Origin: SAR202 cluster bacterium bin22 | GTDB lineage: Bacteria; Chloroflexota; Dehalococcoidia; Lucifugimonadales; UBA3495 | Length of the DNA stretch: 64,000 nt | Direction of reading: 5' to 3' | NCBI GenBank assembly: GCA_002238505.1 | Contig: MPMM01000005.1 | Location: forward strand, 1-64,000 | Part shown: in pieces, positions 1 to 64,000 of the stretch | Position numbering within the stretch: position 1 is the first letter of the stretch | How the letters are laid out: every line of letters begins with the position of its first letter | The notes under the pieces: model-generated | Told to the model about the DNA's origin: nothing | Databases searched by the model: none | The model's input: the letters and a program-made list of their open reading frames with translations, nothing else | Translations under genes and position numbers: made by a program

Positions 1-729
1 GGTCGCCTGGCTTTGGAAGCTGGCCGCACCCTCATATCCCACGAGACTATCTACCGCTTCATCCAGGCCCAGATCGACCGCAGGAAGGACTACTCCTGGC
101 GACATCTGCTGCCCCGTGGCAAGTCCAAGCGGGGCTGCCGAGGACGCAGGGGCGGCAGTTCCACTTCCTTTATTCACCTGCGCCAGCCTCTGTCCCAGCG
201 TCCCAAAGAAGCTGACCACCGCACCAACCCAGGTCACTGGGAGGCTGACCTCATGGCCTTTGGCAACCGAGGGCAGTCTCTCCTCACTCTCCAGGAACGC
301 CACTCCCGCCTACTTCTTACCTATCCCCTGTCCACCAAAGCGTCCCAAGGCGTGGCTGATGCCATCACCCAGCTCCTGGCTCCTTTCCCTAAGCACTGGC
401 GCCAGTCGGTCACCTTCGACAACGGCACCGAGTTCGCCCGTCATTACCAGCTCCACCTTCTGGGTACCCAGACCTTCTTCTGCGACCCACGCTCTCCCTG
501 GCAAAAGGGCGGCGTGGAAAACGTCAACGGCCGGCTGCGCAGGTACCTGCCCCGCAAGACCAACCTGTCCCAACTGCCCCAGAACCAGATTACTCGCATC
601 ACCCAAGCCTACAACCATACCCCACGCAAGTGCCTGGGCTACCTTACCCCAGCAGAAATCTTATCCAAACCAGTGTTGCACTTGAAATGTGAATCCACCT
701 TCCCGCCGGCGCGGGAAGGACGGGGTTAG
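1..729 (+). CDS. IS30-family transposase, 5' truncated by window edge
   Basis: This is the C-terminal ~242 residues of a DDE transposase. The reading frame is open from the first base, so the N-terminal helix-turn-helix part lies outside the window. The catalytic core is readable: GHWEADLM carries the first Asp, VTFDNGTEF the second, and the DPRSPWQKGGVENVNGRLR segment the Glu, all in the arrangement usual for IS30. The C-terminal stretch HLKCEST is followed by about ten residues encoded by a dispersed GC-rich repeat (CCCGCCGGCGCGGG) that recurs in the window. The element may therefore end inside or next to that repeat. Whether the copy is intact cannot be judged without the left end. Confidence 0.9.
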   Translation, partial: GRLALEAGRTLISHETIYRFIQAQIDRRKDYSWRHLLPRGKSKRGCRGRRGGSSTSFIHLRQPLSQRPKEADHRTNPGHWEADLMAFGNRGQSLLTLQERHSRLLLTYPLSTKASQGVADAITQLLAPFPKHWRQSVTFDNGTEFARHYQLHLLGTQTFFCDPRSPWQKGGVENVNGRLRRYLPRKTNLSQLPQNQITRITQAYNHTPRKCLGYLTPAEILSKPVLHLKCESTFPPAREGRG

Positions 730-1300
730 CCCGAAGCTGAAATGGGATTGGCCTTGGGGTTGAGGCCCTTCGGCAAGCTCAGGGCGACATGGTCTGTGGG
801 TGGCGGCGGGTCGGGTTTCAAACCCGCCCCTACGGTGGAGCGGGTCTCTTTTGGGTATTATCTCTTAATGGTAGGGGTGGGTTAGCCAGGGTGGGAAGGG
901 GGTGGTGTCAGTGGGGTGGGGGAGCTATTCCGCGAAGGGGGATGTCCTTCGACAAGCTCAGGACGAACGGGGGGAGTAAGTCCACGAGGGGGCGAATTTT
1001 CGCTCATGGGGTTGGTGGCAGATTGTTTTCACAGCTATCTGCGACCATTTGAGGTCTTGGCGGGTTAGGGCTGGGGGCGGGTTTCAAACCCGCCCCTACG
1101 GTGGGACAAAGGTGAAAATTTCGTTCCAGACGTCATTCTTTCCAGGTTCGAGGTTCTCGCCGACGCGGGAACGACGGGGTTGTGGCGAGGCTGGAATGCG
1201 ATTGGGCAGACACGTGGGTCTGACCCTACGGTGGGGATGAGACTGGGGCTGAGAAGCCGGGGGTGGCTGAGTTGGGTCGGGCGGCAGTCGGAATGTGGGA
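730..1300. repeat. Repeat-filled spacer after the IS30 copy
   Basis: No convincing gene is seen here. The stretch holds several dispersed repeats: CTTCGGCAAGCTCAGGGC near 768 and a related CTTCGACAAGCTCAGGAC near 949, GGGTTTCAAACCCGCCCC near 813 and again near 1079, and a GGGAACGACGGGGTT unit near 1168. Each has relatives elsewhere in the window. Open frames across it are short and read through the repeats. Confidence 0.7.
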
Positions 1301-1305
1301 ACTAC

Positions 1306-1314
1306 TGCTATAAT
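1306..1314 (+). promoter_or_regulatory. Extended -10 promoter upstream of the SDR gene
   Basis: TGCTATAAT gives a perfect -10 (1309-1314) with the TG of an extended -10 at 1306-1307. No good -35 lies 16-18 bases upstream, as extended -10 promoters allow. The leader of about 70 bases before the ATG at 1387 contains a short CCCGC/GCGGG hairpin with a TTCG-type loop near 1341-1356. Confidence 0.45.
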
Positions 1315-1386
1315 ACGCCGGCATTTCCAGTGAGAATCGGGGCCCGCTTCGGGCGGGTATATTTCCAAGCAGAGGGAGGTCAAGAA

Positions 1387-2184
1387 ATGGATCTTGGATT
1401 GACCGACAAGGTTGCCATTGTTACCGGCGGCAGCGAGGGCATCGGGAAGGCCGCCGCCCAGCGGATGGCGGAAGAGGGAGCGCGGGTAGTGATTGTGGCG
1501 CGGGGCCAGGAAAAGCTGGACCAGGCGGCCCTGGATATTCGCACCGCCACCGAGGGTATGGTGCTGCCCGTCTCCGCCGACATTTCCCATCCGGACAGCG
1601 CGGAGCAGGTGGTGCAGACTGCCCTGGACAACTTCGGGAGGGTGGACATTTTGGTGAACAACGCCGGCGTGTCGCTGGCCAAGCCCTTTGAGGATGTTAC
1701 CGACGATGAATGGGAGTATGACTTTGACCTGAAGGTTTGGGGGGCGGTGCGGTTGATTCGCAGTTCCATCCCGGAGATGCGCAAGGTTGGCGGCGGGCGC
1801 ATCATCAACGTCACCAACCTGGGCGGACGGACCCCCGGACCGGGCTCCATGCCCACTTCCATTTCCCGGGCCACCGGCATTGCCATCACCAAGGGGCTGT
1901 CCAAGGACCTGGCCAAGGACAATATCCTGGTCAATACCGTGTGCATTGGCATCGTCAAGAGCGGTCAGCACACCCGCCGCTACGACCGGCTGGTGGAAAC
2001 CAACCCGGACCTGACGCTGGACGAGTTTTACGAGCAGACGGCCATAGCCCGGGGCGTACCCCTGGGCCGCATTGCGGAAACGGAAGAGGCCGGAGACGTA
2101 ATAGCATTCCTGGCGTCGGAGCGGGCCAGCTACCTGACGGGTATAGCCATAAACATTGACGGCGGGACATCGCCAGTGGTGTAG
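1387..2184 (+). CDS. SDR-family oxidoreductase lacking the usual catalytic Tyr-Lys
   Basis: This is a short-chain dehydrogenase/reductase of 265 residues, the standard length. TGGSEGIG (13-20) is the nucleotide-binding glycine motif and NNAG (91-94) the structural motif. The end, YLTGIAINIDGG, is typical of the family. The frame is open further upstream, but the ATG at 1387 is chosen because AGGGAGGT sits just before it. The catalytic YxxxK is absent: by alignment Thr157 and Arg161 occupy the Tyr and Lys positions, and Asn144 the Ser position. The protein may be non-catalytic or use altered chemistry. The substrate is unknown. It stands alone behind its own likely promoter. Confidence 0.85.
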   Translation: MDLGLTDKVAIVTGGSEGIGKAAAQRMAEEGARVVIVARGQEKLDQAALDIRTATEGMVLPVSADISHPDSAEQVVQTALDNFGRVDILVNNAGVSLAKPFEDVTDDEWEYDFDLKVWGAVRLIRSSIPEMRKVGGGRIINVTNLGGRTPGPGSMPTSISRATGIAITKGLSKDLAKDNILVNTVCIGIVKSGQHTRRYDRLVETNPDLTLDEFYEQTAIARGVPLGRIAETEEAGDVIAFLASERASYLTGIAINIDGGTSPVV

Positions 2185-2326
2185 GTGGGCCTAAAAGCGT
2201 CCGATTCCTCAAGACTTGACGGTTTGGGGGCAGACTTTTCGTCTGTCCCCTTTTTGCCGTCCACTGCCAAATGGCGGATAATGGGGGAACCAGACTGCTG
2301 ACGAGCACAAACAGGAGTACCCCGTT

Positions 2327-3538
2327 TTGACTACCCCAACCTATATGGACGAATTCAATCCTCCCCAGCGAATACTTATGGGGCCGGGGCCCAGTTCCGT
2401 GAACCCCCGGGTGCTGCAGGCCATGACTTTGCCGGTTCTGGGCCATCTGGATCCCCAGTTTTTCCAGGTGATGGACGAGGTCTGCGAAATGCTGAGGGAG
2501 GTGCTTCATACCGAAAACTTCATGACTGTCCCTCTCTCATCCACGGGAACCGGAGCCATGGAGGCAGCCTGCGCCAACGTGCTGGAGCGGGGAGACAGGG
2601 TGATCATCTGCCGCAACGGTTTCTTCGGAGACCGCCTGGGCGACATCGCAGAGAGGTGCGGCGCCGAGGCGATTATTCTGGACTTTGAGTGGGGCGACCC
2701 GGTGGACATACAGGTCCTTGCCGATGCTCTGGAGCAGCACGGACCGGTGAAGGCAGTGGGCGTGGTCCACGCCGAGACGTCCACGGGAGTGCTGACGCCC
2801 ATGCCGGAGATTGTGGACCTGGTGCACCGCCACAACGCCCTGATAATTGTGGACGCGGTGACTTCCCTGGGCGGCCACGACGTGCGCGTGGACGACTGGG
2901 ACATGGACGTCTGCTACAGCGCGACGCAAAAGTGCCTGGGGTCACCCCCGGGGCTGGCGCCCATCACCTTCGGGCCCCGGGCCATTGAGGTAATCAACAC
3001 CCGGCCCAGCAAGGTGCAGAGCTTCTACTTCAACCTGAAGGACCTGGAGAGTTACTGGAACCAGACCCGCGCGTACCACCACACCTCCCCCATTTCCATG
3101 ACCTACGCCCTGCGGGAGTCGCTGCGGATGATGATGGAAGAGGGGATAGACAACCGCATCCACCGCCACGCGCGGGTGGCCGGGGCGCTGCGGGCCGGCC
3201 TGGAAGCCCTGGGTATCGAGTTGATGGCCGCCGAAGGGTACCGACTTAATCCCCTGACCACCGCCCTGATTCCCGAGGGAATTGAGGACGCGGCGGTGCG
3301 GGGACGGTTGCTGCGGGACTATAACATCGAGATTGGCGGCGGCTTGGGGCAGGTTCGGGGGAAGGCCTGGCGTATCGGTCTGATGGGGGAGTCGGCCAAG
3401 GAAACTAACGTGTTTGCCTTTCTGTCGGCCCTGGAACAGATACTGCCGGACCTGGGGTACGAGGTAGCCTCCGGGGCCAGCATGTCCGCAGCCCAGCGGG
3501 CGCTGGTTGGTTACGATGCTGGAGGGGGGCTGCCGTAG
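2327..3538 (+). CDS. Alanine/serine-glyoxylate-type aminotransferase (class V)
   Basis: This is a PLP-dependent class V aminotransferase of 403 residues, of the AGXT/serine-glyoxylate/PucG type. GPGPSSVNPRVLQA near the N-terminus and SATQKCLGSPPGLAP, with the PLP-binding Lys, are family hallmarks; the upstream VDAVTSLGG holds the cofactor Asp. The likely reaction is transfer of an amino group to glyoxylate or pyruvate; the donor (Ala, Ser or ureidoglycine) cannot be settled from sequence. The start is TTG at 2327, with AGGAG nine bases upstream; an ATG at 2345 is the alternative. It follows the SDR gene by about 140 bases on the same strand. Confidence 0.88.
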   Translation: MTTPTYMDEFNPPQRILMGPGPSSVNPRVLQAMTLPVLGHLDPQFFQVMDEVCEMLREVLHTENFMTVPLSSTGTGAMEAACANVLERGDRVIICRNGFFGDRLGDIAERCGAEAIILDFEWGDPVDIQVLADALEQHGPVKAVGVVHAETSTGVLTPMPEIVDLVHRHNALIIVDAVTSLGGHDVRVDDWDMDVCYSATQKCLGSPPGLAPITFGPRAIEVINTRPSKVQSFYFNLKDLESYWNQTRAYHHTSPISMTYALRESLRMMMEEGIDNRIHRHARVAGALRAGLEALGIELMAAEGYRLNPLTTALIPEGIEDAAVRGRLLRDYNIEIGGGLGQVRGKAWRIGLMGESAKETNVFAFLSALEQILPDLGYEVASGASMSAAQRALVGYDAGGGLP

Positions 3539-3649
3539 TTTCGCAAGCCTGAGAAGCATCGATGGAACAATGGTGAAAACGGCCCCCGAGCGGTCCCAAC
3601 TGGCGCTGCTTGGGGGCAGTTTGATTTGGTAGCTATGGAGAGTGAGGAT

Positions 3650-4180
3650 ATGTCGATGGAATCGCCAGACATTGCGGAAAGGGTCAAGTTCTGGGAAGAG
3701 CAGGACAAGATCAATCAGGAACTCATTCCCCGGGTAATCCGGCAGCATGAGCTACTGACTGGCCACATCGCCGACCATGAAAACCTGCCCCTAGTGGCTG
3801 GCAATGCCATCAGCGAAGCGCTGGCGGAGGCTCGGCAGCAACAGCAAGCGCAACATGAAGCTGAAATGGCCGAGTTAAGGGCCGAAGCCGAAGAACAGGG
3901 TCGCCAACACGCAGCAGAGCTCCAGGCGGCGCAGGACGAGCGGAGACTACAGGCAGAAGCGCTGGCCCAATCCAAAGCTGCGGCAGAAGAACAAGCCCGC
4001 CAGCATCAGGCCGAGTTGGAAGCAGCTAAAGCCGAACGGGAAGAGCAGAGCCGTCAGCATTCGACTGAGTTAGCCACCTTGCAAGGGCAATTGCGCCAGG
4101 CCAGGAACCAATTCTTGATGGTAGCCGGGGGCGCGGTGGTCATAGCCCTCGCCGGGGTCGTTATCGGAATCCTGGGCTAA
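3650..4180 (+). CDS. Coiled-coil protein with C-terminal membrane anchor
   Basis: The function is not recognised. The 176-residue protein has a charged N-terminal region and then a long Ala/Glu/Gln/Arg-rich coiled coil (about residues 60-155) with imperfect repeats of EEQARQHQAELEAAKAE type. It ends in one hydrophobic helix (FLMVAGGAVVIALAGVVIGIL), so it is probably tail-anchored. The ATG at 3650 is preferred because GGAG lies nine bases upstream; ATG 3635 and TTG 3626 are in-frame alternatives. It is the first of three same-strand genes with gaps of 14 bases and then an overlap, so it is likely co-transcribed with the next two. Confidence 0.7.
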   Translation: MSMESPDIAERVKFWEEQDKINQELIPRVIRQHELLTGHIADHENLPLVAGNAISEALAEARQQQQAQHEAEMAELRAEAEEQGRQHAAELQAAQDERRLQAEALAQSKAAAEEQARQHQAELEAAKAEREEQSRQHSTELATLQGQLRQARNQFLMVAGGAVVIALAGVVIGILG

Positions 4181-4194
4181 AGGGGAGGGCCAAC

Positions 4195-5103
4195 ATGACG
4201 ATGCAATCGTCCAAACTGCTGCCAGCCCTGCGGGAACTACCTGGCAGCGACGAATCGGGACAAACTCGCTCCTTCCGCGACAATATCACCGGCATATTGA
4301 ATATGGACCGGGCGATGTACGCTGCGGAGTTTGCGGCGGGGGTGTCGGGTGGGATGTGGGCTATTTTCGATAGTGTCAATGTGGATGACACCCTAGGTCA
4401 AGCCTTTGCAGCGCAATACCCCGGTTTAGCGGCGGAGCATTCCCTGTACCAACAATGGCAGGAAATGATGGTACTTGGCCCCGATTACATGGAGTCATTT
4501 ATCAACGAATTAAGAGACGAAGCAGCAATAATGGAAGCTGTTGATTTACTTGGTTTCGATGAGGTCGTAGGTAATGTCGACGACAGATTGTTTAGCGCTT
4601 TCCGTGAGATATATTCCAAGAAATCCGAAACCCAATCATTGTTCGAGTTCTACGAAGAAAAGTTCACCATCGGAGAGAAAAATGCGGATGGAATTGTAAG
4701 TGGGCTAAAGGGTCGGATAGGTGAATATATCGCCAATGACCACCTCATAGAACATGGATATCCTGACCTGCAACCTGCAACTGTCTCAAATCAGGAACAT
4801 TGGGACTCTTTCAGCCAGGAATCCAACACCTACTTTCAGACCAAAGTGGGGTATGAAAGCAACCTCAGCGACCTCGCAAAAGAGATGGAAGTCGATACCT
4901 CTGCCATAAGAGAAAATGACCCTGATGCCGAACTCCTCTTTCCTGCTACTTCTGAGACCATTGAGTCTATGTCACGTGTTCGACCAGATTTGGCCGATTC
5001 TATGCTGGACATAATCGGTAGTAATTCGGAGCTAGATCAACATGTCAGGAGAAGTCTGGACATCTTACTCATGAATGAAGGGGCAGATTTCCAGATGAAT
5101 TGA
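4195..5103 (+). CDS. Uncharacterised protein with possible PD-(D/E)XK nuclease-like region
   Basis: This 302-residue soluble protein matches no family I can name with certainty. A strong ribosome site (GGGGAGGG) precedes the ATG. Residues ~170-220 contain GRIGEYIA (Glu177), an HWDSF Asp (204) and YFQTKVG (Gln215-x-Lys217). This order and spacing is like the E...D...(E/Q)xK pattern of PD-(D/E)XK nucleases such as Mrr or resolvase-like folds. That reading is inference, and no other catalytic support is visible. The gene is clearly more AT-rich than its neighbours, which suggests acquisition by transfer. It lies between the coiled-coil and glycine-zipper membrane protein genes, and its stop overlaps the next start. 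Confidence 0.6.
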   Translation: MTMQSSKLLPALRELPGSDESGQTRSFRDNITGILNMDRAMYAAEFAAGVSGGMWAIFDSVNVDDTLGQAFAAQYPGLAAEHSLYQQWQEMMVLGPDYMESFINELRDEAAIMEAVDLLGFDEVVGNVDDRLFSAFREIYSKKSETQSLFEFYEEKFTIGEKNADGIVSGLKGRIGEYIANDHLIEHGYPDLQPATVSNQEHWDSFSQESNTYFQTKVGYESNLSDLAKEMEVDTSAIRENDPDAELLFPATSETIESMSRVRPDLADSMLDIIGSNSELDQHVRRSLDILLMNEGADFQMN

Positions 5104-5690
5104 TAGACCAAATTACGAACAACTCCGACTTCATGCCCGTGGTGGGAATCCAAGACGGCCTTGAAACCCTTGTTGGCAATTTGGGTATAGACGTACCAGA
5201 TAGTTTGGTGGAAATCATCCCCCTTGGCACCGCAATTTTCGCCTCGGCGCGTCTAATCATGAACATCATCAAGACCGAAAGGGAGTTTGAAGCCACGGAC
5301 TTTACTACCAAGGTCAAGATTCAAACGGTTCAAACACTCTCTCTATTGGGCAGCATGGGGCCCAAGACCGTTCTATCTATCGTGGGAGGTAAAGGCGGCG
5401 CTCTAGGGATGGGGGCAGTAGGAACATTAGTAGGAACGGTGGCTCCTGGAGTCGGCAACGCCATTGGCGGTGGTGTAGGGACCATTGCCGGCGGAATTAG
5501 TGGCGCATTCGCAGGCTATAGAATGGGAAACTATTTGAGCAGGCATCTCGAGCCTCATGCCCTCAACATCGCCCTCAAAATTACCGGCCTGACCAACGAT
5601 GACTTGTTCTACTACAAGAACAAGATCCGCATTGACGATGTGGCACTCAGCTATCAGGCCCAGGCCAGAGCGCTGGCGGCCCCGGCCTGA
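5100..5690 (+). CDS. Glycine-zipper membrane protein
   Basis: This 196-residue protein of unknown function starts at TTG 5100, sharing TTGA with the stop of the preceding gene, which points to translational coupling. Residues ~95-150 are a Gly-rich hydrophobic stretch with GxxxG spacing (GGGVGTIAGGISGAFAGYRMG), a glycine zipper as found in membrane-inserting and pore-associated proteins. A second hydrophobic segment lies at ~40-60 (IIPLGTAIFASARLIMNII). The C-terminal 40 residues are polar. Its partners are the coiled-coil membrane protein and the nuclease-like protein; the trio looks like one functional unit. Confidence 0.65.
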   Translation: MIDQITNNSDFMPVVGIQDGLETLVGNLGIDVPDSLVEIIPLGTAIFASARLIMNIIKTEREFEATDFTTKVKIQTVQTLSLLGSMGPKTVLSIVGGKGGALGMGAVGTLVGTVAPGVGNAIGGGVGTIAGGISGAFAGYRMGNYLSRHLEPHALNIALKITGLTNDDLFYYKNKIRIDDVALSYQAQARALAAPA

Positions 5691-5726
5691 TACCTGCTAC
5701 TGATTCCCCTAAAGCTTTCTTTTTAG

Positions 5727-5774
5727 CCACAAATAATCTCATTGGACAGATTCCACTTTAGTGCTTATTTGTGG
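5727..5774. repeat. AT-rich inverted repeat between convergent genes
   Basis: CCACAAATAA (5727-5736) and TTATTTGTGG (5765-5774) are perfect 10-base inverted arms around 28 bases. The position between convergent genes fits a bidirectional terminator, though the large loop is unusual; a small mobile-element remnant is the alternative. Confidence 0.45.
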
Positions 5775-5787
5775 TGAAAGACTGTCC

Positions 5788-6954
5788 TTACCCCAGCCCC
5801 GCCACAAAGGCCCGGAGGCTTTCGAGGGCTTTGGTGATGTTTTCCTGGGAGTTGGCGTAGGAGAGGCGGACGTAGCCTTCGCCGTAGGCGCCGAAGGCTG
5901 AACCGGACAGCAGGGCCACGCCGGCTTCGTTGAGGGCTCGTTCTTCGAATTCGCTGCTGCTCAGGCCCGTTTCCTTGATGCTGGGGAAGGCGTAGAAGGC
6001 GCCCTCGGGCTCGGGACAGTTGAAGCCCGGTATGCTGCGCAGGCCGTCGGTGATGAGACGGCGGCGCTGGGCGAACTCGGCAGCCATGGCCTGGACCTCA
6101 TCCTGGGGGCCGTCCAGCGCGGCGATGGCGGCCCGCTGGCTGAAGGAGGCGGCGCAGGACACGCTGTTCACCGCCAGCCGTGTGATGTGGGGCACCAGTT
6201 CCTCGGGCATAATGCCGTAGCCCAGCCGCCAGCCGGTCATGGCATAGCTCTTGGAGAAGCCGTCCAGGATAACGGTTTGTTTTGCCATGTCGGGGAAGGC
6301 GGCGATGCTGAAGTGCTCGCCGGTGTAGAGGATGTCCTTGTAGATTTCGTCGGCCATCACGTACAGGTTTCGGCCTCGAGCCAGGTTGGCGATGGTCTCC
6401 AGTTCGTCGCGAGACAGGGCCGAACCACAGGGATTCTCGGGAGAGTTGATGATGATGAGCCGGGTTCGGTCGGTGATCTTGCTGGCCAGATCGCTCAGGT
6501 CCGGGTGGTAGTCCTTTTCTTCCAGCAATTGCATGGGTACCGGGGTGGCGCCGGAGAAACGGATCATGGATTCGTAGATGGGGAAGCCGGGATTCGGGTA
6601 GATAACCTCAGCTCCCGGTTCGGCCAGGGCCAGGATGACGTAGAACATGATGGGCTTGGCGCCGGGGGTTACCACCACCTGTCCGGGATCGGTGTCTATG
6701 CCCCGTACCTCGCGGCTGTTGCGGGCGACGGCCTCGCGCAGTTCGGGCAGGCCCGGGGTAGGTCCGTAGTGGGTGTATCCCTCCTGCAGGGCGCGCACTC
6801 CGGCATCAACAATGTGCTTAGGAGTGTCGAAGTCGGGTTCACCGATCTCCAGGTGAATGATTTCCCTTCCCTGGGCCTCGAGGGCCCGCGCCTTGGCCAG
6901 GACCTCAAAAGCGGTCTCGGTGCCCAGGTTGTTCATTCTTTCGGCCAGGGTCAT
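5788..6954 (-). CDS. Class I/II pyridoxal-phosphate aminotransferase (AspC/PatA-like)
   Basis: This is a fold-type I aminotransferase of 388 residues. Visible features are EPDFDTPKHIVDA near the N-terminus, INSPENPCGSALS and the VMADEIY region that contacts PLP, and GFSKSYAMTGWRLGYG with the Schiff-base Lys. It belongs to the broad aspartate/aromatic/diaminopimelate group; the exact substrate is uncertain. A near-perfect GGAGGA sits right before the ATG. It is the last of a minus-strand run that begins with argJ, so it could supply an amino-transfer step linked to aspartate or arginine supply, but there is no direct evidence. Confidence 0.88.
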   Translation of the reverse strand: MTLAERMNNLGTETAFEVLAKARALEAQGREIIHLEIGEPDFDTPKHIVDAGVRALQEGYTHYGPTPGLPELREAVARNSREVRGIDTDPGQVVVTPGAKPIMFYVILALAEPGAEVIYPNPGFPIYESMIRFSGATPVPMQLLEEKDYHPDLSDLASKITDRTRLIIINSPENPCGSALSRDELETIANLARGRNLYVMADEIYKDILYTGEHFSIAAFPDMAKQTVILDGFSKSYAMTGWRLGYGIMPEELVPHITRLAVNSVSCAASFSQRAAIAALDGPQDEVQAMAAEFAQRRRLITDGLRSIPGFNCPEPEGAFYAFPSIKETGLSSSEFEERALNEAGVALLSGSAFGAYGEGYVRLSYANSQENITKALESLRAFVAGLG

Positions 6955-6988
6955 AAGTCCTCCAGGTATGTCTGTGATTCAGGTGTTT

Positions 6989-7372
6989 CTAGTCCAGGTT
7001 GATAAGTCCTTCGCGGAAGTCGATGGTAAGGCACTGGCCACGGAAGAAGTCGAGGCCGAGGAGGCCGTCGAAGGGGGCGCCAGAAGGCAGATTGTGGCAG
7101 AGTACGGGTAAGTCTCTCCTTGATTGTTCCAGCGCTTCAATCCTGCGAATTGCAATAACTGAAGTCGTTTCCTCTCCACTGGCAGTGATTAACCCTACCG
7201 TTTCGGCGGGTTCATCTACATCATAGCCAAGAAATTGTGCTGTTTCTTTGTTGACCAAGGTTTGGGTCGCACCGGTATCCAAGGCAAGACGGACTCTGAC
7301 ATCATTAAGGGGGCCATAGAGCCTTACGATTACCGGAATAAAGCTAGCAACAGGATTGAAGGAGGTGCTCAA
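6989..7372 (-). CDS. Retropepsin-like aspartic protease domain protein
   Basis: This 127-residue protein consists of a single retropepsin-like domain. ALDTGATQTLVN carries the catalytic D-T/S-G motif, and LLGLDFFRG near the end is the usual second hydrophobic-Gly element. Such proteins are small clan AA peptidase homologues that would act as dimers; their substrates in bacteria are mostly unknown. It starts at TTG 7372 and shares TTGA with the stop of the upstream 75-residue gene, so the two are probably translated together. A second retropepsin-like gene lies at 19141-19503. Confidence 0.8.
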   Translation of the reverse strand: MSTSFNPVASFIPVIVRLYGPLNDVRVRLALDTGATQTLVNKETAQFLGYDVDEPAETVGLITASGEETTSVIAIRRIEALEQSRRDLPVLCHNLPSGAPFDGLLGLDFFRGQCLTIDFREGLINLD

Positions 7373-7596
7373 AGTGCAAATACCTTATCCTGTAGTGCTT
7401 CCCCCACATACAAGACTGCCGGCTGGTACGGTTGGAGCTCGATGAGCTTGCCGTACACATCCTGGCGGTTGTGGCTGTGAAATATAACCCTGCCACTAAT
7501 GATTTCCTGAGCAACGTTAGTTTCGGGATCCTCAATCAATACCCACTGGGTATCAAAGGCCTCCTCAATTTCTTTCCAAGTCATTATTTCGTTCAT
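7369..7596 (-). CDS. Small protein paired with the retropepsin-like gene (DUF5678-like)
   Basis: This 75-residue hydrophilic protein contains TQWVLIEDPETN and then SGRVIFHSHNRQDVYGKLIEL and AVLYVGE. The pattern resembles small DUF5678-type proteins often seen just upstream of retropepsin-like genes; the family assignment is from memory and not certain. It overlaps the protease gene by four bases. Its function is unknown. Strong conservation of the pairing would suggest that it is a partner or substrate of the protease. Confidence 0.65.
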   Translation of the reverse strand: MNEIMTWKEIEEAFDTQWVLIEDPETNVAQEIISGRVIFHSHNRQDVYGKLIELQPYQPAVLYVGEALQDKVFAL

Positions 7597-7616
7597 AGCG
7601 CCTTGCCTTAAAAAGC

Positions 7617-8804
7617 CTAGCCCTGTGCCTGGTTCTGGGTTCTTACCGGCAGGCCGAAGATGTCGATGAAGCCGGCGGCGGCGGAGTGGTCGAACTGGTC
7701 GTCGCGGTCGTAGGTGGCCAGGCTGTAGTTATAAAGGGCGTTGGGAGCAGTGCGGCCCACTACGGTGCAGGTACCCTTGTGCAGCCTAACCCGCACGTCG
7801 CCGGTAACGTAGCGCTGGGTGCTGCCGATATAGGCGTCCATGTCCAGGCGGTGGTGGGTAAACCAGAGGCCGTTATAGACCATGTCGGCGTACTGCTGGG
7901 CAATCTGGACCTTGAGGCGGACCTGGTCTTTGCTGAGGGTGAGGGTTTCCAGGGCCTTGTGGGCGGCGTGCAGAGTCACCGCCGCAGGGGTTTCGTAAAC
8001 TTCCCTGGATTTGATGCCCACGAGGCGGTTTTCCACGTGGTCAACCCGGCCCACGCCGTGGCGACCTGCCACGGTATTCAGGTGTCGGATCAAATCCACC
8101 CCGTTCATGGTCTCGCCGTCCAGGGCCGTGGGAACACCCTCCACAAAGTGAATTTCCACGTAGGTGGGTTCGTCGGGGGCGCTGGCGACGGGTTCGGTCC
8201 AGTCATAGGCGTCTTCCGGCGGTTCCAGCCAGGGATCTTCGAGTTCACCGGCCTCGGCGCTGCGTCCCCACAGGTTTTCGTCCACGGAAAAACGGCTGCG
8301 GCTGGCATTGATGGGCAGGTTGCGGGCCTGGCCGTACTCGATTTCGTCCTCGCGGCTCATACCCCAGTCCCGTATGGGGGCTATGACTTTCAATTCGGGG
8401 GCCAGGGCTGCCACGCCCACGTCAATGCGGACCTGGTCGTTGCCTTTGCCGGTGCAACCGTGGGCAACAGCGTAAGCGCCCTCGGCCCGGGCGGCTTCAA
8501 CCAGGTAACGAGCAATGAGAGGCCGACCCAGGGCGGTGGCCAGCGGATACTGTTCCTCGTAGATGGCCCCGGCTTTGAGGGCGGGGAAGAGGAACTCGTT
8601 GACCAGGGTTTCCTTGCCGTCCACGGTCAGGGCCTTGGCCGCGCCCACCTGAATGGCACGCTGCCGAATGGACTCCAGGTCCACCATGCCCAGATCGATG
8701 GTCAGTGTGATGACATCGGCGCCGTACTGCTCCTGGAGCCAGGGTACAGCCACCGATGTATCCAGGCCTCCGCTATAGGCCAGGACGATTTTGTCGTTTG
8801 CCAT
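7617..8804 (-). CDS. argG: Argininosuccinate synthase
   Basis: This enzyme joins citrulline and aspartate with ATP to give argininosuccinate, the penultimate step of arginine synthesis in the cytoplasm. The length, 395 residues, is normal. AYSGGLDTSVAV at residues 9-20 is the N-type ATP pyrophosphatase P-loop. HGCTGKGNDQVR and ASRSRFSVDENLWGRS are signatures of the family. GGAGG precedes the ATG at a slightly long spacing. It is the most downstream arg gene in the minus-strand series argJ, argB, argD, argG; argC, argF and argH are not in the window. Confidence 0.97.
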   Translation of the reverse strand: MANDKIVLAYSGGLDTSVAVPWLQEQYGADVITLTIDLGMVDLESIRQRAIQVGAAKALTVDGKETLVNEFLFPALKAGAIYEEQYPLATALGRPLIARYLVEAARAEGAYAVAHGCTGKGNDQVRIDVGVAALAPELKVIAPIRDWGMSREDEIEYGQARNLPINASRSRFSVDENLWGRSAEAGELEDPWLEPPEDAYDWTEPVASAPDEPTYVEIHFVEGVPTALDGETMNGVDLIRHLNTVAGRHGVGRVDHVENRLVGIKSREVYETPAAVTLHAAHKALETLTLSKDQVRLKVQIAQQYADMVYNGLWFTHHRLDMDAYIGSTQRYVTGDVRVRLHKGTCTVVGRTAPNALYNYSLATYDRDDQFDHSAAAGFIDIFGLPVRTQNQAQG

Positions 8805-9147
8805 TGGTAGTGGTTTACCTCCGTGGTCTTGTCTGAAACGTAACTATCGGTCAGGTTTGGGCACTGATTTTGGCGGGAGCGTCCTATCCGAGGTTATGGG
8901 GGCTCCCGGCGAAAACGACAGGTGTGAGATCTAGATACCGGCTTCTGCAGGTATGACGGGTTTGATTACCTCCACGTCCGGTATTTGGACACGCGGCACT
9001 TGGACACCCTGCCGCCCAAAGGTACTAAGAAACTATCTCAAAATTATTCAAGGCAGGGCATTGGGCAAAATGCGACAGCAAAAGAGATTGCTCTTCACCC
9101 CATCCTAACCTTCCCCCGTCAAGGGGGAAGGGATTTTGAGATAGTCT
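8805..9147. other. Non-coding spacer between argD and argG
   Basis: No gene is supported here. The region may hold the argG promoter on the minus strand. Its argD-proximal part contains an inverted-repeat unit (9032-9145) and a copy of the repeat CCTAACCTTCCCCCGTCAAG with its complementary half. A 74-codon plus-strand frame over these repeats looks spurious. Confidence 0.6.
9032..9145. repeat. 114-base unit with perfect 13-base terminal inverted repeats
   Basis: ACTATCTCAAAAT at 9032-9044 and ATTTTGAGATAGT at 9133-9145 are exact reverse complements. The enclosed sequence has no gene but carries a palindromic GC-rich repeat. The form is that of a miniature inverted-repeat element. No clear flanking target duplication can be recognised, so the mobile nature is inferred. 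Confidence 0.45.
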
Positions 9148-10347
9148 CTAAATTTTCTCCAGGGCCTGTTCCAGCCGGCCTACACCCTCGTCAATCTCGG
9201 CGGGCGTGATGTTCAGGGGAGGCATGAACCGGATGGTGTTAGGGCGCGGGCCGTTGAGCAGCAGTCCGGCCTCGTTGCAATTGGACAGAACCTGGCCGGA
9301 AATGGCATCGTCGAAGTCCATGGCGGCCAGCAGGCCCTTGCCGCGCACCTCGGAAACGAAGGAGAAGCGTCCCTTCACATCATTGAGCCGTCCCAGCAGG
9401 TGAGATTCCATCTGCTTTACGTGGCCGGGTATGTCGTTGTCGATAAGGAATTTGGTTCCGGCGTAACCTGCGGCGGTGGTCAGGGCGTTGCCGCCGAAGG
9501 TGGAACCGTGGTCCCCGGGCACCAGGGCCTGGCAGTGAGCCTTGGACAGGAAGGCGCCGATGGGCACGCCGTAACCCAGCCCCTTGGCCAGGGTCATGAC
9601 GTCGGGCTCAACGTCGTACTCCTGGTAGCCGAATAGACTTCCCAGCCGCCCCATTCCGGTCTGGACTTCGTCCAGGATCAGCAGTATGCCCTGGCTGTCG
9701 CACCACTGGCGCAGACGCTGGAGGTAGTCGTCGTCGGGAATTACGACCCCCGCTTCACCCTGAACCGGTTCTACCATCACGGCTGCAGTCCGGTCTGAGG
9801 TGGCGTTCATCACGCCTTCCACGTCGTTGTAGTCCACGTGGACAAAGCCCGGCAGCAGGGGAGCGAAGTTCTCCTGGTAGTGGGGCTGTCCGGTGGCGGC
9901 AACGGTGGCCTGGGTGCGACCATGGAAGGAGTTGAAGGCCGTGATGATTTCGTAAGCGCCGTCGCGGTTAAGCTTGCCGTAACGGCGGGCCAGCTTCATT
10001 GCGCCCTCAACAGCCTCGGCGCCGCTGTTTCCGAAGAAAACCAGGTCGAGGCAGCTATTCTCAATCAGCATCTCGGCAAGCTGCAGTTGCGGCACGGTGT
10101 AAAACTGGTTGGAAGTCTGCAACAGCGTTCCGGCCTGCTCGGCAATGGCCTGGGTAATGGCCGGATGGCTGTGGCCCAACTGGTTAACAGCCCAGCCAGC
10201 TACGAAGTCCAGGTATTCCTTGCCGTCGGCGTCCCAGACCCGGGTGCCTTCGCCTCGGACGATTACCACGGGCTGGCGGCGCACCGTCTGCGCGTAGTAT
10301 TGGTTTTCGATGGCGATCCATTCGCTGCTGCTCTTGCCAGTGGTCAT
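9148..10347 (-). CDS. argD: Acetylornithine/succinyldiaminopimelate aminotransferase
   Basis: This class III aminotransferase of 399 residues converts N-acetylglutamate semialdehyde to N-acetylornithine. Readable signatures are FFGNSGAEAVEGAMKLARRY, the LILDEVQTGMGRLGSLF motif with the PLP Asp, MTLAKGLGYGVPIGA with the PLP Lys, and GSTFGGNALTTAAG. The ATG overlaps the stop of the upstream UPF0182 gene as ATGA, so translation of the two is probably coupled. The surrounding argB, argJ and argG support the arginine assignment over other class III enzymes. Confidence 0.94.
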   Translation of the reverse strand: MTTGKSSSEWIAIENQYYAQTVRRQPVVIVRGEGTRVWDADGKEYLDFVAGWAVNQLGHSHPAITQAIAEQAGTLLQTSNQFYTVPQLQLAEMLIENSCLDLVFFGNSGAEAVEGAMKLARRYGKLNRDGAYEIITAFNSFHGRTQATVAATGQPHYQENFAPLLPGFVHVDYNDVEGVMNATSDRTAAVMVEPVQGEAGVVIPDDDYLQRLRQWCDSQGILLILDEVQTGMGRLGSLFGYQEYDVEPDVMTLAKGLGYGVPIGAFLSKAHCQALVPGDHGSTFGGNALTTAAGYAGTKFLIDNDIPGHVKQMESHLLGRLNDVKGRFSFVSEVRGKGLLAAMDFDDAISGQVLSNCNEAGLLLNGPRPNTIRFMPPLNITPAEIDEGVGRLEQALEKI

Positions 10348-13085
10348 GGTGAGTTACCTCCCAAGGTGTCACGTAGATTTTGCAGGGACCTTTCCAGGTC
10401 CTCGAGAGCTTCTCCAAGCTCTCCGATTGTTGCCTCCATTTGTTCCAGTTGCTCCGACTGGTCCGGGGTAATTGCTCCGACACCAATACCCCCAATCCTG
10501 CCTTCCCCATTGATGGAGGAAGGGACTAAATCGGAGCCGGTCAGGCGGGCCACGCCTTCCGCCATGGTGTCGGCCATCACCAGGTTCGTGTTGTCAGCAA
10601 GTATAACCTTTTTCAGTTCGGGAAAGTCCAGAAATTCCGACTGCAGATACAGGGGTTCAACGTACACTATTGTATCAGCAATGGGTATGGCCAACAGGCG
10701 CCCCCGAATTATCTCGGAACCGGCGCCCTGCCACAAGGTGAAGAGCTGGGAAAAGTCCTGGTCGTTTTCGATGCGGGCTTCCACCTGGCTGGGGCCGTCT
10801 ATCTGCCGGTCGTCGGGGAGATGGTAGGCACGAAGCTGGCCATAGTAGGGAAGATCGCTTCGGGCCACCAGCAGGCCTACCAGGTTCTTTTTCTGACCCG
10901 CAGGAGAGAAGGGCATCTGGACTACGAACTCCTCCTTCTCCTCGCCTGGCAGACGCAGGAGCAGGTATGAGGGGGTTACCCGCACGCCGTCTTTACCCAG
11001 CCTGGTCTCCAGGGGGATGTCCCATTGTTCCGCCTGGTTAAAGAAGACCTGGGAATCGGTAACGTGGTAGCGCAGGTAGGTATCGGCCTGGGCGGAAAAG
11101 AGGGTAATTGGGTACCGGATGTGGGGTCGAAGATCTTCGGGCATTTCCTCGAAGGGCTTGAACAAGGTGGGAAGAGCTTCGCGGTACATGTTCAACAGGG
11201 GCTCGTCAGGATCCATAACGTAGAGGTCCACGTCCCCGCTGTAGGCGTTAATCACCGCCTTGATGCTGTTGCGGATGTAGTTGAAGCCCCGCTCGGAGGG
11301 GGTGGAATAGGGATAACCGTCGGAGAAGGTGTAAGCGTCCTGGATCCACCACAGTTGGCCTGATTCATCCAGCACCGGATAGGGGTCCCGGTCCAGCTTC
11401 AGGAAGGGGGCAATGGCCTTTACCCGGTCACCCACGTGGCGGTAGAACTGGACCCGGCTTCCCTCGGTCACCTGGTCACTGAGAAGAATGTTGATGTCCC
11501 TGAACTTCAGGGCGTACAGCATGCGGCGAAAGAAGGAATCGAGGGGAACACCGCCGTCCCCGTCGTAGTTCCAGGTGGCGGAGCCGGGGTTAACTTCGCT
11601 CATTCCGCTGTTGACGATGGTAAATTCGATGCCCGATTCGCCGTAATAGACCTCGGGGCGGGTCACGGGCAACTCACCCTTGATGGGTATGTCCTGGATG
11701 AAATACTCTGGCCGGCCTTCGCCCAAGGTGTAGCCGGTGGCAGGGGTCATGGAAACGCCATAGCCGTGGGTGTACTGAAGGCGCTGGTTCACCCAGTTCT
11801 GGGCATCGCCGGGCAGATTTTCCGGGTCCAGTTCGCGGGCGGCTATAAGCACCTGCTGCACCTTGCCGTCCACCAGGTAGCGGTCCGAGTCCATGTTCAG
11901 GAAATTGTAGTAAAGCTCCATGAACTGAAGCTGGTTGTAGGCATCCTGCAGGGGGGCCGCGTCCCAGAGGCGAATGCCCTCGATGGTGCTCCGGTTCTGT
12001 TCCACCGCCTCAACGGTAAGCGACTCAGCAGCGGGGTATTGCACTTCTTCCACACCATCCAGACCGTAGGCGGCGCGGGTGGCATCTATGTTGCGCTGGA
12101 TGTAGGGCTGTTCGCGGGCAAACTCGTCGGGGTTGACCCGAAAACGCTGGAAGAGGGTGGGGTAGAGAATCCCGGCCAGCAGGAACATTATCAGCCAGAG
12201 ACTGAAGGCGCCTGCCATGAGCCGAAGCCCGACATAGCGAATGCTGACGCCAAAGCCCACCGCCGCCAGCAAAGCTATGCCGGCGAGGAACCAGAAAACG
12301 GGAATGCGGGCGTTTACATCGGTGTAGGTGGCTCCGATAACCACGCCACCCTCGGAGAGAACCAGTTCGTAAATGTTGATGACATGATGCAGGGCCAGAA
12401 CCAGCATCAGCCATATGCCCAGGGCTGCAATGTGCCGCAGGGTGCGCGGAGCGATGACAAAGTTAAGGCCACGCAGGATGTAAATGAAACCGTGGAGACC
12501 CACCGCAACTCCTATGGAAGTTATGCAGAGGGCCAGCAGCCACCCCTGAGAGGCCCGCATGACCTGCAGGCCAACCGCATAGAAGGTGACATCGCGGCCA
12601 AACTGGGGGTCGATAATGCCGAAGGGCGACTGGTTGAGCAGCAGGATTACCAGTTCCCAGTGCTGGACTGCCTGGGAGCCAAAGACCAGCCCGCATACCA
12701 GGATGGAGGTGTAAATGAACACCTGCATCAAGGCCAGGCACAGCCGGAGAAAGTCGGGGGGCAGGGGACGGGAAATGGGTCCCATTGCCAGGGGAAGGGC
12801 GACGTAAATGTTGAGGGAAATAATCGTTGACGCCAGCAGGCCGGGAATAAGGAACAGCCCCGCCCGTACGAAGGTTATGTAAAGGTAAGGGCGACCGTAA
12901 CCAAGCTGGTCGTGCCAGATGTAGTCTGCATAGACGCCAACGGGATACCACAACGCCGCCAGGGCCAGGCCCGCCACGATCAATATCAGGAACCCGCGAC
13001 GGAATAATGCGTAAGAGCCGGCGGAAAGCCCCGGCAGCGGTGGGCCGGGTACTGGGTCGCCGTCGTTAATCAGGTCGTGGTTCAC
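10344..13085 (-). CDS. UPF0182-family multi-pass membrane protein
   Basis: This is a 913-residue member of UPF0182 (COG1615), whose function is not established. The first ~340 residues hold about seven hydrophobic helices. A large soluble part follows with family features such as YIQRNIDATRAAYGLD, VQQVLIAARELDPENLP, YTHGYGVSMTPATG and PEYYGE-type segments. It ends in a coiled-coil tail (EQLEQMEATIGELGEALEDLERSLQNL). Around residues 850-872 the stretch LVPSSINGEGRIGGIGVG looks like an in-frame insertion of a palindromic intergenic repeat. The four-base overlap with argD places it within the arginine cluster, but no role in that pathway is known. Confidence 0.9.
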   Translation of the reverse strand: MNHDLINDGDPVPGPPLPGLSAGSYALFRRGFLILIVAGLALAALWYPVGVYADYIWHDQLGYGRPYLYITFVRAGLFLIPGLLASTIISLNIYVALPLAMGPISRPLPPDFLRLCLALMQVFIYTSILVCGLVFGSQAVQHWELVILLLNQSPFGIIDPQFGRDVTFYAVGLQVMRASQGWLLALCITSIGVAVGLHGFIYILRGLNFVIAPRTLRHIAALGIWLMLVLALHHVINIYELVLSEGGVVIGATYTDVNARIPVFWFLAGIALLAAVGFGVSIRYVGLRLMAGAFSLWLIMFLLAGILYPTLFQRFRVNPDEFAREQPYIQRNIDATRAAYGLDGVEEVQYPAAESLTVEAVEQNRSTIEGIRLWDAAPLQDAYNQLQFMELYYNFLNMDSDRYLVDGKVQQVLIAARELDPENLPGDAQNWVNQRLQYTHGYGVSMTPATGYTLGEGRPEYFIQDIPIKGELPVTRPEVYYGESGIEFTIVNSGMSEVNPGSATWNYDGDGGVPLDSFFRRMLYALKFRDINILLSDQVTEGSRVQFYRHVGDRVKAIAPFLKLDRDPYPVLDESGQLWWIQDAYTFSDGYPYSTPSERGFNYIRNSIKAVINAYSGDVDLYVMDPDEPLLNMYREALPTLFKPFEEMPEDLRPHIRYPITLFSAQADTYLRYHVTDSQVFFNQAEQWDIPLETRLGKDGVRVTPSYLLLRLPGEEKEEFVVQMPFSPAGQKKNLVGLLVARSDLPYYGQLRAYHLPDDRQIDGPSQVEARIENDQDFSQLFTLWQGAGSEIIRGRLLAIPIADTIVYVEPLYLQSEFLDFPELKKVILADNTNLVMADTMAEGVARLTGSDLVPSSINGEGRIGGIGVGAITPDQSEQLEQMEATIGELGEALEDLERSLQNLRDTLGGNSP
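10468..10535. repeat. Palindromic repeat inside the UPF0182 coding sequence
   Basis: The sequence resembles the intergenic CCTAACCTTCCCCC type element and encodes a Gly/Pro/Ser-rich insert in frame near the protein's C-terminus. The call rests on visual similarity to the copy near 9096-9135 and is uncertain in extent. Confidence 0.4.
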
Positions 13086-13586
13086 AAACAGTTGCCTTGA
13101 GTGTCATTAGCGGAAGTCCGGCTGCGGGATGGGTCGGAATAAAGCGCGAGATGTCGGGTCCGGGGCTATTGACCGGTCCAAGTGGCGGAGCAACGGCTGG
13201 GGCCGGCCAGGGATTGCCACCCTCCAGGGGTTGTCGTCAAATTAATCCTTCCTGATGGTTGGGTATCGGGTGTAAACAGGCGATATACCAGAGTCCTGGT
13301 ATATCGCTGAGCATATCACCCCTTCTTACGACGGATCTGGATTCCGGCTTTCGCCGGAAAGACGAAACTCTGCTTTTGACGAGACACCCTAATACCTTAA
13401 CGTGGGTCAGACAGGAATCCAGGTACATTGCCCCGGTTGGCCAGGTATCGGGCGCTTCCTCTCCGGATACCGGCTCTTGTCCCAATGACGGGTCAGGCAC
13501 TGGAGGCGCAATCCAGTTCTGAAGGGTTGCCGGGCGCTGGCCGGATTAGGCGAACGATGAACGACCCAGGAGAATAAGCGCCTCTC
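13086..13586. other. 500-base spacer with dispersed repeat
   Basis: No gene is supported. The region carries one TGGATTCCGGCTTTCGCCGG palindrome (about 13330-13355), a unit of the larger dispersed element found at 25071, 37993 and 55972, and a palindromic ATACCAG...CTGGTAT near 13284-13303. The overlapping open frames of ~87 codons on both strands read across these repeats and show no protein-like character. Confidence 0.6.
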
Positions 13587-14384
13587 TTACCCCAGTATTC
13601 GGGTGCCGCCTCCCTCGCCTTCCAGGCATTTCAGCAGAACGCCGGGCACCCGGCCGTCCACTATGTCGGCCACCGGCGCGCTTTCCAGGGCCCGGACGCA
13701 GGCCTCCAGCTTGGGAATCATGCCGCCGCGAACGATGTCGGAGTTAAGCAGCAAGCTGGCCCGGCGACGGTCCAGGCGGGCCATAACGCGGCCGTTGCCA
13801 TCCATCACGCCGGCAACGTCGGTAAGGAAAATCAGGTGCTGCGAGCCCAGGGCGTGGGCCAGTTCCCCGGCAACAGTATCGCCGTTGATGTTCAGGGCGC
13901 CGCCAGCATGTTCGGAACCGTCCCGCTCCTGCATGGCCAGGGGGGCCAGCATAGGAATGTAGCCTCCGTCGAGCACGGCGTTTATTGGCTCGGGATTGAC
14001 GCGGGTAATTTCGCCCACGTATCCCAGGTCGGGATTGGCGACACGGGCTTCGAGGATACCGGCATCTATGCCGCTCATGCCCAGGACCCGGGCGCCCAGG
14101 CCATGCATGATGCTGACCAGTTCCTTGTTGACCAGGCCGGTCAGGACCGCCACCACGATGTCGAGGCTGTCGGCGTCGGTGACGCGCAGGCCATTGACGA
14201 ACCGGGGAGCAATGCCCTGGCGCTGCATCCAGTTGGAGATAACGGGGCCGCCACCGTGGACTACCACCACATCGCGGCCCTGCTGCTGCAACGCTACCAG
14301 GTCCTTCAGGCTGGTGTCGTTATTTCCAAGGGTGCTGCCCCCGATTTTTACAACTATGGGCGGTTTTGAATCCCGGTCGGACAC
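13587..14384 (-). CDS. argB: Acetylglutamate kinase
   Basis: This kinase phosphorylates N-acetylglutamate, the second step of arginine synthesis and usually the feedback-controlled one. The protein has 265 residues. PPIVVKIGGSTL, VVVHGGGP and FVNGLRVTD near the N-terminus are the phosphate and substrate loops; NINGDTVAGELA and FLTDVAGVMD follow. It lacks the extra N-terminal helix typical of strongly arginine-inhibited hexameric forms, but regulation cannot be judged from that alone. The start is GTG at 14384 with GGAGG upstream. It lies 162 bases downstream of argJ. Confidence 0.96.
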   Translation of the reverse strand: MSDRDSKPPIVVKIGGSTLGNNDTSLKDLVALQQQGRDVVVVHGGGPVISNWMQRQGIAPRFVNGLRVTDADSLDIVVAVLTGLVNKELVSIMHGLGARVLGMSGIDAGILEARVANPDLGYVGEITRVNPEPINAVLDGGYIPMLAPLAMQERDGSEHAGGALNINGDTVAGELAHALGSQHLIFLTDVAGVMDGNGRVMARLDRRRASLLLNSDIVRGGMIPKLEACVRALESAPVADIVDGRVPGVLLKCLEGEGGGTRILG

Positions 14385-14546
14385 TCCAACCTCCGGGTTG
14401 GGTCAAATATATCTGGCAGGAAACTTAAGAATCCCCCCAACTCTTGGCGTACGCTACGCTGGGAGGATTAAAGTTTCGGTTTTCAGGCAACCTGTGCGCA
14501 GCCTTACCGCCGCCGGCATTCCCGAAAGAAGGGGCGGCGCATCACC

Positions 14547-15767
14547 TCAGGTGGTGTAGGCGCTGTTGATAATCACGTATTCCTCGGTAAGGTCACAGCC
14601 CCAGGCGGTGGCCTGGCCGTCTCCCAAATGCAATTGCAGCCGGAAAGTTACCTCGGGCTGTTTCATCAACGAGACAACGGCATCCCGATGGAATGGAATG
14701 GGTTTGCCCGCCTCCATGATGCACACACCATTAATGAAGAGGTCCACCTTCTCCTCTTCAGCAGCGGCGCCACTGCGTCCAAGGGCCATCATGAGCCTGC
14801 CCCAGTTTGGGTCAGTACCGTAAACTGCCGATTTGACCAGGTTCGAAGAAGCTACGGTTCTGGCGGCCAGCCGGGCATCGTCGGTATTGGCGGCCCCGTC
14901 CACTTCAACCACTATCAGGTGGGATGCTCCCTCACCGTCGCGGGCCAGTTCCCGGGTCAAGTAAGTGCAGACCCGACGCAGGGCTTCCATGAAAGCCTCG
15001 CCGGCCATCGTGCCTCCGGTGATGGGGTGATTGTGGGCGGCGCCGTTGGCCAACACCAAGACGGTGTCGTTGGTGCTGCTGTCGCCGTCCACGCTGAGCA
15101 TATTGTAGGTCTCGTCAGCAACCTGGCTGAGGCATTGCTGCAGGAAGGCTGGCTCCACCGCGGCGTCAGTGGTCAGGAAAGACAGCATGGTGGCCATATT
15201 CGGGTGGATCATGCCGGAACCCTTGGCGATGCCACCGAGGTGGATCTGGCATTCGTCAACCACGAAGGAGACGGCAAGTTCCTTGGGGCGGGTGTCGGTG
15301 GTCATGATTGCCCTGGCCATGTCGGGACCGCCATTGCCGTGAAGCTCTATCTGGTCCAGTCCGTCACGAATCAACGCCATGGGAAGCTCTACGCCGATGA
15401 TGCCGGTGCTGCAGACCAGGACTTCCTCGGGGCTGACCCCGGTCTTAAGCGCCGCCAGTCGAGTCATTTCCACTGCATCGATGTAGCCCTGCTCTCCGAC
15501 ACAGGTATTGGCGATTCCCGCGTTTACGATGAGTCCACGCAAGGGTACGCCCTGGGCCAGCCGTTCCTGGTTCACCGTAACGGTAGAAGACCTGACCGCG
15601 CTTTTGGTGAAGACTCCGGCAGCGGCGCAGGGGAGTTCCGAGAGCAGAACGCAAAGGTCCAGCTTGTCCTCGGCGAAAGTCTTCAGGCCCGCGTAAGTTG
15701 CTCCGGCCATGAACCCCTGAGGGGTGGTAATGGTCCCACCGTCAACAAACTCAATCTCACCGGCCAT
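14547..15767 (-). CDS. argJ: Bifunctional ornithine acetyltransferase / N-acetylglutamate synthase
   Basis: ArgJ moves the acetyl group from N-acetylornithine to glutamate and so makes the arginine pathway cyclic. The 406-residue protein cleaves itself at the conserved Ala-Thr in HPNMATMLSF, and the Thr becomes the nucleophile of the beta chain. GSGMIHPNMATML and the C-terminal GRSGAAAEEEKVDLFINGV are clear family features. A GGGGG site precedes the ATG at 15767. It is the first gene of the minus-strand arginine series. Whether it is bifunctional or only monofunctional is not decidable from sequence. Confidence 0.95.
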   Translation of the reverse strand: MAGEIEFVDGGTITTPQGFMAGATYAGLKTFAEDKLDLCVLLSELPCAAAGVFTKSAVRSSTVTVNQERLAQGVPLRGLIVNAGIANTCVGEQGYIDAVEMTRLAALKTGVSPEEVLVCSTGIIGVELPMALIRDGLDQIELHGNGGPDMARAIMTTDTRPKELAVSFVVDECQIHLGGIAKGSGMIHPNMATMLSFLTTDAAVEPAFLQQCLSQVADETYNMLSVDGDSSTNDTVLVLANGAAHNHPITGGTMAGEAFMEALRRVCTYLTRELARDGEGASHLIVVEVDGAANTDDARLAARTVASSNLVKSAVYGTDPNWGRLMMALGRSGAAAEEEKVDLFINGVCIMEAGKPIPFHRDAVVSLMKQPEVTFRLQLHLGDGQATAWGCDLTEEYVIINSAYTT

Positions 15768-15889
15768 GAACGACGCCCCCTAAGAAAAGTCGCGTTTTTC
15801 AGCAGGCGAAAAGTATAACACAGCGGCCCAAGGCAAGACAGTTTGAGGGGAAGGGTTTTAGGCCCTTCGATTGTCGGTGGCAACTCCTC

Positions 15890-16345
15890 GGGTCCGTTCG
15901 TAGTGAGCTTGGAGAACCATTCCGTGCGGCCCTTCGACGGGCTCAGGGCGAACGTAGGGGCGGGTTTCAAACCCGCCCCTACGTGAAAAAGGGTGAATTT
16001 CGTTTTTTCCCGTTATTTCCTTTCATTTCCTGTTGTTTTGTAGCTGGGGATGGGGGCAGATGACAGGTTGATGAAAGGGTGTTTCCCTCATCTTTTGCCC
16101 CTTTCCCAATGGGCGAAGGGGGAATTCTGACAGGGGTTGACGGGACAAGGTTTCTGTTATGGATGTTAGAGCCTCCGGTTTTGGCCAGGATGACAGGGGT
16201 TATTGGCGACAGGGTTTGTGCCCGGGCGGATGGTCCTTTGCTGTTATTGTCTGTTAATGGTAGGGGCGGGTTATCCAGGGTGGGAAGGGGGTGGTGTCAG
16301 TGGGGGGAGATGGCTTGTGCCGTGGGGTATGACTGCAGGAAGGAT
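15890..16345. repeat. Repeat-rich spacer upstream of argJ
   Basis: No gene is supported. CTTCGACGGGCTCAGGGC lies near 15934 and GGCGGGTTTCAAACCCGCCC near 15959. A palindromic CCTTTCCCAATGGGCGAAGG unit lies near 16100. The argJ promoter is presumably in 15768-15890, but I see no clear consensus. Confidence 0.6.
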
Positions 16346-16700
16346 TTGAGGCCCTTCGGCAAGCTCAGGGCGACATGACTTATGAGTTGGGGGGTCTGCA
16401 GCATCCCGCAAAGCGAGTTTCGGGCCTGTAGCTGGACAGTTGGGAAGAATTTGAGGCCCTTCGGCAAGCTCAGGGCGACATGACTTATGGGTTGGGGGGT
16501 CTGCAGCATCTCGCAAAGCGAGTTTCGGGCCTGTAGCTGGACAGTTGGGAAGAATTTGAGGCCCTTCGACAAGCTCAGGGCGACATGACTTATGGGTTGG
16601 GGGGTCTGCAGCATCTCGCAAAGCGAGTTTCGGGCCTGTTGCCGGGCAGTTGGGAAGGTTTTAAGGCCCTTCGGCAGGCTCAGGGATGCATTGACTTGTG
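16345..16700. repeat. Tandem repeat, 105-base period, about 3.4 copies
   Basis: The unit begins with GAGGCCCTTCGGCAAGCTCA at 16348 and recurs at 16453 and 16558, with a diverged fourth start at 16663; the spacing is 105 bases each time. Within the unit are GACATGACTTATGGGTTGGG and GCAAAGCGAGTTTCGGGCC. Copies 1-3 are nearly identical. Open frames on the minus strand repeat the same peptide three times and look like by-products of the repeat. Units this long, directly adjoining and without spacers, do not form a CRISPR. Confidence 0.85.
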
Positions 16701-16876
16701 GGTGGCGGGGTGGGGCAGGTTTGAAACCCGCCCCTACGGTGAGCGGGGGTGTCGCGTTTGGAGAGTTTCTCCTTTAGCGTGGTTCCCTGCAAGTTCGGAG
16801 TTCCCGCCGGCGCGGGGAAGGACGGCGTTTGGCCGAAGCTGAAATGGGATGGGTCTTTGTGTAGAGCGAGTCGCCG

Positions 16877-16904
16877 TTGACAATGCAGGGCGGGTCTCTA
16901 TAAT
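16877..16904 (+). promoter_or_regulatory. Consensus sigma70-type promoter, near-leaderless
   Basis: TTGACA at 16877-16882 and TATAAT at 16899-16904 are both perfect, with a 16-base spacer. Transcription would begin near 16911, only about five bases before the ATG at 16916. No ribosome site is visible, so the mRNA is predicted to be leaderless. Confidence 0.75.
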
Positions 16905-16915
16905 TCACTGGCATT

Positions 16916-17761
16916 ATGCGACTGGGCAGCGCCGAACTTACGATAGTCAGCGACGGCGCCATGCGTATGGACGGCGGGTCCATGTTCGGCGTTGTACCCA
17001 AAGTCATCTGGAGCCGCCGCGACCCACCCGACCGCAAGAACCGGGTAACCGTGGGCCTCAACTGCCTGTTGATTCGCCACCGGGGCAAGACGGTACTGGT
17101 TGATGCGGGCGCAGGAACCAAGCACAGTCGGCAAGCCCGTACCATTTACGGTATGCGGGCCGGCAAGCTGGTTTCAAACCTGGCCCAGCAGGGCGTTCAA
17201 CCGCAGGATGTTGACCTGGTAGTCCTTACTCACCTGCACTTCGACCACGTGGGCGGCTGCACCCGTTACCATCGGGGTACCGGCCAGCCCGTGCCAGTTT
17301 TCCCCCGCGCTACCCACCTGGCCCAGCAGGCCGACTGGGATGAAGCCAGCAACACCAACGAGCGCACTCACCTGGCCTACCATGCCGATGACTTCGTGCC
17401 GCTACAGGACTCGCAACAGATGGAGTTGCTGGACGGCGATACCGAACTGCTGCCCGGGTTGTGGGTTCGCCACACGGGAGGCCACACAGCAGGGCACCAG
17501 ATGGTGTACCTGGAGTCGGACGGCGAAAAACTGGCCAGCTTTGGCGACGTTGTGCCCACCGCCGAGCACCTGCCCCTTACCTACATAACCGCCATAGACC
17601 TGTACCCCATGGAGTCACTGGCTGCCAAGCGCCGGTGGCTTACGCAGGCAGAAGAGGAAAACTGGCTGCTGGTCTTCGGCCACGGCGTGGGTTCGGTGGC
17701 CGGCCGCCTGACTAGGAACGACCGTGGCCGACTGGTTCTGGCGCCTGAGCCAGTGGAGTAA
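16916..17761 (+). CDS. MBL-fold metallo-hydrolase
   Basis: This is a metallo-beta-lactamase-fold hydrolase of 281 residues. LTHLHFDHVGG (residues 104-114) is the HxHxDH metal motif, and further ligands lie in RHTGGHTAGHQ, SFGDVVPT and the FGHGVGS near the end. This arrangement resembles the lactonase/quorum-quenching-like and glyoxalase II-like branches; the substrate is unknown. The ATG is placed at 16916 because it follows the strong promoter almost directly. The gene sits alone between the tandem repeat and the HIT gene. Confidence 0.9.
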   Translation: MRLGSAELTIVSDGAMRMDGGSMFGVVPKVIWSRRDPPDRKNRVTVGLNCLLIRHRGKTVLVDAGAGTKHSRQARTIYGMRAGKLVSNLAQQGVQPQDVDLVVLTHLHFDHVGGCTRYHRGTGQPVPVFPRATHLAQQADWDEASNTNERTHLAYHADDFVPLQDSQQMELLDGDTELLPGLWVRHTGGHTAGHQMVYLESDGEKLASFGDVVPTAEHLPLTYITAIDLYPMESLAAKRRWLTQAEEENWLLVFGHGVGSVAGRLTRNDRGRLVLAPEPVE

Positions 17762-17838
17762 ATTCCCTCATCTGGCGGGAGACCAACTTAGCAAGGCGGG
17801 GCTTAAGAATCCATTGACCTGAGTATAGAGGTGGTTAA

Positions 17839-18177
17839 TTGACGAGCGAGGCGCCTTACTGCGTGTTCTGCGAGATAGTGGCGGGGCGAGAACCGGCCAG
17901 GATTCGGTATGTGGATGACGAAATAATTGTCATCGTTAACCGGTTGACGTGGGTGCCGGTGATGCTGCTGGCCATGCCCAAGAAGCATATGAGCCAACTG
18001 GATATGTGGAGCAGCGGCATAATGGAACGGCTGGGAACAATAGCCGTGGACCTGGGGTGCATGTTCTGTCCCAACGGCTTCCGCATCCTGTCCAACTTTG
18101 GCTACGACGGGCTGCAAAGCCAGAGCCACGGGCATATCCATATAATTGGGGGGACCTACCTGGGGCATTACGCCTGA
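17839..18177 (+). CDS. HIT-family nucleotide-binding protein
   Basis: This 112-residue histidine-triad protein carries HGHIHIIGG near its C-terminus, the HxHxHxx motif whose middle His attacks the nucleotide phosphate. CVFCEIVAG at the N-terminus is the usual HIT beginning with a Cys pair. The likely activity is hydrolysis of AMP-linked compounds; the natural substrate is unknown. The start is TTG at 17839 with GAGGTGG upstream. It is followed by a clear terminator. Confidence 0.88.
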   Translation: MTSEAPYCVFCEIVAGREPARIRYVDDEIIVIVNRLTWVPVMLLAMPKKHMSQLDMWSSGIMERLGTIAVDLGCMFCPNGFRILSNFGYDGLQSQSHGHIHIIGGTYLGHYA

Positions 18178-18224
18178 GCGAACAGCCATGCTGCCCATGC
18201 CCATGCCCTTGCTGGGAGAAAATC

Positions 18225-18260
18225 GTGCCCTGATGTTACACTCAGGGCACAAATTTTTTT
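18225..18260 (+). terminator. Rho-independent terminator after the HIT gene
   Basis: GTGCCCTGA (18225-18233) pairs perfectly with TCAGGGCAC (18242-18250) around an eight-base loop and is followed by AAATTTTTTT. It ends about 25 bases before the start of the enoyl-CoA hydratase gene, so that gene needs its own promoter or read-through. Confidence 0.85.
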
Positions 18261-18285
18261 GTCCGAAAAAGGAGAGACACCGGAA

Positions 18286-19062
18286 ATGGCAGAAACCGTC
18301 CTGTATGAAAAGACCGAGAACATCGTAACCATAACCCTGAATCGCCCCGATTCGCTGAACTCCATCAACCGGCAGTTGCGGGCCGACCTGGCCGAGGCCA
18401 TAACGTCTTTCGATGGAGATTCCGACGCCCGGGTAGCAATAGTTACCGGCTCGGGCCGGGCTTTCTGCGCTGGCCGGGACCTGAAAGAGAGAGCCAACGA
18501 CAACGCCGACGGACGGCAGGCACGGGCCGGAGACAGCATGTACCCGGACCGCCCCTACATGTGGCCCCAGACCTGGAAGCCCATCATCGCCGCAATCAAC
18601 GGGTTTGCCCTGGCCGGGGGCTGGTCCATTGCCCAGATGTGCGACCTGCGCATTGCATCGGAGGACGCGAAGCTGGGCATTACCGAGACCAAGTGGAGCC
18701 TTTTGCCGCCCTTTGGCACCATACTGCCCAAGCAGATTGGCCTGGCAGCCACCCTGGAGTTGTGCCTTACCGCCCAGCCCGTAACGGCCCAGCGGGCCTA
18801 CGATATGGGCTTCCTGAACAAGGTAGTGCCTGGCGATCAGTTAATGGAGGAAGCCATGACCATGGCGGCGCAGATTGCGGAGAACGCGCCGCTGGCCGTG
18901 CAGTATTTCAAGGAACTGGCCTACCGGGGATTGAACATGTCCACCCAGGACATTTCGTCGCTAACCTACCACATGTACGATCAGCTGCTGACCACCGAGG
19001 ATTCCAAGGAGGGACCGAAGGCCTTTGCCGAGAAGCGGAAGCCTAACTGGCAGGGGAAGTGA
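18286..19062 (+). CDS. Enoyl-CoA hydratase/isomerase family protein
   Basis: This 258-residue crotonase-fold protein acts on acyl-CoA substrates, most simply hydrating enoyl-CoA. GSGRAFCAGRDLKE and GFALAGGWSIAQMCDLRIA are the oxyanion-hole and active-site segments, and ETKWSLLPPFG follows. The usual second catalytic acid (GxxxEvv) reads as ETKW, so the exact reaction is uncertain. The ATG at 18286 is chosen because AAGGAG lies about a dozen bases upstream; an upstream TTG is in the terminator tail. It is the only fatty-acid-type gene in this part of the window. Confidence 0.88.
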   Translation: MAETVLYEKTENIVTITLNRPDSLNSINRQLRADLAEAITSFDGDSDARVAIVTGSGRAFCAGRDLKERANDNADGRQARAGDSMYPDRPYMWPQTWKPIIAAINGFALAGGWSIAQMCDLRIASEDAKLGITETKWSLLPPFGTILPKQIGLAATLELCLTAQPVTAQRAYDMGFLNKVVPGDQLMEEAMTMAAQIAENAPLAVQYFKELAYRGLNMSTQDISSLTYHMYDQLLTTEDSKEGPKAFAEKRKPNWQGK

Positions 19063-19075
19063 GGGGACTGAAAAG

Positions 19076-19112
19076 AAGTGGGGACAAGACACTGTACGTT
19101 CTTTCCCCACTT
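19076..19112. terminator. Possible bidirectional terminator
   Basis: AAGTGGGGA (19076-19084) and TCCCCACTT (19104-19112) form a 9-base stem around 19 bases. It lies between the convergent hydratase and retropepsin-like genes. There is no strong T tract. Confidence 0.4.
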
Positions 19113-19140
19113 TCACCGAACCAGGCTGACTATATCCGGT

Positions 19141-19503
19141 CTATAGCATGTACGGCGGGCCCATTTCTTCATCCCCCACACGCTCCAGGGACTGAGTAAT
19201 GGGATTCACCCGGAATCTCATATTTTCCAGCAGTTCATAGCCAATCAAAGGGATCGGCGCGACCATGACAGTTGCCAAGAAACCCTGTTCTTCGAGCCTG
19301 CCATAGGCACTGTAAGTGTCGCGTTCCACTACCCCGTTGGCGGTCACAAACTGTCTCCTGCCATCAGGAATAGGGATCAATCCCAAGTTCTCTATGTCAT
19401 CAGCCGGAAGGCCAACAAACGTTGCCCCGGTGTCCACCAGGAAAGTGAACTCTCGCTCTGCCTGTGGGCCTATTATTACGGCATTAACCTCTGTCCGCCC
19501 CAT
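19141..19503 (-). CDS. Retropepsin-like aspartic protease domain protein (second copy)
   Basis: This is a 120-residue clan AA protease-like domain. FLVDTGATFVGLP carries the catalytic Asp, and PLIGYELLENMRFRVNP is the second conserved element, as in the 6989-7372 protein, although the two sequences are otherwise distant. The ATG at 19503 is preferred because GGGGGGA lies just upstream; ATG 19515 is possible. It stands alone, without the small partner gene seen at 7369. Its function is unknown. Confidence 0.78.
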   Translation of the reverse strand: MGRTEVNAVIIGPQAEREFTFLVDTGATFVGLPADDIENLGLIPIPDGRRQFVTANGVVERDTYSAYGRLEEQGFLATVMVAPIPLIGYELLENMRFRVNPITQSLERVGDEEMGPPYML

Positions 19504-19651
19504 TATTCCCCCCATACTATTGTGAATCGATTGTATCAGGACCGACGGTCCGAAATAAGAAGCATTCCGAGGCACTTTGGAATCGCTGTTGTGTTAGACT
19601 GCTCCAAATCCCGAGCGATTGGGAAGCCAATTTGAACCGGAGGTAAATGCC

Positions 19652-20491
19652 ATGACTACGCAGGTACAACCTCAAAGCAAGACCGTGTCCGCCAACGGGC
19701 ACACCCTGCATTACCTGGACTGGGGAAACGTGGGCAAGCCGGTAGCGCTGCTGGTGCACGGGCTGCGGGGGCACGCCCATTCCTGGGACGATGTGTCGGC
19801 GGCTTTGTGTGATGACTTCCAGGTGCTGGCGCTGGACCAGCGGGGTCGGGGTGACAGCGACTGGGCTAAGGACGGCGACTACACGACCAGCGCCTACGTG
19901 GCCGACCTGGCCGGTTTTGTGGAGGCCCTGGGTCTGGACAAGTTTGTCCTGGTGGGTCATTCCATGGGCGGGCGCAACAGCATGGCCTACGCGGGCCAGA
20001 ATCCCGACAGGCTGGAGAAACTGGTAATCGTTGATGTGGGGCCCGTTCTGGACAGCCGGGGCAGCAACCGCATTGCCGATGAAATCCGCAACGTGCCCGA
20101 GGAATTTGATTCCTTCGAGGACGTCTTCAACTACCAGAATGCCCAGAACCGCTTTGCCTCGGAGGAAGTAATGCGACGGCGGGTGCAGTATTCCACCAAA
20201 GAGCTTCCCAACGGGAAGATTGGCTGGAAGTATGACGCTGTGATTCGGGAGCAGCGCCGCAACAATACGGTCCCACCGGCCGACGACCTGTGGCCCTCCC
20301 TGCCCAAAATCACCTGCCCCAGTTTGATAGTGCGAGGCGCGGAGACCGATCTGCTGGCTTCGGACACGGCCCAGCAAATGCTGGAAACCATACCGAACTC
20401 CCAAATGGTGGAAATCCCCCAGGCCGGCCACATGGTGTTTGAGGACAATCCGGCCGACTTCATTGCCGCAGTGAAGGAGTTTCTGGGGTAG
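19652..20491 (+). CDS. Alpha/beta-fold hydrolase
   Basis: This is a 279-residue alpha/beta hydrolase. LVHGLRGHAHSWDD gives the oxyanion region, GHSMGGRNSM the nucleophile Ser elbow, RGAETDLLA the acid, and QAGHMVFED the catalytic His. The family includes esterases, epoxide hydrolases and haloperoxidases; the substrate is unknown. The ATG at 19652 has GGAGG nine bases upstream; the frame is open a little further, but without a better start. Its C-terminal half is followed by a dispersed repeat and then the PEP carboxylase promoter. Confidence 0.9.
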   Translation: MTTQVQPQSKTVSANGHTLHYLDWGNVGKPVALLVHGLRGHAHSWDDVSAALCDDFQVLALDQRGRGDSDWAKDGDYTTSAYVADLAGFVEALGLDKFVLVGHSMGGRNSMAYAGQNPDRLEKLVIVDVGPVLDSRGSNRIADEIRNVPEEFDSFEDVFNYQNAQNRFASEEVMRRRVQYSTKELPNGKIGWKYDAVIREQRRNNTVPPADDLWPSLPKITCPSLIVRGAETDLLASDTAQQMLETIPNSQMVEIPQAGHMVFEDNPADFIAAVKEFLG

Positions 20492-20532
20492 GTACTTTCG
20501 AGTTTCCACCGGGTTCAGGCATTCGGTGAACG

Positions 20533-20560
20533 TCAGGGGCGGGTTTCAAACCCGCCCCTT
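20533..20560. repeat. Dispersed palindrome
   Basis: One copy of AGGGGCGGGTTTCAAACCCG with its complementary half (CGCCCC), the same family as near 813, 1079, 15959, 16711 and 58163. Confidence 0.75.
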
Positions 20561-20628
20561 GCTTTATGGGCCGGTTGTTTCCGGTCCGGAGAAAAGGGAA
20601 TGGAAGCTTAACGGCGACTTTGCATAGC

Positions 20629-20685
20629 TTGACAAGGTAACTGGCAAGAAAAGGTACAATAGAGGAGAGCGAACTACTCTCCTCT
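20629..20685 (+). promoter_or_regulatory. Promoter-like boxes and stem-loop before PEP carboxylase
   Basis: TTGACA (20629-20634) and TACAAT (20655-20660) lie 20 bases apart, long for a sigma70 promoter. AGAGGAGAG (20661-20669) and CTCTCCTCT (20677-20685) form a perfect 9-base stem with a 7-base loop, followed by ATTTCTTTTG. The hairpin may terminate read-through from the hydrolase gene. If the boxes are used, it would instead lie over the start site as an operator-like palindrome. Confidence 0.5.
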
Positions 20686-20735
20686 ATTTCTTTTGTCTGC
20701 CACCATCCTTTTGTCTGTCGCTATCGAGGTACGCC

Positions 20736-22217
20736 ATGTTCTTTGTCCCCAAGGTGATGAGCACCCAGCACCCTGACAATGCTACTCCCTCGCCCTTTGC
20801 CGACGAAGCCGGTGTAATCCGTGGCGACGGCGAGGTACAGGAAGCCGCAGATATTTTTGCCCTGGGCTGCAACGAGCAGATGTGGGACTCGGAGGGCAAG
20901 GACGCCGACAACCAGGTGGTCCGCAAGCTGCTCACCGGCTACCCCGACTTCTTCCAGAGCCAGCGCCGCCTCGGCAAGGACGTGGTCCTGACCCTGCGGG
21001 TGCCCAACCCGGGAATCGAGCGGGACATGAGGAAGTCCATGGTGGAGGCGCTGCAGAGCGTCCCGTCGGCCTGGGACATGGCCCGCAACTTTTATGGGGA
21101 CGGGACCGATGAGACCGCTCCCATACAGGAGGTTATCCTGCCCTTTACCACCTCGGCCGAGGAACTGGCGCTGGTGGAGGCCTATTACCGGCAGGTCATC
21201 GTCGGGCAGGAAGCCCACACCCTGCTGGGAGACAAGCTGGTAAAGGACTGGGTGGGCGAGTTCTACCCCAAGCAGTTACGCGTCATCCCCCTGATTGAGG
21301 ACATGGAGCACCTCTTCTACTGCGATCTCATAGTGGAAGAATACCTTCGGGGGCGAGACCTGCCGGCCCAGCGGGTTTTCCTGGCCCGCAGCGACCCTGC
21401 GCTCAACTACGGTATCGTGGGAGCCGAACTGGTGCTGAAGGTGGGGCTGTCACGGCTTTACGACCTGGAAAAACGGCTGGGAATACCCCTGTATCCGATA
21501 ATTGGAGCCGGGTCGGTGCCCTTCCGCGGCCACCTGACGCCGGTCAACATTGAGCGCGCCTTAACGGAGTACCCTAGCGCCCACACCTTCACCGTCCAAT
21601 CGGCCTTCAAGTATGACTACGACAAGGAGACGGTCCGCAACGGCATTGCCCAGCTGCGCGCCCACGAGCGGAAGGAACCGGTATCCATAGACCAGGAACG
21701 GGCCCGCGCCATAATTGACAAGACCACGGCCGAGTACCAGAACCAGGTACGGCGGCTGATCGGCACAATCAGCGCCGCATCGCGCTACGTTCCCCGCCGG
21801 CGGGATCGCAAGCTGCATGTTGGCCTCTTCGGCTACGGGCGCACGCTGGATGGAGTGGGGGACGAAGTGACCCTGCCCCGGGCCATCGGGTTTGCCGCAT
21901 CCATGTACTCCATTGGCATTCCTCCGGAACTGCTGGGGCTGACGGCCCTGGACCGGGACGACATAGCATTCCTCCGCGAGGTTTATCCCAGCCTGGATGA
22001 TGACCTGCGGGCTGCCCTGCGCTTCACCAACGAGAACAGCGTCAGGGAATTGCTGGGTGACGAATATTTTGGACTGGTGGGCAAGTTTACCGACGAGATA
22101 GACCGGGTCCACGAGGGTCTGACCAGCGCTATCCGCGCGGGGATGGAAACCCATACCCATGTCAACATTTCCCAGTACGTGGGCGAGGCGGGACAACTTC
22201 GGAAGTTTCTGGGGTAG
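20736..22217 (+). CDS. ppcA: Phosphoenolpyruvate carboxylase, archaeal type
   Basis: This enzyme adds bicarbonate to PEP to give oxaloacetate, feeding the TCA cycle and aspartate. At 493 residues it matches the short archaeal-type family (about 500) and not the ~900-residue bacterial type. VMSTQHPDNA at the N-terminus, LRVPNPGIERDM, IPLIEDMEHLFYCD, and RSDPALNYG are recognisable family segments. GAGG lies seven bases before the ATG. The small enzyme is known in archaea and a minority of bacteria. It stands as a single gene behind its own regulatory region. Confidence 0.92.
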   Translation: MFFVPKVMSTQHPDNATPSPFADEAGVIRGDGEVQEAADIFALGCNEQMWDSEGKDADNQVVRKLLTGYPDFFQSQRRLGKDVVLTLRVPNPGIERDMRKSMVEALQSVPSAWDMARNFYGDGTDETAPIQEVILPFTTSAEELALVEAYYRQVIVGQEAHTLLGDKLVKDWVGEFYPKQLRVIPLIEDMEHLFYCDLIVEEYLRGRDLPAQRVFLARSDPALNYGIVGAELVLKVGLSRLYDLEKRLGIPLYPIIGAGSVPFRGHLTPVNIERALTEYPSAHTFTVQSAFKYDYDKETVRNGIAQLRAHERKEPVSIDQERARAIIDKTTAEYQNQVRRLIGTISAASRYVPRRRDRKLHVGLFGYGRTLDGVGDEVTLPRAIGFAASMYSIGIPPELLGLTALDRDDIAFLREVYPSLDDDLRAALRFTNENSVRELLGDEYFGLVGKFTDEIDRVHEGLTSAIRAGMETHTHVNISQYVGEAGQLRKFLG

Positions 22218-22519
22218 GACAGGGAAAGCGGGCCTGCCCTTCACCGGCCAGTCGCAGGGGACACCCCGGGGCAAACATAGTGCGGGGAGCGAAATAGGGC
22301 GACAGGCTCTTGTGCTATCGCAACAGGGCGCCTGGACAAGAGGGTTCCTGGCGGGACGTGATACAGGGCGGCCATAAGGGCTGCCCCTACGGTTCCCGTT
22401 CAACCATCAAGTCAACTTTCCGGGGGCCTTCCGGTTTAGGGCGGGAAGGTGATGTGCTATTATTCCCCAAACGTAAAGACTGCTCACGAACTTCGCTAAA
22501 CCTGCTGCGGGAGAGCGCC
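22218..22519. other. Spacer between PEP carboxylase and LLM genes
   Basis: No gene is supported. A dispersed repeat variant (GGCCATAAGGGCTGCCCCTA) lies near 22371. The open frame of the following gene extends into this stretch but without protein-like character or a ribosome site. Confidence 0.55.
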
Positions 22520-23782
22520 ATGAAAGTCTCCTTTTTCCACCTGATGCCTTACCAGCATTTGCCCCAGGACTTTGAATCGAAACACCACAGCGCGTGGGTG
22601 GATCTGCCCAACGAGAATTTCGACCCCGAACTGGGTCAGCAGCACTACGCCGACTACCTGGATGAGCTGCAGTTTGCCGACCAGATGGGCTTTGACGGGG
22701 TGTGCGTTAACGAGCATCACAACAACGCCTACGGCATTATGCCCTCGCCCAACCTGATTGCGTCGGTGCTGTCGCGTTCCACCTCACGGGCGGCCCTGGT
22801 GGTGCTGGGCAACAGCCTGGCCCTGTACCAGCCGCCGTTGCGGGTGGCGGAAGAGATGGCCATGCTGGACCTGATGAGCGGCGGCCGCCTGGTGGCCGGA
22901 TTTCCCGTTGGGACTTCCATGGACACCACCTTCTCTTACGGTCAGGTGCCCGTCACGCTGAGGGAGAAGCACACCGAGGCCCACGACCTGATTATGAAAG
23001 CCTGGTCGGAGCGAGAGCCCTTCATATTCAACGGCAAGTACAACAAGCTGCGGTACGTCAGCATCTGGCCCCGCCCCCTGCAGCAGCCCCATCCGCCGGT
23101 GTGGATCCCGGGCAGCGGCAGCCTGGAAACATGGGACTGGGTGCTGGACCGGGACTACGTTTACTGCTACCTGAGCTATTTTGGCTACCTGAGGGGCAAA
23201 CGGGTGGTGGACGGGTTCTGGAACCGGGTAGCCGAGAGGGGCGTTGACGACAACCCCTACCGGCTGGGCTTCCTGCAGCTGGTCTGCGTCTCGGAAACCG
23301 ACGAGTCGGCCAAGGAGGAATACCAGGACCACGTCAAGTACTTCTACCAGAAGATGCTGCGCATTCACGCTCCCTTTGCCGAGGCCCCGGGCTACCGCTC
23401 CATCGCGTCGGTGCGGGAGTCGGTGCGGCCCCAGATTGGGGAAGAAGCGCAGAAGGCAGCGGGAGAACTCGAGTGGGAAGACTACGTTGAGCAGGGCCAC
23501 GTTATCGCAGGCAGCGCCGAAACCGTGCGGCAGCGGCTGACCGAGGCCATCGAACTGTTGCGGGTGGGACACCTGATGTGCCTGCTACACATAGGCACCA
23601 TGCCCAAGGAACTGACCCTGAAGAACACGGAACTCTTCGCCAGGGAAGTAATGCCTCACATCAAGGACATCTGGGGCGAGTACGAAGACCCCTGGTGGCC
23701 CGAAGGGGTGGCCCAGGACGAGGTACCCGCGGCGGGATCGCTGGTGACCAGGGAGAGAGCGCTGGAGGGCGGGCTAAGCTAA
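22520..23782 (+). CDS. LLM-class flavin-dependent oxidoreductase
   Basis: This 420-residue luciferase-like monooxygenase has the TIM-barrel pattern of bacterial luciferase alpha-like proteins: DGVCVNEHHNNAYG, the LDLMSGGRLVAGFPVG segment, RPLQQPHPPVWIPGSGS near the flavin site. It probably uses reduced FMN to oxygenate an organic substrate, which is unknown. The ATG at 22520 follows GGGAGAG. It ends 12 bases before the UGA-containing peroxiredoxin-like gene, which has its own good ribosome site, so the two probably form an operon. Confidence 0.9.
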   Translation: MKVSFFHLMPYQHLPQDFESKHHSAWVDLPNENFDPELGQQHYADYLDELQFADQMGFDGVCVNEHHNNAYGIMPSPNLIASVLSRSTSRAALVVLGNSLALYQPPLRVAEEMAMLDLMSGGRLVAGFPVGTSMDTTFSYGQVPVTLREKHTEAHDLIMKAWSEREPFIFNGKYNKLRYVSIWPRPLQQPHPPVWIPGSGSLETWDWVLDRDYVYCYLSYFGYLRGKRVVDGFWNRVAERGVDDNPYRLGFLQLVCVSETDESAKEEYQDHVKYFYQKMLRIHAPFAEAPGYRSIASVRESVRPQIGEEAQKAAGELEWEDYVEQGHVIAGSAETVRQRLTEAIELLRVGHLMCLLHIGTMPKELTLKNTELFAREVMPHIKDIWGEYEDPWWPEGVAQDEVPAAGSLVTRERALEGGLS

Positions 23783-23794
23783 AGGAGGCGAACT

Positions 23795-24295
23795 ATGGAG
23801 AAACTGCAACAGGGAGACCGGTTCCCATCACTGACGCTTAACCTGGTCGGCGGCGGCCAGGTGCGAATTCCGGAGGATGTGCCCGGGCGCTATGCGGCGG
23901 TGCTGTTTTACCGGGGTCACTGGTGACCCTACTGCATGCGGCAGTTGGCCGCGTGGGAAGAAAAGAAGGCCGAACTGGAAGGCATGGAAGCCACCATCTA
24001 CGCAGTCAGTTGCGACACGCTGGAGCAGGCCACTGAAGTTGTAGGCAAGGGCTTGACCTTCCCGGTTGCCTACGGCGCGACCAGCGAGGATGGCGACAAG
24101 ATTGGCGGCTGGTGGTCGGATGACCATGATGGGTATATCCAGCCATCGGAGTTTCTGCTGGGTCGGGGCGGCGTGGTGCTGGGCGCCATGTACGCGTCGG
24201 GGCCGGTGGGCCGCATGGGAGCCGATGAAGCCGTGCGGGCCATCACCAACCGCGAGCGGCGCAGGTTGGAGCAGGAGGCCGAGCGAGGCAGCTGA
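23795..24295 (+). CDS. Peroxiredoxin-like selenoprotein (Sec encoded by UGA 23924-23926)
   Basis: Read with UGA as selenocysteine this is a complete 166-residue AhpC/TSA-type thioredoxin-fold protein. AAAGGAGG precedes the ATG. The frame runs FYRGHW-U-PYCMRQLAAW, where the family has FYRGxWCPYC; the UGA is thus exactly at the first, peroxidatic-type Cys (residue 44), giving a UxxC motif. The frame continues without another stop to FLLGRGGVVLGAMYASGPVGRM and a natural end at 24293. An 8-base stem-loop lies just downstream of the UGA (see next entry). The likely role is thiol-dependent peroxide reduction or disulfide exchange. A Cys-to-stop mutation is the alternative, but the intact flanking frame argues against it. 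Confidence 0.85.
23935..23955 (+). promoter_or_regulatory. Candidate bacterial SECIS stem-loop
   Basis: CATGCGGC (23935-23942) pairs with GCCGCGTG (23948-23955) over all eight positions, one of them a G-U pair, with the loop AGTTG. The loop begins 17 bases after the UGA, within the distance known for bacterial SECIS elements, and contains the G followed by U found in known examples. The element overlaps codons M-R-Q-L-A-A-W. Function with SelB is inferred. Confidence 0.65.
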
Positions 24296-24580
24296 TTCCG
24301 TTCGGCCCTTGCTGTCCACGAAGTCGGGAGCAAGGGCAGCGCAATCCCAGCCGGGGCAGCAGGGGCACACGGTCATGGGTCCCTGCCTGCGCCATCCTGT
24401 GGATTCCATCCAGGGAAATCCGCAGCCGTCTAGGGGAATTTGGCCGGCGATAAAGGCCGCAGACACCCCGAAAACCGTGCCGGTTTGCTGACATTTGCCA
24501 GAGGCGATTCCGCCGCCGAGCGACTAAAATAGCTCCTGCGCAGAGATAGCGCGAAAATAACCTCTTTTCAGGAGCAAGCA
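24296..24580. other. Spacer after the selenoprotein gene
   Basis: No gene is supported on either strand. A GACTAAAAT near 24521 could be part of the promoter of the next gene. A minus-strand frame over this part is a shadow with no ribosome site. Confidence 0.5.
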
Positions 24581-25072
24581 ATGACTACCGCATCCCCTAT
24601 TCCTCCGGGGTTTCACTCGGTTACGCCCCACATGGTAATCAAGAACGCCGCCGAGGCTATGGACTTCTACGTCAAGGCCTTTGGGGCGGTGGAGATTTCC
24701 CGGTTTGAAATGCCCGGTATGGGCCTGCTGGCCCACGGGCTGCTGCAGATTGGCAGTTCTTTCGTGATGGTTGCCGACGAGTTTCCACCGGAATTCGGCT
24801 GCGCCGACGCCCTGTCCCCGGCATCGGCCAAGGGCACAACAGTGGCGTTGCAGATATACACCGAAGATGTTGACGCCCTGTACCAGCGGGCCATGGAAGC
24901 CGGGTGCGAGACCATCTTTGAACCTATGAACGCCTTTTGGGGCGACCGGTACGGCCAGGTTCGGGACCCCTTCGGCCACCACTGGGCCATGGCCACCCAC
25001 ATCAAGGACATGAACGCCGAGGAGATTGCCGCAGCGGCGGCGGCGGAGTTTTCCGGAGCGCCGGGGGACTAG
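24581..25072 (+). CDS. VOC/glyoxalase-fold protein (PhnB-like)
   Basis: This 163-residue protein belongs to the vicinal-oxygen-chelate fold. SVTPHMVIKNAAEAMDFYVKAFGA opens it, followed by MGLLAHGLLQIGSSFVMVADE and WGDRYGQVRDPFGHHWAMATH, the usual pattern of PhnB/YdcE-type small glyoxalase-like proteins. These bind metal in some members, but many have no known activity. AGGAG lies nine bases before the ATG. A dispersed repeat begins directly at its stop codon. Confidence 0.88.
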   Translation: MTTASPIPPGFHSVTPHMVIKNAAEAMDFYVKAFGAVEISRFEMPGMGLLAHGLLQIGSSFVMVADEFPPEFGCADALSPASAKGTTVALQIYTEDVDALYQRAMEAGCETIFEPMNAFWGDRYGQVRDPFGHHWAMATHIKDMNAEEIAAAAAAEFSGAPGD

Positions 25073-25252
25073 CAGGCCAACAGGTTTGAAATGATGACTG
25101 CTAAATCTGTATCGTCACTCCGGCCTTGAGCCGGAATCCAGACAGGTTGCGAATGGTCAACTGCAGTGCACAAGAGGGGCTCTGGATTCCGGCTTTCGCC
25201 GGAAGGACGGTTATACCCCAGCCCATCGTTACAATGCTGTTGAACTACCAGC
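25071..25252 (+). repeat. ~180-base dispersed composite repeat, copy 1
   Basis: The element starts AGCAGGCCAACAGGTTTGAA and contains two palindromic CGGCCTTGAGCCGGAATCCA/TGGATTCCGGCTTTCGCCGG units. It ends near CAATGCTGTTGAACTACCAG. The same order of blocks is found inverted at 37993-38168 and in an interrupted form at 55972-56255. No gene is encoded. Confidence 0.8.
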
Positions 25253-25443
25253 CATCCGTAAGTCCACGAGGGTCCAAGGGTCGGATTGCTATTCGGGGAC
25301 ACAGGTAAGTACTCGCGAAAAACTCGAATAGTACGATCTTCCAGCGCCGATTGAGCCGGGACCCGTTGACCATCTGCCCAGTCGCTTAGCGAAGACTGTA
25401 AAGCATGGCGGTCAAAAAATTGAAGAGCGAAAGGAGTACTGAG

Positions 25444-26160
25444 ATGAACCTTCTTTCTACCAACAAACTCGGGGCAATATCGCTGATTGTCGGACCAACC
25501 CTCGCCTTCGTGATGTTCCTGATTCAGCCTGGCGGCATTCTCCTGGATACGGCGCCCCTGTCGGACCCCGCCGGTCTTATGGAAGCCTGGCAGGGCAATC
25601 CCGCCATGGTCAAAATCACCAGCGGACTGATCATGCTGGGACTGGCGCTCATGGCTTTCGGCATGTACGAGGTGCATGTTGCGCACCGGGGAAGTCGGGG
25701 CGATGGTCTGAACATGGCCGGTCTGGCATTGATCTCCGTGGGAGTAATTGCGTGGATGGCAGTGCAGTCCCTGGTGATCACCATGTCCAGCGCCCTGCCT
25801 TTCCAACCGGATGTAGCGCAGGGGGGGTGGGCTGCCGAGTTCTCCTCTTCCGCATGGAGTTCAATCTACATTATCCGAATGTCCCTGCTCTTGTCCGGCG
25901 GCGTCGCCGTCAGTGCGGGGCTGCTGTTGTTCGCACTCAGCGTGTTGATAGATTCCCGGGGGACCGTGTTCAACATCCTGACCTGGCTGGCGGCCCTTGC
26001 CGGCCTGGTTGGAACCGTGGCATGGGCAGTGGCAATCTTCGAATCCAGCATGCTGGATTCGGCATCCTCCCTTGGCCGGGGCATGTACCTCTTCTACGTC
26101 GTGTGGCTGATAACCCTGGGGCTGCGCCTGGCGAAGGAAGAGGAAAGAGGCGAGGTCTAA
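25444..26160 (+). CDS. Multi-pass membrane protein, unknown
   Basis: This 238-residue protein has about six hydrophobic helices (for example ISLIVGPTLAFVMFLI, SGLIMLGLALMAFGMY, SLLLSGGVAVSAGLLLFALSVL, GMYLFYVVWLITLGLRL). I recognise no family. The ATG at 25444 follows AGGAG at good spacing; an upstream ATG in frame lacks one. It is convergent with the TIR-domain gene. Nothing visible indicates transported substrate or partner. Confidence 0.7.
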   Translation: MNLLSTNKLGAISLIVGPTLAFVMFLIQPGGILLDTAPLSDPAGLMEAWQGNPAMVKITSGLIMLGLALMAFGMYEVHVAHRGSRGDGLNMAGLALISVGVIAWMAVQSLVITMSSALPFQPDVAQGGWAAEFSSSAWSSIYIIRMSLLLSGGVAVSAGLLLFALSVLIDSRGTVFNILTWLAALAGLVGTVAWAVAIFESSMLDSASSLGRGMYLFYVVWLITLGLRLAKEEERGEV

Positions 26161-26282
26161 GGGGCAGGGAGAGCGACGAACCGGCTACCGGGCGCGGGGA
26201 ATGCGGGTTGCACGCCAGGCTCAGGCGTACCCTTTCCCCGCTTACCCTTTCGCCATTTACTTGTGACCTGACCCCTGCCGGA

Positions 26283-26699
26283 TCAGTTTGACGGCGCAGA
26301 TCCGGGGGAAGGTCTCATCGCGAGCCCCTTCCGCAATGATTCTGCCGGGTCTTCCGCCAGCCCCACCAGGTCAATGTACTCCACCCCTGGCAGAGCCATC
26401 TCAACGTCGCACTCCCGAACCCGCACCGGAATAAGGATGCCCAGGGTGGCGGTAGGGTCCTGGGCACAGGCGGCCTGCCACTCGGGGCGGTCGAGATTTT
26501 CGGCCAGGAAGTCGGGAGAGAGGACGGCGATGGTGGCGTCGGCGATGGCGCTGACGGCGAACATTTCCAGGATCATGCTGGACCGGGCCCAGTAGTCGTA
26601 GGACTGGAGTTCAAAGGTGTGTCCTGATTCCTGAAGGCACTCACCAATCCACTCGGCCCACTTCTGGTCGGCAGCGTGGTAGGCCACGAAATAGTCCAT
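26283..26699 (-). CDS. Stand-alone TIR-domain protein
   Basis: This 138-residue protein is essentially one TIR domain: DYFVAYHAADQKWAEWIGECLQ at the start, then a long middle helix, IAVLSPDFLAE, RPEWQAACAQDP and LIPVRVRECD. The pattern resembles TIR domains at the N-terminus of larger STAND-type proteins, but here no further domain follows. TIR proteins can degrade NAD or signal in phage defence; the expected catalytic Glu cannot be assigned securely because W-Q-A-A-C replaces the usual W-C-x-x-E, so activity is open. The ATG at 26699 is chosen over a GTG six codons earlier. No defence partner lies nearby. Confidence 0.75.
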   Translation of the reverse strand: MDYFVAYHAADQKWAEWIGECLQESGHTFELQSYDYWARSSMILEMFAVSAIADATIAVLSPDFLAENLDRPEWQAACAQDPTATLGILIPVRVRECDVEMALPGVEYIDLVGLAEDPAESLRKGLAMRPSPGSAPSN

Positions 26700-26768
26700 A
26701 CTCACCGGCAACCTCACCTGTCCTTTATGACGTATTGCAGAGCAGGGGCGATTCGCGAATCGCCCCTA

Positions 26769-29651
26769 TTACCCCGCATCCACCCGCACCGCGCAGACCT
26801 TGTACTCGGGAATCATGGTGTCGGGATCGTAGGCCGAATTGGTCAGGAAGTTGGCGGCCGACTCGGAGAGTTTGACGAAGGGGATGAAAATTTCCCCGGC
26901 GCGCATCCGGTCGGTGAACAGGGCCCGGCCGGTAAGTTCGCCCCGTCGGGAGGTGACACGTATGGCCTGTCCGTCGGCAATGCCAAACTTCTCCCCATCG
27001 GAGGGGTTGATGGAAACCTCGAGGTCGGGGGAACGGGCCAGAAGGCCTGGCACCCGGCGGGTCATGGTGCCGCCGTGCCAGTGGTAGAGAACCCGCCCCG
27101 TGTTCAGGATGAGGGGGTAACGCCGGCTGGGGCGCTCGTCGGACAGGGGCCCCTGCTCGTAGCCGATAAACCGGGCCCGGGGGCCACGGGGGAAGGAGTC
27201 GGCGTACAGATAGGGAGTGCCGGGGTGGTCGGGAGAAGGGCAGGGCCATTGAATGCCTCCCTCTTTTTCCAGGCGGTCGTAGCTGATGCCGGACAGAATG
27301 GGCGTCAGGCGGGCCATTTCATCGAAGATCTCCGAAGGATGGCTGTAGGTGAACTGTTCCTCTAAAGGCAAGTCCAGCTTGCGGCACATCCGGCGGCCCA
27401 GGTCGCAGATTATCTCCCAGTCGGGACGGCTCCGGCCCCGGGGTTCCACCGCCTTGCGGATGCGCTGGACACGGCGTTCGCTGTTGGTAAAGGTGCCGTC
27501 CTTCTCGGCAAAACTGGTGGCGGGCAGCACTACGTCGGCAATCTGGGCCGTCTCATGCAGGAATATATCCTGCACCACCAGGAACTCCAGCTTGTTGAAG
27601 AGTTCGGCGGCTTCGTTGAGGTCCGGTTCGCTGAGCAGGGGATTTTCGCCGGTGATGTACATGGCCTTGATACCGAAGTCCTCCGCGATGGAACGGACGA
27701 TCTCGGTAATGACCAGGCCCCGCACCCCGGGCAGCGGTACGCCTCCCCAGGCGTCCTCAAACTTGTCCATTACCTCCTGGCGATAGCCCTGGTATCCCGG
27801 CATGTTGTCGGGAATGCAGCCGGCGTCGCCGCAACCCTGGACATTGTTCTGCCCCCGAAGGGGAGACACGCCTGAACCGGGCCGCCCCAGTTGTCCCGTA
27901 ACCAGGGCCAGGTTCAGAAGGCCGTGGGCGTTGGGGGTGCCGTTGGTGTGCTGGGTGATGCCCATGCCCCAGATGAGGCAGGAGCCGGCATACTCCCTCA
28001 CCCCCTGCCCCTCTCCCTGGGGTAGAGGGGAGTCGGATGGCTGTCCCGAGGGGGCGAAGGGGACCCGGTCAGGGATGGGAGGCCTGGCGTACATGCGGGC
28101 CGCAAGCCGCAGGTCACGGGCAGAAACGCCGGTGATTTCTTCGACCCGTTCGGGGGGGTAATTCTCAACTATTCTTTTCCAGTCCTCGAAGCCCTCGGTG
28201 CGGTCGGCTACGAAGGACTGGTCCACCAGGCCCTCGTCCAGGATTATTCTGGCCAGGCCATTCATCAGGGCCACGTCGGTACCAGGGTAGGGACGGAGCC
28301 AGAGGTCGGCGTAGTCGCACATATCGATGCGGCGGGGGTTGATGACAATGAGCTTCGCTCCCCGCTCCACCACGGCCCGGCGCATGCGGGAGGCGGCCAC
28401 GGGATGGTTGGAAGTGGGGTCGCAGCCGATTACCACCAGGCAACCGGCATTCTCGTAGTCGGTGTAGGAGTTACTGGTGGCACCGCTGCCCAGGGTGGCC
28501 AGCATGGCCTCCACCGAGGGGGAGTGGCACAGGCGGGTGCAGTGGTCGATGTTGTTGGTCTGCATGAGCAGACGGGCAAACTTCTGCTGAATGTACCCGT
28601 CTTCGTTGGTGGCCTTGGCGGAACAGAGAGTGCCAAAGTTGTCGTTCCGGTAGTTGACGAGCCGGTCGGTTATCAGGTCGAGGGCTTCGTCCCAGGAGGC
28701 CTCGCGGAATTCTCCGTTCTCCCGAATCAGGGGCGTGGTAAGGCGGTCGGGATGGTGGACGAAGGAGGCGCCGAAGCGTCCCTTCACGCACAGCATGCCG
28801 GCACTGGAGCGGTTGTCGGGATCGTCCTCCACCGCCACGATTTCGTCGCCCTGGCTTATTTGCATTTTGATGCCGCAACCCACGCCGCAGTAGGGGCAGG
28901 TGGTGGAGACGGTCTTTTCCGCCCTCACCCCCGGACCCTCTGCCAAGGGGAGAGGGGGGACGGAAGACTGTTCTTCGAGAGCGATGGACTGGGAGATGGT
29001 GGTTTTGGGCTGGATGGCCCCGGTAGGGCAGACGGACAGGCACTGGCCGCAGGTAGTGCAGATGGACTCGAGCAGGGGCTTGTCCATGAAAGCGCCAATG
29101 CGGCCGGAGGAACCAGCGCCCAGCAAATCGATGGCGCCGATGAACTGGTGCTCTTCCTGGCAGGCATTTACGCAGCGAGCGCACAGGATGCAGGACTCCA
29201 TGCCGATGTTGAAGACGGGGTTGCTGGTGTCCGTCTCTTCCCGTTCCCTGGCCTGCCAGCGGGAGCCGTCAATGCCGTGTTGCCGGGCAGCGCGGGTCAA
29301 CTGGCCGTACTGGCCTTCGCCGCGGATGGCGGAGGTTACCACTGGCTGGGCGGGTTTCTCGGAGGGAAGCATGGCCAGGGTCAGTTCCAGCACTCCGGAG
29401 CGGATACGCTGGACCGCGGGGGTGTCGGTGCGAACAACCATGCCGTCGGCGGCGGGTACCGAGCAGGAAGCGGGAAGGCCGCGCATACCTTCAATCTGGA
29501 CCAGGCAGGTGCGGCAAGCGCCGATGGCCTTCATGTCGGGGTCTTTGCAAAGCTGGGGGAGGTAGGTTGCGGAAGCGTTGACGGCATCCAGAACGGAAGA
29601 ACCGTCGGGAACCTGGACCGCGCTGTCATTGATGGTGATGGAGATGGACAT
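26769..29651 (-). CDS. fdhA: Formate dehydrogenase catalytic subunit (molybdopterin, Cys type)
   Basis: This 960-residue iron-sulfur molybdoenzyme would oxidise formate or reduce CO2. An N-terminal 2Fe-2S domain (Cys35, 46, 49, 63) is followed by CILCARCVNACQE and CTTCGQCLSVCP 4Fe-4S motifs, then TCPYCGVGCG, where the molybdopterin domain begins. The metal ligand is Cys, in HCTRLCHSPSV, where many relatives carry selenocysteine. The layout matches soluble NAD-linked FdhA; NuoF/NuoE-like subunits lie 4 kb away on the same strand. Two palindromic repeats are inserted in frame, giving PPLPLAEGPGVRAE and a ~27-residue segment with SPLPQGEGQGVRE. Confidence 0.93.
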   Translation of the reverse strand: MSISITINDSAVQVPDGSSVLDAVNASATYLPQLCKDPDMKAIGACRTCLVQIEGMRGLPASCSVPAADGMVVRTDTPAVQRIRSGVLELTLAMLPSEKPAQPVVTSAIRGEGQYGQLTRAARQHGIDGSRWQAREREETDTSNPVFNIGMESCILCARCVNACQEEHQFIGAIDLLGAGSSGRIGAFMDKPLLESICTTCGQCLSVCPTGAIQPKTTISQSIALEEQSSVPPLPLAEGPGVRAEKTVSTTCPYCGVGCGIKMQISQGDEIVAVEDDPDNRSSAGMLCVKGRFGASFVHHPDRLTTPLIRENGEFREASWDEALDLITDRLVNYRNDNFGTLCSAKATNEDGYIQQKFARLLMQTNNIDHCTRLCHSPSVEAMLATLGSGATSNSYTDYENAGCLVVIGCDPTSNHPVAASRMRRAVVERGAKLIVINPRRIDMCDYADLWLRPYPGTDVALMNGLARIILDEGLVDQSFVADRTEGFEDWKRIVENYPPERVEEITGVSARDLRLAARMYARPPIPDRVPFAPSGQPSDSPLPQGEGQGVREYAGSCLIWGMGITQHTNGTPNAHGLLNLALVTGQLGRPGSGVSPLRGQNNVQGCGDAGCIPDNMPGYQGYRQEVMDKFEDAWGGVPLPGVRGLVITEIVRSIAEDFGIKAMYITGENPLLSEPDLNEAAELFNKLEFLVVQDIFLHETAQIADVVLPATSFAEKDGTFTNSERRVQRIRKAVEPRGRSRPDWEIICDLGRRMCRKLDLPLEEQFTYSHPSEIFDEMARLTPILSGISYDRLEKEGGIQWPCPSPDHPGTPYLYADSFPRGPRARFIGYEQGPLSDERPSRRYPLILNTGRVLYHWHGGTMTRRVPGLLARSPDLEVSINPSDGEKFGIADGQAIRVTSRRGELTGRALFTDRMRAGEIFIPFVKLSESAANFLTNSAYDPDTMIPEYKVCAVRVDAG
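27995..28075. repeat. In-frame repeat insertion in fdhA (second)
   Basis: The stretch contains CCCTCACCCCCTGCCCCTCT and its palindromic counterpart and encodes an extra Pro/Gly/Ser-rich segment around residues 525-552. The same CCCTCACCCCC...CCCCTCTCCC element occurs between genes near 58072 and 58321. It keeps the reading frame. Confidence 0.6.
28920..28965. repeat. In-frame repeat insertion in fdhA (first)
   Basis: GCCCTCACCCCCGGACCCTC followed by its palindromic half encodes PPLPLAEGPGVRA at about residues 229-244, in the linker just before the TCPYCGVGCG cluster motif. It is the same repeat family as at 58072 and 58321. Confidence 0.65.
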
Positions 29652-29983
29652 GGCTACGGCACCCCTACCCCTATTGCCCAGTCAGTTCGGAAATCGTTGC
29701 GGTTCTTGCCACATATTCTAGCACCCGATTATTCGGGTCAGACAGAGCCTCGAATTGCTATGTAATTTTGTGCCTGGTTCACCTGAAGCGCCTTCCACCA
29801 TCGTCGCAGGCAGCCTTGACGTTATCCCCGTCCCTATAGAGAATAACCTCTCGGGGGTAATCCATATGACCACAGGGTTCAGCCACGATGCAATTCATGG
29901 AGTTAAAGGGGTTGTCTATACCAGCACCAGCGGGCATAATTCGGAATCGCTGGACGGGGATGTTGTAACAGAAAAGGTGAAAA
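29652..29983. other. Spacer between divergent fdhA and exonuclease genes
   Basis: Mostly non-coding and more AT-rich than its surroundings. A minus-strand frame (about 29779-29937 if started at an internal ATG) encodes a hydrophilic peptide with DYPREVILYRDGDNVKAA that could be a small gene, but the ribosome site is weak and I cannot support it firmly. Promoters for both divergent genes should lie here. Confidence 0.35.
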
Positions 29984-30922
29984 ATGGAGTTTGTTGTCGG
30001 CCTAATTGTTGTATCGGCGATAGGCTGGTTCATAGTTAAGCTCATTCGAAGGCCAAGAAAAGTTGAACTGACGGTAACCTACGACGATAACCTGACCCGC
30101 CCCTTCGAAGGGGAAGTATTGCCTGAACCATCACCTACTCATCGGGAGGATGCGATCGCAAAGGCCCGCACCTTACTGAAAGGCAATCCGCTAGTCATCG
30201 ACACGGAGTCAACGGGTATAGGCAAGGAAGACCAAATCATAGAAATAGCGTTAGTAGACCTTGACGGTGAGGTAGTATTTGAGAGCCTTGTTCGTCCTTC
30301 AATTGCAATACACCCGGATGCGCAGGCTATCCACCAGATATTGCCGGAAGAGCTTGCGGAAGCCCCTACATTTTCAGAAATAGTGCCTCAATTGCGAAAG
30401 GTGATCGGGGACAAGGCTCTCGTCGCCTTCAACTACGAATTCGACATCAGGATGATTCGCCAATCTTTGCTGGCTGAGGGAAAGCGACTGCCCAATGGTT
30501 GGGGGCGACTGCGCGGCGAAGTGGAAGACACGAACTGTATTATGAAGCTCTATGCCGAGTATTACGGGCAATGGAACAACTTCCACCATGGTTACCGCTG
30601 GCAAGGCCAACAAAAGGCCCTAGAACAATGTGGTATCACGATTGGCATGCCGGCACACAGGGCCTCAACGGATGCTCTAGGCGCGCTGGCCTTGCTGAAA
30701 CATATAGCCGAGAAGTCCATAGGACTCACAGGCTGGGAACATCGTCAAAGTGTTGTCAGCCCTCTCTCAAATGCCCTCTCCACAAATACGAACCGGCCCA
30801 TTGTTAAACTATGGAGAATAGAGCACATCAACCCACCCCGAATCAGCCAAAAGGAGCAACCATGCCTAACTTTGTACGATGCTACACCGGCCCCGACGGC
30901 AAGTCTCACCTGGAGGACCTGA
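29984..30922 (+). CDS. Membrane-anchored DEDD-type 3'-5' exonuclease
   Basis: This 312-residue protein has one N-terminal membrane helix (residues 3-20) and then a DnaQ/epsilon-like exonuclease domain. VIDTESTGIG holds the first metal pair (Asp73, Glu75), AFNYEFDIRMI the second Asp, and HRASTDALGALALL the His and last Asp of the DEDDh set. It should remove nucleotides from DNA or RNA 3' ends, unusually at the membrane. The last ~20 codons overlap the cupin gene in another frame; that tail looks non-conserved, and a lost stop or frameshift is possible. The gene is more AT-rich than its neighbours. Confidence 0.8.
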   Translation: MEFVVGLIVVSAIGWFIVKLIRRPRKVELTVTYDDNLTRPFEGEVLPEPSPTHREDAIAKARTLLKGNPLVIDTESTGIGKEDQIIEIALVDLDGEVVFESLVRPSIAIHPDAQAIHQILPEELAEAPTFSEIVPQLRKVIGDKALVAFNYEFDIRMIRQSLLAEGKRLPNGWGRLRGEVEDTNCIMKLYAEYYGQWNNFHHGYRWQGQQKALEQCGITIGMPAHRASTDALGALALLKHIAEKSIGLTGWEHRQSVVSPLSNALSTNTNRPIVKLWRIEHINPPRISQKEQPCLTLYDATPAPTASLTWRT

Positions 30923-31230
30923 ACCCACCCTTCGAGTCTTTTGTCGACACCGAAGGAGCGTACGGTGAGGGCACTCCGATGCTGGGAGCCAACGGCGTTA
31001 CCATTCGCATCGCCCAGCCCGGGTACCTGTTGGAGTGGCATTGCGCGCCGCGCCGCCAGTACACCATTACCCTTTCCGGTGTTGCCGAGGTTGAGGTCAG
31101 CGACGGCACCAAGCGGCAGGTGGGCGCCGGAGACGTGCTGCTGGCCGAGGACCTGACCGGAGAGGGACACATAACGCGGGTAATCAGTGACGAGCCCCGC
31201 TATTACATGGTGGTGGCTCTGGACGACTAG
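30862..31230 (+). CDS. Cupin-fold protein
   Basis: This 122-residue single-domain protein has the cupin pattern: EWHCAPRRQYTITLSGVAEVEVSDG and then VGAGDVLLAEDLTGEGHITRV. The first motif keeps one clear His, so metal binding may be incomplete. The function is unknown; such proteins serve as small isomerases, dioxygenases or sensors. GGAG lies seven bases before the ATG at 30862. It begins inside the end of the exonuclease gene and is closed by a hairpin terminator. Confidence 0.8.
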   Translation: MPNFVRCYTGPDGKSHLEDLNPPFESFVDTEGAYGEGTPMLGANGVTIRIAQPGYLLEWHCAPRRQYTITLSGVAEVEVSDGTKRQVGAGDVLLAEDLTGEGHITRVISDEPRYYMVVALDD

Positions 31231-31249
31231 TAACCGAACGATGCCCGGT

Positions 31250-31278
31250 CCCAGCCAATAACTGGCTGGGATCCATTT
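31250..31278. terminator. Hairpin terminator between convergent genes
   Basis: CCCAGCCA (31250-31257) pairs with TGGCTGGG (31263-31270) around ATAAC and is followed by ATCCATTTTC. It would serve the cupin gene, and possibly also the facing monooxygenase gene. Confidence 0.65.
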
Positions 31279-31283
31279 TCCCC

Positions 31284-32441
31284 CTAGCTGACGCTGGAGG
31301 TGCGGCCGGAGACCAATTCCCGCAAGCGGGGGATGAGTTCACGGCCGTATTCTCGGGCATCGTTGAGCGGGTCAAATCCCCGGATGATGAAGGTGGTGCA
31401 GCCCAGGTCATAGTAGGCCAGTAACGATCCGGCCACCTGCCGGGGAGTGCCCACCAGGCAGGTGGTGCTGCCGGCGGCGCCACTGGCCGCAGCAACCGGC
31501 ATCCACAGCCGTTCATCGTGGACGTCGCCTTGGGCAGCGAATTTCAGAAGCCGTCGAGACCCTTCCGATTGCAGACGGGCCGGCTGGCCCGGCACAATGT
31601 TACCCTTGGTTGCCTCCTGCACCCGCTGCAGAATGTCCCCGGCTCTTTCCCACGCCTCATCCTCGGTACTGCCCAGGACGGGCCGCACCGACAGGCTGAA
31701 CTGTATATCCCGGCCGCACTTGCGGGCACGATGGCGGATGTCGGCCACCCGTTCCTGAATTGCGGAACGGGGCTCACCCCACAAGGCAAATACGTCAGCG
31801 TGCTGGCTGCCTACATCCAGGGCAATTTCGGAGGCGCCACCGAAGAACAGGGGGAGGTGAGGCCGCTGGAGGCAATGCACCTGGCTGCTGGTTCCCTTCA
31901 ACCGGTAGAACTCGCCTTCGTAATCGAAGGGTGCGGTGGCGGTCCAGGTCCTGCGGAGGATATCCATGTACTCGCTGGTGCGGCGGTAGCGGGCATCGTG
32001 GTCGAGAAAGTCGCCGTCCCGCTCCTGTTCGATATCGCTGCCGCCGGAAATGATGTGCAGGGCGATGCGGCCGCCGGTAAGCTGGTCCAGAGTCGCCGCC
32101 TTGCGGGCCGCCAGGGTAGGGGCCACAAACCCGGGCCGGTGGGCGATGAGGTAGCCCAGGCGGGTGGTATGGGCGGCGGCATATCCGGCGACCTCGAAGC
32201 CATCGGGGGTGCTGGAGGAGTAGCCCGTCAGCACCATGTCAAAGCCGGCGTCTTCGTGGACCCGGGCGAACTCCAGGATGTAGTCGCCGTCCACCCCCGC
32301 CGGGACTTCGGCTCCCGGGTTGATGCCCCCGCCAAAAACGCTGAGGGTCGCGCCGGAAGTGGCCGCCGCCTCACGCGTGACGCCAATCATGCCGACGATG
32401 CGGAGGGGGTTATCAATTTGCTGGTCTTCGTTCAATGCCAT
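31284..32441 (-). CDS. FMNH2-dependent monooxygenase, SsuD-like LLM family
   Basis: This 385-residue luciferase-like protein resembles alkanesulfonate monooxygenases, which free sulfite from organosulfonates with reduced FMN. Visible are RLGYLIAHRPGFVAPTLAARKAATLDQLTGGRIALHIISGG, the EYMDILRRTW helix, LPLFFGGASEIALDV and CLVGTPRQVAGSLLAYYDLG. The substrate is not proven; relatives act on sulfones and other compounds. No ssuE reductase or ssu transporter lies beside it. It stands alone and converges on the cupin gene. Confidence 0.88.
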   Translation of the reverse strand: MALNEDQQIDNPLRIVGMIGVTREAAATSGATLSVFGGGINPGAEVPAGVDGDYILEFARVHEDAGFDMVLTGYSSSTPDGFEVAGYAAAHTTRLGYLIAHRPGFVAPTLAARKAATLDQLTGGRIALHIISGGSDIEQERDGDFLDHDARYRRTSEYMDILRRTWTATAPFDYEGEFYRLKGTSSQVHCLQRPHLPLFFGGASEIALDVGSQHADVFALWGEPRSAIQERVADIRHRARKCGRDIQFSLSVRPVLGSTEDEAWERAGDILQRVQEATKGNIVPGQPARLQSEGSRRLLKFAAQGDVHDERLWMPVAAASGAAGSTTCLVGTPRQVAGSLLAYYDLGCTTFIIRGFDPLNDAREYGRELIPRLRELVSGRTSSVS

Positions 32442-32596
32442 GGACTTCAGAATTGGCCTTCGGGCAGGTCACAAGGTACTACGATTTAGTAGCTGGCAGT
32501 ATACACGAACCAGCGGGCCCGAGCCTCGCAAGCCGAGTTTGACAACCCTGCTGCCCTTGCTTAATCTCGATTAAGACTGTCAGGACGGAGCCGACC

Positions 32597-32905
32597 ATGA
32601 CTACTGAATCCATGCCAGCTTTCATTGCAGAAGCCAACGAGCTTTATTTGACCGACCCGGCAGGGGCGGTGGTGTTGCTATATGAGGGGACACGGAAGCT
32701 TCGACAGAAAGTGGCAACGAAGCGCCAACCGAGTTCGAAGAGCGAAAGGGACAAGCAGCTTTCTATCCTGGAGTCGGCTCATGGATTGATGGAAGAAATA
32801 CTTGAAGATGCTCAAGAAGGAATTCTTCCCGACCAACTGGAATGGGAACTGGATATGGGCGTAGCAGTGGACATAGTGCGTATTACAAGGAAGTATGGAA
32901 GCTGA
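32597..32905 (+). CDS. Small unknown protein, first of a pair
   Basis: This 102-residue, largely helical, charged protein has no family I recognise. It starts MTTESMPAFIAEANELYLTD and contains AVVLLYEGTRKLRQKVATKRQ and a C-terminal DMGVAVDIVRITRKYGS. The ATG follows GGAG at 32585-32588. It overlaps the next gene by eleven bases (stop TGA at 32903), so the two are almost certainly an operon. Base use is more AT-rich than the flanking monooxygenase and NuoF genes. Confidence 0.6.
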   Translation: MTTESMPAFIAEANELYLTDPAGAVVLLYEGTRKLRQKVATKRQPSSKSERDKQLSILESAHGLMEEILEDAQEGILPDQLEWELDMGVAVDIVRITRKYGS

Positions 32906-33368
32906 GCCGGATATCCAGTTAACCTATAGCAAGCTTTGCCAAGCCCGGCTGGAAACGGCCGGGTCTATTCTGGAGCAACACCCCGCCTGCAGCGAGGAAG
33001 CTGGGAACGAGGCCGTTATAGCCCGCTGCAACATCGCGATGCTGTTGTGGTCGGCAGCAGTGGACGCGGGATCTTCCCTCATGATTCAAGAAAGCCAGCG
33101 CAGGCCCAATGGCAATTCCAGCGAAGTAACAGTTTTTGTTGTCCAGGAAACCGACTCCATTCATCCGGACCTTCGGCTGAAAACACTGTGGCGTCGGCTT
33201 GTTCAACTCCATAACATTCAGCATCGAGCGGACCATCAGCCAAACAGATTTTCGGTCGCCTGCCGTATCTCTTATCGGGCATTCGACGCCTTAAATTCCT
33301 TACTCACGCCCGACTACAAGTTCCCTACAGGATCCTACGGCTGGCTGGCTGAATTTGATTCCGGTTGA
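32895..33368 (+). CDS. HEPN-like protein, second of the pair
   Basis: This 157-residue helical protein has LVQLHNIQHRADHQPNRFSVACRISYRAFDALNSLL near its C-terminus. The arrangement of a short helix, R-A-D-H and a further helix resembles HEPN-domain proteins (pattern of R..ADY type). HEPN proteins are often RNases in toxin-antitoxin or defence pairs; the catalytic Rx4-6H motif is not clearly present here, so this may be a non-catalytic HEPN or only a resemblance. The overlap with the upstream 102-residue gene suggests a two-component unit. Confidence 0.55.
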   Translation: MEAEPDIQLTYSKLCQARLETAGSILEQHPACSEEAGNEAVIARCNIAMLLWSAAVDAGSSLMIQESQRRPNGNSSEVTVFVVQETDSIHPDLRLKTLWRRLVQLHNIQHRADHQPNRFSVACRISYRAFDALNSLLTPDYKFPTGSYGWLAEFDSG

Positions 33369-33422
33369 GTTGGTAGTACCGATGAGACGCCGTTTGCCGA
33401 GAGTGTGGGGTTGTTTGAGCGA

Positions 33423-34994
33423 CTAGGCCAGCTCATCCCCAAAGAACTCGAGCAGGCTGTTTACCGGGCCGCCGGCCATCTGGCCCAGACCGCACAGGGA
33501 CGCTGCCCCCACAATCTCAGCAAGGTAACGCAACTCCTCAACTTCGCTTCCCGAGTCTTTCCCTTCTGACAGCCGGTCCAGGGCCTCCACGATGCGGGGC
33601 GTTCCCTCGCGGCAGGGGGTGCACTTGCCGCAGGACTCGGCGGCGTTGTAGGCGGCCAGGCGTCGGGCGACTTCGATGGCCGGGACTGACGAGTCCATCA
33701 CCATTATTCCGCCGGCGCCCATAACCACGCCGGAGGGGTGAAGCATGCCCGGTTTCAGTTCCAGGTCCAGTTCGGATGGCGGGAGAACGCCGCTGGAGGG
33801 CCCGCCTACGGCCACTACTCCAATGTCTTTGCCTTCGGGCGGGCCGCCACCAATATCGTAGATTACCTGCCTCAGGGTGGAGCCCATAGGGACTTCGGCC
33901 AAACCAGGCCGACGGACCGCGCCACTGAGGCATACCAGCTTGGTGCCGGGAGATGATTCCAGTCCCACCTGGCCGTAGCGGCCTGGCCCCCGCTGCAAGA
34001 TGTAAGGGAGGTTGGCCAGGGTTTCCACGTTGTTTATGACCGTGGGCCGGCGGAACAATCCAGATTCCACGGGGAAGGGTGGCCGCAGCCGGGGTTCTCG
34101 ACGGCGACCTTCAATAGTGTTCAAAAGGGTGGTCTCTTCGCCACATACGTAGCCACCAGCCCCGCGCCTGACCTCCACCTCGCAGGCAAAGCCGGACTGC
34201 AGGATGTTTTCTCCCACGAGGTTGTGATTGCGAGCCTGTTCCAGCGCGGCTTGCACCCGTTCGGCAGACAGGTGGGCCTCGGCGTTGATGTAGATAAAAC
34301 AGCGGGACGCGCCGGTGGCGTAGGAAGCAATCAGCGCTCCTTCGATCAGGCGGTGGGGAAGTCCCTCCATGATGTGGCGGTCTTTGAAGAGGCCGGGTTC
34401 GCCTTCCTCGGCATTGACTACCAGGAAACGGGGCGCGGGAAAGGCGCGGGCCCCCTGCCACTTGCGGGCCGGCGGGAAATAGGCGCCGCCCCGGCCCTGC
34501 AGACCCGATTCCAGCACCTGGTCAATGACTTCCTCGGGTGTCCGGGAGAGGGCTTCGGCCAGGCTGGCGTAGCCTCCTGCTGCCACGTAGTCAGATACTT
34601 CGGCGGGGTCCAGAAGGCCGCACCAGGACATGACCTGCAGGTGCTGCGGGGTGAAGAATGACTCCAGTTCTGCGGTTGGACGCTGGTCGTGCCCGCCTCC
34701 AACGTCAGCCAAGATGGCTGGAACATTGGAGGCGGCAACATTGCTGTAGTAACGGGTTGCGCCGCCGGATTCCTGCACCACTACCTGGGGCGCGGCAAAG
34801 CAGGCCCCGTCACATCCGGAGACCACGAGGTTACAGTCGGCGCGGGAGGCCAGGGCCACTTGCAGCCCTTCCATTACCGCGTCTGCGCCTACTGCCTGGC
34901 TGCACTGGCCCGCCTGGACAACAACCCGGGTCCTGGCGGCTTCGGGGGCGGTCCGGCGCTGGCGGGCATCGTTGAGGAGTTCTTCGAAAGTCAT
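33423..34994 (-). CDS. NuoF-like NAD- and FMN-binding subunit
   Basis: This 523-residue flavoprotein resembles NADH dehydrogenase subunit F and the beta subunits of NAD-linked formate dehydrogenases and hydrogenases. A thioredoxin-like N-terminal part (VVVQAGQCSQAVGADAV, then SGCDGACF) is followed by LQGRGGAYFPPARKWQ and the NAEEGEPGLFKDRHIME NAD/FMN segment, GAGGYVCGEETTLL, and the 4Fe-4S motif CGKCTPCREGT with a later Cys in ASLCGLGQ. The ATG at 34994 shares ATGA with the stop of the NuoE-like gene, so the two are coupled. A partner catalytic subunit could be FdhA at 26769. Confidence 0.9.
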   Translation of the reverse strand: MTFEELLNDARQRRTAPEAARTRVVVQAGQCSQAVGADAVMEGLQVALASRADCNLVVSGCDGACFAAPQVVVQESGGATRYYSNVAASNVPAILADVGGGHDQRPTAELESFFTPQHLQVMSWCGLLDPAEVSDYVAAGGYASLAEALSRTPEEVIDQVLESGLQGRGGAYFPPARKWQGARAFPAPRFLVVNAEEGEPGLFKDRHIMEGLPHRLIEGALIASYATGASRCFIYINAEAHLSAERVQAALEQARNHNLVGENILQSGFACEVEVRRGAGGYVCGEETTLLNTIEGRRREPRLRPPFPVESGLFRRPTVINNVETLANLPYILQRGPGRYGQVGLESSPGTKLVCLSGAVRRPGLAEVPMGSTLRQVIYDIGGGPPEGKDIGVVAVGGPSSGVLPPSELDLELKPGMLHPSGVVMGAGGIMVMDSSVPAIEVARRLAAYNAAESCGKCTPCREGTPRIVEALDRLSEGKDSGSEVEELRYLAEIVGAASLCGLGQMAGGPVNSLLEFFGDELA

Positions 34995-35452
34995 TGCCGC
35001 AGCCACCCGTCCAACTGTTCCAGGACGCCGGCCGCCAATTCCCTGGCCTGCCAGACGCCGTCAACTTCAACCAGTGGAGCCAGGGAGCAGCGATAGGCGC
35101 AGGGGGTTTCCTTCAGGGTCACGGGACATTCTGTATCCGCTTCTCCGGAAACTGCGTTCAGCTTGTCCGATAGCTGGGACAGCAACTCCCTGGCCCCACC
35201 GTACCAGCAACTGAGCCCCGTGCATACGCGTACGAGATGCTGGTTGGGCTGCTGGATTCGCAGTTCGGTGTAGCTGGTGGCGGCGCCGTACACCACGCTG
35301 GCCGGTGTGCGCAGATGCCAGGCGACTGCCTGGAGGGCCCACTCGGGCAGGTGCCCCAACTCTTCCTGGAGAAAGTGGAGGGCAGGCAGCAAGTAGGTAC
35401 GCTGCGGGGGAAATTTTTCGCGGAGAATGGGCCTGAGTTCTTCCCTTTCCAT
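34991..35452 (-). CDS. NuoE-like 2Fe-2S subunit
   Basis: This 153-residue thioredoxin-like ferredoxin subunit carries CTGLSCWYGG and then TPCAYRCSLAPLVEV, the four Cys of the 2Fe-2S cluster. LLPALHFLQEELGHLPEWAL at the N-terminus is the helical start typical of the 24-kDa subunit. It would pass electrons to or from the NuoF-like partner translated directly after it. The pair without other Nuo genes points to a soluble NAD-linked complex (formate dehydrogenase or similar), not complex I. Confidence 0.9.
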   Translation of the reverse strand: MEREELRPILREKFPPQRTYLLPALHFLQEELGHLPEWALQAVAWHLRTPASVVYGAATSYTELRIQQPNQHLVRVCTGLSCWYGGARELLSQLSDKLNAVSGEADTECPVTLKETPCAYRCSLAPLVEVDGVWQARELAAGVLEQLDGWLRQ

Positions 35453-35511
35453 ATCGCTTAAACACGGACGCCTCGACGGTGCTTCCGACCAGCGGCCGCA
35501 TTTACCGGCTA

Positions 35512-35949
35512 TTATTCGTCGGGCTCTGGGGGAGGGATTCTGAACATGACACTGCCGTCTTCATCGTGGGAGTGGGACATTATAGCCTGGTGAAGGTTCC
35601 TGATTTGCTGGCGGGTTCTTTCCCCCTCGGAACGTATGAGTTCTTCGTTACGACGGATAAGTTCCTCGTTGTGGCGTATCAGTTCCTCATGGCTTTGGAA
35701 ACGCTGCCCGGTGAGGTGTTCATTTTGTTCAAAGCGGTCGTAGATGCGCTGGAACTCGACGCGGATGCTCTGAAATTCGCCTTGCATTTCCTGAGGCAGC
35801 CGGTTGGTAGCCTCGGTGAGTTTACCGATACGATATATTGCGGTGGCAGCAAGGCCGATGACCGCAATTATCACGGCTGCGAGGCCTGCTGCGGCTGTGA
35901 TTTCCGCTGCTTCCAATTGAGGGGCGCTCCTGACGATGGACTGTTTCAA
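35512..35949 (-). CDS. Membrane-anchored coiled-coil protein
   Basis: The function is unknown. This 145-residue protein has one hydrophobic helix near the N-terminus (ITAAAGLAAVIIAVIGLAATAIY) and a long helix rich in Glu, Gln and Arg. The latter includes three imperfect copies of a heptad-like unit, EELIRHN, EELIRRN, EELIRSE. The C-terminal tail is acidic and Pro-rich. The topology is the reverse of the tail-anchored coiled-coil protein at 3650-4180. It lies between the AOR and NuoE genes on the same strand without evident coupling. Confidence 0.7.
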   Translation of the reverse strand: MKQSIVRSAPQLEAAEITAAAGLAAVIIAVIGLAATAIYRIGKLTEATNRLPQEMQGEFQSIRVEFQRIYDRFEQNEHLTGQRFQSHEELIRHNEELIRRNEELIRSEGERTRQQIRNLHQAIMSHSHDEDGSVMFRIPPPEPDE

Positions 35950-36008
35950 GGGGATTTTACCCTAAAGGGTACTGTGCCCGCATTACAGCGGAACGCAAGG
36001 TAGTGCGC

Positions 36009-37889
36009 CTATCTTCTGTCGCCTTCCTGGTCCACCATTCCCTGCAACCCCAGTTCCGCCAGTGTCTTCTCCGGTATAAGTCCTTCGGGCGTCCAGCCCC
36101 TGGCCCGGTAGTAACCGTCAATCATGAAGTTGAGCTCTTCGCGGGTCAGGCCCACGCCGGCGGCCACGCCATTGGGCAAGGGTTCCTCCAGGGTTCGAGG
36201 AGGCAGAGTATCGTCAACGCGAGTCCATCCTTCGCGGATGTTGAACAGCTTCTTGAGGTTGGAGATGCGTTGGCCGGACTTTCGCAGTTCATCTGCGGAC
36301 ATTTCCCAGCCCGTTACCATGGTAAATACCTGAGCAGACTCCTCGTAGAAGTTATGAAAGGCTTTGCGCAGGAACTTGCACCAGATGAGAGAGTCCAGCA
36401 CCGCCTCAAAGTCTTCGCTTTCGGCGGCTATCCTGCCCCGGTGTTCGTCCACGGAAAGCCGGTCCACCTGGTTCGAGAAGTCCGCCTCGTAGGCGGATGA
36501 GCGGTTGTGGCAGGCGCCCCGGGGGGTTACCGCCAGACCCAGGGCCATGGTCTTGAGACTGCGGGGTTCGTAGCCGGGCATTTCCAGGCCCTTCACCTGC
36601 ATGGCCCAGTCCCCGGAACCATGACCCACGCAGGCGGCGGCGGCACGGCTTCCCTCGGCCAGCAACTTCCCGATGCCACGGCGGTGGCCTATGTCTTCTA
36701 GGACCTGCAACAGCGCGGGACCGTTGCCAAAACGCAACTCAATGCCGCCGCAGTCCGGCCCGGACAAGATCCCTCGTTCGAAGGACTCCATGGCCCAGGC
36801 CACGGTGGCGCCGGCGCTGATGGTATCCATTCCCAGATCGTCGCAAAGGGCGGCGGCGCGAATGACGATGTCGGGGTCGGATATGCCGCACAGGGGGCCC
36901 AGGGCGAAAAGACTTTCGTACTCCATGCGCGCGCCCCTGGCCTCTTTACCCTTGCTGTCACGTTGATCGCGGGTAACCAGGATGCGTTCACAGCCGATGG
37001 TGCAGTTGGCGCAGCCGGTGTTCCGGTGCAAGTGGTTTTGATGCAGTTCCTCGCCGCTGACCTGTTCCGCGCCTTCGAAGGTGGACTCGCGGAAGTTGCG
37101 GGTGGGCAGGGCGCCCAGGCGGTTGAAGACAGCCACGTTGGCCATGGTGCCCAAGTTTCGGTACTTTTCGGTGGCAGCGCCGAGGCTGCGGCGGCTGAGG
37201 TCGCGGCCAAAACTGCGGACCGAGTCGGGTTCGGCAACCGCTACGGGCAAATGGCCGCGCAAGGCCACCGCCAGCAGCTTTTTGGAACCCATCACCGCGC
37301 CCAGTCCGCAACGCCCCGCCTGCCGTCCGCCGTCGTTGCTTATTGACGCGAACTTTACCTGGGCCTCTCCTGCGGGGCCGATACAGGCTACGCGACAGCG
37401 CGGGTCGCCCAACATTTTCTTAACCGTGGCTTCCTTGTCAGCGGCGCCCATTCCAACCAGTTCGGTGGCGTCCTCAAAGTGGACAGCTACCTGTTCCGGT
37501 TCAAGGGCGTCACCTTCGATTCGGAGCAGGGTGGGACCGGCGGACCGGCCCGTGATGATGAGGGCGTCGCCACAGCACTTCTTCAATTCGGTGGCCAGAT
37601 GGCTGGAGGACAGGGAGTCGGCAATGAAGCCCGTCAGAGGAGACTTGGTCAACACGGCGAACTTGCTGGAGGTAGTCAGGCGCGTACCCACCAGGGGGCT
37701 GCCAACAAACAGAAGGGGATTCTCGGGCCCGAGAGGGTCGGCCCCGGGAGGGCAGTAACGGTAGAGGAGGAGCGTGCCCAGACCGATGCCGCCGATGAAC
37801 ATGCGCAGGTCATCAGGCTCTATCGCATCCCAGCGGTGGGTGCGGCTGGTAAAATCCACTACTAACGCTTTACCGTGATAGCCGTACAT
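36009..37889 (-). CDS. Aldehyde ferredoxin oxidoreductase family enzyme
   Basis: This 626-residue protein belongs to the tungsten/molybdenum AOR family, which oxidises aldehydes or related acids with ferredoxin. MYGYHGKALVVDFTSR opens it. GSKFAVLTKSPLTGFIADS-like and GRQAGRCGLGAVMGSKKLLAV segments contact the pterin, and GCANCTIGCERI with a later Cys (GACHNRSSAYE) binds the 4Fe-4S cluster. The substrate is unknown. Upstream on the same strand lie MoaD- and MobA-like genes for the cofactor, with a dispersed repeat in between, so the group may originally have been one operon. Confidence 0.92.
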   Translation of the reverse strand: MYGYHGKALVVDFTSRTHRWDAIEPDDLRMFIGGIGLGTLLLYRYCPPGADPLGPENPLLFVGSPLVGTRLTTSSKFAVLTKSPLTGFIADSLSSSHLATELKKCCGDALIITGRSAGPTLLRIEGDALEPEQVAVHFEDATELVGMGAADKEATVKKMLGDPRCRVACIGPAGEAQVKFASISNDGGRQAGRCGLGAVMGSKKLLAVALRGHLPVAVAEPDSVRSFGRDLSRRSLGAATEKYRNLGTMANVAVFNRLGALPTRNFRESTFEGAEQVSGEELHQNHLHRNTGCANCTIGCERILVTRDQRDSKGKEARGARMEYESLFALGPLCGISDPDIVIRAAALCDDLGMDTISAGATVAWAMESFERGILSGPDCGGIELRFGNGPALLQVLEDIGHRRGIGKLLAEGSRAAAACVGHGSGDWAMQVKGLEMPGYEPRSLKTMALGLAVTPRGACHNRSSAYEADFSNQVDRLSVDEHRGRIAAESEDFEAVLDSLIWCKFLRKAFHNFYEESAQVFTMVTGWEMSADELRKSGQRISNLKKLFNIREGWTRVDDTLPPRTLEEPLPNGVAAGVGLTREELNFMIDGYYRARGWTPEGLIPEKTLAELGLQGMVDQEGDRR

Positions 37890-37992
37890 AAGCCTATTGT
37901 GAATCAGGAAGGGTAGCTGGTAAATGGTTAAATCCGGTTTCCCTCGGCCACGGGCGGAACCTGAGGCTGAGTGGGAAAGGAATCATCAATAT

Positions 37993-38168
37993 AGTGGTTC
38001 AACAGCATTGTAATAACGGGTTGAGGTCTAACCGTCAGTCCGGCGAAGGCCGGAAGGTGGAGCCCCTCTGGTACCTTGCAGTTGACCTTAGGCAACCTGT
38101 CTGGATTCCGGCTCAAGGCCGGAATGACGATTTGGATTTAGCGGGCATCATTTCAAACCTGTTGGCCT
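37993..38168 (-). repeat. ~180-base dispersed composite repeat, copy 2 (inverted)
   Basis: Reverse-complement copy of the 25071 element: the ends match AGGCCAACAGGTTTGAAATG and CAATGCTGTTGAACCACTAT, with the GGATTCCGGCTCAAGGCCGG palindrome between. It separates the AOR gene from moaD. Confidence 0.8.
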
Positions 38169-38193
38169 AATAGTCTCTTCCGCCAGTCGAGGC

Positions 38194-38493
38194 TCACCCA
38201 CCGGCCTGGCTGGAAATCAACAACAGGGAGTCTCCGTCCTCAACGGCAAACTCGCCGTCGCCAAGAAAAGCCAGGCCATTGCGGTTGAAAACGTATCCTT
38301 CCTCAAGGTCGGTCAGGTCATCCCTCAGGCCATGTCCCACCAGGGCGGGACACCGGTCTGCCAGGGCCGCAATCAGGTTCTCGCGGCTGACCGGGGCCGG
38401 TACTGCCAGGTCGAAGGCCTTCGCTCCGCCCAGAATGCGGGGAGAGCCGAAGAGTTCGACAGTAACGCTTACAGTCGCGGAGGCGCCGGTCAT
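38194..38493 (-). CDS. MoaD/ThiS-like sulfur carrier
   Basis: This 99-residue ubiquitin-like protein ends in GG (SLLLISSQAGG), the form needed for thiocarboxylation. VTVELFGSPRILGGAKAFDL at the start and NRNGLAFLGDGEFAVEDGDSL near the end fit the MoaD fold, in which the carrier donates sulfur to molybdopterin. Its ATG shares ATGA with the stop of the MobA gene, so the two are coupled. The nearby AOR suggests a dedicated carrier for tungsto- or molybdopterin. Confidence 0.85.
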   Translation of the reverse strand: MTGASATVSVTVELFGSPRILGGAKAFDLAVPAPVSRENLIAALADRCPALVGHGLRDDLTDLEEGYVFNRNGLAFLGDGEFAVEDGDSLLLISSQAGG

Positions 38494-39125
38494 TGTTCGC
38501 TGTCCACCAGTTCCCGGGCCCGTTCCAGGTCCTCGGGGGAATTTACGTTGAAAAAACTGTGCAGCTCAGGGTCGAAAGTCTCGATTTCCTCCTGCGCCAG
38601 GTACTTGACCCTTACCTGGTCGAAAAAGCCGGAAATCTTGAGGTCATTGGCCCGCAGCCTGGTTTCCATGCCAGCCAGGCAGTCTTTGGAATAGAGGGCG
38701 TGGGTTGGTTCGGGGTAGGAGCCTGGCTGGGGAACCACGGCATCCCAGCCTTCGCGCTGGGCCAGCATGTGTTTCAGCAGTCCTTGGTTGAGGAAAGGCA
38801 TATCGCAGGCCACTACCAGTCCCCACTGATTTGCGGCGGCGGTAAGCCCCGAGAATATGCCGCCCAGGGACCCGCCTTCTGGAAAGATGTCCAAGGCCAC
38901 ACGGTGACCGGAATCCAGCGGCAATGCGTCTCCACGAGCAGAGTCGGCAACCACCACTACAATCTCACTGGTCAGGGGCGCCACCCGACCAATTACGCGA
39001 CGAATAAGCGGCTGGCCGCCGAAGGGTTCCACCGCCTTGTCCCGGCCCAACCTTCGGCTGCGGCCACCGGCGAGAATTATGCCGGTAACCGGCCCCTGGC
39101 CCGAGGATTCTGCCGGGTGAACCAC
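38490..39125 (-). CDS. mobA: Molybdenum cofactor guanylyltransferase
   Basis: This 211-residue nucleotidyltransferase would add GMP to molybdopterin to make the guanine dinucleotide cofactor used by DMSO-reductase-family enzymes such as FdhA. GIILAGGRSRRLGRDKAVEPFGGQPLI is the signature GTP-binding N-terminus; VVACDMPFLNQGLLKHM has the metal-binding Asp, and FFNVNSPEDLERAREL closes the domain. The start is GTG at 39125. It is first in the minus-strand group mobA, moaD, AOR. Confidence 0.9.
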   Translation of the reverse strand: MVHPAESSGQGPVTGIILAGGRSRRLGRDKAVEPFGGQPLIRRVIGRVAPLTSEIVVVVADSARGDALPLDSGHRVALDIFPEGGSLGGIFSGLTAAANQWGLVVACDMPFLNQGLLKHMLAQREGWDAVVPQPGSYPEPTHALYSKDCLAGMETRLRANDLKISGFFDQVRVKYLAQEEIETFDPELHSFFNVNSPEDLERARELVDSEQ

Positions 39126-39470
39126 GAATACAACCTCGATTCCGGCGAGAGATCAGGTGACCTTCCCTGTCGCTGCCGTGAATCTCTTACCGATGAATAC
39201 CGAATCTGAAGGCCGCCTGCACTTAGTCCATACCAAGCCTGACGTGTTGAAGGTGAATTCGCACACAGTTTCCAGATAAGCGCCTGATTTGAGTATAGCA
39301 CAGGGGATTTTCTGCCCACTTCGCTCCCTTTCTGGCCTTGCGGAATACCTGATTCATCAAGAGGGGACTCTTTTCACAGAAAAACGGGTGGTGACAGGAC
39401 GGCTGTTGACGGCTTGGATGGCCCGTACCTAGCGTAAGTATTGTTGAGACCGGCCAGGGCAATGGGTCGG

Positions 39471-39490
39471 TCTTTCCCATTGGGGAAAGA
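39471..39490 (+). promoter_or_regulatory. Short hairpin before the zinc-ribbon gene
   Basis: TCTTTCCC (39471-39478) pairs with GGGAAAGA (39483-39490) around ATTG, ending seven bases before the GGGAGG ribosome site. There is no T tract, so it is more likely an mRNA leader structure than a terminator. Confidence 0.4.
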
Positions 39491-39509
39491 AATCCTGGGA
39501 GGTATTCAT

Positions 39510-39731
39510 TTGGTTTGTCGTCGTTGCATGTCGGATCGCCTGATACGGCTGGCGGTCATGCACCCTTCGGATAATCCCGTGCTTCGCTGCCTGGAGTGCG
39601 GATTCCTGTTCAGTCCCAGCGCACTGCCCAGCGGCCCGCAAGCGGTTGACCGAGACCGATTCGGTGTCCGGAAGAAGGCTGCCGCTAACCAGGACCCGAG
39701 CCTTTCCGCCACGGAGCCTGACTCTTTATGA
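39510..39731 (+). CDS. Small zinc-ribbon protein before the terminase
   Basis: This 73-residue protein has two Cys pairs, VCRRCM and LRCLECG, spaced as in a zinc ribbon, and a polar tail. The start is TTG at 39510, seven bases after GGAGG. Its stop overlaps the start of the terminase gene as ATGA, so it belongs to the same phage-derived unit. The function is unknown; small zinc-ribbon proteins are common next to terminase genes. Confidence 0.7.
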   Translation: MVCRRCMSDRLIRLAVMHPSDNPVLRCLECGFLFSPSALPSGPQAVDRDRFGVRKKAAANQDPSLSATEPDSL

Positions 39732-41110
39732 CGGGAAGGGAAGAGGAAACTAATACTGCGGAAGCCGAGACTATATCCCCAGTGGACTTCGCCCAGCGAG
39801 TGCTGCGGGTTGAGTTGTGGGCCAAGCAGGAGGAGGTTCTGGCTGCGCTGGGGGAGCACAGGCGGGTTGCCGTCAAGTCGGGCAACGGTCTGGGGAAGGG
39901 GTTCAGCGCGGCAGTGGCGGCGCTCTGGTTTCTGTACGCCCACGACCCCGCGATTGTCCTTACCACCGCGCCCACATTCAGGCAGGTGAGGCACCTGCTG
40001 TGGCGGCAGATTCACAGTCTACACCGGCGGGCCGCCGATGACCTGGGAGGCAAGCTGCTGGATACGCGCTGGGAACTGGGCGAGGACCGGTACGCCATGG
40101 GTCTCTCCGCTGACTCGGCGGACCAGTTCCAGGGGTTCCACAGTCCCAACGTGCTCGTAGTGGTTGACGAGGCGGAGGGTGTCAGCGACTTCATCTACGA
40201 AGCCGTAGAAGCGGTGATGACGTCGGCCGGGTCCCGCCTCCTGCTGATTGGAAACCCGACTACTACCTCGGGGATCTTCAGGCGGGCCTTTCACGAGGAG
40301 CGCAGCATCTACCACTGCATCACCATATCTGCCCTGGACAGTCCCAACGTTCAGTCAGGAAGGGTAATTATTCCCGGGCTGACTACCGGAAAATGGGTGG
40401 AGGAACGGGGCCGAATCTGGGGCAAGGAAAATCCCCTGTACAAGTCGCGAGTGCTGGGGCAGTTCCCCGACCTGGCCGACAATGCCCTGATCCGGCTTTC
40501 CGACGTTGAGGCGGCCGTACTGCGCTGGCAGGAGTTTCAAGTTGCAGCCTCAACGGGGGAAGTTGCCAGCCCTCCCGAAGGGGACGTGGTCATTGGCGTG
40601 GACGTGGCCCGATTCGGGTCGGACCACAGCATCATCCTGCGGCGCAGGGGCAACCGGGTGGAGGAAATAAGGGCTTTCAACGGGCTGGATACCATGGCCC
40701 TGGCGGGCCTGGTGGCCGCCGCCATTCGGGAACATCAGCCAATTCAGACCTGCGTAGATGAGGTGGGAATTGGGTCGGGGGTGGTGGACCGGCTTCGGGA
40801 GCAGGGGCTGGGAGTGCACGGCGTCAACGTGGCCCGCGCCGCCCGCGACAAGCAGGTCTTCGCCAACTTGCGGGCTGAAGGCTACTGGAGGGTACGGGAA
40901 CTGTTCGCCTCGGGCGACATCGCCATCCCTCCGGACCAGCAGTTGATGGGAGAACTGGCAGCCCTGACCTACGGGTATAACAGCCAGGGCGCCCTGCTCA
41001 TGGACTCCAAGGGGGACTTGCGGAAGCGGGGTGTTGCATCGCCCGACCGGGCCGACGCCCTGATGCTGGCCTTCGTTATTCCACTCAGCCGTCCCAGGCT
41101 GTGGACATAA
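39728..41110 (+). CDS. Phage terminase large subunit
   Basis: This 460-residue packaging motor has an N-terminal ATPase with Walker A SGNGLGKG (51-58) and Walker B VLVVVDEAE (142-150), and a C-terminal RNase H-like nuclease with Asp292 and Asp299 in IGVDVARFGSDHS, then CVDEVGIG and SPDRADALM. All key residues are present. It would cut and pump phage DNA into procapsids. Upstream is the zinc-ribbon gene, downstream the portal gene; no small subunit, capsid or tail genes are in the window. Confidence 0.9.
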   Translation: MTGREEETNTAEAETISPVDFAQRVLRVELWAKQEEVLAALGEHRRVAVKSGNGLGKGFSAAVAALWFLYAHDPAIVLTTAPTFRQVRHLLWRQIHSLHRRAADDLGGKLLDTRWELGEDRYAMGLSADSADQFQGFHSPNVLVVVDEAEGVSDFIYEAVEAVMTSAGSRLLLIGNPTTTSGIFRRAFHEERSIYHCITISALDSPNVQSGRVIIPGLTTGKWVEERGRIWGKENPLYKSRVLGQFPDLADNALIRLSDVEAAVLRWQEFQVAASTGEVASPPEGDVVIGVDVARFGSDHSIILRRRGNRVEEIRAFNGLDTMALAGLVAAAIREHQPIQTCVDEVGIGSGVVDRLREQGLGVHGVNVARAARDKQVFANLRAEGYWRVRELFASGDIAIPPDQQLMGELAALTYGYNSQGALLMDSKGDLRKRGVASPDRADALMLAFVIPLSRPRLWT

Positions 41111-41234
41111 ACCCCTGGTACAAAGTGGTGACAGGCCGCGCGGGCAAGAAGGAAAAATTAAACTCCCACGCCGCCTGTCCCCGGAAAATACGTCCAAATC
41201 CAACTCTCAGATTGATTTTAAGGAGCAAGCGAAA

Positions 41235-41294
41235 GTGAAAATCGGCAAAGACAATCTGCTTGAAATACTGGGCCAACTGGCAGGAACAAAATAG
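41235..41294 (+). other. Short leader frame in phase with the portal gene, ending in UAG
   Basis: AAGGAG (41220-41225) precedes GTG at 41235, which begins MKIGKDNLLEILGQLAGTK and stops at TAG 41292-41294. The frame is the same as that of the portal gene, and the intervening codons up to 41349 are open. It may be the true N-terminus of the portal protein separated by one nonsense codon. Confidence 0.45.
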
Positions 41295-41348
41295 CTCAAT
41301 GGCAACGCTAATTCGGGACAGGACAGCGGTGGACCGGCAGAGAACCTG

Positions 41349-42656
41349 GTGCAGCGCCGGAATCGCGCGGGGAGCGCCGACCTGGACCCCATATCCTCAA
41401 CCTTCGGCAGGGGTGGAGGCTGGGCCAACCCCGAGTACGGAGCTTACTACGCGTCTTCGGTGTCGGTTTACGCTGCCATAAAGCTGCGGGCCGATGCCAT
41501 CAGCCGCCCCGCAGTACGCCTTTACCGGACAACCCCGGACGGCGCCAGGCAGGAGGCAGGGCCCCAGCATCCGGCCCGGCAACTGCTGGAGCGGGTTAAT
41601 CCCTGGTTTACCCGGGGAGACCTCTGGCAGGCGACGGAGATTTACCTGAACCTGTGGGGGCAGGCATTCTGGGCCCTGGAGCGGGACACAACCGGACGTA
41701 TGGAAATCTGGCCTCTGCGTCCAGACCGGGTGTCCGCGCTGCCGGACCGGGACAACTACATTCGCGGTTTTGTTTACCGGGGCCAGGGTGGAACACCCGT
41801 GGCCTATGCGGCCGACGAGATAGTATGGCTACGGTATTTCAATCCCCTGGAGGAATACGCCGGACTTTCTCCCCTGGCGCCGGCACGCCTTTCGGTGGAC
41901 ATGGGCGGCGACGGACTGCGCTTCAACCGCAACTTCCTGCGCAATTCGGCCCAACCCGATTTCGTGCTGCTGACGGACGCCCAACTGACCGACTCCGAAG
42001 TGGAGGAATTCTACAACCGGTGGGACTCCCGCTATCGGGGGCCACAAAACGCCCGACGCCCCGCCATCGCCAACTTTGTGAAGGACATCCGCACCCTGGG
42101 GCTGAGCCATCGGGATATGGACTTCATCCGTGGCCTTCGCTGGAGCCTTGAGGAGGTGAGCCGAGCTTATGGCGTGCCCAAGCCACTGCTGGCCGACCTG
42201 GAGCGGGCGACCTTCGCCAACATCAACGCCGCCGAGCGAATTTTCTGGCGCAACACCATAGTGCCGGAAATCCGTTTCCTGGAAGAGCACCTGAACCGGA
42301 TGCTGCTGCCCAAGCTGGGTTTTCCCGAACTGTTCCTGGAGTTCGACCTGACTTCCATCGAGGCTATGCAGGAAGACGAGAACAGCCGGGTTGCCCGCCA
42401 GATGCAGTTACTGGACCGGGGTGTTCTCACCATCAACGAGGTACGAAGGCAACAGAAACTGCCCGATGTTCCCTGGGGAGACACACCGTTAAGGGGCAGA
42501 GGCTCACCATCGGCAGGGTCTCAAGCCGGCACCGGGGAGATTACGGAGCAGCCACCGACTCCGGAACGCGCAGCGTCACTGGATTTGCCAGGCATGGTCA
42601 GCAAGGGGAGCGGCCAGGGAGACGACCTCGTTATGCAAAACTATAGTCTTTCTTAA
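41349..42656 (+). CDS. Phage portal protein, HK97 type
   Basis: This 435-residue portal would form the ring through which DNA enters the capsid. VSVYAAIKLRADAISRPAVRLYR, HPARQLLERVNPW, LNLWGQAFWALERD, GLSPLAPA and the FLRNSAQPDFVL, GVPKPLLADLERATFANINAAERIFW, LDRGVLTINEVRRQQKLP segments are family hallmarks. GTG at 41349 has no good ribosome site; the frame is open back to a TAG at 41292 with a plausible start before it (41235). Downstream there are no phage genes, so this is a truncated prophage. Confidence 0.88.
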   Translation: MQRRNRAGSADLDPISSTFGRGGGWANPEYGAYYASSVSVYAAIKLRADAISRPAVRLYRTTPDGARQEAGPQHPARQLLERVNPWFTRGDLWQATEIYLNLWGQAFWALERDTTGRMEIWPLRPDRVSALPDRDNYIRGFVYRGQGGTPVAYAADEIVWLRYFNPLEEYAGLSPLAPARLSVDMGGDGLRFNRNFLRNSAQPDFVLLTDAQLTDSEVEEFYNRWDSRYRGPQNARRPAIANFVKDIRTLGLSHRDMDFIRGLRWSLEEVSRAYGVPKPLLADLERATFANINAAERIFWRNTIVPEIRFLEEHLNRMLLPKLGFPELFLEFDLTSIEAMQEDENSRVARQMQLLDRGVLTINEVRRQQKLPDVPWGDTPLRGRGSPSAGSQAGTGEITEQPPTPERAASLDLPGMVSKGSGQGDDLVMQNYSLS

Positions 42657-42660
42657 TATA

Positions 42661-42689
42661 TTGACTCTAAATAATAGAGTTGCGATAAT
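42661..42689 (+). promoter_or_regulatory. Promoter with palindromic operator in the spacer
   Basis: TTGACT (42661-42666) and GATAAT (42684-42689) are 17 bases apart. The palindrome ACTCTAAATAATAGAGT (42664-42680) fills the spacer, overlapping the -35. This is a typical site for a dimeric repressor; the PadR regulator encoded at 44442 is one candidate. Confidence 0.55.
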
Positions 42690-43230
42690 AAATTTACAGG
42701 GGATCTCGATAATCTTGTCTGATACACCGTTGCTGAGCGTTCTGGGGCGCCTGTAAACGGCAACCATGGCCGGGCCAGCCACAATGATTGGAGGGACTCC
42801 CTGTCCAACGGAAGGGACTAATCCCGGATGGCAGCAGCCTCGAGCAATGCACCACTCGGGGCGGGCGCTTTCACCGAAGAGAGAAGGCTGGCTGCAGGCA
42901 CAAGCACACTGGGTTAGAGGGTTGTGAAGATTTCGAAAAGAACGTGCCGATTACCGCGTATTGCATTACCAGACATTGCCAAATGGGAAATTTTGAGTTA
43001 TATAGGGGGATATATGGACAAGTGATGCTGCCCCGCGTGGAACCCCGCCATCTGGCCCGGGAAGCCATCTTCATACAATTGTCTTCTATCTTCCCTGAAG
43101 GGCCAGCGGATTTAAAACTGCTCAATTGCCTGCTGATCCACAAAAGCGAGGGCGGCAAGGTGAAGGAATTGGGCCAAGCGCGCCAGGTTGAGCAGGGCTG
43201 AAAACCAGCCCGGGCCGGCGTCTGCACGGA
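42690..43230. other. Leader or spacer before the first HAAS-type membrane gene
   Basis: About 540 bases lie between the promoter and the next firm gene. A short frame from ATG 42983 to 43201 (about 72 codons) is possible but lacks a ribosome site and any recognisable motif. A structured RNA leader cannot be excluded. Confidence 0.35.
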
Positions 43231-44205
43231 TTGATTGTTTTGGGTGATTTTGAGAGTTATCTGGTTGCCTTTAGAGAACGACTGGGCCTTGGGTCCGCCG
43301 AATCACAGGAAATCGTCGAAGAGCTTGAATCCCACCTGAACGACAAGGCAAGAGACCTTGAAGGTCAGGGATTTGACGGCCAGACCGCCAGAATACTTGC
43401 TGTGCGGCATCTGGGAGACCCCTCAGAAATGGCCAGGCGCATGCGCCTGGTATATGGCTACGCAGGCTGGACAGACGTAATGCTGGCCGCGCTGCCGCAC
43501 CTCATGGTAGGCAGCATGTTTCTTTTAGAGTTCTGCTGCAACTACTTCATTATCGCCCTCTTCCTGGGCGCCATCACCGCAGTGACCTGGTACGGCTGGC
43601 ACAAGGGAAGTCCCAGCAAATGGCTTTATTCCTGGCTGGGATACGTCATAGTCGCACCGGTCGTTTCATTCCTGATTGCAATCCATGCCATAGGTTATGG
43701 GGCGTGGGTAATGTTGACGGGAAAGGGTCTGCCAGTCTTTGACCCGATGATTATTCTGCTTATATGCTGCGCTCCCTTCGCCATGTACAGCCTGCTGAAG
43801 CTGGCCCGCGAAATGGTAAGGAGAGACTGGCTGCTGGTTTCTTTCGCAGCCCTTCCCGTGCCCGTGTTCGCTTCCTGGGTCCTTTTCTTCCATTCCTACG
43901 AAATTTATATGGGAATACACGTGGAAATGCTGGGGAATGTGGACTACCTGGATATGGGCATTTTCGTGGGACTGGCGGTGATTACCGGCCTGTATTTAAA
44001 ATTGGGCCGGAGAGCGTTGAAAGTAGGGTTGCTGCTGGTAAGCGCCGTGACCCTGGGAATCGTAACAGCCATTGCCATGCCACCCGGCTTCAACCTGACC
44101 AACGCAGCAATGGTGTTCCTGGCCTACATTGGGCTGATCGCTTTACCGGTACTTTGGAAACTGGCGATGAAACCGCCCAAGTCTTTAGGAAGTGCAACAA
44201 CCTAG
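43231..44205 (+). CDS. Membrane protein with N-terminal HAAS-type domain (a)
   Basis: This 324-residue protein begins with a helical domain (FESYLVAFRERLGLGSAESQEIVEELESHLNDKARDLEGQG...AVRHLGDPSEMARRM) like the HAAS/permease-prefix region found with PadR regulators. About eight membrane helices follow. It is a homologue of the protein at 44818-45807; the two flank the PadR gene. The role is unknown; related genes are linked to envelope stress or transport control. The start is TTG at 43231. It is likely driven by the promoter at 42661. Confidence 0.75.
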   Translation: MIVLGDFESYLVAFRERLGLGSAESQEIVEELESHLNDKARDLEGQGFDGQTARILAVRHLGDPSEMARRMRLVYGYAGWTDVMLAALPHLMVGSMFLLEFCCNYFIIALFLGAITAVTWYGWHKGSPSKWLYSWLGYVIVAPVVSFLIAIHAIGYGAWVMLTGKGLPVFDPMIILLICCAPFAMYSLLKLAREMVRRDWLLVSFAALPVPVFASWVLFFHSYEIYMGIHVEMLGNVDYLDMGIFVGLAVITGLYLKLGRRALKVGLLLVSAVTLGIVTAIAMPPGFNLTNAAMVFLAYIGLIALPVLWKLAMKPPKSLGSATT

Positions 44206-44380
44206 AGCGGAGTCCTGATTATCAGGCATTATTAATGAAGCAGTTTATGTGAGTGGGCAAGGCTTAGCGGCCCGACCGCTCAGAATCCCGAGCCTGGGGC
44301 CTGCCCCGCAGGCAATTCCCAGACAGGGATCATTCAACTTTAACCGGGGTCTCGCTGGACATTGCGCCCTGCATATTTTA

Positions 44381-44396
44381 AATTTACTGGTAAATT
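44381..44396 (+). promoter_or_regulatory. Palindromic operator candidate before padR
   Basis: AATTTACTGGTAAATT is a perfect palindrome, 46 bases before the padR start. TTTACT within it and TATTGT at 44404-44409 could serve as -35 and -10 with a 15-base spacer, so a bound protein would block the promoter. Self-regulation by PadR is a natural guess. Confidence 0.5.
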
Positions 44397-44441
44397 GGCG
44401 CAGTATTGTGCCGGCGAGAACCTAAATGGACTTGAGAGATT

Positions 44442-44786
44442 ATGAGCCAACAGGAAATGCTCAAGGGGAATACCGAAACCCTGCTCTTGTCTCTACTCCT
44501 TTTGGAGCCGATGTACGGCTACCAGATTGTCAAAGAGATCAACGCGAGAAGCAGCGGCTATTTTGATTTCAAGGAAGGAACGCTCTATCCGGCCCTCCAC
44601 CGCATGGAGCGGGAAGGGCTCATCGAAGGGCGTTGGCAGAATACCCCTGGAGGGATGCGACGGCGTTATTACTACATTACCCTTAAAGGCCGTTTCGTAC
44701 TCTCGGACCGACAGGCGGAGTGGCAACGTTTCAGTCGAGCCATGAACTCCGTAATCGCACGGTCAACGGTTCAACCTGAAGGATAA
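44442..44786 (+). CDS. PadR-family transcriptional regulator
   Basis: This 114-residue winged-helix regulator has the family core TETLLLSLLLLEPMYGYQIVKEINARS, FKEGTLYPALHRMEREGLIEGRW and RRRYYYITLKGR. PadR proteins are dimeric repressors that respond to small molecules. The gene lies between two related HAAS-type membrane protein genes; this PadR-membrane pairing is common and suggests that PadR controls them. A palindrome upstream (44381) and another at 42664 are candidate operators. Confidence 0.92.
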   Translation: MSQQEMLKGNTETLLLSLLLLEPMYGYQIVKEINARSSGYFDFKEGTLYPALHRMEREGLIEGRWQNTPGGMRRRYYYITLKGRFVLSDRQAEWQRFSRAMNSVIARSTVQPEG

Positions 44787-44817
44787 GGATAAGGTAGTAA
44801 TCCGAGGGCAACAGAAA

Positions 44818-45807
44818 GTGGAAGAATCTGACAAATATGTTGGTGCTCTATCCCGAAATATCCGACTACAGCCAGCAAAGAAAAAAGAGATAATTTGCGA
44901 ACTGGAAGACCACCTGGAAGACAAGGCTGACGAACTGGTCAATCTGGGCGTTCGGCAGGAAGCCGCCAAGAGCAAGGCCATGGAGCAGATGGGCGATCCC
45001 GTTACCCTGGCCAGGCTCATGCAGGACGCGCACACAATCGTAGGTCGCAAGGAACTGGCGCTGGCCGTTGTTCCCCACATTCTGCTAATTGGGCTGGTAG
45101 CCTTCGGCCTTTGCGACAGCATTGCGGCGGTGGTTCTCACCCTGGGTTTCGTGGGGGCAGTAACCTGTCTGAACTGGCGGGGTGGATTTCCAGGCATCTG
45201 GTCTTACTCATGGCTGGGCGTTTCCCTGGCCGCACCGGCGGTTCTTCTGTTGTTGCTGGTGATAGGCCCGGGGAAATCGTTCCAGACCTTGCTGGCTGGC
45301 GCTTCCTATCCAGTAAGCCTGACGCTGATTGCATTATTCGGCGGGTACGCCGGGGTGGCCCTATGGGTCATTACCCGGGTTGTACGGGGTAAGGTGGGGC
45401 ATGACTGGCTGCTGGTGGCCTTTTCCGGCCTGCCCCTCCTGGGGCTGACCGCGTGGGTACTGGTGGCGCAGTGGATGGATCCGGCCTGGAGGCCGCCCAT
45501 GGCGCTGTTGGGCCTGGCAGGCGCGCCGTGGATTCTTGTATTCCTAACCATGGCGACAGTCACCGCAGCATACATGAAATTCGGCCGGCGACACGCCAGG
45601 GTTGGGCAGATCCTGATTTCAACCGCAATCCTGGTCGCCGGCGCCTACGCAATGCTGCTGGTGAATGACAACTCGACCGCAGTCCGGTTGGCAATAGTCG
45701 CCCTGATTGCCGTGATGATGGCTCCGACGCTGAGAAAACCCCTGGTTTCCAGCCTCAGGATGGTCCAGAACGTGTTGCAGACTACCGTGCACCTTATCTG
45801 CAAATAG
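44818..45807 (+). CDS. Membrane protein with N-terminal HAAS-type domain (b)
   Basis: This 329-residue protein is a paralogue of the one at 43231. The N-terminal domain reads KYVGALSRNIRLQPAKKKEIICELEDHLEDKADELVNLG...MEQMGDPVTLARLM, then about eight membrane helices. The start is GTG at 44818, 31 bases after the padR stop, so the two are likely co-transcribed. The function is unknown. Confidence 0.75.
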   Translation: MEESDKYVGALSRNIRLQPAKKKEIICELEDHLEDKADELVNLGVRQEAAKSKAMEQMGDPVTLARLMQDAHTIVGRKELALAVVPHILLIGLVAFGLCDSIAAVVLTLGFVGAVTCLNWRGGFPGIWSYSWLGVSLAAPAVLLLLLVIGPGKSFQTLLAGASYPVSLTLIALFGGYAGVALWVITRVVRGKVGHDWLLVAFSGLPLLGLTAWVLVAQWMDPAWRPPMALLGLAGAPWILVFLTMATVTAAYMKFGRRHARVGQILISTAILVAGAYAMLLVNDNSTAVRLAIVALIAVMMAPTLRKPLVSSLRMVQNVLQTTVHLICK

Positions 45808-45891
45808 GCCAGGGAAGAGATTAGTCAGTCCGCGGCAATTTCGCGGATGGGGCTGCAATTGACAGCAGTTACAGCGTCAGGTTGTTTCACA

Positions 45892-45915
45892 GGGGCAGGT
45901 TAACGAACCTGCCCC
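45892..45915. terminator. Strong hairpin after the HAAS gene
   Basis: GGGGCAGGTT (45892-45901) and AACCTGCCCC (45906-45915) form a perfect 10-base stem with loop AACG. There is no T tract, so it may instead be a REP-like element. Confidence 0.45.
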
Positions 45916-45973
45916 GCTGCAATTTACGGCTAATCCCTGTATTCCTGAATTTCCAGCCTGGGGGGCAGCCAGA

Positions 45974-46600
45974 GTGAACGAAGATCCCAATTCCGGAGAA
46001 CCCTCTGCAGGCAGCGACGCCGCCGTCCTGCGGCACGCTCTTCGCCATGAAATACGGCAAGTCGCCCCGATGCCCGGGCAGGGGGCCCTGGTAGCCCTGT
46101 GCGGCCTGCCTGGAACCGGAAAGTCCCACTTTGCCGCCGCCCTGAAACGGCGGACTCCGTGCGTGGTACTGGGCAGCGACCGTATGCGCAAGACCCTGGT
46201 ATCGCAACCCCGCTATACCAGGCAGGAACACGCGCGAGTATTCAGGGCCGCCCACCTGCTGGTGGAGGCGCTCCTGGAGGAAGGATTTCCGGTAGTATTT
46301 GACGCTACAAACTTGACGGCCCGGGCGAGGGACCCGCTGCGAGACATCGCGAGCCGGGCAGGAGCGCCCCTGGTCCTGGTCCAGTTTGACGCGCCACCGC
46401 AACTGGTGCGCCAGCGACTGGCCAGGCGTTCCCGGGGCCAGGCCAGCGACAGCTACTCCGACGCGGACTGGCGCATTTACTGCCGCCTGTACCCGGGGCA
46501 GGAGCCAGTGAGCGCCCCGCACCTCGACGTGGACTCGTCAAAGGATACTGGCACCGTAGTTGAGGAGGTCGCGCGACTGCTGGAGGAGCGGGCCCGCTGA
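45974..46600 (+). CDS. P-loop kinase, AAA_33/zeta-like
   Basis: This 208-residue nucleoside-triphosphate-binding protein has Walker A GLPGTGKS (44-51), followed by VVLGSDRMRKTL, FPVVFDATNLTARARDPLRDIA and LVLVQFDAPPQLVRQRLARR. This order is that of small kinases of the polynucleotide-kinase/zeta-toxin-like group; the substrate is unknown. The start is GTG at 45974 with no strong ribosome site. No antitoxin-like gene is adjacent, so a housekeeping kinase is more likely than a toxin. Confidence 0.78.
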   Translation: MNEDPNSGEPSAGSDAAVLRHALRHEIRQVAPMPGQGALVALCGLPGTGKSHFAAALKRRTPCVVLGSDRMRKTLVSQPRYTRQEHARVFRAAHLLVEALLEEGFPVVFDATNLTARARDPLRDIASRAGAPLVLVQFDAPPQLVRQRLARRSRGQASDSYSDADWRIYCRLYPGQEPVSAPHLDVDSSKDTGTVVEEVARLLEERAR

Positions 46601-46648
46601 GGGCCAAGTACTGGCTGATGGCAGGGAGATGAGGGCGATGGCTGTGGG

Positions 46649-46822
46649 TTAGCCCTGCAGAGCATCCCTCAGGCGTTCCACCAGGAAAACCACCCAATTC
46701 TCGATGAGGCCGAAGAACAGGCCGACCACCACCAACGCCACTACAACCCCGATCAGGCAGCCCGCCCCGAAGAGACAACCACGGCTCAATTCCCGAATTG
46801 GTGCGATGAGAAGATTGAACAT
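46649..46822 (-). CDS. Small membrane protein, 57 residues
   Basis: The reading frame starts MFNLLIAPIRELSRGCLFGAG and continues with a long hydrophobic stretch (CLIGVVVALVVVGLFFGLI) and an ENWVVFLVERL tail. A single membrane helix is clear. Its function is unknown. It lies between a plus-strand kinase and a plus-strand oxidoreductase gene. The ribosome site is weak, but the composition is strongly protein-like. Confidence 0.5.
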   Translation of the reverse strand: MFNLLIAPIRELSRGCLFGAGCLIGVVVALVVVGLFFGLIENWVVFLVERLRDALQG

Positions 46823-46918
46823 TCAGCATCCGGAGGCGGTCACCGTTTTGCCCTTTATCGACCACCACCTTGTAGCTATGCTATCATCTCCCCATTCAAT
46901 TTTATACGGAGGATAGCG

Positions 46919-47761
46919 ATGCATATCGGAGTGTTCCTGCCCGTAAACGCCCAGGCCCTCGACATCGCAGAACTGGCCCAGACAGCCGAGGCTGCGGGTT
47001 TCGAATCCATGTGGATGCCAGAACATCCGGTAATGCCGGTAACCACCACCAGCAGGTATCGCGGTACTCCGGACGGCTCCGTTCCTCCCTACATGTACGA
47101 CATGGTTGACCCTTACATGGCCCTGTGCCGCGCCTCGGCGGTAACCAGCAAGATCGGGCTGGGCACCAGCATAAGCCTGATTCCTGAGCGCAACCCGTTG
47201 ATGCTGGCCAAAGTAATTGCCACGCTGGACCATTACTCCAACGGCCGCTTTACCCTGGGCGTTGGCGCAGGCTGGCACCGGGAAGAGACCACAATCATGG
47301 GCGGCGACTTCGACCACCGCTGGGGCCAGACCCGTGAAAACATCCTGGCTATGAAGGAGCTTTGGACCCAGGAACAGGCCGAATTCCACGGCAAGTATGT
47401 GGACTTTCCGCCGGTTTACTGCAATCCCAAGCCGGTACAGAAGCCCCATCCGCCGGTGCTGCTGGGTGGCGCCGCAGAGAACCTTTACCGCCGCATAGTG
47501 CGCTGGGCCGACGGGTGGATTCCCTCCAATGCCTCGCCGGAACAGGTGAGGGCAGGACGGGCCAGCCTGGACGAACTGGCCGAAGCGTCCGGACGCGACC
47601 CTGCCTCCATCCAGATTACGGCCTTCGGAGTGGCCGCCGACACCGACACTCTGAAGCAGATGGAAGAGGCCGGTGCAGACCGCGCCATTGTAATGCTGCC
47701 CGATGCACGGGCTGCCAGCGCAGCCAGCGACATGGAGCAGATAGCGCGAGCGATTCTTTAA
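46919..47761 (+). CDS. LLM-class F420/FMN-dependent oxidoreductase
   Basis: This 280-residue luciferase-like protein is of the short F420-dependent type. MHIGVFLPVNAQALDIAELAQTAEAAGFESMWMPEH begins the barrel; GLGTSISLIPERNPLMLAKVIATLDHYSNGRFTLGVGAGW is the core segment and KPVQKPHPPVLLGGAAENLYRRIVRWADGW the cofactor end. The substrate is unknown, and F420 versus FMN cannot be settled here. GGAGG lies six bases before the ATG. It is the third LLM gene in the window. Confidence 0.88.
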   Translation: MHIGVFLPVNAQALDIAELAQTAEAAGFESMWMPEHPVMPVTTTSRYRGTPDGSVPPYMYDMVDPYMALCRASAVTSKIGLGTSISLIPERNPLMLAKVIATLDHYSNGRFTLGVGAGWHREETTIMGGDFDHRWGQTRENILAMKELWTQEQAEFHGKYVDFPPVYCNPKPVQKPHPPVLLGGAAENLYRRIVRWADGWIPSNASPEQVRAGRASLDELAEASGRDPASIQITAFGVAADTDTLKQMEEAGADRAIVMLPDARAASAASDMEQIARAIL

Positions 47762-47849
47762 GGTTTTTCTTGAAGGGTACGAAGAGAACGGAGAATTGAG
47801 CTTGTTGATGAGCGGGTCGAAATTCCGTTCGCGGTGAGTTTGTAGAACC

Positions 47850-47915
47850 ATGAAGGGTGACCCTTCGACAAGCTCAGGAGCGACCCTTCGACAGGCTCAG
47901 GGCGAGCGGGATGTG
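47850..47915. repeat. Two copies of the short TTCGACAAGCTCAGG repeat
   Basis: GACCCTTCGACAAGCTCAGG is followed directly by GACCCTTCGACAGGCTCAGG. The same family occurs near 768, 949, 15934, 16351, 57990 and 58413. Confidence 0.75.
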
Positions 47916-48005
47916 TGGCCATTCCTTCAGATCAATCGCTGAACTGGACCATATGCACCTGTTAACTCTTCGTGATCTTCGTGGATTTAGTTGTGTGAGG
48001 TAATC

Positions 48006-50243
48006 ATGGTTGCGTCCTATTCCGTTATTGGCCAACCCATAGTTCGAGGAGAGGGGTCGGAGAAGGTTTCCGGCCAATCTATCTACACCTCCGACGTCAT
48101 TCTTCCCGGGATGCTCTGGGGAAAGGTGCTGAGAAGCCCCCTGCCTCACGCCCGTATCGTCAGTATCGATACGTCCAGGGCGGCCCAGTTGCCGGGGGTT
48201 CATGCCGTCATCACCGGCCAGGACATTCCGGACCGGAGGGTGGGCAGGCTGTTGAGGGACTGCCCCGTGCTGGCCAGGGACAAGGTGCTGTTTGTGGGCG
48301 AAAAGGTGGCCGCGGTGGCCGCTGAAGACCCGGACATCGCGGAGGAGGCGCTGCTACTCATTGACGTGGAGTACGAAGACCTGAGTCCCGTCTTCGATCC
48401 GGAAGAGGCTATGACTGCCGGAGCGCCCACCCTCCACGAAGGCATGGAATCCTATCCGGGCCTGCCCCAGCCGCCATCGGGAATCAACAACGTCTTCGCC
48501 CACAATGCCTGGGACAAGGGTGACATTGAGCAGGGCTTCGCCGAGTCTGACCTGATTTTCGAGCACACTTTTACCACCCAGCTGCACCACCAGGCCTACC
48601 TGGAACCCCATGCCTGCGTGGTGGACATAGACGACACGGGCCGGGTGCAGATATGGGCTAACAACAAGGGCCCCTTCATGCTGCGGGAACAACTGTCCGC
48701 CGTATGGGAGATGTCCCAGGACAACATCCTGGTTAACCCGACCAGCATTGGCGGCGACTTCGGCGGCAAGGGTTCCTTCATGGACATTCCCCTCTGCTAC
48801 TACCTGGCCAAAGCCTCCGGCCGGCCGGTCAAGATGGTGATGGACTACGTGCAGGAACTGATGGCCGGCAATCCGAGACACCCCGCCACCATTACCATCA
48901 AGACGGGGATGAAGCAGGATGGCCGCATCTGGGCGCGCCAGGCACGCTGCGTATTCAACAGCGGGGCCTTCGGGGCATTCAAGCCCCGGGTCCACCTGCG
49001 GGGCGCCGACCACAGCGGCGGCCCTTACCGCATACCCAACGTTCACATAGACAGCTACATGGTCTATACCAACAACATTCCCTGCGGGCACATGCGCGCC
49101 CCGGCCAAGCCCCAGGTGGCCTTCGCCGTGGAATCGCACATGGACCTGATCGCCCGGGAGATGGGAAAGGATCCCTACGAGTTCCGAATGCTCAACGTGC
49201 TGCAGGACGGCGACTCCAATCCGGTAGGCGAAGAGTGGGAGAACATCCGGGCCGGCGAGGTGCTGCAGAAGGCAGCCGAGGCAGCCGGCTGGGACCAGCC
49301 CAAGTCAAGTCCAAATATCGGGCGAGGCATCTCCATATCCGACCAGCCCCCCGGTTCAGGCTTGTCCACCGCGGAAGTCCAGATGGACGCCGACGGCAAG
49401 GCCACCCTGCTGATGTCGCTTTGGGACACCGGCACCGGCGCCCATACGGTCCTGCGCCAGATGGTAGCCGAGACCCTTACCATTCCCATCGAGGACGTGG
49501 GGGTGGTAATTCAGGACACCGACGCGGTGGCTTTCGAGTCGGGCCCCGGGGGAAGTCGGGTTACCTACACCTCGGGCCAGTCCACCATGGGCGCCGCCGA
49601 AGACCTAAAGGAACAGTTGACCGTGATGGCCGCCGAGTACATGGGCTGCTCCGCCGACACCGTCGCGCTCCAGGCCGGACTCTTCCAGTCCAGAGAAGGG
49701 GGCCGCGCCATGTCCCTGAAAGACGTGGCGGCCCAGGCCGTAAGCGCCATGGGCGAGGACCTGTCCGCCCAGAAGACCTACAATGCGCCACCTTCGGAAT
49801 ACACTTCCTACTGCGCCCAGGTGGCAGAGGTAGAGGTGGATCCTGAGACGGGCGAAGTTAAGGTCAACAAGTTCATCACGGCCCACGACGTGGGTACGGT
49901 CCTGAATCCCCTGTTCCACCAGGGGCAGATTGAGGGCGGCGTAATCCAGGGGCTGGGGTATGCGCTGATGGAGGAAATGGAAACGGAAGAGGGCCGCATC
50001 AGCACCCTGAGCCTGGGCGACTACAAGATACCCACCATCAAGGACATACCCGAACTGGTAACAGTGCTGCTGGAGCCCGGCGGCGGTCCCGCCCCCTTCG
50101 AGAGCAAGGGCATCGGGGAAAGCAGCAACACACCGGTAGCCGCCGCCATAGCCAACGCCGTCCACGACGCCATAGGCGCGCCGGTAATGCAACTGCCGGT
50201 AACGGCAGAGCGGGTGCTGCGGGTGATAAAGGGGCGGGGGTAG
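48006..50243 (+). CDS. Xanthine-dehydrogenase-family molybdopterin subunit
   Basis: This 745-residue large subunit is of the xanthine oxidase/CO dehydrogenase/aldehyde oxidase superfamily. VIGQPIVRGEGSEKVSGQSIYTSDV opens it; GGDFGGKGSFMDIP is the molybdopterin loop, and GHMRAPAKPQVAFAVESHMD, GTGAHTVLRQMVAETL, and KGIGESSNTPVAAAIANAV with the probable active-site Glu follow. It hydroxylates a carbon next to N or C=O; the substrate is unknown. The FAD and 2Fe-2S subunits usually encoded beside it are not in the window. ATG 48006 lies six bases after GAGG. Confidence 0.9.
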   Translation: MVASYSVIGQPIVRGEGSEKVSGQSIYTSDVILPGMLWGKVLRSPLPHARIVSIDTSRAAQLPGVHAVITGQDIPDRRVGRLLRDCPVLARDKVLFVGEKVAAVAAEDPDIAEEALLLIDVEYEDLSPVFDPEEAMTAGAPTLHEGMESYPGLPQPPSGINNVFAHNAWDKGDIEQGFAESDLIFEHTFTTQLHHQAYLEPHACVVDIDDTGRVQIWANNKGPFMLREQLSAVWEMSQDNILVNPTSIGGDFGGKGSFMDIPLCYYLAKASGRPVKMVMDYVQELMAGNPRHPATITIKTGMKQDGRIWARQARCVFNSGAFGAFKPRVHLRGADHSGGPYRIPNVHIDSYMVYTNNIPCGHMRAPAKPQVAFAVESHMDLIAREMGKDPYEFRMLNVLQDGDSNPVGEEWENIRAGEVLQKAAEAAGWDQPKSSPNIGRGISISDQPPGSGLSTAEVQMDADGKATLLMSLWDTGTGAHTVLRQMVAETLTIPIEDVGVVIQDTDAVAFESGPGGSRVTYTSGQSTMGAAEDLKEQLTVMAAEYMGCSADTVALQAGLFQSREGGRAMSLKDVAAQAVSAMGEDLSAQKTYNAPPSEYTSYCAQVAEVEVDPETGEVKVNKFITAHDVGTVLNPLFHQGQIEGGVIQGLGYALMEEMETEEGRISTLSLGDYKIPTIKDIPELVTVLLEPGGGPAPFESKGIGESSNTPVAAAIANAVHDAIGAPVMQLPVTAERVLRVIKGRG

Positions 50244-50297
50244 GAGTATCCCCGGATAGGCACGAAGATCAGCAATGGGTGTTAATGAGAGAAAAGA

Positions 50298-50627
50298 ATG
50301 AACAAGACACCTGATACCAGCCAGGGATACGTGGTCCTCACCGGCACCGTGGAACCGGAAGATGGGATGTTTGTTTCTTACTGTCCGGAATTGGGAGTAG
50401 CCAGTTGCGGAGACACAGTAGAAGAGGCACTGGATAATCTGGGTGACGCATTGGCAGTGCACATTAACGCACTGGAAGAAATTGGGGAGCTAGACAGGGT
50501 ATTTCGGGAAAATCAACTAAAGGTCATAACCGCCCCTGCTCCTACTGAATCAGTTAGCGTGTCGGTTCCTCCTGGCAAAACGGTGCGCGCTTATACCCAG
50601 ACAGTGCCGCCTGTGATAGTGAGTTAA
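50298..50627 (+). CDS. hicB: HicB-family antitoxin
   Basis: This 109-residue protein has the HicB fold: VEPEDGMFVSYCPELGVASCGDTVEEALDNLGDALAVHINALEE, a partial RNase H-like domain that neutralises the toxin. Its C-terminal part is unusual in lacking a clear ribbon-helix-helix. It lies four bases before the HicA-type gene; together they make a type II toxin-antitoxin pair in the antitoxin-first order. Confidence 0.82.
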   Translation: MNKTPDTSQGYVVLTGTVEPEDGMFVSYCPELGVASCGDTVEEALDNLGDALAVHINALEEIGELDRVFRENQLKVITAPAPTESVSVSVPPGKTVRAYTQTVPPVIVS

Positions 50628-50631
50628 CTCA

Positions 50632-50859
50632 GTGCGGTTGTGCTCCAGCCGTGAATTGACGGCGGCATTGGAAAGATTGGGATGTTACCCTGGTAGGGCC
50701 GGCAGTGGTAGTCATCTTTCTTACTACCGAAGGCTACCTGATGGCAGAACCCTTACCGCCCCAGTAGTACTGGGCCGACGTGAAGTGGCGAGGGGGACAT
50801 TACGCAGTATTTTGAGGTTGCTGGAAATTCCTCCGGAGGAATTTGAGGCTGCGCTTTAA
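50632..50859 (+). CDS. hicA: HicA-family mRNA interferase toxin
   Basis: This 75-residue protein has the double-stranded-RNA-binding-like HicA fold: SSRELTAALERLGCYPGRAGSGSHLSYYR, with the catalytic His28 in GSHLSYY. HicA cleaves mRNA on ribosome-free transcripts; HicB blocks it. The start is GTG at 50632, four bases after the hicB stop. The C-terminal helix (LRSILRLLEIPPEEFEAAL) is typical. Confidence 0.85.
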   Translation: MRLCSSRELTAALERLGCYPGRAGSGSHLSYYRRLPDGRTLTAPVVLGRREVARGTLRSILRLLEIPPEEFEAAL

Positions 50860-51241
50860 TCTATGTAGCCCTCTCGACCAGTAATTCTGCGATCCTAATT
50901 TTCATTCGGCAGATGGACGCGATAGGGAAATAAAGGCAAGTCAACGACATTATTCGAGACATGGTCCACGATGCCTGCATCTGCCCGCCAATACACGCAC
51001 ATTCTTCCATCCTCCCAGATTCACGATTGACTGCAACCTACTCATACTCCGGAGAATGAATCAACCGCCTTGCGGGAGAATACGAACACTTGGCGAACCA
51101 GGCCGACATTCCCAAGTCCGCTGGTTCGTTGGCCTTAGACTCTCCGGCGTGGCCTTAATGACCGGTGTAGCATTCTGCATTGCTGGCTTGGTACAATAGG
51201 CGGGAGACCAGTGACAGAACTGTATTTTCGGAGGAACTACC
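50860..51241. other. Spacer between hicA and the VOC gene
   Basis: No gene is supported. CGAACCAG (51094-51101) and CTGGTTCG (51121-51128) form an 8-base inverted repeat around 19 bases. TACAAT at 51192 may be a -10 for the next gene. Confidence 0.5.
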
Positions 51242-51727
51242 ATGGCACAAACTACCGGACTTGGCCACGTGGGTATTTATGCCGACGATTTTATGAAGCA
51301 GCGCGACTTCTACAACCGCGTAATTGGCCTGCAGATTGCCGATGAGAACATGGACCGCGGCATGTGCTTCATGTCTTCCGACCCCGTATCCGAACACCAC
51401 GAGTTCGTGATTATGAAGGGCCGCGAAGCCGACGAGGAGACCAAGACCATCCAGCAGATCTCCTTCAAGGTCCCCACCATCCAGGACATGCGCGAGTACA
51501 AGGAGAAGCTGGAAGCCGAGGACATCACCATCGAGCGCATCGTCAGCCATGGCAACGCCTTTGGTATGTACTTCTTCGATCCGGAAGGCAACCGGGTGGA
51601 ACTGTACTACCGCACCGGTTTCCCCGTCCCCCAGCCCCACGGCGATCTCATCGACCTGAGCCGGTCCGACGAAGAACTGATTGCCGATGCCCGACACCTG
51701 CTGATGACCAAGGAGCCCGTAAAGTAG
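51242..51727 (+). CDS. VOC-family dioxygenase/glyoxalase
   Basis: This 161-residue protein has one VOC module: GLGHVGIYADDFMKQRDFYNRVIGL with the first His, then HHEFVIM, and GNAFGMYFFDPEGNRVELYYRTG with the Glu ligand. The pattern is close to extradiol dioxygenase-like and small glyoxalase-type enzymes. The substrate is unknown. GGAGG lies about seven bases before the ATG. It is followed by a perfect GC hairpin. Confidence 0.88.
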   Translation: MAQTTGLGHVGIYADDFMKQRDFYNRVIGLQIADENMDRGMCFMSSDPVSEHHEFVIMKGREADEETKTIQQISFKVPTIQDMREYKEKLEAEDITIERIVSHGNAFGMYFFDPEGNRVELYYRTGFPVPQPHGDLIDLSRSDEELIADARHLLMTKEPVK

Positions 51728-51764
51728 CTCCCCGTTACAGGCGACAACTTTGGAAAACCCTTTA

Positions 51765-51790
51765 GAGGCGCCCGGCATGCCGGGCGCCTC
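51765..51790 (+). terminator. Long GC-rich hairpin terminator
   Basis: GAGGCGCCCGG and CCGGGCGCCTC are perfectly complementary around CATG and lie about 40 bases after the VOC stop; ACCTTGTTTC follows. A terminator with a weak T tract is the likely reading. Confidence 0.7.
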
Positions 51791-51838
51791 ACCTTGTTTC
51801 TCCATCGTGGTTCTTCGCGTCCCTTTGTGGATGGTATT

Positions 51839-53074
51839 ATGGACCAGCCAGAACAGGTCGTAATTCAGCCCCGGGGTTACGTACAGACCATGCTCCAGCG
51901 TGTCCTTTCAGCTATTGTCAGATTCATCGGCAGACTTACCTACCGTATGTACATCCTTTTGGGGGTACTGCTGGTAACGGTAATTTCTCTTTTCACCATC
52001 TTTCCCCAGTTGCCCACCGGCTTTCACACTGCCCTGTTCGTCACCCAGGTGCTGAACGTTCCCGTCAAGCCCCAGACCTGGTTTACGCTGGAACCGGTGC
52101 GAGCAGAAATTACCTACGAACGTCCGGACCAGCGTGGCCAGGCCGACGTTTATTACATCCCGGATGGGAAGCGGCGGGCAGGCCTGCTGGTGTTCCTGGG
52201 AGCCAACGCCGCCGGTCGCGATGACGCGGACGTGGTGAACTTCGGCAATGCCCTGGCCCGGGCCGGCTACGTGCCCATGTTCAGCTGGTCGCCCACCATG
52301 GGCCTGCAAAACAACGTGGACCCCGCCGAAGTGGAAAACCTGGTATGGGCCTTCCAGCACCTGCGGTCGCTTGAATACGTGGATCCGGACCGGGTGGGCA
52401 TGGCGGGGTTTTCCGTGGGCGGTTCCTTCGTCATGGTGGCAGCTTCAGACCCTCGAATTCGCGACGACGTGTCCTTCATTAACGCCTTCGGAGCCTACTA
52501 TGACGCGCGACACTTCTTTACCCAGATTGCCAGCAACACCAAGCGTTCCGGCGATACGGTGGAACACTGGGACGTAGACAAGCTGACCCGCCGGGTATTC
52601 GCCAACGAGCTTATCGAGGTGGCCCCTACGGAGCAGGAACGGAACATCCTGACCCGGCGTTTTGTGGACAATGCGGAAGTTACCCAGGATGAGCTGGACC
52701 AACTGGGCGGGACCGCCGACATATCCCGCCGTTTGCTGGACGGCACTGACCCCCAGGAAGCTGAACGGCTGCTGAACCAGATGCCGGCCGATTTCCTGGA
52801 GGAGCTGGATGGCATATCTCCCAGCAACCACATCGATAACTTTGAGAACCTGTTGCTCATCATGCACGACGTGGGCGACCCTCTGATTCCCGTGGGGGAG
52901 TCGCGCCGGTTGGTGGAAACCCTGCAAGGCCAGGGCCGCCAGGATATGCGCTACACCGAAACGGAAATCTTCGAGCACGTCCGGCCCGGCGCCGACCTCC
53001 AACTGTGGCCCCTGGTAAAGGGCGCCAGCAAGCTCTACCTCCACATGTACGGCATCCTCCGCATGGCCGCCTGA
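51839..53074 (+). CDS. Membrane-anchored alpha/beta-fold hydrolase
   Basis: This 411-residue protein has an N-terminal membrane helix (YILLGVLLVTVISLFTIF, about residues 38-55) and an extracytoplasmic alpha/beta hydrolase domain. GLLVFLGANAAGRDD is the oxyanion region, VGMAGFSVGGSFVMVAA the nucleophile elbow, HDVGDPLIPVGESR the acid, and a FEHVRPG His near the end. Dienelactone- or dipeptidyl-peptidase-like relatives share this layout; the substrate is unknown. The ATG at 51839 lies beyond the terminator of the previous gene. Confidence 0.8.
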   Translation: MDQPEQVVIQPRGYVQTMLQRVLSAIVRFIGRLTYRMYILLGVLLVTVISLFTIFPQLPTGFHTALFVTQVLNVPVKPQTWFTLEPVRAEITYERPDQRGQADVYYIPDGKRRAGLLVFLGANAAGRDDADVVNFGNALARAGYVPMFSWSPTMGLQNNVDPAEVENLVWAFQHLRSLEYVDPDRVGMAGFSVGGSFVMVAASDPRIRDDVSFINAFGAYYDARHFFTQIASNTKRSGDTVEHWDVDKLTRRVFANELIEVAPTEQERNILTRRFVDNAEVTQDELDQLGGTADISRRLLDGTDPQEAERLLNQMPADFLEELDGISPSNHIDNFENLLLIMHDVGDPLIPVGESRRLVETLQGQGRQDMRYTETEIFEHVRPGADLQLWPLVKGASKLYLHMYGILRMAA

Positions 53075-53235
53075 CGTTTTTAATCCACGAGAGGTTGAGC
53101 TGAACTACTCAACCCACAACCTCACCTGCACCCCCGAAGGCAACTGCTGGAACCAGATTGTCTGGTAGGTCTAATTCCCCATTCGCCCGTGTTCGTGTAT
53201 ATTCGTGGAAACTTTAACACCCACAGGAGGCAGCT

Positions 53236-54018
53236 ATGATCTGGTGCCGCTTTGAACGCGAGGGCAAGGTCAGCCACGGGCGCATTGTGGATGACGAGGT
53301 CATTGAGGTGGACGGCAGTCCCATAAATGACCCCGCCGACACCGGAGTTACCTATGCCCTGGGTGAGGTGCGCCTGTTGGCCCCCATCATCCCTCCCATG
53401 CTCTATGCCGCCGGGCCCAACCACAACGGGCATGTCGAGGGTATGGCGGCCCGACGAGGCGCCGCGCCCAACTACCCCAAGTTTCCCGAACCCAACTTCC
53501 GCTCCGTCCACGCCCTCATCGGCACCGAGGAGAACATCGTGATTCCCGCTGACAGCGCCGGGGCGGTGCAGCCGGAAGGGCAACTGGCGGTGGTCATTGG
53601 CAAGCACGCCCGCAGGGTGACCAGCCGCGACGAGGCCCTCGCCTGCGTTTTCGGATACACCATCGCCAACGACGTCAGCGAGCGGGTGTGGCAAGGCGGC
53701 GACCGTACCATGTTCCGAGGCAAGAGTTGCGACACTTTCAAGCCCCTGGGCCCCTGGATTGTCACCGACCTGGCCCACGACGGTTTCCACATCATCGTCC
53801 GCCACAACGGCGAGGTCTGGGAGGACTTCACGTCCGCCGACCAGATATGGGATGTGCCGACCTGGATTATCGAGATGAGCAAGTACACCACCATGCACCC
53901 GGGGGATGTGCTGATGATGGGCACCCAGGGCGCCGACGGCGATATGTTCCCCGGCGACACCATTGAGGTTGAAATCAGCGGCATCGGCACCCTGCGCAAT
54001 TACATCGTCGCGGAGTAA
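53236..54018 (+). CDS. Fumarylacetoacetate hydrolase-family protein
   Basis: This 260-residue protein has the FAH fold, which hydrolyses or decarboxylates dicarbonyl acids. GPNHNGHVEGM, NFRSVHALIGTEENIVIP, VIGKHARRVTSRDEALACVFGYTIANDVSER, GKSCDTFKPLGPWIV and HPGDVLMMGTQGADG are clear. In the segment PEGQLAVVIGK the second metal-binding acid (usually Glu in EGELAVVIG) is Gln, so metal use may be altered. AGGAGG lies eight bases before the ATG. It probably acts in aromatic or sugar-acid breakdown. Confidence 0.88.
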   Translation: MIWCRFEREGKVSHGRIVDDEVIEVDGSPINDPADTGVTYALGEVRLLAPIIPPMLYAAGPNHNGHVEGMAARRGAAPNYPKFPEPNFRSVHALIGTEENIVIPADSAGAVQPEGQLAVVIGKHARRVTSRDEALACVFGYTIANDVSERVWQGGDRTMFRGKSCDTFKPLGPWIVTDLAHDGFHIIVRHNGEVWEDFTSADQIWDVPTWIIEMSKYTTMHPGDVLMMGTQGADGDMFPGDTIEVEISGIGTLRNYIVAE

Positions 54019-54121
54019 GTATTGTCCACGAACCGGGAATAATTTTCACGGATGAAAGGCCAGCTTATCCATTAGCGAGTATTGGCGCCCATTCGTGGAT
54101 TGCATATAGGGAGGAAAGGCT

Positions 54122-54643
54122 ATGACGGCCATGCAGGACCTGATAAAGCAAGCATTTGAAACAAACTGGCAGTGGACCGAACGTTACATAGACGGCCTGA
54201 GCCAGGAAGAGATTGAATACCGCCCCAATGACCAGTGCCATTCCATCGGATTTATCCTGTGGCATTACGGGCGGGCAATGGACCGGTGGGTACAGTCCCG
54301 CGCCAAGGGTGAGACCCAGCTTTACGAGCAGGGCTGGGCAGAGCGCCTGGGCAAGGACCCGGACCCCAACGATGTGGGCTTTGGCTACGGGGTGGAGGAA
54401 TTGGGCAACTGGCGCTGTCCCGATAAAGAGGCGCTGGTGGAGTATGCCACAGCCATAAGAGAAAACACCCTGGAGTACCTGTACAGCCTGGACGAGGAGA
54501 CCATGCTCAACCAGGGAGTGGTAACCCGAACGGGAGATACCATCAGCGTAGCCGCCATGTTCTTCCACCTGCTGTGGGAAGTAAACCAGCACGGCGGGCA
54601 GGCCGGCTATCTGCGCGGCATGCAGCGGGGGCTGGACCAGTAA
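54122..54643 (+). CDS. DinB-like four-helix protein
   Basis: This 173-residue protein belongs to the DinB/YfiT-like fold, four helices around a possible metal site. FETNWQWTERYIDGLSQEEIEYRPND starts it; HSIGFILWHYGRAMDRWVQ and FFHLLWEVNQHGGQAGYLRGMQRGL supply His residues expected as ligands. Relatives are thiol transferases with mycothiol or bacillithiol, but many have no known activity. GGAGGAAAG lies before the ATG. It follows the FAH gene by about 100 bases. Confidence 0.85.
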   Translation: MTAMQDLIKQAFETNWQWTERYIDGLSQEEIEYRPNDQCHSIGFILWHYGRAMDRWVQSRAKGETQLYEQGWAERLGKDPDPNDVGFGYGVEELGNWRCPDKEALVEYATAIRENTLEYLYSLDEETMLNQGVVTRTGDTISVAAMFFHLLWEVNQHGGQAGYLRGMQRGLDQ

Positions 54644-54682
54644 GATGCGAAATCAGGTGGAGTTCGTTGGAACAGGAGGAGC

Positions 54683-54904
54683 TTAAGTGGTGTATGTTTG
54701 AGGTTTGGCCGGCTCCACACCGTCCTCAGCACACCAGTCCAGATATTCGTCAACCGATACCTGGAACCCCCGCATCAAGTCTTCCGGGTCTTCGGCGTGG
54801 AAAGTGGCAATGGAGCTAGGAGAAGTATTGACTACACTACCGCAATAAACTCCCGCTACATCGTCATACTCAGTCTCTGCGATGTATCCCTTGTACTCCA
54901 TCAT
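54683..54904 (-). CDS. Orphan HicB-like protein
   Basis: This 73-residue protein has a HicB-type core: YKGYIAETEYDDVAGVYCGSVVNTSPSSIATFHAEDPEDLMRGFQVSVDEYLDWCAEDG. The ATG at 54904 has AGGAG seven bases upstream. Unlike the 50298-50859 pair it has no HicA gene beside it on either side: the flanking genes are DinB-like and MBL-fold. It may be a leftover antitoxin, or an antitoxin-like regulator. Confidence 0.72.
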   Translation of the reverse strand: MMEYKGYIAETEYDDVAGVYCGSVVNTSPSSIATFHAEDPEDLMRGFQVSVDEYLDWCAEDGVEPAKPQTYTT

Positions 54905-55010
54905 GGCGCTTCTCCTGTGGTACAAACATTGACGATGACATTAGAATTGCAGCTATTCATCAATTAAGTTTCCTTAGTGTTCCTTCGTGGGTTATAAGGG
55001 TAAAACAGCC

Positions 55011-55844
55011 ATGCAAATAACCGAGCATATCTACAGTACCCACATTCTGGAAGACCAGAGCACCTTCGGGGCCATGCACCCTGGCGGAACCCAGATTTAC
55101 TTTGTGGGCGACCCCAAGGACCACATGGTGCTGGTGGATTCGGGTGAGCCCTACCGCCACTGGACCCGCCAGATTCTCGACTATTACGAGGAACTGGGGC
55201 GTCCGAAAATGTCCGCCATCCTGGTGACCCACGGGCACGGCGACCATATCGGTGGGCTGGACCGGCTGCAGGAGGTTTTCAACTGTCCCGTCCGGTGCCA
55301 CCCCAAGCTGGCTCCGGCGCTGGAGCAGAGGCTGGGCGAAGGCTGCGTGGTCAAGCTGCGGTCAAGGGAACTGGTTCCCGCTGGCGGGGGCATTACCCTG
55401 AGAGCCCTGTTCACCCCCGGCCACGAGGATGACCACGTCTGCTACTACCTGCGGGCCGACAACGTCCTTTTCAGCGGGGACAACATCCTGGGCAATTCCT
55501 CCTCCAGCGTGCGCAACCTGAAGCAGTACATGGCGTCGCTGGAGACGATGGCCAAACAACGTCCCGCCATAATCTGCCCCGGCCACGGCCAGACCATCCA
55601 CAACGGAGAGGCCCGCATACGTTGGTACCTGCACCACCGCCAGGAGCGGGAAGACCAGGTGCTGTCCGCCCTGGCCGGGGGCGCGGAAACGGTGGACGAT
55701 GCGGTTACCGCCGTTTATCACCGCAACCTGCGCAAGAATCTTCGGGCCGCCGCCGCCCGCAATGTGAACACCCACCTGGCCAAACTGCAGAAAGAGGGGC
55801 GCATCACCGAGAGCCCAGCCACCTACACAATCAACCACCAGTAA
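55011..55844 (+). CDS. MBL-fold hydrolase, LACTB2-like
   Basis: This 277-residue metallo-beta-lactamase-fold protein has THGHGDHIGG, FTPGHEDDHVCYYL, LFSGDNILG and ICPGHGQTI, all of the metal ligands expected. The C-terminal ~70 residues are helical with AVTAVYHRNLRKNLRAAAARNVNTHLAKLQKEGRI, a winged-helix-like extension seen in LACTB2/RNase Z-related proteins. It may be a hydrolase of nucleic acid or thioesters. The ATG at 55011 is chosen over a GTG/TTG frame extension. Confidence 0.88.
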   Translation: MQITEHIYSTHILEDQSTFGAMHPGGTQIYFVGDPKDHMVLVDSGEPYRHWTRQILDYYEELGRPKMSAILVTHGHGDHIGGLDRLQEVFNCPVRCHPKLAPALEQRLGEGCVVKLRSRELVPAGGGITLRALFTPGHEDDHVCYYLRADNVLFSGDNILGNSSSSVRNLKQYMASLETMAKQRPAIICPGHGQTIHNGEARIRWYLHHRQEREDQVLSALAGGAETVDDAVTAVYHRNLRKNLRAAAARNVNTHLAKLQKEGRITESPATYTINHQ

Positions 55845-55971
55845 TCCTCGGAGGACACAAAGGGACGCGAAGGGATAATCCACGAACAGGCCCGAATACG
55901 GGATTGGGGATTCTAGTCATTGGGCACTGGGAGGTCTGGCCAGGTCACAATTGAGTCCAGCCAGGCCCATT

Positions 55972-56255
55972 AGCAGGCCAACAATCTGAATCGTCATTCC
56001 GGCCTTGAGCCGGAATCCAGAGCCCCGCCTGTCAGAGCTATCACACCTGGAGAAATTTACGTCAACGGTAATACCCTTCAGGTTCGAGGTTCCCGCCGGC
56101 GCGGGAACGACGGGGTTGGCCCGAAGCAGAAATGCGATTGGTATGCCCTCTCGTGCCCTGCAGTTGACCTTTCGCAACCTGTCTGGATTCCGGCCTTGAG
56201 CCGGAATGACGGTTAACCTCCAACCCTTCATTTCGATGTTGTTGAGCTACCAGTG
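55972..56255 (+). repeat. Composite dispersed repeat, interrupted third copy
   Basis: The left block (AGCAGGCCAACAATCTGAAT, CGGCCTTGAGCCGGAATCCA) and the right block (TTGCAACCTG-like, CTGGATTCCGGCCTTGAGCC, ATGTTGTTGAGCTACCAG) match the element at 25071. Between them lies another repeat family, GTTCCCGCCGGCGCGGGAAC with GACGGGGTTGGCCCGAAGC, also found near 698, 1150 and 16800. One repeat appears to have inserted into another. Confidence 0.7.
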
Positions 56256-56288
56256 GTTATTCGTCCCTGTTCGTGGGAAAGAAAGCAG

Positions 56289-57317
56289 CTAACTTTCTAT
56301 GACCAGCTTGCCGAAGAACTCGCGGGACTCCATTACCCGGTGAGCTTCGGACACCTCTTCCAGCGGGAAGGTCTGGCCTACGATTCCCTTCAGTTCGCCG
56401 TTGTTGACGCACTTCATCAGGTCGCCGAAGCTGCGGCGGGTGCGACCGCCGCTGCCCATCAGGTGAAGGGGACGGCCCTGCAGGATGGACAGGTCCATAT
56501 CCGTACGCGCTCCCGAGGTTACGCCGGTAATAACCAGGCGGCCGCCGGGCTTCAGCGACAGCATGTTCTGTTCCCAGACATCAGCGCCCACCACGTCGAA
56601 GACCAGGTCCACACCCTTGCCATCGGTAAGTTCCTTGACCCGTTCGCTGATGTTTGAAGTTTCGCGGTAGTTGATGACCTCGTCGGCGCCCCATTTTTTG
56701 GCCTCTTCCAGCTTCCAGTCGCTGCCGGCGGTGGTAATCACCCGCGCGCCCACCATCTTGGCGATCTGGATGGCCATGCTGGCCACGCCGCTGCCCGCAG
56801 CCTGGATCAGCACGTCGTCCCAGGAACGCACCTGGCCCTGGACCACCATGCACTGCCAGGCCGTGTGACCGGCCAGGGGTATTGCGGCGGCCTCGGCGTA
56901 GCTCATGCTGTCGGGCAGCTTGAAGGCGTTGATAGCCGGAGCGGTGATGTACTCGGCATGGCCGCCATCCAGGTCCACGCCGATGCGCTTCTGGGCAATG
57001 CAGTACTGGTCGTTGCCATCTACGCAGTATTCGCAGGCGTGGCACTTGGTCCTGTTTTCCAGCAGCACCCGGTCCCCCGCCCGCAGGCTGGTGTTGGCGT
57101 CGGGGCTGACGGAGACAATTTCTCCGGCTACGTCCATGCCCATGATGCGGGGACCCTGGCCGCTGCGGCCCCGGTTGCGCATGCCCATGTCGGCCCGGTT
57201 CAGGGCGCTGCCGTGGACCCGCAGCATCACCTCGCCGGGGGCCACCTCGGGGTCGGGCAAGTCGCCATAGACCAGGGCTTCAGGGCCACCAGGTTCCTGC
57301 AAATAAACCGCTTTCAT
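56289..57317 (-). CDS. Zinc-binding MDR-family alcohol dehydrogenase
   Basis: This 342-residue medium-chain dehydrogenase has both domains: HGSALNRADMGMRNR in the catalytic part, NRTKCHACEYCVDGNDQYC with the four structural-zinc Cys, GGHAEYI, and AGSGVASMAIQIAKMVGARVI with the NAD(P)-binding fold. The catalytic-zinc position looks like that of quinone-oxidoreductase-type members. The substrate is unknown. The gene is read away from the DUF3574 gene. Confidence 0.9.
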   Translation of the reverse strand: MKAVYLQEPGGPEALVYGDLPDPEVAPGEVMLRVHGSALNRADMGMRNRGRSGQGPRIMGMDVAGEIVSVSPDANTSLRAGDRVLLENRTKCHACEYCVDGNDQYCIAQKRIGVDLDGGHAEYITAPAINAFKLPDSMSYAEAAAIPLAGHTAWQCMVVQGQVRSWDDVLIQAAGSGVASMAIQIAKMVGARVITTAGSDWKLEEAKKWGADEVINYRETSNISERVKELTDGKGVDLVFDVVGADVWEQNMLSLKPGGRLVITGVTSGARTDMDLSILQGRPLHLMGSGGRTRRSFGDLMKCVNNGELKGIVGQTFPLEEVSEAHRVMESREFFGKLVIES

Positions 57318-57433
57318 CAGAAAGGCCTCCTTAGCTACGAATCAAAGAGTGCCCGCATATTACTAGAGGCTGGCTGCAGGGGTCAAAGTCAGTCTTTGAC
57401 AGGTCTCCTGGCAATAAATACACTCCTGTATGG

Positions 57434-57910
57434 ATGAACCTAACGCCAATAGTTTGTGAGGCCGCTCAACTGTTGATAGCGTCGCGATACACCATGCCAT
57501 TGATAGTGGCCCTTTCGATTGCCGCAGCCGTGGCCTGCGCATCAGCGGATGACGATTCGCTAGCTTGTCCCCAGGGCTGGGACCAGGTAACCGAGTACAA
57601 GCTCTACTTCGGTCGCGGCGAGACTTCCGGCGCCCCTGGCGCTGTTTCCAACCAGGCATGGGAACAGTTCCTGGCAGATACGGTAACGCCGCGCTTCCCC
57701 GACGGCCTCACCGTTACCGACGGCGCGGGCCAGTGGCGCAACGAGTCCGGGGAGACCCTCCAGGAGCAATCCAAGGTTCTGACCCTCCTGGTATGGCCCG
57801 ACGACACGGCCCTGCAGCGGCTGGACGAAATTGCCGCTGAATACGAGCGGCGTTTCAACCAGGAATCGGCGCTGCTGACCTCATCCCCGAGTTGCGCCTC
57901 TTTCAGCTAG
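57434..57910 (+). CDS. DUF3574 lipoprotein-like protein
   Basis: This 158-residue protein has a hydrophobic N-terminal segment ending in AAAVAC, a possible lipobox, so it may be an exported lipoprotein. The rest matches the DUF3574 pattern: YKLYFGRGETSG, VSNQAWEQFLADTVTPRFPDGLTVTDGAGQWRNESGETLQEQSKVLTLLVW. The function is unknown. The ATG at 57434 has no clear ribosome site; ATG 57494 would shorten the signal region. Confidence 0.75.
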   Translation: MNLTPIVCEAAQLLIASRYTMPLIVALSIAAAVACASADDDSLACPQGWDQVTEYKLYFGRGETSGAPGAVSNQAWEQFLADTVTPRFPDGLTVTDGAGQWRNESGETLQEQSKVLTLLVWPDDTALQRLDEIAAEYERRFNQESALLTSSPSCASFS

Positions 57911-57949
57911 GCTTGGGTAGGCCGCGAAGAATCCAAACACCATCCGGTA

Positions 57950-58500
57950 AACTTGCTTTCGGACCCGCAAGGGGACTGTCAGGAGGGATTTGAGGCCCTT
58001 CGGCTGCGCTCAGGGCGACATGGTTTGTGGCAGGGTCGTCCGCCGGTGGCCAGATTGGCCGGTGGCGGGGGGCCCTCACCCCCGGCCCCTCTCCCATAGG
58101 GCGAGGGGGGATGTTTGATATTCAGGGTTGGTTGCGGTTCTTTCAGGTTCCTTTGTTGTTAGTCAGGGGCGGGTTTCAAACCCGCCCCTACGGTTGCCAC
58201 GTTTTTGTTTTTCCTGTTATTTCCTTTCACTTCCAGTTGTTTCGTAGCTGGGAGGCGGGGCGGATGACAGATTGATGAAAGGGTAGTCCGCCATTGTCCA
58301 GCTTTTCTGGTGGAGGGGAGCCCTCACCCCCGGCCCCTCTCCCATAGGGCGAGGGGGGAACTTTGGTTTTGATGTTGGTTGCGGTTGGCTGGGCATGGTA
58401 TGTGGTATGGATTTGAGGCCCTTCGGCTGCGCTCAGGGCGACATGACTTGTGGGTTGCGGATGTCTGGCATCCATAGTCTGAGTCTAAGGCGCGTTGGGG
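57950..58500. repeat. Repeat-rich spacer with paired copies of two elements
   Basis: No gene is supported. TTGAGGCCCTTCGGCTGCGC near 57990 and 58413 is a direct repeat, as is GCCCTCACCCCCGGCCCCTC near 58072 and 58321. GGCGGGTTTCAAACCCGCCC lies near 58163. The CCCTCACCCCC unit is the element found inserted in fdhA. The order repeat A - repeat B - palindrome - repeat B - repeat A suggests duplication around the palindrome. Confidence 0.75.
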
Positions 58501-58585
58501 CAGGCGGAATAGGCCCTGCGTTGACGCTCTATGCCATTGGCTTTACACTGCCAAAAAGCTATTTCTCCCATGCCGGAGGGGCAAA

Positions 58586-59380
58586 ATGAGCCTTCCAGAG
58601 TTTGAAGTTGCCGGACAGAAAGTGCTGATTACCGGGGCCGGTCGGGGTATTGGCAAGGGCATTGCCCTGGCTTTCGCCGAAGCCGGCGCAGACGTGGCCG
58701 TAACAGGTCTGACCGACACCGGAGTTAACGCGGTGTCGGCCCAGATACGAGCGCTGGGCCAGACCGCCCTGCCACTTACCGGCGACGCTACCCGCGCCGA
58801 GGATATGGACCGCATCGCCCAGCAGGCCTTGGACCAGTTTGGGCACATCGACACCCTGGTCACCTGCGTGGGGGACGCCATCCGCAAGCCCGTGGTAAAG
58901 CTCCCCGGCATCAGCGTCGAGGGCATGAGCGAAGAGGAGTGGCACTTCATCGTGGACGTGAACCTCACCGAGGCCTTCCAGGGTTGCCGGGCTTTCGGAC
59001 AGCACCTGCTGGAACGTGGTCAGGGGTCGGTGATCAATATTTCCGGCTGGGCCGCCTTCCGGGGCAGGCAGGGTTCCGCCGCCTACGATGCCGCCAAGGC
59101 AGGCGTTATGCGCTTTACCGAGTCGCTGGCCCAGGAATGGGCTCCCTACGGGGTGCGCGTCAACTCGGTGGCTCCGGGCAGCTTTCCAGACCCTGACCAG
59201 ATGTCATCCGAAGCCTACCAGGCCCGCCAGGACGCGGCCAAAGAGCAGGTGCCCCTGGGCCGAGTGGGCTACCTCAAGGAAATCGGCTACCTGTCCGTCT
59301 TTCTGGCTTCCCCGGCCGCCGCGTACGTGACCGGCCAGACCTGGGCCGTGGACGGCGGGGTGAGCATCAAGAGCGGTTAA
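58586..59380 (+). CDS. SDR-family oxidoreductase (catalytically complete)
   Basis: This 264-residue short-chain dehydrogenase has TGAGRGIGKGIAL, a VTCVGD motif where NNAG usually stands, SGWAAFRGRQGSAAYDAAKAGVM with Ser and YxxxK, and VTGQTWAVDGG. It would interconvert a hydroxyl and a keto group. GGAGGGG precedes the ATG. It contrasts with the 1387-2184 SDR, which has lost YxxxK. It is followed by an acyl-CoA ligase gene 73 bases later, so the two may act on one acyl substrate. Confidence 0.9.
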   Translation: MSLPEFEVAGQKVLITGAGRGIGKGIALAFAEAGADVAVTGLTDTGVNAVSAQIRALGQTALPLTGDATRAEDMDRIAQQALDQFGHIDTLVTCVGDAIRKPVVKLPGISVEGMSEEEWHFIVDVNLTEAFQGCRAFGQHLLERGQGSVINISGWAAFRGRQGSAAYDAAKAGVMRFTESLAQEWAPYGVRVNSVAPGSFPDPDQMSSEAYQARQDAAKEQVPLGRVGYLKEIGYLSVFLASPAAAYVTGQTWAVDGGVSIKSG

Positions 59381-59452
59381 AGACTGGCAGCACTTGCTTT
59401 GCGGAATATTTACTGCCTCCTGGCCGACGCCAGCACAAGGAGATAAGCGGCC

Positions 59453-61075
<1,623 letters not shown>

Positions 61076-61161
61076 GGAGGGCGAGTCAGCGTCCGGAACC
61101 CTGGCAAAGCTTATCCCGGCATTACATCAGCCGAGCACATACTAAGTATCCTGGAGAAGTC

Positions 61162-61869
61162 ATGGTTGAGGAATTTAACGAATTTGAACAGCAGCCCAGC
61201 GCCAGCATTTTTGGCGGCACGGCTCCCTCGACCGGCATAGTTTACGTTCTCAGCAACGTGGCAATGCCCGGGTATATCAAGATCGGGTACACCGGCGGCA
61301 ACTCGGACAAGGACGTCCAGGACCGGATGAAGCAACTGGATGCCCCGGGCGTACCGCGCTCCTTCGACTGCGAGTACGCAGCGGTGGTAACCGACTGCGC
61401 CCAGGTGGAGAAGGCCATACATACCGCCTTCGGAGACTTCCGAGTGAGGCAAAACCGGGAGTTCTTTGAAGGGGTGGAGCCCTTCCGCGTGAAGGCCATT
61501 CTGCAACTACTGGCGATTGAGGATGTAACGCCCAACCTGAACGGGAAGCACAAGTCCAGGGACGAGTTTCATGACATCGAGAGCGAACAGCCCGCCAGGA
61601 GGCGGGAGAGCTTCAGCTTCGCCACGGCTGAGGTCCCCAAGGGGTCGATGCTGGAATGGGGAGACGACCCGGAAATAAAGTGCCAGGTAGCCAACGAGAG
61701 CAACGGGGTGGTGTTTGAAGGTGAGTATTACTCCCTGACAAGCCTGGCCACCAAGCTCAAGAAGTGGAAGCACGCGCCCCCGGCGGCCAGGTACTGGCTC
61801 TACCAGGGGGAAACCCTCCTCCAGCGGAGGGACAGGCTGGAGCAGGAGTCCAACGGTCACGAAGAATAG
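61162..61869 (+). CDS. GIY-YIG nuclease domain protein with RAMA-like C-terminus
   Basis: This 235-residue protein has a T5orf172-type GIY-YIG domain: GIVYVLSN, PGYIKIGYTGG, VQDRMKQLDAPGVPRSFDCEYAAVV, VEKAIHTAFGDFRVRQNREFFEG. A linker follows, then FATAEVPKGSMLEWGDDPEIKCQVANESNGVVFEGEYYSLTSLATKL, which resembles RAMA, a domain often fused to modification or restriction proteins. Such a fusion suggests DNA cutting guided by a modified-base reader. No restriction partner lies nearby. Confidence 0.75.
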   Translation: MVEEFNEFEQQPSASIFGGTAPSTGIVYVLSNVAMPGYIKIGYTGGNSDKDVQDRMKQLDAPGVPRSFDCEYAAVVTDCAQVEKAIHTAFGDFRVRQNREFFEGVEPFRVKAILQLLAIEDVTPNLNGKHKSRDEFHDIESEQPARRRESFSFATAEVPKGSMLEWGDDPEIKCQVANESNGVVFEGEYYSLTSLATKLKKWKHAPPAARYWLYQGETLLQRRDRLEQESNGHEE

Positions 61870-62247
61870 CCGGCGTTTGCTCATCTCCTCAACCCGCCGG
61901 AACAACCAGGCGTGCTGCCGGCAAGTTCGACCCGAAGCTGCCAGTCGTCGCGGGCCCCCGTTCCGCCAACGATTCCATTCCGTGTTCCCGCGTTGGAGCC
62001 GCAGGGCTCAACATGGCAAGGATTATCCTTATCTGGATACTGTAAAGACTTACCGAAGAGTCCTATTCAATTTCGGTAGCTCGCCATGCTGACCTTGCCC
62101 AAATTCCGTTAAATCTGTTACCGGGGTTCCCCATTCCAGGCGCGGTGCGTTACAGATACCTTACTAGCCGAGGCTTGCTGGCTGCTTTTGCGGTATAATT
62201 TGCCGAGCGCGCTGCCTGGCACGCAATACCGTACTGTGAGGTACAGT
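61870..62247. other. Spacer with promoter and ribosome-site hairpin
   Basis: No gene is supported in the first ~300 bases. TATAAT at 62194-62199 is a likely -10, without a well-spaced -35. TACTGT (62232-62237) and ACAGTA (62243-62248) flank GAGGT, so the ribosome site of the next gene lies in the loop of a small hairpin. Confidence 0.5.
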
Positions 62248-64000
62248 ATGCTTACCCAAACCGGCCTCACCTCCCATCTTCCCCGCACTACCGGCAAGGT
62301 TTCCCTGCAGGGGCTGTCTGCTCCGGCGGAGGTTTACCGCGACCACTGGGGCATTCCCCACGCCCGGGCGGCCAACGAGACAGACGCCTTCTTCGTCCAG
62401 GGGTTTGTAACCGCGCAGGACCGCCTGTGGCAGATGGAATACGACCGCCGCAGGGGCAGCGGCCGCTGGTCGGAAGCCGTGGGCGCGCTGGCGCTGAACC
62501 AGGATATTATGATGCGTCGGTTCCGCCTAGTGGACAGCGCCCGGGGCGACTACGGCGCCGTTTCCGACCACACCCGCAAGCTGATGGACGCCTACGCCGC
62601 CGGCGTCAACGCATGGATTGCCACGGCAGCCGCCGAGGGTACCCTTCCCGTGGAGTACGAAATTACCGGACTGGACCCCGAACCCTGGCAGCCCTGGGAC
62701 GGACTGGTGGCATTCAAGGTCCGCCATATCCAGATGGGCGTCTTCGAGTCAAAGGTCTGGCGCGCCCAGCTGGTTCGGGCTTTGGGGCCGGAAAAGGCCG
62801 CCCTGCTTTGCCCGGGTTATCAGCCCGGACAGCTTCAGATCCTGCCCCCGGGGTCTCGGCACGAGGGAGAACTGGACGACTACCTTTCCGAGATGATGGC
62901 CGGCGCAGAGGCCATCAACCGTCTTAACGAAACCGACAGCGGCAGCAACAGCTGGGCGCTCAGCGGGGACCGCACCGCCACCGGCAAACCCCTGTTGGCC
63001 GGCGACTCTCACCGCGCCCTGGATACACCCAACGTCTATTACCAGAGCCACATCGCATGCCCCGAGTGGGATGTCATTGGCCTGGCCCTCCCGGGAGTCC
63101 CAGGTTTTCCCCACTTCGGGCACAACGACAAGGTGGCCTGGTGCATCACCCATACCAGCGCCGACTACCAGGACCTGTACATCGAGCGGTTTGGAGGGCC
63201 CGGCGGCTCCTACCGCCTGCCCGACCCACCATCCGGGGGAATGGCGCGGTTCAACTCGAACACGGGCAGCCAGTGGCGCCGCGCGGACACCCGGGAAGAG
63301 ACTATCAAGGTCAGGGACGGAGAGGACCACCGGATAACCACCTGGGCCACCGAACACGGCCCCACCATTTCCGGCGGGCCGCCGGCCAGCTACGGAGTTG
63401 CCCTGAAGTACACCGCCACCGACGGCCCCAAACCCTGGCCCGACGTGATACCCACCATGCTGCGGGCGCGGGACGGCAATGAACTGGCCGACTCCATGCG
63501 GGGCTGGGTGGACCCGTGCAACAACTTCCTTTTTGCCGACGTGGATGGGAACTTTGGTTACCTTTGCCGGGGCGAAATTCCTATCCGTTCGCTGCGCAAT
63601 GCCCGCCTGCCGGTTCCGGCCTGGACGGGAGAGCACGAATGGCAGGGCAACATACCCTTTGAGGAGATGCCCCGCTCCGTCAACCCGCCCGAGGGCTACA
63701 TCGCCACCGCCAACAACAAGCCGGTGGATGACGATTACCCCTATTTCATATCTTCGGAATTCACGCCCGGCTTTCGGGTCGAAAGGGTTACCAAAGGGTT
63801 GCTGGCCCTGGAAAAACCCGCGGCGGCCGACATGGCCCAGGTCCACAGCGAGCGCATATCCATCCCCGCCCAGGCCTTCGTTGACTATCTGCGAACCAAT
63901 CGCGCCCAGATCAAGACTGAAGATGTCCATACCGTGCTGGCGCTGGAAAAGCTGCTGGCCTGGGACTGCAGCATGGACGCCGACCAGGTTGCGCCAACCA
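62248..64000 (+). CDS. Penicillin-acylase-family amidase, 3' truncated by window edge
   Basis: The first 584 residues of an Ntn-hydrolase of the penicillin G acylase family are present. VYRDHWGIPHARAANETDAFFVQGFVTAQDRLWQMEYDRR opens the alpha chain. GSNSWALSGDRTATGKPLLAGDSH begins the beta chain; Ser233 of SNSW is the nucleophile released by self-cleavage after Gly232. HFGHNDKVAWCITHTSADYQDLY and later segments follow. Family members hydrolyse amide bonds, for example of acyl-homoserine lactones or beta-lactams. No signal peptide is evident. The gene continues beyond the window. Confidence 0.93.
   Translation, partial: MLTQTGLTSHLPRTTGKVSLQGLSAPAEVYRDHWGIPHARAANETDAFFVQGFVTAQDRLWQMEYDRRRGSGRWSEAVGALALNQDIMMRRFRLVDSARGDYGAVSDHTRKLMDAYAAGVNAWIATAAAEGTLPVEYEITGLDPEPWQPWDGLVAFKVRHIQMGVFESKVWRAQLVRALGPEKAALLCPGYQPGQLQILPPGSRHEGELDDYLSEMMAGAEAINRLNETDSGSNSWALSGDRTATGKPLLAGDSHRALDTPNVYYQSHIACPEWDVIGLALPGVPGFPHFGHNDKVAWCITHTSADYQDLYIERFGGPGGSYRLPDPPSGGMARFNSNTGSQWRRADTREETIKVRDGEDHRITTWATEHGPTISGGPPASYGVALKYTATDGPKPWPDVIPTMLRARDGNELADSMRGWVDPCNNFLFADVDGNFGYLCRGEIPIRSLRNARLPVPAWTGEHEWQGNIPFEEMPRSVNPPEGYIATANNKPVDDDYPYFISSEFTPGFRVERVTKGLLALEKPAAADMAQVHSERISIPAQAFVDYLRTNRAQIKTEDVHTVLALEKLLAWDCSMDADQVAPT

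Follow-up and report, generated by a model that had tools for sequence, protein, structure and literature searches.

A further UxxC-type peroxiredoxin-like selenoprotein gene, predicted in a SAR202 cluster bacterium

Selenoproteins of the peroxiredoxin-like (Prx-like) kind have been predicted from ocean metagenomes since 2005. A 'Prx-like protein' with a UxxC site, in which U is selenocysteine (Sec), was described from Sargasso Sea data (PMC1088965), 225 sequences of Prx-like 1 (pfam00578) were counted in the Global Ocean Sampling survey (PMC2398784), and the UxxC Prx-like selenoprotein is listed elsewhere as 'Prx-like thiol:disulfide oxidoreductase' (PMC13188914, Table 1). Chloroflexota are not named in the two marine selenoproteome papers (PMC1088965, PMC2398784). 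Here, we describe a gene of this kind in SAR202 cluster bacterium bin22 (assembly GCA_002238505.1; 4.39 Mb, 97% complete), a genome whose nearest named relatives are Dehalococcoidia/Chloroflexota metagenome-assembled genomes (MAGs). The window, by which we mean the whole 64,000-nucleotide stretch of DNA that was analysed, comes from contig MPMM01000005.1 (C4 in our numbering). Judged by its sequence, the predicted protein belongs to the Prx-like UxxC family: as in the published members, an AhpC/TSA domain (PF00578) carries Sec as the first residue of UxxC, where peroxiredoxins have TxxC or TxxU, and Cys homologues exist (PMC1088965, PMC2398784, PMC13188914), a likeness of domain and motif. The kind of protein is already described, and the window gene is an additional, strongly supported instance of it; these data open no new kind of biology.

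The gene lies among the following features of the window.

20736-22217, plus strand: upstream gene for a PEPcase_2-type phosphoenolpyruvate carboxylase, kept in relatives L054 and L055
22520..23782, plus strand: gene for a luciferase-like (LLM class) flavin oxidoreductase, ending 12 nt upstream of the ATG
23781..23788, plus strand: Shine-Dalgarno sequence AAAGGAGG, 6 nt before the ATG, with GGAGG kept in relatives L053-L055
23795..24295, plus strand: Sec-containing peroxiredoxin-like gene as predicted (AhpC/TSA fold, UxxC), 166 aa, terminal stop TGA
23924..23926, plus strand: predicted Sec44 codon, an in-frame TGA shared by independent assemblies
23933..23935, plus strand: TGC codon of Cys47, an invariant residue and the C of the UxxC site
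23935..23955, plus strand: predicted bacterial SECIS hairpin, with an 8-bp stem (23935-23942/23948-23955) and the loop AGUUG (23943-23947)

The reading frame begins with the ATG at 23795, contains its sole internal TGA at 23924-23926 and terminates at 24293-24295 with a TGA that is the true stop; several relatives end nearby with TAA or TAG. AAAGGAGG overlaps the stop codon of the upstream gene (23780-23782). The single in-frame UGA, the natural ends and the ribosome site that an earlier note on this DNA had described were all confirmed at these positions. The read-through product is MEKLQQGDRFPSLTLNL...VLFYRGHW-U-PYCMRQLAAWEEKK...GRMGADEAVRAITNRERRRLEQEAERGS, in which the internal UGA has the active-site context RGHW-U-PYC. 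Gene callers cut the protein at the UGA, so that a conserved redox enzyme of the SAR202/Dehalococcoidia type is easily missed in annotation. A plasmid comparison returned no match.

The complete selenoprotein machinery, for which the earlier note had proposed a search, is present in the source genome: selA (541.7 bits; curated cut-off, 267.9), selB (348.3 bits; cut-off, 242.25), selD (385.6 bits; cut-off, 125) and the tRNA-Sec gene selC (67.5 bits), which ARAGORN reports as tRNA-SeC with the anticodon tca (UCA). The selD gene contains one internal TGA.

G000:C57:40142-41065 (L019), minus strand: selD, itself a UGA gene (HCAG-U-AAK)

The TGA in HCAG-U-AAK is at the canonical Sec position of SelD, and a different hairpin, GGACCUG-GUA-CAGGUCC, lies further downstream of it. 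Across the 34 genomes with a homologue of the Prx-like gene, selA was found in 26 of the 28 that carry UGA, compared with 1 of the 6 that carry other codons only (Fisher P value, 0.0004). The two UGA carriers lacking selA, G137 and G212, are fragmented assemblies; selB scores above the cut-off in both, and tRNA-Sec is present in G137. G023, a Cys carrier that lacks selA, has both selB and tRNA-Sec, so that Sec-using genomes can carry a Cys form.

A search of 393 genomes of the class (E value up to 1e-10) found homologues in 34, and 17 loci from named organisms were also recovered. The alignment, another of the checks that had been proposed, revealed UGA or Cys at position 44: every one of the 17 named loci has TGA there, as do most class-level loci; five (L026, L028, L038, L045 and L050) have TGC or TGT, and L047 has TAC. 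Independent Dehalococcoidia/SAR202-type Chloroflexota assemblies retain TGA, and more distant homologues carry Cys. As expected of a selenoprotein, the in-frame UGA is conserved at a redox-active position for which Cys homologues exist. It is scarcely credible that the gene is dead or that a sequencing or assembly error has hidden a TGC or TGT codon. MAG assemblies do contain errors, and TGA is one base from either Cys codon; however, many independently assembled genomes, with protein identity as low as approximately 35%, have TGA at this codon, which excludes chance or sequencing error. Furthermore, on either side of the UGA, most differences between the window and L053-L055 are in the third position of codons, which is the pattern of a translated gene; in L053, the differences from the window at the three codon positions number 8, 5 and 18 before the UGA and 10, 8 and 46 after it. 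Conservation after the UGA extends to the nucleotide level, the codon and the next 32 nt being identical in the window and L053-L055.

Two loci carry multiple copies. In L032 (1501-2517), the first of two tandem Prx-like copies has UGA and the second has TCA (Ser) at the same codon, with the loop AAUUA; the second copy may have lost its Sec site. Three distant AhpC-like copies in L049 (133-1920) all have UGA, followed by a different hairpin of the CUC-GUG-GAG type.

The predicted hairpin in the window starts 16 nt after the UGA, within published bacterial limits, and nothing in it falls outside the bacterial SECIS model (PMC13188914, Fig. 2 legend). What stands out against that model is how little the AGUUR loop and its fixed spacing vary among genes of the source genome and its relatives. 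A 5-bp stem with the loop G arises in 27% of synonymous (codon-preserving) shuffles of the window, and the energy of the hairpin alone (z, -0.6) was rejected as evidence; searching the region against Rfam turned up no SECIS, the single match being implausible and below threshold. The window hairpin alone is unremarkable given its codons, and the case for a SECIS element therefore rests on comparison. Across the alignment of 37 UGA homologues, 90% of the cells of the 5-bp core form pairs, although such counts overstate the number of independent events because the homologues are related. The covariation score, 0.272, exceeds those of both shuffles (0.122 ± 0.022) and slid partners (0.105 at most). 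At least 4 inner bp and the loop G are kept in 28 of the 37 UGA homologues and in none of seven non-UGA copies, and the stem is absent at that exact place in the other nine UGA homologues. The Leu codon of the loop is TTR (TTA or TTG) in 33 of the 37, compared with a TTR share of 7.5% among the Leu codons of five window genes.

These results also bear on whether the UGA is a real stop, with re-initiation at the ATG at 23936 (an open reading frame of 119 aa), or is decoded by a near-cognate tRNA, e.g., tRNA-Trp. An ATG does lie four codons after the UGA, but it encodes Met48, which is not conserved, most homologues having other residues there, and the Pfam AhpC-TSA match (residues 7-128; E value, 2e-15) runs unbroken across the UGA. 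With the full Sec machinery in the genome and the downstream hairpin conserved only together with UGA, both forms of this explanation are very improbable. Instead, the UGA at 23924-23926 is almost certainly read through as selenocysteine. We consider it very probable (roughly 0.9) that this is a genuine selenoprotein gene in which SelB, acting at the hairpin, delivers Sec at the UGA, the product being an AhpC/TSA-fold protein of 166 residues whose active site reads W-Sec-P-Y-Cys. The basis is computed: the conserved UGA, with Cys at the homologous codon in other copies, the complete Sec machinery and the covarying predicted hairpin, which together support the claim of a true selenoprotein in the earlier note, as well as the fold and the conserved UxxC. 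In the mechanism that we propose, SelB would bind the hairpin 16 nt after the UGA and bring Sec-tRNA(Sec) to the codon at 23924.

The AlphaFold2 model of the protein has a confidently predicted peroxiredoxin/thioredoxin fold (pLDDT, 92.5; pTM, 0.88). The structures closest to it are the peroxiredoxins Bcp and AhpC, with a TM-score to the query of up to 0.81, and the modelled fold is that of a peroxiredoxin. In the predicted model, position 44 just precedes the first active-site helix (45-56). Among 27 homologues, no variation is seen at Arg40, Gly41, Trp43 or Cys47. Alignment to a Sulfolobus 1-Cys peroxiredoxin (6q5v) places PGDFTPVC over RGHWUPYC, so that Pro is matched by Arg40, Thr by Sec44, the peroxidatic Cys by Cys47 and the catalytic Arg by Gln116; the canonical peroxiredoxin motif PxxxT(S)xxC with its catalytic Arg is not found in the window protein. 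The earlier note had placed Sec at the first catalytic Cys of the family. Sec44 does open a CxxC-type site, but the residue aligns with the peroxiredoxin Thr, and with Cys47 at the peroxidatic position, the label of thiol peroxidase is less well supported than the selenoprotein claim. The protein could be a selenoprotein that is mechanistically a true peroxiredoxin, i.e., a peroxidase in which the usual position takes the peroxidatic role, as its AhpC-TSA domain and its best structural matches would suggest. We regard this as unlikely, given the residues aligned with Pro, Thr and the catalytic Arg of 6q5v, and given that known Sec peroxiredoxins are TxxU, whereas the window protein is UxxC (PMC1088965).

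Two other groups resemble the protein in part. PrxU, the Sec peroxiredoxin with TxxU, has the fold and domain family in common with it, and the window protein matches NCBIfam NF040737 weakly, far below its cut-off, but its Sec lies three residues earlier, at the Thr position. The PRX-like2 type, a CxxC peroxiredoxin-like subfamily (PMC3514251), combines a peroxiredoxin-like sequence and a thioredoxin CxxC with absence of the peroxiredoxin catalytic triad; the window protein differs in having Sec for the first Cys. By analogy, in the UxxC protein proposed here, Sec44, placed where the first active-site helix begins, would attack a peroxide or a disulfide as a selenolate. Cys47 would then resolve the selenenyl intermediate, releasing Sec44 via an Se-S bond, and a thioredoxin-type reductant would presumably reopen that bond. 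A peroxide and a protein disulfide are about equally probable as the natural substrate.

Further UGA genes of the source genome were found through a weak match to the Prx-like query.

G000:C53:22040-23801 (L070, L082-L084), minus strand: three tandem TlpA/AhpC-like genes, in each of which a UxxC site contains the UGA and an AGUUG hairpin follows at 16 nt

Their hairpins share the AGUUG loop and the distance of the Prx-like gene, on 6-bp stems of other sequence (CCGCCG/CGGCGG and CUGCCG/CGGCAG). The pattern TGA N6 TGY N7 AGTTR, searched for in the genome, gave nine matches, compared with two in a backward control; stems of 6 to 8 bp are present at the matches in the Prx-like gene and the three C53 genes, and of 0 to 1 bp at the five others. 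Together with selD, these four genes bring the UGA genes of selenoprotein type in this genome to at least five. It is possible, though we hold it at somewhat below even odds, that SelB of these Chloroflexota recognises a near-uniform SECIS (AGUUR, 16 nt) common to different redox selenoprotein genes; if so, new selenoproteins of the lineage could be found from the DNA pattern and stem alone. More broadly, the data point to Sec use in thiol-redox enzymes across the Dehalococcoidia/SAR202-type group, with a simple SECIS signature that can be tested.

Of the other in-frame TGA candidates with redox-like motifs in the window, the one with the longest upstream frame (46825, minus strand), which is antisense to a luciferase-like gene, was rejected, as was a selenium role for the formate dehydrogenase, which has Cys.

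26769-29651, minus strand: formate dehydrogenase alpha-like gene, with Cys (RLCHSPSV) and not Sec, though the genome decodes Sec

The earlier note had also placed the gene in an operon with the LLM flavin oxidoreductase. With 12 nt between them, the two genes are likely co-transcribed. The adjacency, however, is kept only in L053-L055 (90 to 97% identity), apart from a 35% relative in L060, and is absent in most other UGA homologues. With conservation limited to the nearest relatives, a functional link would be local at best, and to assign the Prx-like protein a role with its flavin oxidoreductase neighbour is guesswork. On the downstream side of the Prx-like gene, eight other loci (L058, L060, L061, L063, L064, L066, L067 and L068) share a different conserved neighbour; the copies in L060 and L067, the two that were scanned, match domains of the MDMPI (mycothiol maleylpyruvate isomerase) and SCP2 types.
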